From: Paracamarosporium sp. OC-R06-R3
Lineage: Eukaryota > Ascomycota > Dothideomycetes > Pleosporales > Didymosphaeriaceae
Direction: 5' to 3'
DNA length: 64,000 bases
Assembly: GCA_019828545.1 (NCBI GenBank)
Contig: JACVRA010000050.1
Span: 186,001 to 250,000 of the forward strand
This document shows positions 1 through 64,000 of the stretch, one piece after another. How positions within the stretch are numbered: position 1 is the stretch's first letter; each line of letters opens with the position of its first letter. The translations under genes were made by a program, and so were the position numbers. The notes beneath the pieces were generated by a model. The model had not been told where the DNA came from. It worked only from the letters and a program-made list of their open reading frames with translations, and searched no databases.

Positions 1-579
1 GCCTATAGTGACATACATTGCGGATATCTTTCAAAATTTCGATCCCCATTGCATAGCCTGTAACATAGTTGAAATATGCACAAGCGTTTCCAATATGCCT
101 CTAAGGAACTCTCCTCATGTAGTCGCGCATTTTTAGTCCTTCAGCAGAAAGATCCCTTAAAGACGGCTGAGTCACATTTACGTAGCTGTTCCTCTAAACG
201 AAGTTGCTCTGGAGACAAGTGGCGCTCTTTCCGGAGCTTGTCGCAGTATCTGGTTCAAGCTGGTTAGGGGGGTGTAATGATTGTAGGAAGAGAAATGCCA
301 AGAGCTCGGGGGAATCTTACCTGATCTAGAAACCTCTCTTGCCCATAGGTGAGTAGTTCGAGGAGTGTGGTTAGGTTTTACAGAACCAGCCTTCCTGAGG
401 GGGACGATGTCCCCCGCTAACCCATCCGATTCAGATTCTGATCCCACATTTGATCTTTCATACGAGCCAGTATCACGCTCTCTCAGCGGCTGGCTCGGCG
501 CTCCTCCCCCACTGAGCATCGGCATCGGCATCCGACCCGGAATCCGGATTCGTTCCCAGCTTGAGGCTCGGTCCTTCAT
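1..579 (-). other. Unresolved left-edge gene fragment
   Basis: I do not recognise this. On the minus strand there is a convincing intron signature at 320..250: a GTAAGA donor, a CTAAC branch point near 265 and a CCAG acceptor. Sequence on either side gives coiled-coil-like peptides (upstream ELLTYGQERFLDQ, downstream YCDKLRKERHLSPEQLRLEE), but the two frames do not join without a one-base shift. A second shift and an in-frame stop follow towards position 75. An ATG at 579 opens a low-complexity 133-residue ORF in another frame. It could be a decayed gene running off the left edge, or a real gene whose introns I have misplaced. Confidence 0.25.
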
Positions 580-807
580 CCGAAGAGGGAGTGGCGGGGT
601 AGTTGAACGGGTTTTGATCGAGGGTGGTGCTTAGAACAATGACCGTACGTTTCCTACGTTTCCCCTTCCTTAACCCAGAACAACACTCTAATTTAAAAGG
701 GTATCACATTCGTACAAACACCACTCACCTACCTACACCACACCTCCACGCCTAGACAAACCCCTCCTCCCTTCCCACCCCACCACGCACACCAGCCACA
801 AAACCCC
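580..807. other. Spacer, no gene seen
   Basis: C-rich, low-complexity sequence downstream of the Ser-rich gene, with long runs of short C/A motifs at about 720-800. Nothing codes convincingly here. Confidence 0.5.
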
Positions 808-1632
808 TCAAAAATTCTTCGAAATATCCGCCTCCCTCGCGCTTTCCCTCCTCCCTCCTCCTTCCCCCGCAGCAGGCCCCGGACCCCACAAATCCCCCAA
901 CCGCGCAAAACTACTCTTCTTCCCTAACTTCCTCTCATCGTCATGGGACTCCTCTCTACCCCTAAGCTCAACCCCGCTGCTCTTTCTCCTCACAATGCCC
1001 GAAACAGCGTACTTTGCTTTCTCCAGGGGATTCGGTATTTCAGCGTACGGGCTGATAGGCTGCTGCACGTGGACGATGTTAACTTGTCTTGCGTGCAATT
1101 CGGCAAGGGAATTGTGGCGGCCGGGCTGTGCGGGAATAGGGTAGGTCCCAGGACGGTGAGTTGAGCGTTTGCTAGCGCCGGAGTTGGAGCGGGAGGCAGT
1201 TGTCGTGGAGAGGGAGGTGGCCGATGTGAAGTTTGATTTTGTGGAGGATGAGCGGCTGGGGCTGTAGATTGGGCCATCGTGTGAGGAAATGGTGTTTGTC
1301 GAGGGAGTCTTCTTTAAAGAGCTGAGAGGAGAGGCTGGTATTGGGGACATGGGCCGTACAGGTAACGTAGCTGATCTGGAGGAAGGAGGTCGCTGTGGGG
1401 TCCGTGAACGTGGAGGCCGGAATGTAGGACAGTGACCTTCGAATGGCGTAGTGGAAGTCAATGGTTGTCCAGTACCAGGATGCAGTAATGGCCGGTTCAG
1501 GACGGGTTGGGCATCCAATTCCTTAAACAGGTCCTCATAATTGCCGCAAAATTCGTCATGACGCTGCGATGAACATTCTAAATCGCGGTGTGGCTTTGCT
1601 GCAACAGGAGGGTCCGATTGCTTATTGGGCAT
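808..1632 (-). CDS. Ser/Thr/Pro-rich hypothetical protein
   Basis: Single-exon frame of 274 residues. I chose the ATG at 1632 (MPNKQSD) because the 41 residues ahead of it in the open frame, back to 1755, read like non-coding sequence. Residues 90-200 are dominated by Ser, Thr, Pro and Arg (SSRSATLP, SRSSSTKSNFTSATSLSTTT), which suggests a disordered, phosphorylatable region. The C-terminal third is charged and ends RRESAREADISKNF, with a short hydrophobic/basic stretch (PLEKAKYAVSGIVRRKSSG) that could be a basophilic kinase site. No catalytic domain, signal peptide or membrane segment is visible. Function is unknown; a regulatory or scaffolding role is only a guess. The GC-rich compositional bias makes a spurious ORF less likely but not impossible. 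Confidence 0.5.
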   Translation of the reverse strand: MPNKQSDPPVAAKPHRDLECSSQRHDEFCGNYEDLFKELDAQPVLNRPLLHPGTGQPLTSTTPFEGHCPTFRPPRSRTPQRPPSSRSATLPVRPMSPIPASPLSSLKKTPSTNTISSHDGPIYSPSRSSSTKSNFTSATSLSTTTASRSNSGASKRSTHRPGTYPIPAQPGRHNSLAELHARQVNIVHVQQPISPYAEIPNPLEKAKYAVSGIVRRKSSGVELRGREESHDDERKLGKKSSFARLGDLWGPGPAAGEGGGRRESAREADISKNF

Positions 1633-2589
1633 GAATGATGAGTTACAAGCGGCGCTATCGGGGTAGGCACGTAGTCGTACAATATCAGTACGCGAGCCTC
1701 TGACACAGAAGTGAATGCGGATGTATCGTGGGGACCCCAAGCAGGTCGCGTGCACAAATTCGGAAGAAGTCGGCCGAAAGTGGCAACTTCTGTGCTAGCT
1801 TTTATTTTGTCTGAACGAGCGATCCATTCTCTTTTCGGAGACACACCATTTCGGCCCGCAAATAGGGGCAACAGGATCGTAGATCTGTGGAGCTATACGA
1901 GCGTTCCACTTGGCAGTGTTCGTCTCCATTCGTTCAAAAACCCTCACGCTTCACAACGGTCGCGCTCAAAGTGTGGTACAGACCCGAGTAAACATTATAT
2001 TGAACCAGAGGCACCAGTTGTTTTGAATAACGACTTGTAAACATTGACCAATCAAAAAACTTGCTTGACTCCCTTTTCGAGTTGTTCGCCCGTTGAGCCC
2101 CTGATTTAGTGTGTCCCAAAGCGGAAGCGTGAAATGTGAGGCGCAATGACTACAGAACGGTAGCTTCGCACGCGCGTACTGACGTCGCTCCGCCACGTTA
2201 CGATGACGAATTGTACTGTCTGCTTGATGAGTTCTATTATGATTCTCACGTAGGATTGCCAGCGAGCTTTGGCTTTACACGCCGGGGACGTCAGTTCACG
2301 AATTCGAGTAATGAAGGAAGGCTTATTGTCCCCAAAGAGCCTCTCTTCGCCTTGTTGATGTGCAGATCCTAGGTGGCTGCGCCTTTCTTGGCCACGTCAT
2401 CGCAGTCCTAAAAGACGCATCAGCATCACTACGAGTTCAATCGAAGTCTAAACTCACGTATTTAAACATCCATGCCACTTTTTCTCGTGAGAATCGTCTG
2501 ACACACTTCCCTTGTTACGTCATCTCCATGCCCCAATCCATACTTTTGAACGCCTTGTTATGTGTAGCTCTGTAATGTCGCCCATCGCT
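1633..2589. other. Intergenic region, no gene seen
   Basis: It lies between the start of the Ser-rich gene and the 3' end of the carrier gene, both on the minus strand. Short ORFs occur in all frames but none has codon bias, domains or splice partners. It should hold the promoter of the Ser-rich gene and the terminator of the carrier gene. Confidence 0.5.
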
Positions 2590-3667
2590 TCAATCCTCTT
2601 CGTGTGCCATAACTTCATCATTGAAGATCCTCGGTAGGAAGAACTTCGTGTTCTCATACACGAGAAACGTGACGACAGTCGTCGGTATAACGCGTAACGT
2701 ATTCGGAACAACGCTATACTCTTGTCAGTTCAAGGCTTAAGCAATACAAAGCAGAATCAACATACCCCTTGTAGAACGCCAAAAAACCCTCGTTCCTCCA
2801 CGTCTTCCGCAGCACATCCACCAACCCCTTATACTCCTTCGCCGCATCATACCTCTGCATCCTCGCCCGAATCGGTTGGTACGGGTACGTGATAGCTCCA
2901 GCCAGCAACTTGCTGCTGCCGCTCATGTAGATGTAGTCCAAGTTGCTCAGGTGTTCCCCTGCTTCAAGCTGCGCGCTTTTTCGTGCCTTCATCTTCTCGT
3001 AGATGGCGAACTGCACAGCACCATGCGCAACGCCGAGTGTAGAAGGAATGAAGCCCGCCCACAGTCCCTTTAGACCTCGCGTGTTGTAGACATGCAAGAG
3101 TCCTTGTGTCATGGAGCGGTATGCGGAGGGGTGATTTGCGCCTCGCTCGAGCATGCGCGTTTTCACGACCCAGATGGGGTTTGTGCATGCGCCTGTTAGC
3201 AGCCCTATTTATCGTCCGTTAGCACGACCCTCTCACCCTCTCTCAACCCTTTTCGAACCGAGAATAGGAAAGCCAATCATACCAGCCACAATTGCTGCAC
3301 CAAAGAACTCTCCACCACTAAGTCTGCCTCCCTCCTTCCCCTTTGCAAGGAACCCCTTCACTTCCCCATAAAACAAAAAATATAGACCCCACCCCAAGCT
3401 GTTCCCTAGCATGTTCGGCCACAGCCCACGATATAGCGCCCTTACACCACCCTCGTTCTGAACCACATCGCGAAATATACGGAACGAGTCGCCGCGCCGC
3501 GACCGCGCGGAGGTATTGAGTTGCAGGCGGTTTTTCAGCAGGTCCAAGGGGTGAACGGTAAGGCAGGAGATGACGCCTGCGCTGAAGCCAGCGACGGATT
3601 CTACGACCTGGGGGGAGAGGTTCGGTGGTTTGGCGGGAGCCTCGATGGGCGGGAGGGCGCGGGGCAT
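2590..3667 (-). CDS. FLX1: Mitochondrial FAD/folate-type carrier (FLX1-like)
   Basis: A mitochondrial carrier family (SLC25) protein that should exchange FAD or a related cofactor across the inner mitochondrial membrane. Three exons, 3667..3283, 3204..2766 and 2713..2590, join in phase to 315 residues, the usual family length. The introns have GTATGA and GTATGT donors, and the first has a CTAAC branch point. All three carrier signatures are visible: HPLDLLKNRLQ near residue 40, NPIWVVKTRM near 140 and YPYQPIRARMQ near 235. NPIWVxKTR and the tripeptide PYQ in the third repeat are typical of the FAD/folate/pyrimidine subgroup, as is the GNSLGWGLYFLFYGEVK segment. The last exon supplies helix six (LRVIPTTVVTFLVYENTK). 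Other members of the subgroup carry folate or NAD, so the exact substrate is inferred. Confidence 0.85.
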
Positions 3668-4343
3668 CGTTGAGGAACGAAGGTGCGAGCGAGGGTCAGT
3701 GGTAAGATAGGTTTATCCTCTAGTAGGGAACGAAAAATATGTCTTATCACATTTGATTAGCTTTCTGGTACCCTTCCACCGGTATAATGTGTGGGTATAT
3801 GTCCTACCGTGGTTACCCTTTGCGAACCGGCGTGCAAAACAGTTGAATGGGGAAGATGCGGTGGGCGCGATGATGCATGCTTCGCTATGGCTGCATTATG
3901 TACAGAGGAATAAGAATAATCAACTACACAAGTACGCTTCGATTTCAAATCATCGTGGTCAAGGTGAGCACAAAGGATGTGGTGGGTGCAGGTTGCAGGC
4001 CGAGTTCGGGGTCAGAGCTCCCGCGAGCTTGGACTTTTCTCGCGTTGCACAGACGCGGGGTGCGACGTCACAGCACAGCTCCTTGTTGCTTTTCCTCGGC
4101 GTCGGTTTTCGTCTCCAACGTTATGGAATTATAAAATCGTATATGTGATCATGGGAACGAGATTTCATGAATATTACATGCTTGTCATTCCATATCTGCG
4201 TTCAATTTCAGCTTACCCCAACAGTCTACAGAAGATGCTGATCCAAATGCAATGGCAAGACGTATTACACAAACGACAAAAGGTATCACTACAACTAGCC
4301 CTCCAAATGAGCGTATACACAACAATCCCCACCGCTCGCTCCT
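3668..4343. other. Intergenic region, no gene seen
   Basis: Upstream of the carrier gene (minus) and downstream of the amine oxidase gene (minus). It should contain the carrier promoter. No supported gene, RNA or repeat was seen. Confidence 0.5.
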
Positions 4344-6518
4344 CTACTTCTTGCAGCACTCCTGCGTACCACTCTGGTCCGACCCAAACGCCAACTTGCT
4401 CAACTTATCTACTAGCGCACCACCCTGCTTGATCCCACTGGGAACCGAGCAATAACTCGGCGGCACGTCCAAGCACGGGTTCCTCGTGAAGAAATTCCTC
4501 GGCCGCAGCAGCAGCGTCATCGGCTCCGCGGGCATGACGGGGAAGTCCTCAGGCGACGGGAAATGCGTGATGCCGAACGTATGCCAAAGCACCACATCCG
4601 TGTTCGTGATATCCGCGTTGGGATTCTCGGAGATCCACTGCGGGATACCCTGCGAGACCTCGCCCGATGTCTGCGGCACGTGGCGGCCTGCAGGGTGAAG
4701 CTGGCCGTCGTCGTACTTTGTGACGTGCACGGCGTGGCGGGCAAATCCAGCGCGCTTCCATACCAGGCCTCCAGGCTTAGGGAGAAGTTCTGGAACTTCG
4801 CGGGAAACGAGCTTGTAGGAAACGGGTTTCTTGGAGTACGGGTTTAGCTTTGACTCGTTGCACATTTCCCATGTTCGGCTGGTGGCTCCGTTGTAGTCTG
4901 TCTTTGCTTGCTCGGGTGTTTCGAGCTTGGTCTTGAGCGCGTAGAACGCATTGCCGTACTTGTTTTCTGCGGAGCCAACTTCGCCCTTTCCGCGGGCCGC
5001 GTCGACCATGTAGACGGTGTTGTTGGGTCCGTCGACGTTGGGGTCAATACGCATGCAGAAGAGATGCTGGTGGTTGTGCGCGTTGACCCCGGGGTACACT
5101 TCTGTGCCCCAGCCGTGCAGATCCTCACCCTCGTTGCAGGGGAATGTGTTCAAGATACCGGTAAGCTTGATTTCGAGCTGGATGGTACCATCCTGGTGCA
5201 GGATCCAGTAGACGCAGTATTCGTAGTTGGCGGCAGTAAAGATGTGAGAAATAACGAGCTTGCGTGCGCGGGTCACGGTAACGCTCTCGTCACGGAAATC
5301 AGTGTGCTTGAAAAGGATACCCGCGTCTTCCTCGTGGATGCAGATAGCATTCTTGATTGTCGTAGCAGCTCCAGCCTTGTTGACGAAAGCCGCATCCATG
5401 TAGTGGATAGCACCCTTGCAGTCGCAGCCCAAGCTGAGCGAGTTGGTCATGTAACCACCGCCATATTCGCCCAAGTCAAAGGCGTGCTTGCGCTGGTGAG
5501 GATGCTCCGGGTTTCCGTAGGGCACCACCATCTCAGCGAGTGACAACCGCCAGAAAGTATCCCGCTCGGTGCCTTTATCGTTAAATGTGATATTCGAGAG
5601 GACAAGACCCTCGCGGTAGTTGAACCCAACGTGCAGCTTCCAGTTTTGCCAGCTGATCACCCTACCATCTAGAGAAAATGAGACACCCTCAGGTTGTGTA
5701 ATGTTGATGGGCTTCAAGTCTGTACGGAAACCACCTTCCTTCTCAATTGCGGCGGCATGGTAGTTGTTTGGAGGGGCCTTGTTGACCGGTCGTCGAATCG
5801 GAGGAACATCAATATGAATGACTTCCTGTGTGTCGGAGTTGTAGATGGGTGTAAAGTCGAGAGGGTACGAGTACTGGCTGTCGTCGGGATGTGGGCGGTA
5901 GTACATCAGAGCTTGCTGGAGACGGATTTTGGAACCAAATCGCTCATCGTAGCCAATGGTCCAGGCTGGCCAACATTAGCAATTTGAGCCAACACACCGT
6001 CTTATGAGCACTCACGGTCGCAGTAAACCTTGTGCATATCCTCTGGAGGGATACCAATGATTCCGCACTGCTCGATGACCTTGGGGTCTTTGCGCACAAT
6101 CGACTCAACGATCTGCAAATCTTCCATGGTAATCTGCTCCTAATCAGTTTTTGCTGGAAGGGTTTTCCCTATGCATTCATACCAAAGGTTGCACATCGTC
6201 GGTTTGATCCCAGCTAATGATTTTGCCCTCAGTCAAATCCACAAGACCATCAAACACCTTGCTGCCCTTTCCAATGCACACCACATCCGCCACTCTGTTC
6301 GGACGAGGAGTGTGCTCGGGGTCCTTGACCCATTTCAGCATCACCGCCTTGGGTGGTTCCCACAAAGTAATAGCATTGAAGGCGACATGGCTGTACTCCT
6401 TCCGGATGATGACAACAGCGTTCTCGATCTCCGTCTCAGAAAGAGGGTCGAACGGGTGCGGCGGGCGGCCAATGCCCGTAACATGGCTTGCAGCCTGCTT
6501 CAGTCGATCAAGAGCCAT
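4344..6518 (-). CDS. Copper-containing amine oxidase
   Basis: Oxidatively deaminates primary amines to aldehyde, ammonia and hydrogen peroxide, using copper and a self-made topaquinone. Exons 6518..6183, 6139..6016 and 5965..4344 join in phase to 693 residues, normal for fungal enzymes. The N-terminal exon carries the small cystatin-like domain (PHPFDPLSETEIENAV). The catalytic domain shows FDLGEYGGG with the expected base Asp near 317, LSLGCDCKG, and the cofactor motif NYEY whose first Tyr (about 401) becomes topaquinone. Two copper ligands are in NHQH (about 452 and 454) and the third is in GITHFPSPEDFPV. The C-terminus (QECCKK) has no SKL-type peroxisomal signal and there is no signal peptide, so the location is open. 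It probably serves nitrogen acquisition from amines. Confidence 0.93.
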
Positions 6519-7559
6519 GGTAGAAAGTGAAACGAAGCTGGGATATCACAGAAAGAAGAAGTTCGGAGCTTGACGAGCCACAAGGCAGACGGGAGCTTCC
6601 CCTCTTCTTAAAGCTTCGATTCAAGCTTCCAGACAGCTGCACGCGACGCGCCTCACGCACGCCAGGTCTAGAAGTAAATCTACATCAGGTGCATAAGCGT
6701 AGCCAAGATGATTGGGTTATCGAACCGTCATACTTGAGCCCGCTGGATGGAGACGAAGCTATTTCGTTATCGACTGATAAAGGCTCCCGGATTGCCCCAC
6801 CGCATCCAGCTAGCGTGCACGCTTCCCCACGCCACGCCGCTGGCAGTTGCGGACCCGCGACATCGTTCACGATCCTCAGCGGCTCCGCAGGTACAATCCT
6901 CGGTTGGCTGGAGCTGTGCTTTTGGTAGAGGCGATAACGTGACCAGGAGAAGCGCGCATGGAATCATGTTGAAGTGGCCGCGCTAGGCTGAGCGTGGTAG
7001 GGCTAGCCGAGCGGAGTGTGGATAAGACAGTCCGAGCATCGGATAAGGGCGTTGCCGATTGGCTTTCTGTGCCAGAGCCAGGACCGAATGAGGATGGTGA
7101 AAAGAGAGCATGCAGCCCTTGTAACCGTCTTACCCATATAAGAACAACCATCTCTGCCCTGTTATTGTGGATCCACAGTGGCCGTCGGCATCGGTATCGA
7201 ATTTACATGAAAGCAACCTCATGGAGAGATACGTAGTAAGACGAAGTATCGTCTGACCGGGATGTTATGTTTGCCATATCACGAAGAACAGATAAGGCGA
7301 TGCGCGGCCATTCTGCGTTTCTATTATGATGATAGAAAACGATATAGTCTGAAGTTATTCGCTAGTCGCTGGAGTATACGGAGTCTTCTAAGAGCTTTTG
7401 TGGACTCTGCAGCATCCGACATTTATTCAGAAGATCCAACAGCTGCTGAGCCGTGGACCGATTCTGGGCAGAATTCATAGCTTTCCGATCAATTATGTTA
7501 TTCATAGGGCCTATTGGTCTGATCGTCAACCTCAAATACGCCCGCAGTCATGTTTCATC
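6519..7559. other. Intergenic region, no gene seen
   Basis: Upstream of the amine oxidase and downstream of the large HET gene. Overlapping short ORFs on both strands at 6527-6990 and 6876-7151 have no recognisable domain and no consistent splice partners. It should contain the amine oxidase promoter. Confidence 0.5.
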
Positions 7560-9386
7560 TCAAAACAAACACACAGTCTTCTCAACGACCCCATTGATCC
7601 CGGCAAGCTCTCCCCTCATATATCCCTGCAGATAACACTGGCCAACAAATGTATACTCGTCGTCATGCTCCCCCTTTCGCGGTCGAATGATGAACGGAAC
7701 ATTACCTCCCCTAAAAATCCAGACTTCATCTCCAACCTCTGTATCCATATGACCGCAACCAAACAGACCCGTTTCACTAACAAACATTTTCTGATTAGCC
7801 ATCATGCCATAGATAGTTCGTCGTGTGTTGAACTCGACTTCGTCAGCCGAACCGCGCATAATTTTCCAGACGTCCTCTATATCATTCTCATCAATCGCTC
7901 GATCTGGTGCCTGCTCTCCATCTCGAACCACATCGCCCAAGGCAAACCTTGCGAAAGCTTCTGCGCGCGTGTACGTGGTTCCGGAATAGATTTCCTTCGA
8001 ACCAAGTCCATCTGGACCGTCGCTGAGATCGAACGGGCAGCCAACGGCGCCAGTGTACCATTCTTGTATGAGAATCTCTGTAGCAGTCACTTGCGAGGCG
8101 TCTGATACTACCTTCGTTTTTAAACCATCCTGGACACGCGCAATAGTAGCCACACATGCTCCAGTCAAACTCAACGTCGCCTTTCCGATTTGTTTCTTAA
8201 TATCCTGGAGGTCAATATCTTCCAGATTCTCAGCGGCGTTGTATTCATCATAGCCGTGCATTTGGTAGTAAACATCTGGCGAGTACGCTGGGGTTGAAGA
8301 GTTTAGATCAAGCGCCCACAAGGCAATATCCGGTGTAGACTCCGAAGCCTGCTGCCGGGGACATATTGTCAATGGCCGCAGTCCTTCCTGATCGACAATC
8401 AATTCCTTAGTTAGAGTGTTAAATACCTGAGCTGCGGGAACGCTGTAGTCACATTTCTCTGTCACCGGTAAGCGGCCCGGCTCGCAGAGACCGAGAAGGC
8501 CGTAAATCCCGTCTCGAGGGTCGGTGGCCCGCCGAAAACGATACCGATGGATCATTTGAAACATATCATCGTAATGTAGCTTTGCCATGTTGAGCCAGGT
8601 AATGTGTGCCATGAAACTGCCGAGAACAGGATTGCCAGGAGGATATTGGTCAAGCATATCATCAAGTGGTTGCGGGAAGCGTTCTACCCAGGCATCTCTG
8701 GCCCGTTGCAAGTCGCTCCACAATATCTCAAAATTTCCCCACTGCAAGGCCAGGTGTTCCGGTAACGCTGCTTCTTGCACTGTCCATATCCGATTCCACC
8801 ATCGGTTCCCCTCTGGCGCTATGGTCCTCAATGCTTCGATAGCTGCTCCGAATCGAGTGGGGAGTGCTGGTGGAAGGGGAAAGCTGCTTGGGTCAGCTGC
8901 TTCGCTTGCTGCACCCATATACTGGAGGAGTTGCATAGCAGCATCAGCATCTGCCAACGACACGCCATTATTCACTTCGCCCATCCACGCAATGCAACGG
9001 GAGCATTTCGTGTAGATGACAGACATAAGCTGGACCTGTTCTGCCTTTTCTTCCAGATTTTGCTGATCGATGCATATTTGGTCAATCCATAGAAGTCTCC
9101 TGCGATCCGGTAATTGCAAGTGGTGAAGTGCGCTGCTGAGGGAGCGAGAGATTTGGAAGGAATGGCCAGATACTACGATGGGTATTGAAGCCGTTTCGGA
9201 GCCCCATACATAAGAAAGCGTTTCATACTCGGGTAAGTTTGACAGTGATACCACTTGAATGTCATATTCGATTGGAGCTGGCTTCTCTGGGTCCGAATGA
9301 GCCGGTGGGATGCTTAAGATACGTATCTCCGGGCTGCTCAACTGGTGATCCCCGCTCTTGTTATTCTTTAGTGGAGGTAGCGTCAT
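7560..9386 (-). CDS. HET-domain (heterokaryon incompatibility) protein
   Basis: An intronless 608-residue protein starting at the ATG at 9386. The HET domain spans about residues 50-210: YETLSYVWGSETASIPIVV is the first conserved block, RRLLWIDQICIDQQNLEEKA the second and NRIWTVQEA the third. HET domains trigger programmed cell death when fungal cells of different genotype fuse. The C-terminal half matches the usual layout of HET-6/TOL-type proteins, ending with a GDEVWIFRGGNVPFIIRP block. No amyloid-like tail is visible at either end, unlike the second HET gene at 14206. It sits within 5 kb of an NLR/HET pair, which suggests a recognition island. Its allele specificity or partner cannot be inferred from sequence. 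Confidence 0.88.
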   Translation of the reverse strand: MTLPPLKNNKSGDHQLSSPEIRILSIPPAHSDPEKPAPIEYDIQVVSLSNLPEYETLSYVWGSETASIPIVVSGHSFQISRSLSSALHHLQLPDRRRLLWIDQICIDQQNLEEKAEQVQLMSVIYTKCSRCIAWMGEVNNGVSLADADAAMQLLQYMGAASEAADPSSFPLPPALPTRFGAAIEALRTIAPEGNRWWNRIWTVQEAALPEHLALQWGNFEILWSDLQRARDAWVERFPQPLDDMLDQYPPGNPVLGSFMAHITWLNMAKLHYDDMFQMIHRYRFRRATDPRDGIYGLLGLCEPGRLPVTEKCDYSVPAAQVFNTLTKELIVDQEGLRPLTICPRQQASESTPDIALWALDLNSSTPAYSPDVYYQMHGYDEYNAAENLEDIDLQDIKKQIGKATLSLTGACVATIARVQDGLKTKVVSDASQVTATEILIQEWYTGAVGCPFDLSDGPDGLGSKEIYSGTTYTRAEAFARFALGDVVRDGEQAPDRAIDENDIEDVWKIMRGSADEVEFNTRRTIYGMMANQKMFVSETGLFGCGHMDTEVGDEVWIFRGGNVPFIIRPRKGEHDDEYTFVGQCYLQGYMRGELAGINGVVEKTVCLF

Positions 9387-9973
9387 AATCGATGTTGGGA
9401 CCCTTCACGCCAGATGGTCGTCAGTCATGCGCAAAGTGAGGACAGATTCCTTGAGTCGTTTGAACCACACGTCGCTTCGCTCCAGTAGCTTATATTTTCA
9501 GATCGCTTCGCCTGGCCCCCTGCCATGTTCTCTCGGCCCCCGCCTGAGGTACACTGCCACAGGGCATTGTTGAAGGATTTCTCAAAATCTTCACTCCAGG
9601 GCGTATGATTATCTCCGTAAGCTGGAATAAAAGCTACATGGTGGGCGGGCTGATAAGCTGCCTCAGTCCCACTGACACCCGGAGACGACTACTGCACTGA
9701 TTGACTGAATCTTATCGCAGAATAGGTTCGCTTGATCCTTCAAAATGGCATTCAGAACTTGCTCAGCAACGCAACATAGTATTGAGAACGAAAGGGCCAG
9801 CTCTGAAGGCACGTCCCTCGTGAGTTGCGCCTTCCCTATAAAAGTCTAGCGTATATTACCCCTGCACGTCACAGCTGCGGAGCGAACTGTAGCATCTCCG
9901 AGAATGCGAGACTTCGACGCGTGTCCTTCCTAACTTTTCGCGCAATGTTTCGCGAACGTTAAGTTTTCCCAAT
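9387..9973. other. Divergent promoter region
   Basis: 587 bp between the starts of the HET-domain gene (minus) and the PAP2 phosphatase gene (plus). No gene was seen. It probably contains both promoters. Confidence 0.5.
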
Positions 9974-11090
9974 ATGCCTGCTCCTGTGGGATCTGCAACC
10001 AGGCGTAACACGCCTCTTACACAGTCTCCCGGATTTCTGGGAGCTGCAGCGCGCTTTTGGCAGGTATGCAAGGTGTCGTGTGCTGTTATCATGGTCGCAG
10101 TCAATAACTTTCTTTCAGCGCTCATATGCTTCCGATTATGTTGGCCTTGCGATTTTGATAGTGGGATGGATAGGTGTACGTATCAATCGCAGGATTGTAA
10201 AGCGAAAGACGGTCTCTAATCCTACCAGCTCCAATTGCATGGTGAACCCTTCCATCGCATGTTCTCTCTTGATAACCTCGCTATACAATACCCACATGCC
10301 GAAGTCGAGCGTGTGTCAGTCAGTAAGTCGCATCTTCTGAACTTATTCACATAGTTTGTTTGCTAATTCATCTCAAGCGTGGCTCTTCATATACGCAGGC
10401 GCTATCCCACTCGGCACCCTCGTGGCCTGGGCCCTCGTTGTCCGCCCTGGCACTCACAAATCACACGTCACCATCCTCGGATGGTTCATCTCGTTGATCC
10501 TGACACTCTTCATCACGGACCTCGTCAAGAACGCCGTCGGCAGACCGAGACCCGATCTCATCGCACGATGCAAGCCCGAGCCAGGCACACCGGACCACCA
10601 CCTCGTTACGTATGAAGTCTGTACAGAGAAGAACCACCATGTTCTGCACGACGGATGGCGCAGCTTTCCGTCAGGACACAGTAGCTTCGCATTTAGCGGG
10701 CTAGGCTATCTGGCGCTTTTTCTGGCGGGCCAATGCCATGTCTTCAGGCCGCGGACAGATCTGGCGCGAATGCTACTTGCGCTTGCGCCTCTGCTAGGTG
10801 CTGCGCTTATTGCCATTTCGCGATGCGAGGATTATCGACACGATGTTTACGATGTTTCTACGGGGTCCTTGCTTGGTCTGCTGGTGGCATATTATACGTA
10901 CAGGAGGTACTATCCGCCACTGAGGAACAGCAGTTGCGCAACGCCGTATCCGAATCCTGGAGACTCCGTGCATGGGGTTGGTAAGATGAAAGACGAGGAA
11001 GAGCGTATCAATAGTGCTGGTGATTTTGAGTTGGACGATCTCGATGAAGGAGACGAGGAGGAAAGTAGGCCATTGAACGCAAGGAGATGA
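9974..11090 (+). CDS. PAP2-family lipid phosphate phosphatase (DPP1/LPP1-like)
   Basis: An integral-membrane phosphatase that should dephosphorylate phosphatidate, diacylglycerol pyrophosphate or related lipid phosphates. Four exons, 9974..10063, 10119..10175, 10229..10322 and 10378..11090, join in phase to 317 residues. All three catalytic motifs are intact: KNAVGRPRPD (about 131-140), FPSGHSSF with the SGH triad at 179-181, and SR-x5-H-x3-D (SRCEDYRHDVYD, about 228-239). The EPFHRMFSLDNLAIQYPHAEVER block is typical of fungal DPP1 homologues. At least five hydrophobic helices surround these motifs, and the C-terminal tail is acidic (DDLDEGDEEE). The second intron uses GTACGT; other donor choices there cause a frame break. 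It lies between the two incompatibility loci, with no evidence that it takes part in them. Confidence 0.88.
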
Positions 11091-11538
11091 AAGCCTGTAC
11101 GCTACGACCGAGATTGAATGTATGACTGAGACCATTCCATAACGTTGCAAGTATCATTGTACTTTTTCACAATCGAGTCGTTGGTGACGGCAACACATCA
11201 TTTACTCAAGGATCACTTGGAGCGAACATGCGACAGCCTTCCCAGTACTACAACTGCATCAGTGAAGTGGAGCGAGCATGACATGCGCTGACATGGCATG
11301 CGAGTAAAAGTTATGTGGGAAATGTACATCACAGCCTGGTATTGATGTCACATACGACCATCTTGACATTGAGAAGTAGTTTTCTTGCCCAACCTGCCGT
11401 TCGATGACCCAAACTAGAAACCTTATAAGAGAAAACAGAACATGGTCAAGGCTATGCCTGACTGGGTATATCAGCGCCTAGCAACTCCAACGTCGAGTAA
11501 AGGAATGTCTTTCTTTGTTGCTTCGTAATGGGATCCCA
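11091..11538. other. Convergent 3' region, no gene seen
   Basis: 448 bp between the stop codons of the PAP2 gene (plus) and the NLR gene (minus). It should hold both 3' ends. No RNA gene or repeat is supported. Confidence 0.5.
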
Positions 11539-14003
11539 TCAGCTCCTATCCTGTTGTGTTTGCTCCTGCTGCAGCGCTAAGAGATATTCGCCGCAAGCAA
11601 TGGTTGTTGGGTGCTGATGTCCAAGACTTTGTTTGAACCCTTCGTAAGCTCGTTGATACAGCTGCAATGCCTCCGCACTCCGCTTAGTTCGGTGCAGGAG
11701 GTAGGCCAGGCAGTATGCGGAAGTTAGCGTATATGGATGCTGCTTTCCAAGCTCCTTCTCGTACCCTGTGAGCGCTCGCCGGTTAAGCATCTCTGCTTCG
11801 TCGTATTTCCCCTGTCTCTCTAGCATTACTGCTAGGTTGTTCACGCTCGTCAGCGTATGTGGGTGCTGCTCTCCAAGCTCCCTCTCACTTCCTTCTAGCG
11901 CTCGCCGCTGAAGCATCTCTGCTTCGTCGTATTTCCCCTGTCTCTTTAGCACTGACGCTAGGTTGTCTACGCTCGTTAACGTATCTGGGTGCTGCTTTCC
12001 AAGCTCCTTCTCGTACCCTGTGAGCGCTCGCCGCTGAAGCATCTCTGCTTCGTCGTACTTCCCCTGTTTCTCTAACACTAACGCTAGGTCGTTTACGCTC
12101 GCTAACGTCTCTGGGTGCTGCTCTCCAAGCTCCTTCTCTCTTCCTTCTAGCGCTCGCCGGTGGAACATCTCTGCTTCGTTGTATTTCCCCTGACTCTCTA
12201 GCACTACCGCTAGGTTGTGTACGCTCGTTAACGTAGCTGGGTGCTGCTCCCCAAGCTCCTTCTCTCTTCCTTCTAGCACTCGCCAGTTAAGCTTCTCCGC
12301 TTCATCGTACTTGCCATCATCATTCAGCACTAATGCCAAGATGTGCACGCTTAACAGTGTCTGCTCATTGTCTAACCCGAGTACACGCTCTCGAGCTGCA
12401 ACCGCCTTCCTCGCTACGACCTGCGCAATCTGATAATTACCTTTCCTCCAGAGATACCACGCAGCATTTGTAAGCACGTAAGCCCACTTCTCTACCGTCT
12501 TATCCACACCTAGCTCGACATTATATAGCGTCTCTATATGCGGGAGCAGCCGCTTGCACTGTCCCCAGTTCTCATACTCTCCGTTGGGAAACTCTTGAGC
12601 CATTAGGTCTATGAACCTACTCTGCCACCGTTCTACGTCGCTGAACGACGACAGCCAGATTTGCGTGCAGAACTGCACAAGAGCGTGCATCTCCCAGGCG
12701 TCACTATCCGGCACCATTGATATCAAAGAGTACGCTTGCAAAGTATCCAGATCTTCGTCGAACTCGCTGTCAGTCTCTTCCTCGTCGACACTAGCATCTG
12801 TAGCGTCTCCTGCTTTAGTCGCTCCTGCAGCTCCCATGCTGTACATTCGCAATGTCGGCTCTGGTATGCCCTGCGGGTTAAAGAAGCTCATCAGCAATAG
12901 CAAGTCTGCAGCCGACGGTCGCTCCCGTCGGATCTGCTCAAAAGATATCTGCCATGTTGTCACGACCGAGTTGGACGCGCTAGTGTCCCGGCGCAGCTCG
13001 CCCGCGTCCCAGTTCAGCAGGCTTTCTCGTTTCTTGTTGTTCCGTCGAAACTCATCTAGATAGCGGGCAACCGTCATACGTGCACGTCTATTGATGTAGG
13101 CAGCGGCCTGACTGATGGCTAGAGGTATACAATCGAGTGCGCGCAACAGTTCCACCGCGCTCTCTTGGACCAGTGGGTGGTGCAGTCTATTGCGAAGCAG
13201 CTGCAGACCCTCGCCCTCGTCCATAGCAAGTACCTCCTGAGTCATGTTGTGAACACCTACCAGCCTTACTGCTGCATCTTTGCTCCGAGACGTGACTAAG
13301 ATTGACCCGTTGCGGCTTTGAGGAAGGTAGGTGGCTAACGATATTTGCGCGCTAGCGTCTGCCTCGTCTCGCTGGCGGTTCCGAGACGGGAAGAAGGTCT
13401 CTACATCATCCACGTTGTCGATGACCATGAACCACTGTCCGTTCGTTTCGTCCCGCAGCCAGTCACTGACTAACCGCAACACGTTCGCCTTTGGGTCGTT
13501 CTTCCCTGGCAGCTCCAGCCGGTCTGCGATGTCCTTGTACGCTTGTTCGAAGCGGGCCTGGGTGCTGGCGTGGACCCAGAAAACGAACGTCTGTGGGCTC
13601 GCATCGCGGACGCTGTGGGCGTGCTGTATGGCGAGCTGCGACTTGCTGTGCTCGTTGTGTCAGCACTGAGAGAGATGCATTGACGTTGACGTACCCTACT
13701 CCGCCAAGTCCCACCAGCGCTGCCCGCGCGCCTGGTCCCGCGCACTTGTTGCGCACCCACGCAAGTATCTCAGGCCGGTCGACAAAGTCGGGGTCGGGCG
13801 CAAACGGTACCGTCGAGAAAGGCTCGCGCGCACGAGCGGCTTGGTCTGTGTGCTCATCTGAGCGGAGACATGCTGGTGGCGATGGCGCACCTACCCTGTG
13901 TTGACGAGCAGCCGAAGTGGAAGTTGGTGGTCCCGCCGGCTGCCGTGTGGGTTCCAGGTACCACGAAACGGCCATCGATCGGTCCGTGGAACGTACTGGC
14001 CAT
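11539..14003 (-). CDS. NLR: sigma-like motif, NB-ARC, TPR repeats
   Basis: A fungal STAND receptor of 788 residues. Exons are 14003..13895, 13845..13695 and 13645..11539; a 37-bp alternative first intron (13894..13858) also keeps frame. Residues 5-31 carry a glycine-rich motif (GPIDGRFVVPG, then GGTTNFHFG) that matches the C-terminus of the HET protein encoded head to head at 14206. The NB-ARC ATPase follows: FVDRPEILAWV at its start, Walker A GLGGVGKS at 82-89 (split by the second intron) and Walker B WFMVIDNVDD at 158-167. From about residue 500 to 755 there are six or seven 42-residue TPR units of the kinesin-light-chain type. The start is chosen because this frame encodes the motif. A longer out-of-frame alternative from 14050 also reads into NB-ARC but has no recognisable N-terminus. 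Expected role: ligand-triggered oligomerisation that activates a cell-death effector. Confidence 0.85.
11640..12410 (-). repeat. 126-bp in-frame TPR repeat array
   Basis: Direct repeats with exact 126-bp spacing inside the NLR gene; the segment agcgctcgcc recurs at 11771, 11897, 12023 and 12149, with a variant at 12275. Each unit encodes one 42-residue TPR (pattern KELGxQHPxTLTSVxNLAxVLExQGKYDEAE shortened). The central four units are nearly identical in DNA, whereas the outer ones have diverged, so recent unequal exchange or conversion is likely. Confidence 0.9.
13911..13991 (-). other. N-terminal amyloid-like (sigma-like) motif of the NLR
   Basis: Encodes residues 5-31 of the NLR. Key positions are F, GPI, GR, VVPG, H, GGT, NF and FG. 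Aligned with the HET protein's tail, 18 of 27 columns are identical with a single one-residue gap. The layout (aromatic and small residues, repeated G and N, no charged core) resembles fungal prion-forming motifs; I compare it with the sigma type first described in Nectria, from memory. Confidence 0.8.
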
Positions 14004-14205
14004 CGAGACGGTGTTTTTGTGATGTTGCAGAGGTGGGCAAGGGGTGACATGGATCGCAGAGATGGTCTGCTTGCTGGAAGTATGCCGAGCCCGACTCAGC
14101 CTCAGCCTTGCGCGCTTACATCTTCATGCTTTACATCGTCTCCTACTTTGACTCTATCCTGAACGACTGAGGATTTACCTCGCCTAGAGCTGCCGTCTAC
14201 TCACC
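14004..14205. promoter_or_regulatory. Shared 202-bp divergent promoter of the NLR/HET pair
   Basis: Only 202 bp separate the two start codons, so both 5' leaders and any core promoter must lie here. This would couple expression of receptor and effector. No specific factor site can be named with confidence. Confidence 0.65.
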
Positions 14206-15105
14206 ATGCGTCTTCTACAACGCACCGACCATGCAAAGTACAGCCTGACAGAGTTCATAGGTGCTGACATACCCCGTTATGCCATCTTATCTCACACCTG
14301 GGGCTCAGACCACGAAGAAGTCACCTTAGCAGATCTGGAGAGAGACACGAGTTTAGCCAAGGCAGGTTACAGGAAACTCCAATTCTGTGCAGACCAGGCT
14401 GCCAAGCACGGCCTCCGCTACTTCTGGGTGGACACTTGCTGCATCGATAAGTCGAGCAGCGCCGAGCTCTCCGAGGCTATCAACTCTATGTTTGCTTGGT
14501 ATCGTGACGCTGCTCGATGCTACGTCTATCTACCTGACGTTTCGACTGCCCAACAACCCTGGAGGCTTGCGTTCCAGCAAAGTAGATGGTTCACACGAGG
14601 CTGGACGCTCCAAGAGTTGGTAGCTCCAGTATCGGTCGAGTTCTTTTCCGTCGAAGGGAATCTACTTGGCAACAAATACTCGCTACTGCAAGAGCTCCAG
14701 AGCATCACCGGGATTGGCGTTGAGGCCCTTCAGGGAAGCCCTCTGAGTCAATTCAGCGTCGAGGAACGCATGTCATGGGTGGGGCAACGCCAGACAAAAC
14801 GCGAGGAAGATGCGGCATACTCCTTGCTAGGACTCTTCGACATCCACATGCCGCTCATATACGGCGAAGGTCGGAAAAAGGCGTTTGCCCGGCTCCAGAG
14901 GGAGATCGACGCATCAGCTAGCGAAGAGCGAATCCTAACTCAGAACGAGGCGTTGCAAAACCAAAACCAAAACCAAACCACGCATTCATACAATGGACCT
15001 GTATTCTACGGTCCTATAACGGGTCGTTATGTGGTACCAGGGCCTCACGTTACAGGCGGTACCGCCAACTTTAGTTTTGGAGAAGGACGCCCCTTCGGTC
15101 AATGA
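14206..15105 (+). CDS. HET-domain effector with C-terminal sigma-like motif
   Basis: An intronless 299-residue protein. The HET domain covers about residues 20-160: YAILSHTWG, then LRYFWVDTCCIDKSSSAELS and RGWTLQELVAP are the classic blocks, in the short form found in HET proteins controlled by STAND receptors. EEDAAYSLLGLFDIHMPLIYGEG follows. After a short Asn/Gln stretch (NQNQNQTT) the last 36 residues hold GPVFYGPITGRYVVPG and GGTANFSFG, matching the N-terminus of the NLR encoded divergently 202 bp away. In known NLR/effector amyloid pairs the motif sits at the receptor's N-terminus and at the effector's C-terminus for HET or HeLo effectors, exactly as here. Predicted role: a cell-death executor switched on when the receptor's motif templates its own. 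The start at 14206 follows a good context (caccATG). Confidence 0.92.
   Translation: MRLLQRTDHAKYSLTEFIGADIPRYAILSHTWGSDHEEVTLADLERDTSLAKAGYRKLQFCADQAAKHGLRYFWVDTCCIDKSSSAELSEAINSMFAWYRDAARCYVYLPDVSTAQQPWRLAFQQSRWFTRGWTLQELVAPVSVEFFSVEGNLLGNKYSLLQELQSITGIGVEALQGSPLSQFSVEERMSWVGQRQTKREEDAAYSLLGLFDIHMPLIYGEGRKKAFARLQREIDASASEERILTQNEALQNQNQNQTTHSYNGPVFYGPITGRYVVPGPHVTGGTANFSFGEGRPFGQ
14995..15081 (+). other. C-terminal amyloid-like (sigma-like) motif of the HET effector
   Basis: Encodes residues 264-292 of the HET protein, partner of the motif at 13911-13991. Shared anchors are F-x-GPI-x-GR, VVPG, H, GGT-x-NF-x-FG. The flanking sequence is Asn/Gln-rich on the N-terminal side and ends seven residues later. 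Confidence 0.82.
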
Positions 15106-16199
15106 AAGCGAGCAGCTGCACAATAGCCCAATCAGCAGTAATTTAAATTCCTGATGATGTGCCAAATCTAGCTACGAAGAACTTTTGAGATAGTAAAATG
15201 ACTCAAGTAAACCATGTTAACCGTGCGCCTAAGGTGCTGTGTTGTGCTGTGCTGTACGAGAGCTTCTTTCCGGCAACGGGAGGGCAAGCAGCTCTTCCTT
15301 TGCTGTGACAATTCACATCCCTCATGAAATTGGCCTTGGGATCTAGTGTGGTCTTGTTAATATCTTCCGAGCGAATGCAGCGTTAAGCCTCCTTCTCAGG
15401 GTCTGAGACGATACGATACAGGATCTACTTAACGAACGATCTTCGAGTGGGGGCCCTCGCTAGGCTCGCATAGATTGATGGTGCAGAATATCAATACAGT
15501 CTTTTCATTCATTTCGGTCTATTTGCTCGCACGTCGTCGAATGAGACTAATGGTTTTCAACGATAGACGAGGGCATTTTTCTCGAGCACTGAATTGTCTA
15601 GACCTTCGGTCAGCTTTTAGCGTTTTGAGCTGCGGGCGGTTGGAACCAGTATACAGGCAGCGATGAAGACATAGGGTGACATTCTAGTTTCTGAAAGAAC
15701 AACTAGATGCACCCATGACCGGGGTACGTGGTCATGGATGAAGTGCGTTAGCTTAGTAACTTGGTCACCGTGTCGTTTAGAAAGAGAAACACCAAGGAAT
15801 TTCTATGCAATACCATCCACAAGTGCCGGACTGTATTGCAGCTCTTGTCTCTGAAATACAACAAAGCCGTAGTTGCTACTGAAGCGTGTAGAGACTAAGG
15901 TGTTCGGATAACACACACCTCTCCTAGCTACGAAGAAGTACGATAACAAATGTTGAACATAAACTTGGGCGCTTTTCTAAGGAAATAGAATCGTCGACAG
16001 AAGAATCTAGTGACCAAGATGGTGATTGTAGACAAAAGACCGCTGTGTGAGTTAACTCGTTTTGGATTATACGTCGAAAATCTATCGTCTATAGGGGTAT
16101 CCTGCGTGGTCTTCTCTTATTCTTGAGTCGATATATGTTCTGTGGCCTTTCCACACGGGCCTCGGTCTCACTCAACGTAGCCATCTACGAAGCGCACGA
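15106..16199. other. Gene-free region
   Basis: About 1.1 kb between the HET effector (plus) and the 3' end of the secreted hydrolase (minus). It looks more A/T-rich than the flanking genes. One 63-codon ORF at 15475-15666 has no visible domain. I see no RNA or mobile-element feature. Confidence 0.5.
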
Positions 16200-18180
16200 T
16201 CACGCCTCGACAATCTTGTTCGCTTGCCAGACATCAGGAATGTTATAGTATACCAAGTTACTCCACTGCTCGTCGCTTATGTACTCTCTCGAGTTGAGTA
16301 TGACGGCCCAGTCGTAATTTTCCTGCCCCATAGACTGCGCGAAAGAACGAGCTCCAGCTACGCTGCCGTCGCGAGACGACAGGAATTCTCGGCCGCCAAT
16401 GGTCCAGACAGCTGCAACATTGTTAGTTAGAGTTGTGCTGGGGAAGGATTTAGAAGGAACAGTGCTTACCATTTTTGCCAATGAATCTCGCAATTGTGCT
16501 CGCGGAGGCTCTCAAAGCCACGACTCCAACAATCTCTTCCTTGATGTCGCCATCTCCTCCCGCAGTATTCGGCACCAGAATTTCCTCTTGTGGGAACAAG
16601 GGACTGTAGCCGGTGAACTTGGTTTCCTGCACGATGGGATCGTTGACGTGCTCCTTAGCAGCAGTGGCGAATAGTTCGGCTTCAAGATCGTCTTCTAGAA
16701 CTCGATCCTTGAGAAATTCCATGTATGGAATACCGGTTAGGTTAGTGAGAACGTAACTGAGAAGCATGGTCCCGTAGTTAGAGTACGCGTAACTTTCTCC
16801 AGGGGTGAAGTCCAGAGGCCGGTCAACAATGTATTCGATCATGTCGCGGAGAGTTTGCGGCTCTGAGCTATTCTTAGATCGTGCCACTTCGCGGAACATA
16901 AAAGCAATGTCTCCAGATTGGGATCGATCGTAGCCGGCAGTGTGTTGTACGAGATGCGAGACTGTGATGTTGTTTGCACGCTCATCTTTGGGCTTATAGC
17001 CCAGAAGCGGGTAGACCTTGGTCGTGAGGTCGAGAAGTCCGTCGTCGATGAGGCGCTGGGTGGCAGCATGTGTGAACATCTTAGACACACTGCCGAGGAG
17101 GAATTTGTCGCTGGTCTTCACTACTGCGCGGTCGCTTTCAGCTAGGGTGAAGGCACGTTCTCCGAGAAGTTTGCCCTCACGGGCAATAGCTACTTGCGCT
17201 TGACGGATACCGTTGGTCTCCATCCAGTTGTGCATGGCAGCATCAAGTCCCGAAATAACAGCGTCATTGTCTTCGAAGCCAGTGACCTTGCCGTTGGCGT
17301 TCCAGTTCCGAGGAAGGGGCTTGGTCATCTCAGCGAAAATTGCGGCATAGATTACATCTTTACCGTTGCCACCACCCTGGAGCTGAACCAGAGAAAGCCC
17401 GTTTGACGTCTGGGTCTGGATCTCTGCTGCAAGTTGAGATCCAGTCAGGTCGACCTTTGCCTCCCACTTCCCCACGCTGGTGTCCTCGAAGAGGGGCGAA
17501 ACGAGGTGATCATTGGTAAGGTCAAAATAAGTCGGTCTCCAGAAGCGCTTTTGCATCTCGGCTTGGTAGACATTATCGTAATCAAAATTGACAGAGTCTG
17601 TCTGGTAGTAGATTGATTGCTTCCTGTTTCCAATATTCTCATAGCCGACAATGCAGTATCGTCGGTTGGACGGCAATCCATACACGCTGAAGCCCTTGAC
17701 GATCATGTCCATGCCTGAGGTAGCATTCACATATTGGTAAGGGGTATCCAAGTCACATATCTGCCTTTCTGTAATATCGGCTTGTTCCATTACTCCGGCG
17801 AAGACGGCGCTTCCGACAGGGCCAGTGGCAGAAACATGGGTTGAGACATATCCCTTGGATTTCCAAGATTCGTACCAGGAGTTAAACGTGTTCTCGTCGG
17901 CTGTTGCAATCGTTTCGAACTCTGCACCTTCGGTCTTTGTCCAGACGGCCGCGTATTGGACGTCTGGAGGCGCTCCATAAACGCTCAGCGAGACGATACG
18001 ATATCCATCCGTTTTCAAGGTCTTGCTACGTTCCTCGTGCTCTGCGCTGGTCACACCGTAGTAAACCCCAGGGTCGGTTCCGTTGCGCCTGGATAGTGTG
18101 TTTCGAACATTATGGGTAGGCGAGGATGTCGTTAAAGAAATGAAGGGCAACAAATGGAGAAGCAAGTAAGAGAATAACAT
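16200..18180 (-). CDS. Secreted beta-lactamase-like serine hydrolase (polyglycine hydrolase-like)
   Basis: Two exons (18180..16470 and 16411..16200) give 640 residues, beginning with a hydrophobic signal peptide (LLLHLLPFISLTTSS). The N-terminal half holds three related blocks roughly 100 residues apart, around 59-80 (GYRIVSLSVYG...YAAVW), 160-181 (KGFSVYGLP...YCIVGY) and 261-284 (GLSLVQLQG...YAAIF). The C-terminal half is a class C beta-lactamase/serine peptidase fold with S364-x-x-K367 (SVSK), Y466-S-N and a VSHLVQHTAGY block. This length, secretion and repeat-plus-lactamase layout match the fungal polyglycine hydrolases, which cut glycine-rich linkers of plant class IV chitinases and so disarm a defence protein. 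That substrate is inferred from architecture; a secreted esterase or peptidase of another specificity is possible. Confidence 0.75.
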
Positions 18181-19860
18181 TATGTGAAATTTTTATGGGT
18201 AGATATACCCGAAAGCGAGCGTGGTGGTACTCCATTGCATCTGCAGTAGATGGGCATTGATTTATAGGTTAAGGTGAACTGTGCACTGATGTCGCTCGAG
18301 ATCTCCATGGCGAGATAATTTTGGCGAGATGATGCTCAATGCGGATCGGGCCTCGGCGGCTACTCGGTCGGATTGCCTCATGCAATGTACCTAGCCAAAG
18401 TTGAGAAGTGTCTCCTAATTCTTCGACGGGAGAATTTGATGAGTTGTTCAAAACATCATCGCAAAACTCTCATGGCCAAGCATTGCGACAGGGGTATACC
18501 ATGGCGGCTTGAGATGGAAGAAATTGCATACACTTTTCAACGTAGGCTCCAGTCTAGGAAATGATTTTGAGCGTATGGATTGTCAGGAGGTTAGTCTCGC
18601 ATTCTTGTCGAGAAGAAGTTTACGTGATACTAAAGAAATTTCGATGGTATCGAAATAGGTTGTAGGCATTCAATAGTTGGGTTGTTCGGAGGTTGCCTGA
18701 TAGGGCTAACTCTGAAACAGAGTCGTAAATTTAGGGACAGAAAGCTACGCAGGTCCAGGGTCCCTGCGGAGCGAAACACGCTTTTGAAGAACCTGCAGTC
18801 ACACCTCGTAATCTCGTTTTCATCGTGTCTTGTCCCGCACTTGGTGCTGACATCACATCCATAACTAGGCTTCCTGCCCGCTTAGCCTTAGATAGCAGTG
18901 TACTAGCGGATCAGTCCCCAGGCTGGAGAATACCGTAGATTCCTCGCTGTTGTATGATTTTAATTCTTTTGTGCATTTGAGCGGTTTGCTACAGATCATT
19001 AATTTGTGCACTGGAGAGCTTAGTCACGTGCGCAAGACAGTCCCGAGGTCATTCGTCCTACTCCCTACTATTATATCAAAGGGTCAATAATTAAAGATTG
19101 ACATGAATATTGATTTAGGGGCCTAGGTAAAACCTCATCGTACAGCACACTCAGGGTAACGAGAAGTGCGTTGATCACTTCACGCGCTCCATTTCTTCGC
19201 CACGCTAGATCACGTCGTGCCACGTACCTCATGACCCTTTCCTGTGTAATAATATCAGCAGGCATGTGCATGTCTCACTGTCTTCTTTTCACATTTTGAA
19301 CTTATCGTGACTTGGGTTCAAATAGATCTAACATGTTGTTGGTATATCCTTCTTGCTTGTCTTAACCTGTGCGATGCGACTTTTGTAATCAACTCGGAAA
19401 CATCTTGTGACACGCCAAGTTCATATTGGTACCTACCTTCTTTCCGTGTCATGCGAATGCACTGATTGTTTAAATTCTTTCCGGTCGACAAAAGAGCAAG
19501 ACATCGACCGATACGTCTACAGAACGCGTTTGTCGGACGAAGAAGCGAACGCCACAGTAGACTGATACCTGTCTCAGATTAAGCGTGATAAACAATACTT
19601 GTTAGAATCACGTGGTTCCTGAGGTGCTCTGATCATGTCCCAATGGATGAAAAGAAGTTGACAGAAGATGACAGCGCTCATTCTTCAAGCAAACCCCGGC
19701 TTTCGCGAAGGACAATTCCTCTTTTTCGATTTTGGGAATACAGAATACCCATGGCAGAAAGTGCGGTTGTGACCATCGTCCTTGCCACGATTACTAAGCG
19801 CCTCAAGCTACCTTGCAAGGCGGCAGCTTCGTTCGCACCCCACACCTCGCATTCAGCAGC
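18181..19860. other. Gene-free region, A/T-leaning
   Basis: About 1.7 kb between the divergently placed hydrolase and UCH genes. Only short ORFs without domains occur (18373-18564, 18682-18864, 19071-19271). It should hold the promoters of both neighbours. No intact transposon or terminal repeat was recognised, though decayed mobile DNA cannot be excluded. Confidence 0.45.
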
Positions 19861-20609
19861 ATGGGCGAAAGTCAATACTCCACGCATTTTGTTCCCCTCG
19901 AATCCGACCCGCTTGTCTTTAGTGACCTAATCCATGGCCTCGGAGCGTCTCCCAATGTCACCTTCAAAGAGATCTACACGCTTGATGAAACTGATCAACT
20001 TCCGCATCCAGCTCTAGCCCTCATTCTCGTTCTTCCAACGTCTACAACATATGAGAAACAAAAAGCAAAAGAGGAATCCGTCACACAGGATTATACAGAC
20101 TGTGATAGCAAGGTTGTATGGTTGAAACAGACTATCAACAATGCTTGCGGCCTCTATGCCGTACTCCATGCTATGTGTAACGGCGATGGAAAACAATTCA
20201 TTGGTAAGTTATACTTCACGTACCTGCTTACTTCGGCTAAGGCCTGGTAGAGCCAGGATCATTTTTAGCAAACCTGCTCGACACAGAACCACAACAACGT
20301 CCAAGTTTCTTAGAGGGCTCTCAGGAACTTGAATCCTTGTATGCAGAGGCTGCAAGAAAAGGTGGCACTGAACCTCCAAATCCAGAGGATGAGGTTGACT
20401 TTCACTTTGTCTGTTTCGTCAAAGCCAGCTCAACTTCACCTATCTACGAACTAGATGGCGATCGGAAAGGCCCGATAGCCAGAGGCACACCAGACTCGCC
20501 TGAGGACGATATGTTAACTGGTGTTGGCTTGCAAATCTTGAAAGATACTATTGATCGAGAAAATGGCGAAAACCTCGGGTTTTCTCTAATGGCGTTGACT
20601 TTGGCATAG
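19861..20609 (+). CDS. YUH1: Ubiquitin carboxyl-terminal hydrolase, UCH family (YUH1/UCHL3-like)
   Basis: A peptidase C12 enzyme that removes small adducts from the ubiquitin or NEDD8 C-terminus and processes their precursors. Exons 19861..20203 and 20251..20609, with a 47-bp GTAAGT intron, give 233 residues, the usual size. The catalytic set is complete: oxyanion Gln90 and nucleophile Cys96 in KQTINNACGLYAVLHAM, His166 in DFHFVCFVK and Asp183 in YELDGDRKGP. The upstream 16 in-frame codons from 19813 are non-conserved in character, so the ATG at 19861 (MGESQYSTHFVPLESDP) is taken as the start. The crossover loop between the catalytic Cys and His carries a short Pro/Glu-rich segment. The protein should be cytosolic or nuclear. 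Confidence 0.9.
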
Positions 20610-20842
20610 CTACTGATGGAAAGGAGTTCTTAGGTCTAGGAAAGCAAGGGAAAATCCTGTCACAGTATTCCAAGCAAGTAAACCACTGCGGTATTATGTA
20701 ATATTCGAGGCAGGTCTCCCAATATGTGTGCGTGATTCGTTACCAGTCCTCTTACATGTTAGCGCTAAAGTAAGGGATAGCAGGTAACAAGCCCTCGTAC
20801 TCTGGAAAGGAAAAATCGCGTGGCGCAGGTATTGAGATGTTA

Positions 20843-22182
20843 TCAAGTCACGTAATACTGACAGTGATTCGAAGCAGATTGTCGATCCGCAACCATCCCT
20901 GGCCTACAGTATGTGGGTGCAGCCCCAGTCACGACCAAAGGTAATTGAGGCATCGCCCTTCTATTTGGTTTATACGAGGGTTGAGACTCACTTGCCATGT
21001 CCATTGTGCAGACAGAGCTGTTGCTTGCCACGAATAAATGGCAACTCCCTTGATACAATCCTGCGGCGGCATATCTCAGACGAGGACAGTCCAATGCTTG
21101 AAAAAGCAATATTTGGCCTCCTCGGGATAGCGAGAGTGTATTCCTCTCCACCCAACTGCTTATATCTGCTGAGATGTAAGGCTGTAATGAGTCAGAGTGA
21201 CGTTGTGTGTTAGGGTCATAATAGCTTTCAATGAAACTGCAGTCCGTGTGCTCAGGAGATATGGCGGCAATTCTACGGCCTTTGAATCGAATGCAGAGAA
21301 GTGCTCGGTCAGGATGTCCTTCCCAGTCAGGTTCGATATGGAGAGACACCTTTTCTTCAGATCCAGTTTCTGGAAGGTCTTGGGGTACCGACGCTGGGGT
21401 TGGAGCACTCAATATCTGATTTTGTTCCAACAAGTCAGGCTCGCCAGATCGGACGATTTCTGCTGAATCTCGTGGGATTCTGCCTACTTCTGCATCTAAC
21501 AATGTGAACTTTGCTATCTCACTGGGTGAAGAACATTTCCCGAGGAGACTGTTCACAAGAAGAGCGCGCCGAGCGATGATGCCGACACATCCTATCCGGC
21601 CGTGGGAATCTACATTGCTAATGGTCAGAATTTCTCTCAGGGCGCCTAAAAACTTTGCTGGCAGAAGGCTAAGAAGTACTTGCCGTGTTATGGGGCCGCG
21701 GGTGATGCCACTGAGCCGGATTTCATGCAAGAGCTCACCAGACCGGAAGCCCCACACCCCGTCAACAGTCTTGAATGTTAGTGATGCTGTGTCAACAACT
21801 CGGAAAAACAAATCGTAATAGTATCCCATAAAGAAAGGCTGGAACACAGAGAAGGCTTCGATGCGTCGTTCGTCGTTGAACAAGGGGTCAGAAATGGCGT
21901 AGTCCTGACGATCCTTTGCCCTGGTCTGAGTACACACCCAGTCTAGTACCTCAGCACTTTCGTGAGACACTCATTCGGTCAAACTCTGAAGTACCTCTTC
22001 ATTGACTGAACACGAATGTTGGTGGACCAGATCATAAATTTCCCTACCCGCTCTTGTCTGAGAAGAGCCTCTGTTGATGGACGGATAAACGAGGCCTTTT
22101 GAGGAATCCTTGTTCCAGGGACATTGTACAGCTACGGATATAGATGAGGTAGCTTTCTCGCCTGCGCGATCTGATTTCACTG
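20843..22182 (-). pseudogene. 5'-truncated conserved fungal gene of unknown function
   Basis: The main frame (21926..20843) can be joined to an upstream segment through a 46-bp intron (GTACTT donor in 21972 region, GCTGAG acceptor) that turns NEE into EEVLDWVCTQ. Upstream of that the frame reaches a TAG about 20 bp before the next gene's stop codon without meeting an ATG. The apparent starts in the open frames are GTG codons. The protein contains SPFFMGYYYDLFF-like (QPFFMGYYYDLFFRVVD), KTVDGVWGFRS and SLLGKCSSPSEIAKFTLLD blocks that I associate, from memory, with a widespread ascomycete family of unknown function. Lacking an N-terminus, it looks like a truncated copy. A missed upstream exon is the alternative, but the neighbour leaves almost no room. 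Confidence 0.5.
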
Positions 22183-22224
22183 AAATAGCATTAACTTTCT
22201 AAATAGTTTCACGGCCCTCATCAA

Positions 22225-22895
22225 TCAATTCACCACCCTCGCAATCCTCGCACCCACAGCCCCAGCAACGGCCCCCAACACCGCCGGTACAGCCGACTTA
22301 GCCATCTGCTCCCCAACCCACTTCACACTTTTATCCACCACAGACGGCGCCTCTCCAAACATCTTCTTCTCCAACTCATCTACTCCTAGCCTCTCAAAGG
22401 TTTCGTCCGCGTACAAAACAGACACAGCTTTGAACTGCTTCCGCGATGCGTCATACACATACCATGTGGCCGAATTGCTATTGAACTTGACTATGCGTCC
22501 ATGGGTCGATATACCATATTGTTCTTTTCTGTCCTGCCAATAAAGGGTTCCGGTATCTTCGAGGTAGTAAATTTCACCAGCGGCCCAAAAGCGCAGGAGT
22601 TCGGCACCGGGGTCGGTGGAGGGGTCAATTCGGGGGAACATGCGTGGAGGGGTTGGGATAAGGTAGGGCAAGTCGGATGTAGGTGTGGAGGGCCTTTGGG
22701 AGTAGTACCGTGGCGGTTCTCTAGTCGCTAAGGGTGTCGAGACGGCGTCTTCTGTGGTGCTCCACGAAGATCTGTAAGTTAATGGTGAGTATGAAGTAGA
22801 AGTTATTTAATGCTCTGAGCTTGGACATACTTATCCTCCTCTTGTGGTTGCTGTCGGTAGAAGATGGAACCCAATGATTCCAGGCACAGATACAT
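22225..22895 (-). CDS. Hypothetical protein with C-terminal glycine zipper
   Basis: Two exons, 22895..22831 and 22771..22225, joined through a GTATGT intron, give 203 residues. The open frame of the second exon begins only with a TTG codon. Adding the first exon supplies an ATG and a continuous frame through EEDKSSW. Residues 95-150 contain an aromatic-rich module (RFWAAGEIYYLEDTGTLYW and ATWYVYDASRKQFKAVS) that reads like beta strands. The C-terminus holds AVLGAVAGAVGARIARVV, a GxxxG-type hydrophobic helix that may insert in a membrane or pack against another helix. No signal peptide is seen. I do not recognise the family; the intron and codon pattern make it a real gene. Confidence 0.6.
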
Positions 22896-23594
22896 GTCTC
22901 ACTGACAGACTGGTAGGGGTCGCGATCTCCGCAGAATCTTATCGGGTGGTGGTCGAGATTTGTATGCAAACATGAAGGCATTTTCGTGTGACCTAGGTCA
23001 CAACTTGTCTCTGTCCGACAGGGGCAGTGGCTTAGCACGGTAGACGGCATGCATACATCCTTGAACAAGGCTGTACAGAGCGATTAATGTTGCAGTGTGA
23101 CGAGGCACATGTGCTCTTGTGGGACCGAATAGATAGAGTCATACGACTTGTATGTAAGCCTAAGAGTTGGCTTTAGATTCCTACTGAACAGACTAAAAGG
23201 ACAAAATCTTACTTGGGAAAGGAAAAAAATGAGAGACGAGGTGAACGTCTCACATAAAGAGCCTGTTTAAAAAGGCAATTACTGGAGTTGTTCATATTGA
23301 ACATGGACAGAATGTGACGCAGGCTGACCCTGGTGTGGCCGTACAGAAATGATTCGGAAAACTGTCACACAGTTGAGTTACACGGCCACAGCGGCAATAA
23401 CAAGTCGTCGTAGTTCGTGTCGCTACGTGATCGGCCAACATGATTTGGCACGCTCTGTCTAACTGAGTCGCGATCGATATTCTCCATATGTCAACATGAG
23501 TAATACATGCTTTCATTTGAAAGTTCGCTAAAGATTCATGATTCGCCGGTTCCCGGTGAAATCCATCCCAAGGTCAAGATCGCCTTATTTCTAC
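22896..23594. other. Gene-free region
   Basis: About 0.7 kb upstream of the glycine-zipper gene and downstream of the dehydrogenase, both minus. Only domain-free ORFs at 22721-23068 and 23292-23516 overlap it. No RNA gene recognised. Confidence 0.5.
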
Positions 23595-24342
23595 CTACGC
23601 CTTGATGTTGACCTCTAGACCCTCTGCCGCCTCGTAGAAACCATACGTCTTATCCGCAATGTTCTTCGGGTTCAGGTTCTTATTCTCTGGCGCAACAGTA
23701 CCCTCAACACTAATCAGCCCCGCGTGCACACCGCTTTCGGCAAATGCTCGGTTGAAGCTCTGCACCATATTTCTCTGACTGGCTTTGACCAGACTCAAGC
23801 TTAGTAGCTGAGGCACGGGGTCCCAAGGGAGGTGGCTGTTTGTGACGAGGAGACTGGGCTTGGATGAAGGGGTTGATTTCTTGAGTGCCTGTAGACGTGG
23901 AATGGCCCATTGGGCGACAATATAGAGAGCTAGATTTGTTGTCTTTAACATGTTAGCTGATATGCTCTTGTGAGTCAGGAATGGCATGGACTACCTTGAA
24001 GTCCTCGTCGATCTCCTCAACCGCGACGTCCAGCACGCCACTCGGCTTGATTCTCGCCGCGTTGAAGAACACGACTTCCAGGTTCTCTCCCTGAGTCAAT
24101 TCATCAATCTTCTTCAGAGTTTCTGGGATTGAGGAAAGGTCCGAGAGATCGAGGCGTAGCGTGTCGACTTTGACATCGGAGCTGGCTTTGGACACGAAAG
24201 TTGCATCTTCGTTCTTCAGACGCTGCTCATTGCGAGCTAATAGTATTACATGATTAAACCCATGAGAAACGAATTTGGCAACGGTGTGGTTTCCTATGCC
24301 GGGGCCAGTGCCGAATGCGACGATTGCGCGGGTCAGAGGCAT
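23595..24342 (-). CDS. Atypical short-chain dehydrogenase/reductase lacking the catalytic Tyr
   Basis: A Rossmann-fold protein of 231 residues from exons 24342..23995 and 23942..23595 (phase 0, 52-bp intron). The nucleotide-binding turn GTGPGIG is near residue 11, followed by HVILLARNEQRL and a DLSDLSSIPE acidic stretch that normally contacts the adenine ring. VVFFNAARI is in place of the usual NNAG block. Where the YxxxK active site should be, the sequence is LSLSLVKASQRNMVQSF: the Lys is present but the position four residues before it is Leu, not Tyr. Classical oxidoreductase activity is therefore doubtful. It may be a non-catalytic NAD(P)-binding relative or use another residue. It is transcribed away from the WDR70-like gene. 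Confidence 0.75.
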
Positions 24343-24803
24343 GATTATGTTGGATAGTTTGAAGTAGGAGCTCGGTGATATGGGATGTAGAATTGGAAAT
24401 GATTTGTAAAGTGGAAGCGGCCTGACAGAATGGAGCTTGAATTGGGAGACATTTTATAGTTATTCTAACATGCGGATCTGTCCACAACACCACGAGGCTG
24501 CACCGCACTTGGTGTGCTCTGCTGGGGCTGAGCTTACCAAGCTATCCACTCCGCAAACCTTTTCACGAGGCGCATCTGCTGTTCTCACATGTCCGGAAAG
24601 GGTAATGATATATATCCGCATTTGTGATAGCGGGACATAGTGGACATGATGGCACCTGGGTACAGCGAAATGTCAGCGCAATAATCGCGCTAACGACTAG
24701 CTCCCGCTTCGATCGCGCCTTCTCATTATGTCATCACGCGTTTCTCCATCTCACTCCGCATGCACGCCTTTCACTAATACACGTCAAACGCCAATTGTCA
24801 GCC
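24343..24803. promoter_or_regulatory. Divergent promoter region
   Basis: 461 bp between the dehydrogenase (minus) and WDR70-like (plus) start codons. The plus-strand frame stays open back to 24624, but the peptide there has no conserved character, so it is treated as 5' leader. Confidence 0.55.
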
Positions 24804-26510
24804 ATGGATCTCGACGACGAGGCTATGCGCCAATATGTTCCTGCCTCGTTTGGGAAAAAAGATTCTTCCGTAAACGTCGAGGCGCAAATTGAGCGGTGTC
24901 GGCGCAAAATCGTTGACGAGAGCAAGCAGGCTGCAGCCTCCAAAAATGCAGACTCAGACAAGGATAGCGACGACGACGATAGTGACGAGGACGATGATGA
25001 GGACGAATTCCCAGTCTCACATGAGCTTCTCATCAAAACACACGATCGCCCTGTCACGACAATTACCCTCGACCCGTCCGGCACGCGCCTGGTAACAGGC
25101 TCGACAGACTGCACCCTCAAGCTGCACGATCTGTCCGCGCTGACGCCAACGACAATTCGCGCATTCAAGACTGTCGACCCGTTCGAGACGAAGCCCTCTG
25201 CAGCGGCAGAGGCGCATGCAATTCACCAGGTCATCTTTAGCCCGCATTCGGGTGGCCAGTTCCTTGTCATCACGGCGACACCACAGGCCCGATTATTCAG
25301 CAGGGATGGAGAGATGATCAAGGAGTATGTGAAAGGTGATATGTACCTGAGGGACAAGCTCAACACGAAAGGACACACGGCGGAGGTTACGAGCGCAGCA
25401 TGGCATCCGTGGAATAAGGATCGTTTCGTCACGGCTGGAACCGACAGTACGGTACGCATTTGGGACGTCAAGAAGAGTTTGAAGCAAGAGGAGGTCGTGG
25501 TACACAAGTCGAGGGCGGCGGGCTCGGCGGGCATGACGAGAATGACTACTATTGCTTGGGGTGGGGCGGCAGAGGGCAATAGCAGCGTCATTGTGTCGGC
25601 TGCACTTGATGGAAGCTTGGTCATGTGGGGTGGAGAAGGTCCCTATCATCGCCCGCTTGGGGAGATACGGGATGCTCACGTAAAAGATACATGGACGAGC
25701 GGCCTGGACATCAGCTCAGACGGCCGGTTGGTTATAACTCGAGGCGGCGACGACACAATTAAGCTGTGGGATACGCGCAAGTTCAAGACACCAGTCAACA
25801 CAACATCACATCCCTCGACCTCATCACAGTATCCAACGTCGAACATCAAGTTCGCACCCAACTCTGCGAGCGTCATTACAGGATCAGAAACCGGTCACCT
25901 CCACATCCTCAATCCTGCCACTCTTCGACCCGAGCTTGTGACCCCAGTAACACCGGGATCACCACTTATCACAGTGAACTGGCACCCCAAGCTCAACCAG
26001 ATCTTCACCGGTTCCGCCAACGGCCAAACAACTATTCTCTTCAACCCCTCTCTATCCAACGCTGGCGCCCTCACCATCCTCAGCAAAGCCCCCAAGAAAC
26101 GCCATCTGGATGACGACCCCAATTTCACAACTGACATGGATCCGTTAGGCATGTCCGGCGAAGCCATCGAGCCTGGCGGCAAACCCGGGCCCGCACCAGG
26201 TTCTTTCGCCTCACGGCATCCCACAGTGGGTCTCACGGCGTCAGGCAAGAGCAGGGATCCTAGAAGACCGCATATCCCTCAAACAACACCTTTTGCGAAG
26301 AGCACGCCGGATGAAAAATATGTGAGAGAAAACATTGAGTTGAGCAGTATGCGGGACGAAGATCCACGTGAGGCGTTGCTCAAATATGCACCTAAGGAAG
26401 GTGAAAAGAACGTGTTTACAGGTGCATGGGAGAAGACACAGCCCAATGCCATTTTCAAGGATTATGATAGTGAGGATGATGAGCCGACAGCTAAGAGGGC
26501 GAAGCGATGA
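24804..26510 (+). CDS. WD40-repeat protein, WDR70/gastrulation-defective family
   Basis: A 568-residue, intronless protein. The start at 24804 (MDLDDEAMRQYVPASFGKK) opens with the conserved family N-terminus, and the 60 upstream in-frame codons are ignored. An acidic run (DSDDDDSDEDDDEDE) precedes the WD40 propeller, which starts at HDRPVTTITLDPSGTRLVTGSTD and includes GHTAEVTSAAWHPWNKDRFVTAGTDSTVRIWDVKK shortened here to its GH and WD markers. Seven blades end near residue 430. The C-terminal tail has TTPFAKSTPDEKYVRENIE, close to the conserved WDR70 extension, and a basic end (AKRAKR) likely to be a nuclear signal. WDR70 homologues work with CUL4-type ubiquitin ligases in histone H2B ubiquitination and DNA repair; that role is inferred by family. 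Confidence 0.85.
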   Translation: MDLDDEAMRQYVPASFGKKDSSVNVEAQIERCRRKIVDESKQAAASKNADSDKDSDDDDSDEDDDEDEFPVSHELLIKTHDRPVTTITLDPSGTRLVTGSTDCTLKLHDLSALTPTTIRAFKTVDPFETKPSAAAEAHAIHQVIFSPHSGGQFLVITATPQARLFSRDGEMIKEYVKGDMYLRDKLNTKGHTAEVTSAAWHPWNKDRFVTAGTDSTVRIWDVKKSLKQEEVVVHKSRAAGSAGMTRMTTIAWGGAAEGNSSVIVSAALDGSLVMWGGEGPYHRPLGEIRDAHVKDTWTSGLDISSDGRLVITRGGDDTIKLWDTRKFKTPVNTTSHPSTSSQYPTSNIKFAPNSASVITGSETGHLHILNPATLRPELVTPVTPGSPLITVNWHPKLNQIFTGSANGQTTILFNPSLSNAGALTILSKAPKKRHLDDDPNFTTDMDPLGMSGEAIEPGGKPGPAPGSFASRHPTVGLTASGKSRDPRRPHIPQTTPFAKSTPDEKYVRENIELSSMRDEDPREALLKYAPKEGEKNVFTGAWEKTQPNAIFKDYDSEDDEPTAKRAKR

Positions 26511-26880
26511 ATAGACGCGTTGGCCTCTTGTCGCTTGGGCTTGGAAAAGCATTGCATTGCTGGCGTTCGATTTGAGATAAATATACCCGTGTTCAATGAG
26601 CAAATTACAGTGTTCCAAACAAGTTCCTTCATCGTAACCGACATGTCTTCCACTGTGTTTGTTCCTGTGGTGCTAGGGAGCATGTGACAATCGTTTGTCG
26701 CTTGGCGCGCATACTACGCGGTAAGGGGCAATCCCAAAACAGTAACAACCGTCGCACCAACAGTAGAACGCGACAACCACCGTACCTTATCTTGATACCC
26801 CTCACCATCAATAACCATACGACCTCCCGAATCTTCTCTACGCGATCTCAACCTCTTCCACTACCCCACAATCCGCCACG
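26511..26880. promoter_or_regulatory. Promoter region of the RIM1-like gene
   Basis: 370 bp between the WDR70-like stop codon and the RIM1 start codon, both on the plus strand. The last 150 bp are C/T- and A/C-rich (atcttctctacgcgatc...), typical of a short 5' leader. No gene was seen. Confidence 0.5.
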
Positions 26881-27258
26881 ATGTTTGCCCGTACATTCCG
26901 CGCCGCCGTGCCCTCCGCTACTCGCGCCTTCAGCACTACGCCCCGCGCGTCGCTCGCACGCATGACCATCGTTGGCCGTCTTGGTGTTGCGCCGGAGGAA
27001 GTGACGGTTTCTAATGACAGGACGCTCGTGCGCTACGTCATTGGTACCAGCTATGGAAAGGGCGAGAACCAGAAGACAAGCTGGTTTCGCGTAGCGAGCT
27101 TCGTCGAGGGCAAGCAGAAGGATTTCTTGATGAGCGTACCGAAGGGATCACTGCTCTATGTCGATGCGGACGCACGCATGGAGAGCTACACCGATAATGA
27201 GGGAAACAAGAGGAGCAACTTGAGCTTGATTGCCCGTACGTTCTTCAAGCACAATTAA
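26881..27258 (+). CDS. RIM1: Mitochondrial single-stranded DNA-binding protein
   Basis: A 125-residue SSB that coats single-stranded mitochondrial DNA during replication. Residues 1-25 form a basic, Ala/Ser/Arg-rich targeting peptide (MFARTFRAAVPSATRAFSTT). The rest is one OB fold: MTIVGRLGVAPEEV, then the aromatic-bearing strand SWFRVASFVEGKQKDF, then KGSLLYVDADARMESYTDNEG and LSLIARTFF, the order of bacterial and mitochondrial SSBs. The acidic C-terminal tail of bacterial SSB is absent, as in RIM1. There is no intron. The gene lies immediately upstream of another mitochondrial gene, MTO1, on the same strand. Confidence 0.92.
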   Translation: MFARTFRAAVPSATRAFSTTPRASLARMTIVGRLGVAPEEVTVSNDRTLVRYVIGTSYGKGENQKTSWFRVASFVEGKQKDFLMSVPKGSLLYVDADARMESYTDNEGNKRSNLSLIARTFFKHN

Positions 27259-27919
27259 TCGCAAAACGATGAGACGCTAACAGTCGTGAAGGGAATTTCG
27301 ATGTCATCTCCCGGCCGAAGAACGAAGGCGTCGATGTGAATGAGGAGGGTGTTGTCCAGGAGCACGCTTCTGGTTGAACTTCTCTACGCAAATCGCCTCT
27401 TTCACGCTTTTCCCTTCCCAATACCACGCATATGAATTGTAATCGAGGTTCTGGTTATATGGCCGTGTCGCTTGCTTGAGGAGTGTATCCAACCGGAGTG
27501 CTTAGGATGAGCTCCATTGCGCGGCTCTAGAGGAATGTTGATTGAGATGGGTGTATTGCGGGCTCTCTGTACACTACATGTGTGTTTTCATATGTATTAT
27601 CTCCGCTCTAGTTCGGACTGGGATTGGGAATGTTGGCCGGCGTCAATGGTACTCATTCGCGTTGCCAACCTGTATGCCTTTGTATTGTATACCCCAATGG
27701 TTATGAACTATTTCGCGACTCCGAGCAACATAATTCGATGCATGTCAAAATTCCTCTACTACGTTCAGCGATGTAATGTCTCCCAATGTGTAACAAGCCC
27801 AAAGCGGGCGGAAAGTCTGCCACGTGACCGCGTGCGGCGAATTTCCTCACCTCCGCGTTTCTCCCCAATTTTCCAGCGCAACGCATCCTCCTCCCCCTCC
27901 GCTAAATCCACATCGCATA
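27259..27919. other. Spacer between RIM1 and MTO1 genes
   Basis: 661 bp holding the RIM1 3' end and the MTO1 promoter. The ORF at 27517-28074 overlaps the MTO1 first exon in another frame and has no domain support. Confidence 0.5.
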
Positions 27920-30028
27920 ATGCAACGAATAATACCCCGAAGGCCGCGCATGCTTTGGGGCCACGCACCGCGCGTCAGGTCCATCAATCGCCCTCTTCGT
28001 ACCTTCGCTACCGTGTCTGGCGCAGAAAAGTACCGTCCTCACCCCTAGCGTTCAATTGCGCACGGCTAACATGAGCATAGCCCCTACGATGTCATTGTAA
28101 TCGGTGGCGGCCACGCTGGCTGCGAAGCTTCTGCCGCAGCGGCACGCTCTGGCGCGCGAACAGCTCTTATTACCCCCTCGGTACATAATCTTGGTGTCTG
28201 CTCGTGCAACCCTTCCTTCGGCGGCATTGGCAAGGGCACCATGCTTCGCGAGATCGATGCGCTCGACGGCGTCGTTGGCCGTATTGTTGACAAAGCCGGC
28301 GTACAGTTTCGTGTGTTGAATCGGAAGAAAGGACCGGCCGTTTGGGGACCTCGGGCGCAGATTGATAGGAGTCTGTATAAGAAATATATGAAAGAAGAGA
28401 TGCTGGGGTATAGGGGTTTGAGTGTGATGGAGGGCAGCGTTGCGGATATCATTGTGGATAGAACAGGGGAGGAGGGCAGTGGAAGATACGGCAAGATTAC
28501 GGGAGTACGACTGGAGAGCGGGCAGATCATTCCCGCGGGACAGGTCGTCATTACAACGGGCACGTTTCTAGGCGGAGAAATACACATCGGGCTAGAGGCA
28601 TATCCGTCTGGGCGGATGGGCGAGGCTGCAACGTTTGGACTAAGCAAATCGCTAAGAGAAGCTGGTTTTACGTTGGGAAGACTGAAGACTGGAACTCCGC
28701 CGCGTTTGGATAAGAAGACTATCAACTTTGGGGTGTTGGAATCACAAGAGGGTGACAACCCACCAACACCATTCTCCTACCTCAATGAACGGGTTCAGGT
28801 CGAAAATCAGCTGCTCAACTACGAAACCCGAACCAATGAAGCGATGCACGAAATCATACGACAGAACCTTGACCAGTCGATTCACATCCGAGAGACCGTA
28901 AAAGGACCCCGGTATTGCCCCTCCCTCGAATCAAAAGTTATACGCTTCACGGATAAATCATCGCATATCATATGGCTAGAGCCCGAGGGATTCGATACTG
29001 ACGTTATATATCCAAACGGCATCTCCATGACCATGCCCGCGGACGTGCAAGACGCCATGCTGAAGACCGTGAAAGGGCTGGAGAATGTGAAGATGCTGCA
29101 GCCGGGGTACGGAGTCGAGTACGACTATGTCGACCCGCGAAATTTGCGATCCTCGCTAGAGACCAAAAGGATAGGTGGACTATTTTTGGCCGGTCAGATC
29201 AACGGTACAACCGGCTACGAGGAAGCAGCTGGCCAGGGAGTTATCGCAGGTATCAATGCGGGTCTCGCAGCTCAAGGCAAAACCCCAATGGCTTTGACCA
29301 GAGCGGATGGATACATTGGCATAATGATTGACGATTTGATCACTAAGGGCGTGAGCGAGCCGTACAGGATGTTTACGAGTCGCTCCGAGTACCGCATGTC
29401 TGCGCGGGCGGATAACGCAGATACACGGCTCACAGCTATGGGTCGCGCTGCAGGCGTGATCACCGACCAGCGATGGGCAGCGTTTGAGCGCGAGGCTGAG
29501 GACATCACAGAGCTAACAAGGCTGCTACAAGAAACGACCATGGGTTGGAAAGCGTGGAATGAGCACGGCTTCAACGTGCGCAATGACAGCTCCAAACGCT
29601 CTGCATACGATCTCCTCCGCATGGCAGACACGACCTGCACCACCCTCTCATCCATCATACCTGGTATCGACAATTACTCCGACAGGATAAGGACAAGAGT
29701 AGAAATAAACGCTACGTATGCGCCGTATGTAGCCTACCAAACCGCGAGCCAGCAGCGCTGGCTCAAAGATGAGGGCCTCAAGTTACCAGAGGATTTGGAC
29801 TACGAAAGCATATTCGGGCTGTCTTTCGAAGAGAAGCAAGCTTTGAAGCTTGCACAACCGGAAAGCGTGGGCATGGCGAGGCGCGTGGAAGGCGTAACAC
29901 CTACCGGTGCTCTGCGGTTACTACAGTTTGTGAGGGGTGCGGGAAGGGGAGAGATGGAGCGGAGGCAGAGAGAGTTAGTTGAAGAGAAAAAGAGGACGTT
30001 CATGAGTGCAGCGGGGGAGGTGGCGTAG
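27920..30028 (+). CDS. MTO1: Mitochondrial tRNA uridine-5-carboxymethylaminomethyl enzyme (MTO1/GidA)
   Basis: Builds, with its GTPase partner MSS1, the 5-taurinomethyl/carboxymethylaminomethyl group on the wobble uridine of mitochondrial tRNAs. Exons 27920..28029 and 28081..30028, with a 51-bp intron with a GCTAAC branch, give 685 residues. The first 33 residues are a basic mitochondrial signal ([15 protein letters not shown]). The FAD dinucleotide-binding motif is [13 protein letters not shown], followed by [22 protein letters not shown], the tRNA-interaction signature [31 protein letters not shown] and the second signature [16 protein letters not shown]. The C-terminal GidA-associated helical domain is complete ([19 protein letters not shown]). 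The open reading frame from 28241 misses the first exon and the whole FAD motif. Confidence 0.95.
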
Positions 30029-31003
30029 AGATAGAAGATACCAGGGATTGGGATATGCGTCTGTTCTGCTGGCTGGTTGGTCGGTTGTTACATTGGGTGG
30101 CGTTCACGGAGGGGCATCCTAGCACATCTTGTATCTGTATTTGTATATGTATATTCGGAGGACGACTTTATGTAGACGGCACGGTTAATTCCATCCGGGA
30201 CAACACATGAGGCAGATACCAACATTGCCTTACGACACATCATCTTATACACCTCGCCCGAGCATTCATTCTATTGTAAGCGTACGTACGAAGAGTGTAT
30301 GTAGATCCTTCGGCCGAGCCGAGGGAAGTTAGTGCCATGTAGATAGACAAGGTAAGACTATGCGAGTAATTGCGCCTCTGTGGGATTATGGAGGACTAAC
30401 TTTTAGACTTTGTACTGCTCGATGGACTATACGACTTGCAATGATGTACAAGGAGTGAAAGTGTGAGTTTTATGTTTTGGACAAGCACAGCACACAAGAT
30501 GGAGTCACGGGGAATTAAAGGTATTGGGAGGGGGCGAGGGAGGGTGTCTGAATATCAAAATAGGTCGAATATCATTATGTGAAAGACAAGGCAACTTTCT
30601 CCGTAGCCCAAGCCTCGTTTTACGATAGATGTTAGCCTCGATGAGAAGTTGGCGGTTCTCATCGCTTACGGGTGTAACCTGTAATCGTTAATGCCGCCAC
30701 GCGTTCTGCGGCGTACCTAGTGCTGAGAGCATCCGGCATGTCCCACCAGCCGGAAAGGCTTGGCATACCTACTAGACCCTTCGCTACATACGAGATGCTC
30801 TTTTCTTGGACAACTTGACACGTATGAATGCTGACATTCTGGTTGTAGTGTGGGTCGGGCGAATTGGAATTTTTTTGGATTGAGAGGGGCCACTCGTGCG
30901 ATATATAATGGCGGTGTGCTTGTAGTCATACCACATATCATTTTGTGACCACTCTGTGCAGACGCATATTTTACCGAAGGCTTATATTCTCATACGCTTT
31001 CAC
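30029..31003. other. Gene-free region
   Basis: Nearly 1 kb between MTO1 and the FAD oxidoreductase, both on the plus strand. A domain-free 74-codon ORF lies at 30717-30941. It should hold the MTO1 terminator and oxidoreductase promoter. Confidence 0.5.
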
Positions 31004-32590
31004 ATGATGGGAAAGATCAATGACGTACAGGTATCCCCAGCTATAGAAACCTTAGCACAAGAATTCCATAGTTCCGTCTTCAAGCCCGGACAGGGCCGCT
31101 ACGAAGAAGAGAACAGCCGATTTTGGAACCGTGACAATGCGGACATCAGACCCCAAGCCATCGTCACACCCTCCAGCGCGCAACAAACCGCGTACACCAT
31201 CCCCAAAACCGAGACAAACCCCAGACTAACTCTCCTAGATCAATTGTCCACATCCTGAGCGAAACAAAGACTCCATTCGCTATCCGTTGCGGGGGCTACA
31301 TGCCAGTCCCAGGCTTCAACACGTCTTCCTCGGTCCTCATCAGCACCACCCACCTCAACACCATCGAGCTTCTCCCCGGTGACCGCGTGAAGTTCGGATC
31401 CGGACTCCAATGGGGCACCGTGTACGACTTCTTGGAGCCGCGCGGGCTCATCGTACCAGGCGGTCGCTCACGACAAGTCGGCGTCTCAGGCTTCCTTCTG
31501 TACGGTGGCGTGAGCCATTTCTACGCCGAGGCAGGCTGGGCCTGCGAATCGGTTGTGGAATTCGAGGTCGCGCTCGCAAATGGGCAAGTGGTTGTTGCGA
31601 ACGAGAAGGAGAACAGCGATTTGCACTGGGCGCTTAAAGGCGGGGGGAAGAACTTTGGCGTCGTCACCGCTTTTACTATGCAAGCGAGGAAGTTGGCTAA
31701 GATGTGGGGTGGGCCGAGGATCTCGCTGGGTACGGATGAGAACGCGGGAAAGGTGTTTACAGCTATGCATGAGGGTATTCAGGGGGATATAGATGAAAAG
31801 GCGCATGTGGAGGTGATTTCGTTTTTTACTCCGCCGGCGTGCCAGAGTGGGGATCCGTTGCTTTACTTGAGTTTGGCGTATGCTGGGGAAGTAGAGAAGC
31901 CTGAGGCATTGAAGGGGTTCTTGGATGTTGATGCTGTGGCGGATATGACGCGTATTACCACGCAGAGGGGTTTGGCGGATGATGATCAGCAAAACGTGGG
32001 GTACGACAAGAGGTGTGTATACGCCCTGCTTATGTGTATGGAGAAAACAATGCATGCTAACAGGAAACAGGGGATTGTTCCGTGCGTTCAGCTACCGTGG
32101 CAGTCCGGAGCTGACGCTCGACGTCTACAAAGAGTACTACGCGCTTGTGAAGCAGCATGATATTTTCAAGGATGACCCGACAGCGATGGCAGCCCTGTTG
32201 TGGCTCCCTGCTGGACGAATTCTTGCCTCAGGCAGCAGTGCTATATCTGTCGGCGAAGAAGCCGAGCCATATTTTTGTAAGTCCCCATCCTCTACACGCA
32301 ATCCAGCCATCCTAATCTCCACAGCCTGCAACATCTGCTGCCGCTGGGAGAAACCCGAGCTTTCAGAGAAAATGCATGCCTTCGCAGACGCTGCTACAGA
32401 ACAGCTCAAGAAAAAGCTGCAGGATGTGGGTGCGTTCATCCCGTTCACTTATGGCAATATCGCCGGTGTTCAGGATATCACTTATGCCGGGCTTCCGGAG
32501 AAGACGAGGCAGAGGTTGAGGGAGGTTGCGAGCAAGTATGATCCGCAGGGCGCGTTTCAGAAACTGGTTCCTGGATTCAAGCTGGAATAG
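31004..32590 (+). CDS. FAD-linked oxidoreductase, berberine-bridge type, with altered flavin site
   Basis: Four exons, 31004..31191, 31239..32012, 32071..32276 and 32325..32590, join in phase to 477 residues. The introns are 47, 58 and 48 bp; the last is a multiple of three but has GTAAGT, CTAAT and ACAG, so I treat it as spliced. Residues 45-220 form a PCMH-type FAD domain (VHILSETKTPFAIRCGG, LEPRGLIVPGGRSRQVGVSGFLLYGG, HWALKGGGKNFGVVT). The usual flavin-linking His in the GGHxxP motif is Tyr83 (GGYMPVPG). The Cys used for a second link is Val (QVGVSG). The C-terminal BBE domain ends with the typical RLREVASKYDPQGAFQKLVPGF. No signal peptide is seen. The substrate is unknown; relatives oxidise sugars, alkaloids or polyketide intermediates. 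Confidence 0.8.
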
Positions 32591-32823
32591 GACCCCAGAT
32601 ATTAAAGTGATTAGACTACCGAGTTGAGCTAGGTTTTCCGATCGGAGGGTGTTGGGGCTGGTTTGACGATCTGCCAATATTGGACGGAAGAGACCTTAGC
32701 GGTAACGAATGAGAATAGGATGCTTATGCTATGAGCGCGGTGTGGCTGGTTTAAGCTATCGCTTCGAGACTATAATACAATGAACACGAAAAGAAATTCG
32801 ATATGAGAAATTCTTTGGGAGCT

Positions 32824-34071
32824 TTAAGCTTTTTCTTCTTTGCTTTCCTCATCATCTTTTTGCAGCTCACGATACCAAAGTGCTGCAGCAAGTGCTATAA
32901 CGCTGCCGAAACTCCCTCCGATGATCATTCGTCCCCTGAAGCCCTGTTTTCGCTTCAAGGTCTCATCGTCACCTAGGATCTTCACTGCACTCTTTGTCCA
33001 AACGTAGCTTAGTCCAGAGTACGTCGTCGTGGCAGCCACTACTCCGCTCATGATCTCCTTCATCCGTGCCACGCCATCCGGACCGCCTAGGGCATCTTGT
33101 ATCGAGAGTAGGAGGCCCCCAGCAGAGGATGAAACAGCCGAAGGGTCATGTAGAAGGGCGACGGACATGGTGGTACCAATAAGTCCAAGCTGGAGGAATG
33201 TGTTCAGCTTGGAGATTGTCGTAGGGTGGACCTCGGCTGAAGGAAGGCTGAAATCCCAGTATCGAGCGAAAGTTTTCGGGGCGGGTAGCGAGGCATATCG
33301 GAAGTAGATAGCCGCAATCGCAAGGCTCACATCTCGTCCCAGTATCAGCGTAGCGAGCGGTAATGAGAGACTGCCGTTGATTGCAAGGCAAGAAACGAGT
33401 GTCGTCATGAGGAATTTGTCGGCCATAGGATCGATTACGCTCCCTACGACGGTTTGGAGGTTCCATCGGCGAGCTATCCATCCATCAAGGAGGTCTGAAA
33501 AGCCCGCGTAGACGAACAATGAAAAGGCCCATAGGTGATGATCGTTGACGATTAAGTATCCAAGAACAGGTGTTGCCAATAGCCGAGAGAATGTGAGCAG
33601 GTTGGGTACATTCCACACCTCCTCATGCTTAAGAGTAGGGATCTTTGCCTTGAGCGTTGCCGTGAGTTTTGCAGTCTCTGATAGCGGTTGCTAGTATTGT
33701 TAGCTATTGTACAAAGACAACTTGGAAGGTAGATTGCAAAATGCGCATCAACTGACCTGTTCTGATTCGCTGGATGGAGAGGGTACTGCTCCTGGCCGCT
33801 TTTCGTCTAGCCCGTTCGATTTTGATCTCCTGGAAGCCGACGTAGCAAAGGCCACTCTAGACTCTAATCTTCGTGTATAGCATCTTGGTGTTGAGGACAG
33901 TGTCAATGTGCTTTTGTGAGCACTAGAGCAGAGTGCACCGTGGGAGGGCGACTGGAAAAACGAAGCACGTGAGCAAACAGGGGGAAGCGTTTGCCGAACC
34001 CCCGGAAGTCGACAGACAGCCAGTGGCTTCCGTCTTGCTAGTGTATGCAGCGTAATACTAGCCGAAGACAT
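32824..34071 (-). CDS. CRD1: Cardiolipin synthase (CDP-alcohol phosphatidyltransferase)
   Basis: Makes cardiolipin from CDP-diacylglycerol and phosphatidylglycerol in the inner mitochondrial membrane. Exons 34071..33757 and 33690..32824, separated by a GTCAGT intron with a GCTAAC branch point, give 393 residues. The first exon is a long, Arg/Ser-rich presequence consistent with mitochondrial import. The second begins the catalytic domain with VWNVPNLLTFSRLLATPVLGY. The CDP-alcohol signature D-x2-DG-x2-AR-x8-G-x3-D-x3-D is intact in SDLLDGWIARRWNLQTVVGS then VIDPMADK. Four or five membrane helices follow. The tail (KDDEESKEEKA) is charged. The gene is convergent with the oxidoreductase, their stop codons lying 233 bp apart. 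Confidence 0.93.
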
Positions 34072-35244
34072 TTAACTAGTTGTTTCGCAGCCGCAACAGG
34101 CGGTACTTGCGATGTTCTAGCGTTCGAGGGCCGCCGTCATCGACTGACAACCACAGCCGGAGCGATTGGCTGGGGCGCCAAGACTGCGCTAAGCTCTGAC
34201 CTCACCTTATTAGGAAAAGCTCTTTCGCCAGAAATGGACCTTTGTACATATCTAGGCATTTCTATCTCTAGTATGCAGAGCTACGTGAAACGCGTAGAGA
34301 TACGCAGAGATGCATATATATGCGTAGAAGTATATAAAAGTTTCAACAGTTGTGACTTTGCCACTAGTAACGATACAGCCAGTAGCACATCCGCTTCCGG
34401 TGCGACTTCATCAACCTTGGTAAGCATAGTGTAGTAGCGATAATATCAGCTCACTACGTGTAAGAGTGGGAAATCACCTTCATTGCTAGACCAAGTCCGG
34501 TAATAACCCTACGCTGCACGATGGAAGTAGAAGCTACGGGAGGCATCTAGTTCAAAGGCACGTCAAGAGAACTGAATTATGGGTGGCTAGACTTGGGTCC
34601 CAGCTTACCGAGCTGAGAACTCTAGAGATTGTTCTAGACAAAGTTTGTCCGGATCTCTGTCCGGGAACTCTGACGAAAGCAGACATATCCTAGGGTTGGC
34701 TGCCCATCTTCTGGTTTTTAAGGCTATTTCAGCAACTTGGAAGAAAAGAAAGAAGAGATATTGGACCATAACTACATCTCATCCACATTCAACCATGTGT
34801 GTCAGCCAGCAGGCTGCATCATTTTGTATCATTCCTGTGCATGGAAATATCACGGTGAATACATGTGTTTTAGCAGTATTGTTGCGATTATTGCACGACG
34901 GTAGACAGGATGACAACATGTGAACGAAGAGAGACTCAAGGATAAGCAGGCGGCACGTCAGACTTCGGTGAATACTAGAATTTAATAGAATAATCCATGC
35001 TCAAGCGCGACGGCACTACAGGATACATCCAATAGAAAGACTACAAGCACTCTGACTGATCACAGGTGAGTTAGTTCCACCAGCACTTTGGGTTTTAGCT
35101 ATAAAAACCCCTCATAGTGATACACATACAATATACAATATATTACCAACTAGTCACATTGCTTATGATTACGGCGCAGCCACGCATGTCATACTTGCCG
35201 CAATCCACATCGACAAGAGCTGTCCCCTTGTAAAGCTCTTCACG

Positions 35245-35340
35245 ATGGGCATCTCATTGAGCTTGCTGCTTGCAGCTGCAATCGCCGCCGCAATCCTTTT
35301 CTATCGCCGCCGCGATGATCAGAAACGGGTCATGCGCTGA
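35245..35340 (+). CDS. Possible small membrane-segment ORF
   Basis: A 31-codon ORF whose peptide is one hydrophobic helix (SLSLLLAAAIAAAILFY) followed by a strongly basic stop-transfer tail (RRRDDQKRVMR). The same frame stays open upstream to about 35060 but without an ATG. It could be a micropeptide, the last exon of a decayed single-pass membrane protein, or chance. The surrounding DNA shows no other gene. Confidence 0.2.
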   Translation: MGISLSLLLAAAIAAAILFYRRRDDQKRVMR

Positions 35341-36255
35341 TACCAGTGCTCTCTGCCTAGGAAATATTAGACCATGGACATCTTATTCAACATAGACTTC
35401 GTATTCGAACTCTGTTTAAACCTATCAACATTAAAACGCCTCTACAACCGCTACAGCCCTACGCGCCAGCCATACTCTCCTAAGCGCTCCATCCACCCAA
35501 CACAATCACCCCAGCAAATCCATCCCTCACCCACTCTGACAGCAGAAACTCTAGCATACAAGCTTCTAAACTCCCCGTGATGAAATATTTCTACAGTACC
35601 GAATTTCTACAGTACCGGTAAAAGGTTTCTCACAACCACCAGCACAACCTAGTCTCTTGCAAAAAAAAAAAAAAATATTAAACCTGTCGTTCACGAAGCA
35701 GAGTATCCCCCAACTAGCTAGATTTTAATTCTTGAGAAGTAAATACGCTCCTGGGGAAATACGTACTAACAGCATGACTATCAATCTCCAGCCCCTGCTG
35801 TAAATGCATATATATGTCACGCTTCGGTCCAATTCACTCCGCTTCACTTCGATTCTCCCACCCGTCTCCCTCTTTCTGCACACCCCGCTGACCAACAAAC
35901 ATACTCCCCAACCAGCTCAGCCCACCACACTCCCTACTCAAGATCAACCCATCAGAAGGATAGGCAACGAACCCTCCACATCCTCCACGAGTCTCAAGAA
36001 TTTAATTTCCATGTTACAGTCTTTAGCATGGGATTTTAATTCCTTGGTACCAGGGCAGATTAGAGGCTCTGCTTGTGCTGAGGGCGCCGTACGAAGAGTG
36101 TGGATGTGGATGTGGATGGGCGCAAGGTAGGGTCGTCTTGTTCACGGCGCAGATGCTCGTGACAGGTAGATAGTGTTATGTTATGTTATCGGGACGGGAA
36201 ATCGATGCTGAACTTAATTGAGATGAGATGAGATAAAAGGTACATGCGTGCGACT

Positions 36256-36399
36256 AACACCCGACCTGACCTGACAGCTACAGATTCAATACACATGACT
36301 AGTACTAGCACTATCACAAAACATATCAGAGAATAACACCTGATGGGTACGGATTCAATACACATCACTAGCACTCGCACCAGTCACAACGCATATCAG
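36256..36399. repeat. Imperfect tandem repeat, two units of about 70 bp
   Basis: Two consecutive units start AACACC(T/C)GA and share gattcaatacacat, then cactagcac-like sequence and CATATCAG at the end, offset by about 69 bp. No coding potential. It lies next to short motifs such as gatgtggatgtggatgg. Confidence 0.6.
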
Positions 36400-38398
36400 T
36401 AAGTTCGCATGTCCGCCTCCGTGAACTTAATCTACTCAAAAGCAGGCACCAATAGCGTGATAAATAGCTCGATTCACATTCACTCACGCCACGTCCTTGG
36501 CATGCGTCCTGTTCTCCACGCATCCACACATGCACCATCGATACCCATCGACGAGCATCCGACCGACCACACAGACGACGCTCCTCCGCCCGCCCGCGAC
36601 AAAGCGTCCATGTAGTGCAGTAAGAATCCAGAATCCTAGAGACCAAACGTCGCGCATTGCTGCCGCGGGCATGCGCATCCCCAACGCGTTCGACCGACCT
36701 ACCTACCTAGACTGGACGTACCCGCATTCGCGCAAGGCACATCCATGGGCGGTGGGCCGGGAGATTTGCAAGCAGTGGGCGAGTGAAGTGTCTGGTGTGG
36801 TCTCCTGCTGTGGCTGTGAGTGCGAGCAGAGTCTGGACTGACTGCTGATCTGCTTTCACGCTGGGTGTATGCCGGCGCGGGTGCAGCTCGGTATCTCGAT
36901 GATTGATCGATTGATTTACTCTACTACTTGTCGCGAGGGAGGTCGGCCTGGGGAACGAACGAACGAACGGCCACCCACGACCTTCTAGCGCATCATGCAC
37001 TATCGACTCCACACGCACGATGCCCTGAGATGCGATGCCGTGGTGCCCGTCGACGGCGTCCGTCCGCTACCCTTTATCACGCGACGCAATAAACTTTGCG
37101 AGCACAGCATTGCGTGCATGCTGCACGCGAGCGAGCGAGCAAAGGCTATCTGGCGGGGGCCTGGCCTTCCAAGGTTGCACTAGGCGAAGTTTATTTTACG
37201 TCATGCGGGACGAGCGATGGCCCTTTGACGTCGAGCTCGCAAGTTGGAACGCGGCTAGAAGCTGTTTTGTGTGTTTTCTCCGACGCAGTCCACTTTTGGC
37301 GGTGCCTGGCAGGGAACGTACCTTTTTGGTGTGTCTGCATAGCGGAATCTGCCTAGCGCGGTGATGGCCTCGATGACTTACTTTGATCGTCGAACGCTGA
37401 ATGCCGGCCGCACTGCTGCTGCTGCACTGGCTGCAGTCCACGGCTCGACAAGGTGCACCTTGGTGGTGGTTTGCCGTGCCGGGGAGGTCTGCGAAGCGAG
37501 CACTCAATGCGAAACTCGCGCCGCGCTGAGACAGGACCCTCGAAATCTGACACAGCGGAAGCAGATCATGGACATCAAACTCGGGTCGCGGGCGCACATG
37601 GAGGCACAGATATTTGCTGGATTGGGACGGAGAGAAGCGTTGCGTTTCGATCCCCACGGGTGCCAGAGGCAAGACGACGTGTTGGGTGGACGATCGTCGA
37701 CGAGGGAGATGGCAATGGCTGCTTTCGTAATTGGGCGGGCTCGACTCCGGCTCTGGGCGTGATGGCATGGCAGCAGGGACTATTTGACAGCCTCTTTGAA
37801 ACACGAGGCCTAGAGCAGAACACGCGCGGAGGGGGGACAAGGTAGGCTAAACCTTCCGGCTAATCGACTACCACGCCGCGGAGAGCACATCATGATGACC
37901 TGGAAGCTTACTGCAGAGCGGGCGAGAGAGGAGGCCTGAAAAAGAAAAAAAAAGACGTTATGGACGTTGCCAACAGCCAGGGCTGGACAGGAGGCGGCTG
38001 GGTAACGTGCGAGGCAGCATATATTTTCCGCCACGGGGTAACACGCGAGACTTTTGTTTTTTTGCAGTGGAAGCCAACGGCAGAAGAGGCTGGCGCCACA
38101 GCAGATGCCATGACATGCAAAAGAGAGCGAGGATGCGTATCGGAAGACGGTTCAGGCAGGCGAAGGGGATGCGGATGGGTTTCAGGAGCACACCTTGGGC
38201 CCACTAACGCAGGTACAGGACTCCACAGTCCCAATTCGATGTTTCCTCCGACGAGGCGACGGCCATCACAAAGGTAGTTTGTTTTCGGAGTGTGTTTGTG
38301 GAAACGCAGACCCAAAAGGGCACAGGGCGAGGCTGGAAGAGTTTCACGCGACCGGAGCGGCGGGGTGGATTTGGGGATTGGGCACGTCGAGGATGCGA

Positions 38399-38435
38399 AG
38401 GTGGTGATGGTGGTGATGATTATGATGATGATGCA
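38399..38435. repeat. GGTGAT/GATGAT microsatellite
   Basis: Interrupted trinucleotide-type repeat (ggtgatggtggtgatgattatgatgatgatg) in the gene-free region upstream of STE12. Confidence 0.7.
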
Positions 38436-39125
38436 TGGTCCCTCGGCGAGGGCCAGAGGGGAGGGACGGGGGCGAGGTCACAGTGAGGTCAGTAAGCGTT
38501 GTGGCTCGACCGCCGGGCCGTAGGAGGCTCGCCATGTCCATCACGCTCGCTTGGTGGGTGGGAGGATCAGCGAACGCGTAGGCGGCTGCCCAGATTGAAG
38601 TATGTATGCCTCGAGCGAACTGGCGGATGGAGCGTGTGCAGGACGGGCACGTTGCGGCAGCGCGTAGAGAGCAGGTGGCCGCGGCGGGTGAAATTGCGGA
38701 CGCGATGGCCGTGTTGTGGGCTGCATGAGGGCTGCAGGCGGCTTCTCCACGACGGTGAGCGAGCGCTTGCAGGCGGGCGGCATGAGCGGGTCTTATTCGC
38801 TGACTCGCGGGTCTTAGGCTGGCGGGGGTCTAGCCAAAAGCAACTCTGAAACGACTCATGGGCGTGACGCCGCTCGACGGGCTCCAATGCGCCGTTTAGC
38901 AGCATGCCCTCGAGCGCGCGCAGACGGGCCGACCAGAGGGCGTTTCAGCAGGGTGATCAAACCTGCGTGGTGCTGTGTACCTGCGTCTGGACGCAGTGCT
39001 GGCTGCACCCGCACGTCGCTGTCGCTGGGTGTGATGGGGACGAGGCCGGGGACGGGCGGCCTGGCACGGAGCTCTCGAGGGCGGGTCTATAATGGCCTCG
39101 TTATGCGCAGCGGGGGCGACTCGCG

Positions 39126-39155
39126 CAGGAGGAGGAGCAGCAGCAGCAGCAGCAG
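39126..39155. repeat. AGG/AGC trinucleotide microsatellite
   Basis: An aggaggagg run passing into six or more AGC units. Not in a supported coding frame. Confidence 0.7.
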
Positions 39156-39336
39156 AGGTTGCGACGATAACGGCCGTCATGGGCGGTGGGCGCTGAGTGG
39201 CCGCGGGGTTCAGCGAGAGGCTGGGCTAGGCTGCATGCGTCGCTCGAATACTGGGAATGCGACTTGACGTCTTGCGGGCTGCGCGCGGCCGTCGACGTCT
39301 GCCAGAGCAGCCAGCCAGCAGCCAGCAGCCCAGCTC

Positions 39337-39385
39337 AGCACCCAGCACCCAGCACCCAGCACCCAGCACCCAGCACCCAGCACCA
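39337..39385. repeat. 7-bp minisatellite (AGCACCC)
   Basis: Six perfect AGCACCC copies at 39337-39378 and a seventh ending in A. Related CAGC-rich sequence extends on both sides (39305-39430). It lies about 550 bp upstream of the STE12 start codon and may be variable between strains. Confidence 0.9.
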
Positions 39386-39926
39386 AGCACTACTGCCACC
39401 ACCCACCAGCACCACCCAGCACGCAGCGCCCGCCCCAGCGTCTCTCGTCCCTCGTCCCTCGTCGCCTCTCGCACCAGCCCGCACGCGGCCAGCCGGCTCC
39501 CCTTGGCGACAGGGCCCCCGGGTCGCCATTCGCCGGCTGCTGCGCACTGGCTGCTGAGACACCCGCGCGCCCTCGCAAGGGCCGGGGCAGACGCTGACTT
39601 GAGCGCGGGCCCCGAAATAGATTATTCCAAAACGACTAACTCCTGTTTCACCAGCCCTCCGACACCTAAAGCTCTGCCACTCCCCCCTCGGATTTGCGTT
39701 TCGTGTGTCCTAAAGCCCTATCCTTCACGCTGCCCAGTCTGCTTGACGTCGCGACTGCTCTGGCTCCGAGGCAGGCCCTCGATACGTTTTATCTTCTCTG
39801 AACACACCTCAAACCCTCGCTCCACCGTTTCCTTCGCCGTACGCTTCATATTACATTATTCGCATCCGGGCAGGCCCTCAACGTCTCATTTCGCCATCCT
39901 TCGCATCGTCGCGTCTCAAGCGCGCC

Positions 39927-42258
39927 ATGTATTCCAACCCTCATGCGGCCATGCCGCCACCCCAGGCGCGCTCTGTCGCGCCTGAGACCTTCTTATTAGA
40001 TCAGGACGCTCAGCAAAGCCTGCCGCCCGACAGCATCGTCGCCCTCCAGCAGGTCGACAACCGTACGTGCAGTCCAAACTTGCTCCTTCCCGTGTCGCGC
40101 ATCCGTCTCGCCCACAGCCCACAGCCCACCACCAAAAAACTAACGCTGCGCAGTCAAGTACTTCCTCATCTCGGCGCCCGTCGACTGGCAGCCCGACCAG
40201 TACATCCGCCGTTTCCTCCTGCCCACCGGCGAGTATGTTTCGTGCGTGCTATGGTGAGTTGCATTCCAACGCATTGTTTGTCATCGCACCACCCGCTGAC
40301 CCCGCCCCCCAGGAACAACCTCTTCCACATCTCAGGCACCGACATCGTGCGATGTCTGTCCTTCCGCTTCCAGGCCTTTGGCCGCCCCGTCAAGAACTCC
40401 AAGAAGTTCGAGGAGGGCATCTTCTCCGATCTGCGCAACCTGAAGTCGGGCACTGACGCCTCGCTCGAGGAGCCCAAGAGCGCCTTCCTCGACTTCCTCT
40501 ACAAGAACAACTGCATCCGCACACAGAAGAAGCAAAAGGTTTTCTACTGGTACAGCGTTCCCCACGACCGCCTGTTCCTCGACGCGCTTGAGCGCGACCT
40601 CAAGCGCGAGAAGATGGGCCAGGAAGCCACCACCGTCGCCGTCAGCGAGCCCGCGCTCTCGTTCGAGTTCGACTCGTCGCAGTCGCTCTTCGAGCAGCTC
40701 ACAAAGGCCCAGCAGACAAACTCGTCGTCGTTCAACAACAACGTCCAGACATACTCGCAGTCGACGTCACCAGTGATGCGGGCCATGGATTCGATGCCCC
40801 CGCCTCAGATGGTCCCCCAAGCCATGCCACCCACGGTTCACGAGGAGCCAATGGCTCCCATGGTCCAGTACCAGCAGATGTCGATGGCGCCGAGCATGCA
40901 GAGCACCGTTGTCAAGAGCAGAGAACGCGAGTATGCGCCGCAGGTGCAGTACGACCGCAACGGCATCCCGCTCTCGCAGGTGCACCAGCGCCACAGCTCA
41001 ATGCCCGCCTACATGGAATACTCGCCCGCGCCGTCATTCGTCTCGTCACACTACGAGGACTACAGCACTCGTGGCATGTCGTTCGAGCCCTTGACCCCGC
41101 CTCAGCACCAGATTAGCCTCGGTGCCGAGCCTGCGTACATTGCCAACGAGGACACTGGTCTGTACAGCGCAATTCCTGAACTTGGTGTGTCGCACTCGTT
41201 CAATCCCCTGATGAACATTCCTCCGTCCAACTTGATGGGCCCCAGCTTCCCCGGCGTCAACCGGGCATTCCCTCCAGGAAATGTGTACTCAGTCATCGAG
41301 GGCTCACCGACATACAAGCAGCGACGGAGGCGGTCGTCCATCTCAACCGCCGCCGCCGTTGCCGCCGTCACCGCCACGGGTAACGCCCACCAGGTGCACC
41401 GCCCCAGTGACTTGAGGAGGTCAATGTCGAGTTCCATCATGCCCGTGCCCGAAGGCGAGGAGGTGCAGACAGTCTCGAACCACAACTCTCCCGACAGCGC
41501 TACTGGCCCGTCTCTGCACCACCCGATCCCTGAGGCCAAGCCCCAGGTCAACATCTCGCGCCACGGCACTCCACTGCACACAATCGAAGATAGCCCGCCG
41601 CAACAGCAGGCTCTGCTTCCGCAAGACGAGCTTAGCAATCTTGTCAACGGCGACATGTTTGACAGCCCACTGCAGCACAGCGCAGTGGCCCGCGCCCAAG
41701 GCGCTCCCAACGTCTTCCGACGAGCACGGAGCGCCACCATGATGGAGATCGGCCCGTATCCCCAAAAGTCTCACTCCTGCCCAATCCCCACCTGTGGTAG
41801 GCTATTCAAGAGGTTAGAACACCTCAAGAGGTAAGCGCCCACCACCCCCCAGTGCGACTTGAAATAGCCGCTCATTAGGCGCTAGGCACGTGCGCACCCA
41901 CACACAAGAGCGGCCTTACGTTTGCCCTCTCTGCAACAAGGCCTTCTCTCGCTCCGACAACCTTGCCCAGTACGTCTCGCTCGTGTCGATCTCATGCATG
42001 ATATGCTAACAATATACCCGCAGGCATCGTCGCACCCACGAACCCCGCCAAGACGGCGAGCCGCTCGACTTCAACGAGGACGACCTCGAGGGCGAGGACG
42101 AGCACCTCCATTCGCTGGAGGAGGAGTCGCCCGAATCCGGCAACGACTACCTCTCCGGCCTCCCCCAGATCCCCACGTCCATCTCCGATATACCCGGACC
42201 GCTTGCCATGTCCATGGCTCCCCCGCAGCACCACCTCATCGCTGCCAACAACTATTAA
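39927..42258 (+). CDS. STE12: STE12-family transcription factor with two C2H2 fingers
   Basis: A transcription factor acting below the pheromone/filamentation MAP kinase; in plant-pathogenic fungi homologues control penetration. Five exons, 39927..40062, 40154..40253, 40313..41830, 41886..41969 and 42024..42258, give 690 residues. The homeodomain-like STE domain runs from about residue 40 to 155: [40 protein letters not shown] and [26 protein letters not shown] (each part of one block). A long Pro/Met/Gln-rich middle follows. Two C2H2 zinc fingers near 565-617 ([19 protein letters not shown] and [17 protein letters not shown]) are split by introns exactly as in filamentous ascomycetes. Budding-yeast Ste12 lacks these fingers. 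The tail is acidic. The gene stands alone between two large gene-poor regions, as broadly regulated genes often do. Confidence 0.95.
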
Positions 42259-45200
42259 TAGTCCTTTTACCATGTTTTGTGCCTGTCGAGCGCCAACCGG
42301 TGAAGCCGTTTCCGGCCGCCGTTTTCTTTTTTCCTCCTTCTGTGTTTAGCCTGTTTAATTCCCTTTTTAGACTTTGCTCGATTCTCCTGCATTGCATTGC
42401 ATGCATCTTTTTCTTTTCTTGCTTATCTTCGACGCTTGCTTGGGGACGGTTCGGTTTACAAGGAACAAATGGGGGTGTTGGTGCTTGGGTTGGGAAGCTT
42501 ATGACGACCATGAGTACCCTTTTTCCTTTTTTTTCTTTCTCTTTTTCTCATGTCTCGTTTTTCTTCTGATCCGGCCAAGCTTTGCTGCCGTCTCCAGACG
42601 AGCAACTGCTCTTGACCGTCAGCCGTGGTTGCAAAAATCAGGCCCGTGGCACTGTTGGCTTGCTGGTGTTGCAGCCACCTTGCACACGGGTCGAGATGAA
42701 TGGATGGCCAGGATCCAAGCGAAAAGGTATCTAGCGCTCGCTGCGGGTGCGTGTGTATGCGAGCGGAGTGATTTACTGTGTGGATATATGCGATTGGATT
42801 GGATAGGATTGGTATGAAGTTGAAGCAAAGGCAAACGCAAGCGCCACCATGGATCAATCAATCAGGGCTGCATTGTATCATAGCTAGCGAAATAAACGCA
42901 TTGCAAAACGTATCGTGCTACTTTGCTTGGATCCGTTCGTTCGTCCATGCATTCATTCCTCCACGCACCCATTGGCCAGCTTCCTTCCCTTGTATCCCCT
43001 CTCCGTCCGCTTACTCACTCTTATTTAATTTCTCTCACGTGCATTATCTCCCGCGAGCGAGCTAGCTAGCTAGCCAGCTCGGCCTACCGCCATCATCCAT
43101 CGCAGCGTCTGTCCAAACTTAGCCCCGGCGCTTCCACGTCCTCCGTCTACCGCACACAAATCAAGCTGCATGCGCGACGCGACGCGACGGGCCAATCACG
43201 CGCGCGCCCCCCCCCGACGTCCTCTGCACACCGCAGGTCTGAAACGTTCGTCTCGTGCTGGGCGCGAGGAGCGCAGGGTGTGGTAGGGCATGGCATATGC
43301 ATGGGTGGGTGAGTAGTGCACGTGTATGGAGGGAGAGAGGTAGGTAGGTGCAGTGTAGTGTAGTGCGGTGTAGTGCGGAGGAAGTAGTCCATCCGTCCAC
43401 TCTAAAGTACAGCACGCTCTTCTCGCGCGCGGCACGCTGGTATACCTTTCGTCCCGTCCCGTCCCGTCTCGTCTCGTCCTATCCTATCCCGTTGGACAGC
43501 GCAGCCCCGCTCACTCACTCACCCCCTCACGAAATGCGCACAAGCTACCTAGTTTAGTCCCGTGGATGTAGTGTAATGCAAGAGCGAGGTATGCTGGTGT
43601 TGGGATGGGCTTGGATGCAGGGGATCGGGCTAGCGAAGTCCGAGATTGCGTCGGTGGGTTGTGGGCTTACTTGCAGGTGAGCGGGAGGGCGGGCGTGCTT
43701 GGTGGTGGTGTGTGTGTGGGACGTGCGAGGAGGATGTGCGAGGGGGTTGGGGAGGAGATGGGTAGGAGGGGATGGGTGAAGGGAAAGGAAGGGGTGTGGT
43801 TTGGTTTGGGTCGGGTCAGTTTGGCAAAGGGAGGGGAGGATTCGTCGAAGAGAGTAGAGTAGAGCAGAGTGGAATAGAATAGGTGTAGCACAGACGGAGG
43901 GGCAGCATGCGTAGTCGTACATGCGGCTACACAGCTCTAGGGATGTAGTACGCGAGACTTTTCGATAGGTACAAGCTACCGCTACCTCTGCGCAAATACC
44001 GCTATCAGCACGTCACATGAACATGCCAGGTACCCGTCCCGCCCCGTACCTCACGGACGCACCATCCGTCTGCAAGGTACACACGAGCGTCGAGCAAACA
44101 AAAGTAATGCTCTACTCTACTCTACCCTACACCCCCTCCCACAAAGGCAGGTACGCAACTAGCAGAACGCATGGTCTGCGCTTCGCTCCGCTTCGCTTCG
44201 GAACTCGCCCGTCACTACGTTTGCTCATTTGCTGGGCGCATGCGTGGTCGAAGTCCGGACAGATCGCCGTGCGGAAGTGCGCTTTTACTACGGGTAGGAT
44301 TGGGAAGGTGCGGTGTGTGCTCACTTAGCTACATGAATAGAAGGGTAGCGGACTAGAGTAGTGTTTTCTAGGCTGGTGGCGATAGGCGGATCTGGAGTAG
44401 TAGGTGGTTGGGACGTGGCTTGTGTTGTGGGGACTAAGTGTAGGGAGGGCTTGGGTAGGGTGTTAGTGTTGAGTTGGGGAGTAGGCGGAGACCGAGGAGG
44501 TAGGCTAGTATGGTGCTTGGTGTTTGGTGGCGGGGATTTTGTGGTTAGGAGTTCTGTATGAGGCTTTGTAGTTGGGTCTTCGGTCACCGGCCATCGCGCG
44601 CTAGATTGTACATCTCGTGGCTAGCGAGTATATAATAGGCAGGTCCCTGGGCAGAAAATATTGCGGTAGAATGGCGATGAGCTTCTGACCTGTCGGAATC
44701 GGATGATGGATCTTTTGCGATATAGGATGTCTATGTCTGCATTGCGTTGTTCCAGTATTTCAACGCTTGGAGGCTCCGAGAATGGATGTATGTTAGGCCT
44801 GAAGCGCTTTGGTAGCGGAGAATTCGATGAGATGTGAAGAGTCGTTCGGTCAGGTAAGCTATATATATACGTTGCACGGAGTGCTGTCTTCGCCATCTAG
44901 GTATGAAATCCGAAGCTGTGGATAGACGAGTAAGAACTATCTTGTAAGCCAATTCTGCATAACACCCAGTGCAAAACTAGACTTTTGACGTAGCTTGAGT
45001 GAGCCTAGTCGCCTCTTGTATACTATCGTATTCTCAAAAGCAGAGCAAGCACTAGCATGGTTTCGCTAATGCTTGATAAGGCCATGCTCAATCACTCTGA
45101 CGGCATCTGGATATCCGTTGAGTTGTAGACTCTATCCAGAATTCTACAATGGATTAAACTATTACCGTGGTATGAGACACTTTGCCCACTTCATAACTTG

Positions 45201-46001
45201 GGCCTGTCCTTCCAGCTCGAATATGCCGGGAACGTGTCTCCGCTTCTCGGTAACGATACACAAGAGTACTAGTTTGGACCGCGAGATACAGCACAACATC
45301 ACAGAGTATACACCTTGTACCAGTTGAAATATTTGTTTATGCTACGCATGCCCTCGTAGGTTTTGACTAACTCGACGTCCTACTGGTTACATCGTATTTA
45401 GATTGAAGGCAGATGGATCCGCAACTTCTTCAAATGGTTCTTTTTAATGATCTTGATCAGAGCCACCTGTTTCTTTCGTATAGTCGGTGCTAGCGAATAT
45501 CGCTTGGTGGGAGTGCAAGGCTGGTGAATTTGCTATCACGATCATGGTTGCCAGAAAAGATTGGATCGCATAATTGTAGTATTTCAGGAAGCCGGAAGGA
45601 GAAACTATCGCGAGCATATCCCCAAACGCTGCTTTCACGTAACTACCTCCTAATAGCCTCTTACCATCGAGCATGATGGTGTCGTCGTGGTGATGTCCAA
45701 GTGCGCCAGCCTTATTACCAAATGGATCAGATGTATTTCGACTGAAACTCTCAAATGGATGACGAGGCAAAGGTTGCGATAGCTTCACTAAGTGATAAGC
45801 AACTATTCATCAACCACATATTCCGTGCATTAATAACGAGATCAGACAATTGTTGGTGAAAGGGAGGTCACATTGTAAAGCTATGGACAAGAAGAAAGCA
45901 CACATAGCATAGCGCAATAGCTTTTGGCTCTCACCCTTCCTCAAACCGTCCAACTATCTATCTACAAACACCTCATTTCTCCTAGACACGAACCGTGCCG
46001 C
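42259..46001. other. 3.7-kb gene-poor region
   Basis: Lies between the 3' ends of STE12 (plus) and the cellobiohydrolase (minus). It contains C/T- and G/T-rich low-complexity DNA at 42.3-44.6 kb, including a cgtcc/cgtct/tatcc pentanucleotide run near 43450-43490 and gtagt-type repeats near 43350. An ORF at 45444-45788 (minus) starts with GTG and shows no domain. No tRNA or mobile element was recognised. Confidence 0.5.
43450..43490. repeat. Degenerate pentanucleotide repeat (CGTCC/CGTCT/TATCC)
   Basis: About eight 5-bp units changing from gtccc to gtctc to ctatc. Non-coding. Confidence 0.8.
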
Positions 46002-47352
46002 TTAGAAAGCAGGCTTAGCGTTCCTGACAAGGTCCTCAAAGTAGGCCTGGTTCCATGTACCGGCCTCAGGAGCAGGCTTGTACGCATCGTCCTTGCCGCA
46101 GAAAGAGTCGTAGCGCGTTGCAGATGTATCGGAGGTACCATCCGACTCGCCACCAGGCTTGACCCACACGAACGCATCAGCATAGGAAGAGCCAGTGCTG
46201 CTGCTCGGGCGCACACCGAAGCCGGCGCCCTTGACGTTGCACCAGTCACCCCACTCCTTGCGGAGGCCGGTGACGGCGTTACGGCCAGTGTCGACGATAG
46301 CCTGGCCAGGCATGCCGGCGTCCTTGAGAAGTGGGCCGAAGGTCTCGACGTAGATCTTCTCGTTCTGGCACTTGTTCCACTGGGCATCGGTGGCCTTGGA
46401 GAACTCTCCTGGAGAGAGATCCCAGGCGTTCCAGCCGGCGACGTTGGTGCTGATGCCGCGGACCTGCTTGGGGGAGCCGGCGTTCTTGTACACGGTGGCG
46501 AGTTCCTTGGCTCCGGGCTCTAGAAAGTGTGTTAGAATGGTGGCTATCTTGGATGAAAGCGAAGGAGCGACTTACTGAGGTTGTCGTTCCAGCCGAGCCA
46601 GCCGCCGTGGCCAGCGTCGATGTACATGGCAATGTTGGGCAAGTTGAGCTGCTTGAGAGCATATGCGACACCATCGCGGTATCCAGAGGCAGAGTCCTTG
46701 CAGGCCTGCTTATCGGCGTTGGTGACAAGGTTGGGGAGCGAGTCTGGTTCGATGACGAGGGCGATGGCGGTGTTGGGGTACTTCTTGAAGATGGCGACGA
46801 TGGCTGGCAAACTCAGTATTGCGCATGTGTGAGCTTGTCATTGAGAGAGCTACTTACGGTCAATGTACTCGCTCTTGTAGGTGCTGAGATCACCTGCGGC
46901 GAGTTCACCGTTAGAGGCCTTGGCTGCGCAGTCACGGCCGGGAAGGTCGTAGATGACGAAAGCAGCAAGCTGGTCGCAAGGGACGTCCTTGAGGTTATCC
47001 TCGACGACCGAGATACGAGCACGAGTGTCACTGTTCCACACATTAGCAATACTACCAGCTACTGCTATATGATAACTTACATCCACAAGAAGGTTCCAAC
47101 CTGAGCAACCTTGGAGGCAGCGGCCGCCAAAGAACTGTCAGTCATGGAGGCAGCGGCAGCGACGACTTCCTTGGAGTACTCCTTGTTGGCATAGATGGAG
47201 CGAGACGCAAAGGGGTTACCGCTGAGGGTGACGGGTGTAGCACAAGCAGCCTGAACAGCACGTGCGGTGATGGGACCATCCTCGACAGGGCTGGGGGCAG
47301 CGAAAGCGCCAGCGATGGCCGAAGCCAGCACAGCGGAGTAAAGACCCTTCAT
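46002..47352 (-). CDS. Secreted cellobiohydrolase, glycoside hydrolase family 6
   Basis: Releases cellobiose from the non-reducing ends of cellulose by inversion. Four exons, 47352..47081, 47030..46858, 46803..46576 and 46519..46002, all with GTAAGT donors, give 396 residues. A signal peptide (MKGLYSAVLASAIAGAFA) is followed directly by the catalytic barrel; there is no carbohydrate-binding module or Ser/Thr linker. Both family signatures are present: YDLPGRDCAA with its catalytic Asp and LVIEPDSLPNLVTN with the acid Asp. Further conserved parts are YIDAGHGGWLGW, NVAGWNAWD and WVKPGGESDG near the C-terminus. A single-domain GH6 may act on soluble or hemicellulose-associated glucans or rely on other binding proteins. 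Its expression is probably substrate-induced and glucose-repressed, as for the family. Confidence 0.95.
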
Positions 47353-49694
47353 GTTGCTGACTAGATTACGAATTCAGTGAGGAATCGAAGCAAGATTCGG
47401 GGCGCCATCGCTTTTTATATCGAAGGCGGCTGCTGTGGTGGCAAGAGATTATGGTGCTTGGAGGCGCTTTGCTGCATCTGATGTCCATATCTTCGGGAAG
47501 CAGGGCCGTAATCTGCAGTATACAATGTGCTCAATGGCTCGTGCTTGGTTCCGCGTGCCATGGTGAGGCTTATATGGCAATGAATACCGGAAGTATGAGC
47601 GCCTACTATAGCAGGGTCCACATCCGGAGCACTGTGTTTATGGAAATTCACAGAGACGAATCCAGAAGTGGCTTCCTCGGAAGATTCATGACCGTTACTC
47701 CGGCTTCCTTCGTCTTCGATTAGATCGAGATCCTTGCGTAGCGCAAGTCGATTGGTGCTCGACTGCCCGCCACTGCCGAACGTCTGCATGCCTGGTTTGA
47801 GGTTGCGTCGAATGAATGGCCGGTCATTCCAAAGTGCTTTGCTGAAGCTCCCCACCCAGCGATATTGTTTGGCTGGGAAATCTTTGTCCTGAGGGTAAAT
47901 AGATGAAATCAACTTGAGACACCCTGCATACGCGGAGCAACTGCGCCCTCGGCATACATCGTACCCCGCGATCCCCATATCGCCCAAGAACCCCTGGAAG
48001 CAGATCTGAGGTGTCATCGTTCAAAGTGACTTCATTCCAGGTACCAGCTACAAATGAGATTGTGGCGTAAAGTTAATCAGTGGCAAGGTATGTCTATCGG
48101 CGCCAGACTCAATCTTCGGTCCTAGACGATCTAGTCAAGCAACGCGCAGAATCATGCACTTTGCGTCATGATAGACCCAGTGATGCTCCGCTAAAGGGTT
48201 TAACGTCTGGAAACAACTCGACAACGCAGCATTGCTTGCCTGAAGCAACCCATTACAAAAAGCGTTACGTTGGCTGCGACCAGAGTATCGATGTAAGCTG
48301 AGATAACCAGGCAAGCGTCTGGCGACTGCAGTTGCAAGATGATACTGAGATTGTGAACCGCTGAGAACAAGCCTTCGACAAGCAGATGATAGCCCGGTAA
48401 ATGACATGATACCAGGAATCCAAGCCCTTCTGGAAACTGATCGAATGCACGGTAGCCGCTGATGAAATATTGAGCGGAGGTCTGGAGGTTCTGGCAATAT
48501 GAGGTCACCTTGGCTTGCCCCACAATTGTCCAGAACTTGCGGAGTACATTAGTAGCCGACTGGAGCCGCCAAGTTTCGTATTAATCCCCGTGGGCAAGTA
48601 GCATGCAGCGAATAAGCACCATACTCGATATGGTAGGTTCCCAGGACGACGAGGCCGTTTACGGATGTTCAGTCGGACATGGTTAGGGGTTCGTGATTGC
48701 CTCTGTTAAGTAGACAAGAATTGTGCGCTCGAGAAGACTTAGCATTGGTGTAAGATCAAAATACATTTCATGAGATGGTGTCTATCGATGTACATCGATG
48801 CTGATATAATTCACTGCGGACTTGTGGCGCGAAGGTGATTTTCTGATTACGATATCGAATAGCTCTCAGGATTATTGAGGCAATGCCATAGTACCCTGCT
48901 CATCCACTATCGTATCCGCTTCACTCTACTATTGCGTCTAGGCGGGCTGTACATCAGCACAGTCAGCAACAAAGTAGCAGTACGTTCCGTCAAGCACTCT
49001 ACCAAGAGACCCGCAAAGCTTCGGTACCTTCGAGGCAAGGTTGATTGTACCTTATTCTGATTGATGGGAACGAGATTGTAGATCTTGGCTCTTGAAGGAT
49101 AAGTGGTGGTCCGCGAGAGTGGTGAAGGCCATTAATTTAAAGTTTTCGCGTGACCCTTGCGATCCCTGTCGGCGTGCGAACAAGGAGAGCACGGTCTGTC
49201 GCTTTTTGCCGCACTACACTACTGCGACAAGTGTTTGCTTGTTTTATGAACGGCTGCCGATCAGTATCGGCTCTTAAGGGTCGAGACTCAGCAAGATATC
49301 GAGTGTGCGACTGTGAAGACAGCCACAGGGCTGCAGTGAAAATCCGCCTTAGGTAGTTGGACAGCTTCGGGCGACCCTTAATTTACAAACGGTTGCACAA
49401 CAGTTTATCCAAATACGACTTCCACCGGAAGTGTTCGTTAACCGCTCAGATTGCTAGTAGGTATTTTTGTGCAGGCGATGGACAGACAGCATGATCTCGT
49501 GAGCGGTCTAAGGGATCGTTCTCGGTCTTGCGCAGTTGTTGTGTCTGTTTCTGACTTGATCACGAGATCGTGTATAGGTGGTGCCACAGGTCCCAGGCCA
49601 GAAAGGAACAACCATGACATCAATGTGGATATTTTCTTGAGTTGTTCAATCATGTTCGATTGGCTGTCAAGCCATCGCAAAATCATGCCGTCAT
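47353..49694. other. 2.3-kb region without a supported gene
   Basis: It contains the cellobiohydrolase promoter. The 200-codon ORF 48017..47415 (minus) begins with an ATG and ends 63 bp from the GH6 start codon, but shows no domain and no splice structure, so it is probably spurious. A short ORF near 49092-49277 has a partial Cys-rich motif (CDPCRRANKESTVC). Nothing else stands out. Confidence 0.45.
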
Positions 49695-50576
49695 TCACCG
49701 TCGCCTTCCCTTGCCTTTTGATTTGTCTCCTGCACTGCTCGTCAAACCCCTCAGGTCCTTTTTGCTTAGCGTCAATGTTCCACCCTTGAACTTGCCCACA
49801 CTTGGTGCTCCAACACCTCTCTCTCTCCTGCCAACGACCTTTCTAACCTTCTTCTCCTTCTCCAACGTGATGCCGTTCTCCTTCGCCTCCGCCCGTCTCT
49901 TCTCATCGCGCATTTTCGTCTTGGCATTTATGCCCTTGCGATGCGACATAGGCATGCTCTTCTGTGCAAGAACTGACTTCTTTGCGCCTAGCGATTGCAT
50001 GTGCAGATCCGTCAGCTTGTGGCGCGTAGCTGTGGTTTCACGAGTGCTACCGGTGCGAGTCGAGTATGTAGGTGTGTTCGATGAAAGAAGTTGCGACTCG
50101 CGCAGTAGCTTTTGAAGTTCGAGGTCGTTCTTTAGATGTGCCGACTCCACAGAATCGTCTTCCTTCTTCGGCCGGGGCGCGGGTTTCGCAGCGGGCGTGG
50201 TGGAGAGCGAAGGCGGCTTGGCAGACATAAAGGCACGAAGCTCGGATTTGGAGGCTTTGGTGTGCGGTTGGTGGGTGGAAGCGTAGTCGAAGACCTGAAC
50301 GCCATTCGAGGTATCGTTTTCGTCTTCCGACGAGCTGATACCTGACCAGTCTGAATCTTCTTCCAGCTCGTCTGCTGGCTCTTCGATCTTTTGAGCCTTG
50401 GCTCGTACGGGCTCGATATCGAGGGGTGCGAATTTCGCCTCGAAGGCTTTGCGGAAGAGGGCTTGCATATCTTCTCCGTCCGATTTCTGCGAGTCTGAAG
50501 AGGGCGATGACGCACGTGACGACTGCTCGAGCTCTTCGCGCGTTATGCGCTTTCGTTTTCCTAAAGTAGGCGCCAT
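49695..50576 (-). CDS. FAF1: FAF1-like 40S ribosome biogenesis factor
   Basis: An intronless, 293-residue nucleolar-type protein. The ATG at 50576 (MAPTLGKRKRITREELEQS) is preferred over the open frame's start at 50651 because it begins with a basic nuclear signal. Residues 30-100 are acidic and Ser-rich with LFRKAFEAKFAPLDIEP and DSDWSGISSSEDE. The C-terminal half is very basic: MPMSHRKGINAKTKMRDEKRR, then GRRERGVGAPSVGKFKGGTLTLSKKDL, the conserved FAF1 block. FAF1 helps process 35S pre-rRNA at sites A0-A2 in the small-subunit processome. Function is inferred by family resemblance. It is transcribed divergently from HIS6 with 137 bp between the start codons. Confidence 0.75.
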   Translation of the reverse strand: MAPTLGKRKRITREELEQSSRASSPSSDSQKSDGEDMQALFRKAFEAKFAPLDIEPVRAKAQKIEEPADELEEDSDWSGISSSEDENDTSNGVQVFDYASTHQPHTKASKSELRAFMSAKPPSLSTTPAAKPAPRPKKEDDSVESAHLKNDLELQKLLRESQLLSSNTPTYSTRTGSTRETTATRHKLTDLHMQSLGAKKSVLAQKSMPMSHRKGINAKTKMRDEKRRAEAKENGITLEKEKKVRKVVGRRERGVGAPSVGKFKGGTLTLSKKDLRGLTSSAGDKSKGKGRRR

Positions 50577-50713
50577 TATGTGTATGCGGTGGCCGGACGT
50601 AGAGGTCGTGGTAGGGGCTGGTAGTTTCGTGGAACTATTTTCCCCCAGCACCTTTTAGAGCGCTTTTGCGAGGCCCGGGCCCACTAAAATTTAAATCAAT
50701 TCCTTGCCAAGAC
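50577..50713. promoter_or_regulatory. Compact FAF1/HIS6 divergent promoter
   Basis: 137 bp between start codons, so the two genes must share promoter DNA. If HIS6 instead starts at 50780, the gap is 203 bp. Confidence 0.6.
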
Positions 50714-51743
50714 ATGTCTGCCCCTCCCCCACCATCCTTCAGAGACGCGTCAACTCTCTTTTTCGACATCACGAACACAATGACGCATTTTCGCCCGTGC
50801 ATTGACTTGCACAATGGGGACGTAAAACAAATTGTTGGTGGTACCTTGGGGACATCCGAAGCTGAGTTGAAGACGAATTTTACCTCCACAAAACCTTCTG
50901 CCCATTATGCGGAACTGTATCACAAGTATCACTTGAGCGGTGCTCATATTATCATGCTGGGCCCGAATAACGATAAAGCTGCAAGAGACGCCTTGGCTGC
51001 GTGGAGGGAAGCGGAAACCGAGGCAGAGGCCGCCAAGGACAAGTGGAAGGGAGAAATCCAAGTCGGTGGTGGTATCAAGGAGAGCAATGCTCGAGAGTGG
51101 ATTGAGTATGGTGCAGATAAAGTGGGTAAATTCTCTTTTCCACTAACTATTTTATTTCCTTGAATGTGTTTTAGTATCTCAAGCTGATCAAAGGTATAGT
51201 AGGTAATCATCACATCCGCACTATTTCCCGACAATAAGTTTTCCATGGAACGACTACAAGCTATTTTGAGAGCTCTCGATAACGACAAGAGCAAGCTCGT
51301 CATTGACCTCTCTTGTCGGCGCAAAGACGATAAGTGGTATGTCGCCACGAACAAATGGCAGGTCATCACCGACTTCGAACTTACCCAAGGTTTGTCTGAG
51401 CTTTTCGCTCTACCAGAATTCATCACTAAGTTCCTATCCAGAGTCGATATCTCTACTCGAGCCCTACTGCTCCGAGTTTCTCATCCATGCTGCCGACGTC
51501 GAAGGTCTGCAGCGCGGCATCGACCACGAGCTTGTCAGCAAGCTCGCAGAGTGGTGTAACATTCCTGTTACGTACGCGGGAGGAGGACGATCGCTTGAAG
51601 ATCTGGAGTTGGTGAAGAAATTGAGTAACGGGAAGGTGGATCTTACGATCGGGAGCGCGCTGGACATTTTTGGAGGGTCAGGTGTCAAGTTCGAGGATTG
51701 TGTGAGATGGAACGAAGAGCAAGAAAAGGAGGAGGCTGTATAA
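50714..51743 (+). CDS. HIS6: ProFAR isomerase of histidine biosynthesis
   Basis: Phosphoribosylformimino-AICAR-ribotide isomerase, the fourth step of histidine biosynthesis. Exons 50714..51121, 51203..51389 and 51442..51743 give 298 residues. Yeast HIS6 begins where the internal ATG at 50780 ([21 protein letters not shown]) does, so the 22 extra residues may be leader or a short extension. The TIM-barrel halves are clear: [17 protein letters not shown] with the first catalytic Asp, [29 protein letters not shown] and [16 protein letters not shown] with the second Asp region, and [15 protein letters not shown]. Splicing is confirmed by continuity across [12 protein letters not shown] and [14 protein letters not shown]. 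The second intron has a less common GTTTGT donor. Confidence 0.93.
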
Positions 51744-52226
51744 TATAAGGCCTTCCGAGCTTCAACATGCGTACAGCATCAATTCGGATTCTGAAACTAC
51801 TAGGCCTAGGCCGAAGTCAGTTGATAATTTTCCAGAAAAGGTAAAAATACGATCACAAGCCAAAACCAAGGGCTCGTCCATCTTATCTTTTTTATTATTT
51901 CGTTTTTGGTAAGCAATTTACACGGGGCTTACGGTGTACGATATCATCTGGTAACTCGAAATTCTCATCAAACGTTGGGTGGTTGCTTTGTGAGCTGCTG
52001 CTTCCGGTGAAGAGCCTATTGCCATGTCCGGAAGAGTATCGTTCCGTGGGAGCACACTCCGGCCCTCAACCGTTTGCGGGGTCTCTATTATATCATAGAT
52101 AACACCCAAATCCTCCATCCACTGAAATCCAGTGTCTATCCGCTTCTTACTCTCGCACCACGAAGATCACTCTAAACGATATTCCATTTATCAAACTGAA
52201 ATCACTTTTAGAATTTTGCCTACACG
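51744..52226. other. Spacer between HIS6 and the RBR ligase gene
   Basis: 483 bp between two plus-strand genes. It should contain the HIS6 terminator and the ligase promoter. A minus-strand 66-codon ORF at 51918-52118 has no support. Confidence 0.5.
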
Positions 52227-53561
52227 ATGAGCTTAGTAGCGGTTGCTGCGCCGACCAACCCGGATCTCTTCGATGATGAGATCGTGGCGTGGAGGGCCGC
52301 TCTGGGCGACGTTGATGGCCAGGCCCTTGACTTCTATTTGGAAGAGTTTTGCGCGCATCTGGCCTTCATCAACGACGCAAAACTGGCGCATAGCATTGCG
52401 AATGCTGTCGAAACTGACGCTGATGCTATTGCTGAGGCGGCACGCGAGGAAGTGCAAGCCAGAGAGGACCACGATAATGCTGTCCGCGCCAGTACCCAAG
52501 ATCCACAGTTAGAAAACCCGCCTGTATCGGTACCTCTGTCGATCATTCAGACCGACCAATCTGTCTACGAAGAAGATCTTGTACGCAGCTTTGTAGCTGC
52601 GCTTGCGAATGACGATCGTGAGATTTATTCGGATGAGGAGCCAGAAGCAGGACCATCGGTTCCTTACATCCAGCGGCAGGCAAGAGCCCTTCAAGAGCGC
52701 TTTCAAGAAAGACACGAATGTGTTGCTTGCAACTATCGGTTTCGCGAAGCTTCCGTCGTCAAGCTGGATTGCGAACACCAGTACTGCAAAGGATGCATAA
52801 AAAAGGTCATGTTGGCCCCGATCACCGAGAATAATCTCAATTTATTGCCGCCACGATGTTGCCAGAAGCCTATCCCGGATTTGATAATCTCCTCTATATT
52901 GAACGAGCAAGATATAGAGCGACTACATAGTGCAGAGATTGAAAAATCCACGTCAGAGAAAACGTACTGTGCAGCCGTAGATTGTGGGAGATTCATCCAT
53001 CCAGAAACGATTAGCGACACAAAAGCCACTTGTCCACTGTGTGCGGCAGAGACTTGTGCTCGATGCAAACAATTGTTTCACGAAGGTGATTGCACACCAG
53101 ACCAAGAGGTTCAAACAACCCTTCGACTGGGCGGCGACAACGATTGGCAACAATGCTATTCATGCCACAGAATAGTGGAGAAGATGGGTTTCTCATGCAA
53201 TCATATCACGTTAGTATGGATTGATCTACCTTGTTACCTCTACTGACAATGCTGAAGGTGCAACTGTGGGGCAGAGTTTTGTTATGTATGCGGTTCTGAG
53301 TGGCACTCACGCCAGTGTACTTGCCCGTTGTACAATCTTAATGAGCTAAATCTCCACGCCGAGGAGATGGTCCATCGCGAGGCACCTAGAGGGCTACATC
53401 CCATCGAGCATCAGAACCGCATTCGTTATTGGCAAGACAGGTTATTGAACGAAGAAGAATGCGAGCATTCTCGCCGGTTTCGCCGCGTGACTGAGGGCCG
53501 TCCCAAACGAGGGTTCCGGTGTGAGCTTTGTCATGAGCGGAAGTGGAGATATATACTCTAG
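52227..53561 (+). CDS. RBR-type E3 ubiquitin ligase (RING-IBR-RING)
   Basis: An E3 ligase of 428 residues from exons 52227..53209 and 53258..53561 (48-bp GTTAGT intron). RING1 starts at Cys165 (CVACNYRF...LDCEHQYCKGC) and binds the E2. An IBR follows (CAAVDCGRFIHPE, CPLCAAETCARC). RING2 spans the intron: CYSCHRIVEKMGFSCNHIT then CNCGAEFCYVCG. The ubiquitin-accepting Cys of RBR ligases corresponds to Cys324 in GFSCNHIT and is present. The first 160 residues are acidic and helical, without ubiquitin-like or Ariadne domains, as in the lineage-expanded fungal RBR proteins. The C-terminus ends in a Cys/His pair segment (HSRRF...CELCHERKW). Substrates are unknown. Confidence 0.87.
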
Positions 53562-54060
53562 TGCAAATTTTGCCATCTGAACGTTTGCGAGGATTGTCGA
53601 CGCAACAGAGTATGACGTGCCTAGTGTGTCACCAATCACTTAAGTCTTTTTTCTGTAATTTTGGTGTTTTCTATACTACCATACTCTTACACATGCTTCC
53701 TGCTAAGATAGTTTCTTTGCGCTTTGACGGTGAATTATGGTCATTCAGCTGTCGCTATAGCTACCTTTGCACATAACTTTGAAACTATAAAATCTATCAC
53801 AGTCATTACCGAGACTTTCTCCCCACTGGTGATTCTGTGTAAGGGTCGTTTGGCCATGAACCGATAGGTTCAGTCGACATGCCAGCCTGTTTATCCGTTG
53901 GAAATAGACTCTAAGAATCGCACACATTGCCAACATAACAAGGGCATGTGCGGTCGGGTCAATCAATATGATATAATTTGGAAAGTATATACACGCATTT
54001 GCAAGTAGTCTGCCATCAAAAACCCAGGAATTCCTTCATATATTCGAAATCAACCCCAGC
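53562..54060. other. Convergent 3' region
   Basis: 499 bp between the RBR ligase (plus) and the small secreted protein (minus). A/T-leaning; no gene seen. A possible zinc-finger-like continuation just after 53561 (CKFCHLNVCEDCRRNR) lies in frame beyond the TAG stop, which may mean the ligase stop is a recent nonsense change. Confidence 0.45.
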
Positions 54061-54537
54061 TCAAGCGTCAAAGATCTGGAAGGCACGGTAAGGAGTCTAT
54101 AAGTTGTCAGTACTCCTCTATCCATATGATTCTTATGTTTGCGTTACTACTTACATCAGCTGGCGCGGTATAACACTGCTTTGAGGTGGTAACCTCGATC
54201 ATTGACTCAGTACTCGCGCAGGAATCGTCGCCCCAAGCGACCACCTTCTTGCCATTCTCCTCCAGTTGCCAGGCGCGGAACGACCAAACGTCTGCGTAGA
54301 AGCTGTAGCAGCCCATGTCACCGCTAGAAGCGGTTGAAAATTCGGCATCGTCATCCGATGCGAATTCTCCGGCTGGAGTGCAGGAGCCTGTGAAGCCGGA
54401 CAGCATCCTGTAAAGTTAAGTTACTGCGATTACTGCTAAGACATGCTCTGAAGAGCACGTAAAAGAACATACACGGAGGAAGCGTAAGCTTGCGAAGCGG
54501 CGAGAGCGATAGTGCTGATGATGATTGAGGCACGCAT
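54061..54537 (-). CDS. Small secreted cysteine-containing protein
   Basis: Three exons, 54537..54473, 54407..54155 and 54096..54061, give 117 residues. The last exon encodes only 11 residues (TPYRAFQIFDA) plus the stop; without it the frame would run into intron sequence. An N-terminal signal peptide (MRASIIISTIALAASQAYA) is clear. The mature part has four Cys (GSC, GCYSF, DSCAS, KQCYT), enough for two disulfides, and is acidic (ASDDDAEFST). No domain is recognised. Size, secretion and even Cys number fit the broad class of apoplastic effectors, but similar proteins also coat spores or act on cell walls. Its role is unknown. Confidence 0.75.
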
Positions 54538-56566
54538 TGTGATGATTTGAAGGCGAGGAAGATGCAGGGATTTAAGTAAAGATCGGGTCTGATGGTTTGG
54601 AGAACTGAGCTGTGATGGTATGAGGAATTTTATGAACGATGTTCAGTACATTTTTATATATGGGCTGTCATCAACAAGGCGAATCTATCTGGTGATACAA
54701 CGTCATGCCTTTCGGTGTAGGCTCGACTAAGGATCACGGACAAGTCAGGCACCGAATGCGCTAGATGCACTGACACCGTGCCATTACGCTGGACCTGACC
54801 CATCGCGCCCCGGTGGATTGTATCCTAGTAACCGCTACGCCTCCTGTGACGTATGTAGATCTCACTGGCATGAAGAATAGAAAAGTGATCTTCATATCTA
54901 AGCCACAATATTCCACTTCGAAGCACATCGTTCGTATTGTAAAGCGAACATGTCCGCGCCTGACGCACTATCCTAGTGTAGCATACATTGCGAACACGTC
55001 GGAGATTTCATGCATAGGCTAACAGTCGTGTAGTACGTAGTAGTAGTACCAATTTTTCCAAACTGTCTCAACAACGATTTTGACTTTCTGGTTCAACATT
55101 TGGTCGTCGGGAAAAACACCTGAAAGTGCTGTAATGTAAGCTGTAACACAAGAATATTTGAATGAGGGCAATATCTGCACCGCGGCGATGGAAATAATTG
55201 CTATCGGTGCTTGTCGGCGCATATGCTATGCTCTGATCGTGATCGTAGGAATCAAGTAGCCGACCAAACTCGTCATCGTCTATCGTATTCGAAGCGTTCC
55301 TGCGCCTCACAAGATGATCTACACTCTGCATTGATATCGTGTGAGTTGTTCCTTGCATTTGAAGGCGCATGCTTTGAAGTTGTCCCCAAAGGATGCAGTC
55401 AACACGAACTGCGCGGTTTCATGGGCACGCTCAAATCTGATATGACTAGCATGCGGCTCCGAAGGAAGGAAGGTGTTCGCGAGCAGGTAAACGTGGAGTT
55501 GCGAGCAAGCCAATAGAATTGAAGGATCGGAGTTAGTGGAGGGTCAGAGTAGAATTAAGGCTGTGAAGCCTCCTCTAGGTGGTTTAGCGGCTCATGTTGA
55601 TCTTTCGCGAACAATTCCCCTCAAGCAAGCAATTTGTGGGGTACGCAACCCAAATTGAAACATTCCTGCGAACGTTTGCTTACAGGCCCCCAAGACGATC
55701 CCAATCAGGTAAAAGGCATTCCCCGCAAATCCTATGATCGTCAACATCGATTGCCGACACGCGTCGACGGCAGCCACCACATCGGAATTTAATTTTAGCA
55801 TGTTAACGTCCGACCTGATGTCATCGCCCCCAGATGGATGAAGAACACGCATGCAACGATTTCGATCTCCACAGCGGCCCGCTATGCATGCCGAGACGGG
55901 CGAAAGATCTTCGTAATTTCCTGCATCCGGTATAGTGCATGTCCGGTAGAGTTACGGATTGGGGTCCAGATGTCCAGAAATGTTCGTCCTGTACATACAG
56001 CATCGTGTGCGATCTTGCTCTCAGAGTGTCGACGTGGATATTCAGAGGATTCCTTGATTCCGTTTGCATAATGTATTCAACCTTGAATGTATCGAATAGC
56101 ACCCCATGACAAACTGTGAAGCTTGGATATCTGTTGTGAATATTCGTCGGACTGTTGGGTGCTTCCTCATCTCGTAATTTGCTCCTGCGCCATTTGTTTG
56201 ACAATTGGGGCGGAAACATGTCAATCAATCCTTGCTCGTAGATCGACGATGTACTTTTGTATGGTATGCGTCACTCAAAATGATCTTCATCAGCTCACAG
56301 GAACAACAACGGTAGTGTAGGATCCTTTCCGGAAGTCGGCTATCACGGCGGGAGTCGGACGATGGCTGAGCACCGAGTGACGAACGTGCGACTATGGTTT
56401 TCCAAGGCTACTCAGCGACGTATGCAGTGGAGCAGGCAGAATCAAGAACTGAAGGACGTGTATAAAGACTCAAACATCTGCGATAGAATCATCACAACAC
56501 AGCACATCAGTTTCCTCTTTCTTCTCAACCCAAACCAACCACGACAGTTCTCATCTTTTCAACATC
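54538..56566. other. 2-kb gene-free region
   Basis: Divergent spacer between two secreted-protein genes. It has many short A/T-leaning ORFs without domains, e.g. 55068-55370 (minus), 55821-56228 (minus) and 56362-56658 (plus, overlapping the next gene's leader). A decayed gene or mobile element is possible but no terminal repeats were seen. Confidence 0.45.
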
Positions 56567-57756
56567 ATGTCTTTCATCAGATCAGCCACCGCGCTCAGCG
56601 CCGCTGCTCTTCTTGTCAACCTTTCCACTGCCCAACTCTTATCCTTCTGCAAAGATAACCAATGCGGCGACTGCCCTGTCGCACCAGGCCAAGCAGTCGG
56701 ATACCCACTGTGCAATATCTACGATAGCGAGAAAGTTTTGGGCGATAATGGTTTTACCGGCGTTGCTGGCGGGTAAGCCTCCCTCTCGTCTTCCCCTCCA
56801 CTTCTTTCCAAGTCATAGCTCGCAACCACAGCAACTAATACATCCCAGAGGTTTCCAGACCTGGGTTGATGTGCCTGAGCCAGACGCCGGCTGCACAGTC
56901 CTCATTCGCAGCCCCGCGGGTGTTGACCAGGAGAACTGCGGTGTCCCCGTAGGAATGTTCTCCAGCGGAACATGCGCGAACGTCCCCCTTAAGCAGACTT
57001 TCATGATGCAATATTGCTGTGGAAGCGGAGATTGTACTGCTGCAGGTGTCCAGCGTCGAACCGCAGATGGTGGCTGGGCTTTTGACAAGCGGTCTGGTGG
57101 TGCGGGATTCAAGTTTTACGATGCGAATGGCAATGTCATTGTGAGTGGACCTGAAACCATTCCGGACTTAGATGGGAACAGGTGACTGACAAGTATCTCA
57201 GGAGCCTATCGAGAGCGGAAACCCACCTGAGAAGAAGGAGAAGAAGCGTGCCGAAGCTGTGGTACCTTCCAAGCGCGATTCTTCTTTGCTCATGAAGCGC
57301 GAGTCCTGCAAAGGATGGAACCCCACGACGGACATTTACACCAAGAATGCTTTGGATTTCCAGGTTGTGGTTGCCAGCGTGAACGGCGGAACTACAGGTG
57401 GATCAGTCGCGGTCACTACCGAAAGGTCTGTTTCCACGACTGCTACGTTCGAGATGGGCATTGCAGACATTATTTCCCTCGGCGCGTCCTTCGCGACTAC
57501 AGAAGAGACCAGTTCGTCTAAGACGGTTACCGTGTCCGTTCCTGCTGGCTCAACAGGCGAGATGACCTTCACTGCTAAACTTAAGTGCCAGGATGGTGAG
57601 TTGTAATGAGTCCTTAATATGAGGAATAAAGCTGACATGATAATAGGAACTTCCTCTTGCGATGGTAATGACAAGGCTGGAACAATCTGCAGTGGATATA
57701 TGCTTGGCGACGACGTTGCGGGCACGTACTCTGTTGCTGCAGTCACTAAGCACTAA
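56567..57756 (+). CDS. Secreted two-part protein with Kex2-like linker
   Basis: Four exons, 56567..56772, 56849..57140, 57202..57595 and 57647..57756, give 333 residues with a signal peptide (SATALSAAALLVNLSTA). Part one (about 23-165) is Cys-rich (CKDNQCGDCP, CTVLIRSP, ENCGVPVG, YCCGSGDC), a disulfide-stabilised module I do not recognise. A lysine-rich linker carries several dibasic sites (EKKRAEA, PSKRDSS, LMKRES) of the type cut by Kex2. Part two (about 215-333) alternates Ser/Thr with hydrophobic residues (SVSTTATFEMG, ETSSSKTVTVSVPAGSTGEM), a beta-hairpin pattern seen in aerolysin-like proteins, and ends with a second Cys cluster. Proteolytic release of two products is possible. Function, including any membrane activity, is unproven. 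Confidence 0.75.
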
Positions 57757-58129
57757 GTTTCTCGGACACTTGCACCTTGCTTCGACATTGTAAATAATTG
57801 TATCTTCGAACATGCTTTGGAAACCATGTTCAGCGTTGCTTTAAAGATATACAGTCAGCTTCCCGTTTCGAAATTGTATATAGTTTGATGGAGACCTGAT
57901 TCAAGTCCATACCACCATATTTGCCGTATTTCTATGTTGAGAACCGAATTTCCATTGCCCTTTGCGATGTAATACTCTCTTAAGACACATGATTCATAGT
58001 CATCACTTTATCAATGATCCATGTCCTGGTTTTGGATGTGGTTCCATCTAAGAACACAATTCTCATTTACTCGTCATTCATACAAAACATCATGTTGTCG
58101 TCATTCCATACCCAGATATGACCCTTTGC
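57757..58129. other. Convergent 3' region
   Basis: 373 bp, A/T-rich, between the stop codons of the secreted protein (plus) and GCN2 (minus). No gene seen. Confidence 0.5.
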
Positions 58130-63102
<4,973 letters not shown>

Positions 63103-63649
63103 GAGTGATTGAATGAGTCAACACAGGTGTTGACGTGGAGAAGACAGGGCAGCCGAAGCTGCCGCCCTTTACACTGCAGACATGGTGCTTTTCACTGACG
63201 CAAGATCTGTCGCTGTTGGGACGGGGGATGTGCTGGACAGCCTTTCTTCGCCGCCAGCTCATAGTTGGAAGTAGCGGTGGCACCCCACAATGCGGCATAC
63301 GCGCCATGCCTTCTTGGCTCTAGGGCGCCGGACGCGACTTCCATGCTGGAGCGGGTACACAAGACACATAACAAACGGGCGCTGCACTGCACGCTTCTCT
63401 TGGTTCTCGACCAGCCGCCGGGACTCGAACTGCGCGATTCATGGAAACTTTTGCCGTCGTCCTTCTCTTGACAAAATTCACGGTCGTTCGGTGACGTGAA
63501 CGCCCCGCACACCCTTCGCTTCGATTCGTAAACAAGCTGCCAAACAAAACCGCGATCGAGTCTGCGCACGCCACGCGACCAATTCTAGGCGTGAACTTCA
63601 CACAAGATCCCATCAAGTAGTCTCTTCGTGCACTCGCTAGGTGGGCGCA
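63103..63649. promoter_or_regulatory. Divergent promoter region of GCN2 and the right-edge gene
   Basis: 547 bp between start codons. It contains several short ORFs on the minus strand within the likely GCN2 leader, but I cannot define the transcript start and so cannot call upstream ORFs. Confidence 0.5.
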
Positions 63650-64000
63650 ATGTTTTCGTGGATTACAGGCCCCCGGATCACCAATGCCATCGAGGACCTT
63701 CAGCCAGGTATGCGAATTGCACTACCACGCGCCGAGCGTGCGATGCTGATTGTGTAGATCATGGCTACGAAAGTACCTTCATCGACCCGCCCGAGACACC
63801 CGCACATCAGTTCGCCGTAAAAGCCCTCAAGAACGCCGTGTTCGGGACACCAGCCGCAGAAGACGCAAAAAACGCAGGCAAGAAGCTACAGAAGAAGCAG
63901 TTGCCGGACCTTGCGGCTGCGAAAGCACCTGTAATCGCCGCTCCAAAAGAAGATGCGCCTCCTGTCTCGCCGTCCAAGCTGCCTGGAGGTATCTTGATGA
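63650..64000 (+). CDS. Unrecognised gene, 5' part only
   Basis: The first exon (63650..63707) encodes MFSWITGPRITNAIEDLQP and ends in a GTATGC donor. The second begins at 63758 after a GTGTAG acceptor and reads DHGYESTFIDPPETPAHQFAVKA (joined across the splice), running open to the window's end. The visible 100 residues include a Lys/Ala-rich stretch (NAGKKLQKKQLPDLAAAKAP) and a Pro-rich part. No signal peptide or named domain is visible. The FIDPPETPAHQFAVKALK block looks conserved in style, so this is likely a real gene, but I cannot name it. The 3' part lies outside the window. Confidence 0.65.

Follow-up and report, generated by a model that had tools for sequence, protein, structure and literature searches.

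In the 64,000-nucleotide stretch of DNA analysed here (the window), an NB-ARC/TPR receptor gene and a HET-domain gene lie head to head, and the N-terminus of the receptor carries the same short motif as the C-terminus of the HET protein. On sequence evidence, the two probably form a trans-acting NLR/effector pair coupled via a shared amyloid-type signalling motif (ASM). This shared tag suggests that the receptor turns on a death protein by handing over protein shape.

Gene models and the motif shared by the two proteins

The HET gene was modelled on the plus strand as an intronless open frame from ATG 14206 to the stop at 15105, encoding 299 aa with a Pfam HET match at residues 25–111 (14278–14538; PF06985, E 1.2e-13, 52.0 bits against a cut-off of 22.5). 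A PDB sequence search with this protein returned no match at E ≤ 1. The receptor gene lies on the minus strand (exons 14003–11539) and was predicted to start at ATG 14003 and, after removal of two 49-nt GT..AG introns, to encode 788 aa. Exon 1 (13895–14003) codes for the N-terminal motif, and intron 1 (13846–13894), for which alternative acceptors are possible, agrees with homologues such as P0193, P0152 and P0124. Exon 2 (13695–13845) holds the start of the P-loop and a linker that in fused homologues comes immediately after the HET domain. Intron 2 (13646–13694) falls within the P-loop coding region, where the homologues read through with the continuous consensus GLGGVGKSQLA. Exon 3 (11539–13645, stop codon 11539–11541) encodes the rest of NB-ARC, DUF7779 (E 3.2e-8) and TPR repeats (TPR_12, E 6.6e-85), including a near-identical TPR array of a 126-bp unit in 4.7 copies with 84% matches (11723–12309). 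The predicted exon joins are backed by homologues with uninterrupted reading across both. The NB-ARC score of the window's partial receptor model (21.3) was below the Pfam cut-off (23.5), and the receptor was absent from the 22 matches of an NB-ARC search of its own genome. Its homologue P0193 scored above the cut-off (29.4 bits), and the top Foldseek match of the P0193 AF2 model was Apaf-1 (E 4.5e-9). With its P-loop and TPR repeats, and with NB-ARC recognised via P0193, the receptor is an NB-ARC/TPR NLR (STAND).

The start codons of the two genes are separated by 202 nt (14004–14205), a region that may act as a two-way promoter. The receptor-side motif occupies NLR residues 5–31 (13911–13991, minus strand) and the effector-side motif HET residues 267–292 (15004–15081, plus strand), the latter located by alignment, genome search and profile. 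The two were identical at 18 of 27 columns, with an alignment score of 95, whereas shuffled sequences averaged 23.7 with a maximum of 64, and 0 of 20,000 scored as high. These results confirmed the head-to-head arrangement, the shared positions and the exact receptor-side coordinates that a preliminary description had given. The second-best place for the motif alignment within the window scored 39. Each motif also retrieved the other when searched against the 43-Mb genome, the HET tail being recovered by the NLR motif exon at E 1.6e-5 and the NLR exon by the HET tail at E 5.1e-6; similarity of the two copies at the DNA level was weak. The motif, with a consensus of about FxGxIxGRxVIPGTHxxxGGTxNFxFG, is rich in glycine, aromatic and beta-branched residues, poor in charge and contains prolines, and its N/Q content is 0.08–0.12 compared with 0.26 for sigma. 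AF2 placed two strands around a turn in the NLR motif at low confidence, and modelled the HET tail at low confidence, as expected of a stretch without its own fold.

Motif class and comparison with known systems

The class of the motif was assessed by profile comparison. In a Pfam scan of 24 motif sequences, none matched any family, including PF17106 (NACHT_sigma), at E ≤ 10, a nominal limit, as few matches weaker than about 0.1 survive the filters of the scan. None of the 24 matched PP (PF17046) or HET-s (Pfam HET-S models), and HRAM was covered only by Pfam models; the positive control P0101 matched the sigma profile. Alignment with ten sigma peptides by hhalign gave a probability of 1.7% (E 0.03) over seven columns. 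When the motif and sigma profiles were cross-scored, nothing passed E ≤ 0.01 either way; the closest approach was that of the sigma profile to HET tail P0005 (E 0.017). Sigma membership was rejected on these three results. The preliminary description had called the motif most like sigma, which these values do not support, and its alternative of a distinct motif class fits the same tests better. Judged by the profiles tested, it belongs to neither sigma nor PP nor HET-s, and it apparently lies outside HRAM, PP and sigma; the hhalign and cross-scoring values hint weakly at a remote sigma kinship through the GGTxN element.

The arrangement resembles several known systems. Sigma systems (SesA/SesB/Het-eN of Nectria haematococca; NACHT_sigma, PF17106) likewise have a motif at the effector C-terminus and the NLR N-terminus, neighbouring genes and several effector types, but the present motif is without the GxGxQFN boxes described in PMC3321046, and its sole echo of sigma is GGTxN, which recalls box B. 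In NWD2/HET-S (HRAM) and PNT1/HELLP (PP), a short motif is also common to the receptor and death effector of neighbouring genes; templating has been shown in those systems and is proposed here, where a HET domain takes the place of the HeLo or HeLo-like pore former as effector. HET-domain NLRs (HET-E/D/R; HET-NB-ARC-TPR) use the same kind of death domain, and fused homologues share the HET and NB-ARC/TPR families studied here, but they join both in cis in a single protein, whereas here HET and NLR are two proteins connected through the motif. A search for further effector types bearing the motif found only the Neonectria PNP_UDP protein P0241, which has it at its end (E 4.9e-3), among nine candidates scored, so the effector range has barely been sampled. 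P0241 recalls PUASM/PF01048_015, a motif likewise on an enzymatic effector, but the Q core of the PUASM pattern FxGxGxQxxGxGxF, as given in PMC9815663, is missing from the present motif.

That the motif has already been catalogued by Wojciechowski et al. 2022 (PMC9815663), as NLR34 or PF01048_015, is a real possibility, though we lean against it, and it is compatible with the trans-acting pair. In that study, NLR34 covers 29 ascomycete NLRs, and no effector was found for it; PF01048_015 comprises four PNP_UDP pairs and is probably the later PUASM 2. Compared by description only, the length of 28 and the ascomycete range of NLR34 fit the present motif, and the association of PF01048_015 with PNP_UDP agrees with P0241. 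Against this, the effector families scanned in that study included HET, and NLR34 was nevertheless reported with 0 hits. This miss is explicable, since the published scan kept C-termini of 10–150 aa, as reported there, whereas the C-terminus after the Pfam HET match measures 163–188 aa in five tailed or sigma-ended proteins scanned, although the boundaries in the published scan's own profiles may differ from that of the Pfam match. If the motif is one of those catalogued, the novelty would be the HET effector alone.

A different reading of the motif itself is that it serves as a non-amyloid homotypic binding tag, such as a beta-augmentation or fold-on-binding peptide, recruiting HET to the oligomerised NLR; the coupling would be real, without prion-like templating. 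The prolines within the motif, its low N/Q content and the low confidence of the AF2 strands agree with such a tag, which we nevertheless consider unlikely given the glycine-, aromatic- and beta-branched-rich, charge-poor composition and the layout of known ASM systems (NLR N-terminus, effector C-terminus, neighbouring genes). It is also opposed by canonical sigma, which occurs at the same C-terminal position in the same HET family, in P0101 and in C306, a HET paralogue of the window's own genome that lies beside a SesA-sigma gene.

Conservation and gene neighbourhood in homologues

Among the 120 HET homologues listed, 77 had the motif tail (score ≥ 60), which in 73 of them ended at most 20 aa from the C-terminus; the other 43, without a tail at this threshold, had fused, truncated, sigma or other ends. 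A profile built exclusively from HET tails picked up, at E ≤ 0.01, the window NLR (score 34.9 at residues 5–32) and 34 of the 120 homologues listed, hence 35 of 121, and 33 of the 35 matches began at residues 2–8. None of 2,400 shuffled NLR N-termini matched (best decoy score 9.0). Where the listed NLRs had an intact short N-terminus, the motif was present in 32 of 43 and below threshold in 11. Mean top-residue frequency over 57 sequences, the window included, was 0.79 in the motif region (HET residues 263–293), similar to the HET body (0.81), and 0.45 in the variable linker between them (residues 236–262; 14911–14991, plus strand). On a HET-body tree, the map of tailed and tail-less proteins took 19 changes over 147 tips, with 74 of 78 tailed tips in one 97-tip clade and fused and other forms interspersed.

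The spacing of the motif differed by side. Among the motifs fitting the search pattern (120 proteins examined per side), the F-to-GG distance was 17 in all 70 HET tails and 18 in 18 of 21 NLR motifs, so the HET-side and NLR-side motifs probably split before these species did. A functionless local by-product, in which a recent duplication or gene conversion carried sequence between frames near the short intergenic region, is therefore highly improbable: only about 1 kb separates the copies and relic motifs adjoin relic partners in the same genome, but side-specific spacing rejects recent conversion, DNA similarity between the copies is weak, and the motif is better conserved than the linker.

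Ten HET/NLR homologue pairs had contigs of identical size, an apparent co-location taken from contig size; five of these pairs were on contigs below 50 kb. As a control, sizes differing by 1 to 10 bases both ways were counted, and these gave 3 near-misses in total. In 14 of the 120 listed sister NLRs, Pfam placed a HET domain fused where the motif would sit. In the window's own genome, 15 HET matches had an NB-ARC or NLR match no more than 302 nt downstream on their strand (a count of search matches, not of gene models). Three features of ASM systems were thus found: a short motif common to the receptor's N-terminus and the effector's C-terminus, neighbouring genes in several species (apparent from the equal-size contigs), and cis fusions of the effector domain with members of this NLR family. 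Within-pair co-evolution was scored for four pairs (the window, Phaeosphaeria, Alternaria RS040 and Curvularia kusanoi), in which cognate HET and NLR motifs were no more alike than non-cognate ones. The cognate NLR was the sole top scorer for Phaeosphaeria only, tied for the window and not first for the other two. Seven of the ten equal-size pairs were left out, namely P0060 (annotated tail incomplete) and six non-NCBI pairs (NLR frames without exon 1).

Proposed signal transfer and its meaning

In the proposed trans-acting pair, the receptor would sense a cue via its TPR array and oligomerise, gathering its N-terminal motifs into an ordered beta (amyloid-like) fold. This fold would act as template for the motif copy at the HET protein's C-terminus; HET domains clustered in this way would be activated and would kill or arrest the hyphal compartment. 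The core of the preliminary claim, that a shared motif signals prion-like hand-over from NLR to death effector, gains support from the motif's conservation and position, the apparent co-location, the cis-fused counterparts and the occurrence of the motif on a second effector type; the amyloid step itself remains a proposal. Searches of the own genome found three open NLR frames bearing the motif but a single open HET frame bearing the tail. This imbalance counts against the pair model, as do the lack of closer likeness within cognate pairs, the low N/Q content and prolines of the motif, and the homologues without tail or motif at the thresholds used; one HET may, however, answer to several receptors. 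The chances seem about evenly balanced that this is an undescribed ASM class, spread across Pezizomycotina, through which HET (TIR-related) death effectors are switched on in trans, one HET for several receptors, and has also moved onto PNP_UDP enzymes.

If the reading is true, the present pair would be the HET/STAND pair sought, and not found, by Daskalov et al. 2012, and amyloid signalling would reach the HET family, beyond pore formers, lipases and phosphorylases. Published descriptions make HET a remote TIR relative; that likeness was only weakly visible in this analysis. In bacteria, amyloid motifs of the BASS type occur on TIR proteins (PMC7889193), and the pair would then parallel such TIR proteins, which differ in being bacterial and in their motif families. 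The HET protein, whose 26-residue switch is removable and whose likely cognate NLR is its neighbour, may offer a direct route to activating the HET domain at will by seeding the motif, and one receptor family with natural cis and trans versions would allow both wirings to be compared.

The divergent gene pair and its shared motif

The HET protein of the pair is encoded by an open frame of 299 aa (14206-15105, + strand; PF06985, 52.0 bits), and the NB-ARC/TPR receptor (NLR) lies on the opposite strand, with a motif exon opened by an ATG at 14003 and an NB-ARC/DUF7779/TPR frame ending at a stop at 11539 (- strand); 202 nt separate their start codons. The NLR comprises 788 aa after removal of two 49-nt GT..AG introns between the motif exon and the NB-ARC frame. 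This splice pattern was inferred as one among several frame-keeping options, and the same exon joins read through continuously in homologues annotated elsewhere (e.g., P0193, P0152 and P0124). The TPR array contains 4.7 copies of a 126-bp unit (84% matches). The window's own partial receptor model scored 21.3 bits for NB-ARC, below the cut-off of 23.5, and the receptor was absent from the 22 matches of an NB-ARC search of its own genome (43 Mb); homologue P0193 scored 29.4 bits. Judging by genus names, we take the best protein matches of the genome to be Pleosporales.

The preliminary description had reported 18 identities in 27 columns between the glycine-rich NLR N-terminus and HET C-terminus. 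This was confirmed, with an alignment score of 95 against a maximum of 64 in 20,000 shuffles; the second-best site within the window scored 39. Searched against the whole genome at E ≤ 10, the NLR exon gave eight matches including itself, the HET tail among them (1.6e-5), and the HET tail gave five including itself, the NLR exon among them (5.1e-6). In structure models, the HET protein had a mean pLDDT of 79, with 41-55 in its last five ten-residue blocks, and no convincing PDB match. The P0193 model (mean 82) matched Apaf-1 best, and its N-terminal 40 residues were mostly below 50, with two strands at residues 16-22 and 26-31. An amyloid form was visible in neither model.

Elsewhere in the window, a distant HET protein (7560-9404, - strand; 607 aa from its ATG; PF06985, E 5.3e-28) lies about 5 kb from the pair; it is 22% identical to the pair's HET protein over one stretch and ends without the motif. 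A beta-lactamase-family protein with BTRD1 repeats, polyglycine-hydrolase-like, occupies 16450-18177 (-), and a STE-like transcription factor (39747-41831, +; PF02200, E 8.1e-48) is presumably a Ste12 homologue. Adjacent open frames at 58133-62806 (-), one with RWD and kinase domains and one with kinase, HisRS-like and anticodon-binding domains, are presumably a single Gcn2-type eIF2alpha kinase gene.

Conservation of the motif on both sides

We examined 120 HET homologues, being the matches listed of at least 8,000 above threshold. The tail (score ≥ 60) was present in 77 of these 120, ending within 20 aa of the C-terminus in 73 of the 77; the other 43 were fused, truncated, sigma-ended or differently ended. 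Across 57 aligned sequences, the window's included, mean commonest-residue frequency was nearly as high for the motif (0.79) as for the HET body (0.81), against 0.45 for the linker between them.

The preliminary description had suggested a profile search of NLR N-termini. A profile made from HET tails alone, applied to the 120 NLR homologues listed plus the window NLR, matched 35 of the 121 at E ≤ 0.01, starting at residues 2-8 in 33. Among 2,400 shuffled N-terminus decoys, 20 were reported at E ≤ 10, all of them above E 0.01; the top decoy score was 9.0, whereas the NLRs reached 39.6. When the 120 listed homologues were classed by architecture with Pfam domains, 43 had a short intact N-terminus (motif in 32), 48 were truncated or unaligned there, 14 carried a HET domain, six SesA, three PNP_UDP (motif in one), and six had other architectures (motif in one). 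Of the 11 short motif-negative NLRs, P0178 and P0197 matched the Pfam PP model; P0131 and P0149, short and below threshold, appeared by eye to carry weak motif versions. The F-to-GG distance was 17 in all 70 pattern-fitting HET tails and 18 in 18 of 21 pattern-fitting NLR motifs. Motif-bearing matches came from genera including Alternaria, Curvularia, Phaeosphaeria, Lentithecium, Colletotrichum, Dactylonectria, Monosporascus, Talaromyces and Tricladium; given the classes of these genera, the motif appears to be spread across Pezizomycotina.

Relation to known motif classes and effectors

Identity of the motif with sigma, PP or HET-s found no support by profile. A 24-sequence motif set gave no Pfam match at E ≤ 10, with filters that drop most matches above about 0.1. 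The likeness to sigma put forward in the preliminary description did not hold up: hhalign against ten sigma peptides aligned seven columns (GGTxN) with E 0.03 and a probability of 1.7%, and cross-scoring of motif and sigma profiles gave no match at E ≤ 0.01 in either direction. The sigma profile recovered all 10 of its own sequences, and the tail profile 23 of the 24 in the motif set. The nearest cross-score was that of the sigma profile to HET tail P0005 (E 0.017). Together with the hhalign value, it weakly hints at a remote link to sigma through the GGTxN element. The motif is rich in G, V/I/T and aromatics with few charges, and has less N/Q than sigma.

A search for a second effector with P0182, a PNP_UDP-motif-NLR protein, against nine candidates matched one, P0241 of Neonectria punicea (E 4.9e-3). 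P0241 is a PNP_UDP protein (PF01048, E 3.8e-19) with an effector-side motif at its end, nearer to HET tails (score 124) than to its query (75).

Some HET proteins carry sigma. The tail of HET protein P0101 is canonical sigma (PF17106, E 4.8e-13). In the own genome, a HET paralogue on contig C306 has a sigma end (6.7e-10) and adjoins a sigma-ended SesA protein, in a cluster (553576-556213) holding a third sigma stretch; on C114, another HET paralogue is followed by a sigma stretch, with an intron assumed. From these sequences, HET domains appear to serve as amyloid-motif effectors for more than one motif class. In the C306 paralogue, an apparent NLR-linker remnant, judged by eye, separates the HET domain from sigma, as though this domain had once been fused in cis and was later released and retagged. 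Immediately upstream of a same-family NLR (40% identical) at C327:398355-400041 lies a match to Pfam PP (Ses_B); three classes of motif may therefore serve this family of NLRs in a single genome. At C131:5500-15000, another same-family NLR has a sigma stretch near its N-terminus, with a second sigma stretch nearby on the opposite strand.

In earlier work, HET proteins neighbouring STAND genes were screened and no HET/STAND pairs meeting the criteria were identified (PMC3321046). HET was one of 19 effector families in a scan covering C-termini of 10-150 aa, which named HeLo, HeLo-like and PNP_UDP as motif-linked effectors and described PP and sigma each with pore-forming and enzymatic effector types (PMC9815663). 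Apart from an ambiguous phrase (PMC12261475), searches of open-licence PMC papers found no description of HET-domain effectors bearing amyloid motifs (including PMC5485727, PMC12881547, PMC10197012, PMC7889193, PMC8086366, PMC4986451, PMC12258605 and PMC10890737).

Linkage, fusions and proposed signalling

Ten HET and ten NLR homologue matches sit on contigs identical in size, five of them under 50 kb (smallest 8,117 bases). The presumed co-location of these ten pairs rests on the equal size of their longest contigs; offsetting sizes by 1 to 10 bases either way gave three coincidences in all (contigs >5 kb). The NLRs of the four NCBI-annotated pairs (P0124, P0158, P0187 and P0219) were all motif-positive by profile, and the other six NLR frames lacked the first exon. 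In one of the four NCBI pairs (P0060) the HET tail was incomplete as annotated.

In fused homologues P0088, P0089, P0108 and P0112, the NLR linker directly follows the HET domain, and in the own genome 15 HET matches are followed within 302 nt on the same strand by an NB-ARC or NLR match, so motif and HET domain stand in for each other at the same NLR position. P0123, an annotated HET-NLR fusion, keeps by eye the last motif residues at the join, unless the gene model is wrong.

Further open NLR frames with motif and NB-ARC occur on C112 and C81 of the own genome. Beside the C81 frame lies a HET tail relic (3849-3968) with a stop and without HET body; this receptor possibly now relies on a HET protein elsewhere. 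C256:1-9000 holds a broken NLR-HET-NLR arrangement interrupted by numerous in-frame stops, suggestive of RIP-type decay, in which HET and one of the NLRs are head to head like the window pair; relic motifs occur on C85 and C99. No second HET protein with an open tail was found among the best candidates scored in the own-genome searches.

We propose as the most likely mechanism that an activated NLR would bring its N-terminal motifs into a cluster, that the clustered motifs would nucleate a beta fold recruiting and converting HET tails, and that the crowded HET domains would then turn active. Clustering and HET activation are modelled on known NLR and HET-domain behaviour, and beta-fold conversion on the layout common to HRAM, PP and sigma systems. 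Among the few pairs compared, NLR and HET motifs of the same pair showed no cognate preference, which would weakly fit a shared effector. Since three motif-bearing NLR frames were found versus one tailed HET protein, one HET effector may be common to several NLR receptors in this genome.
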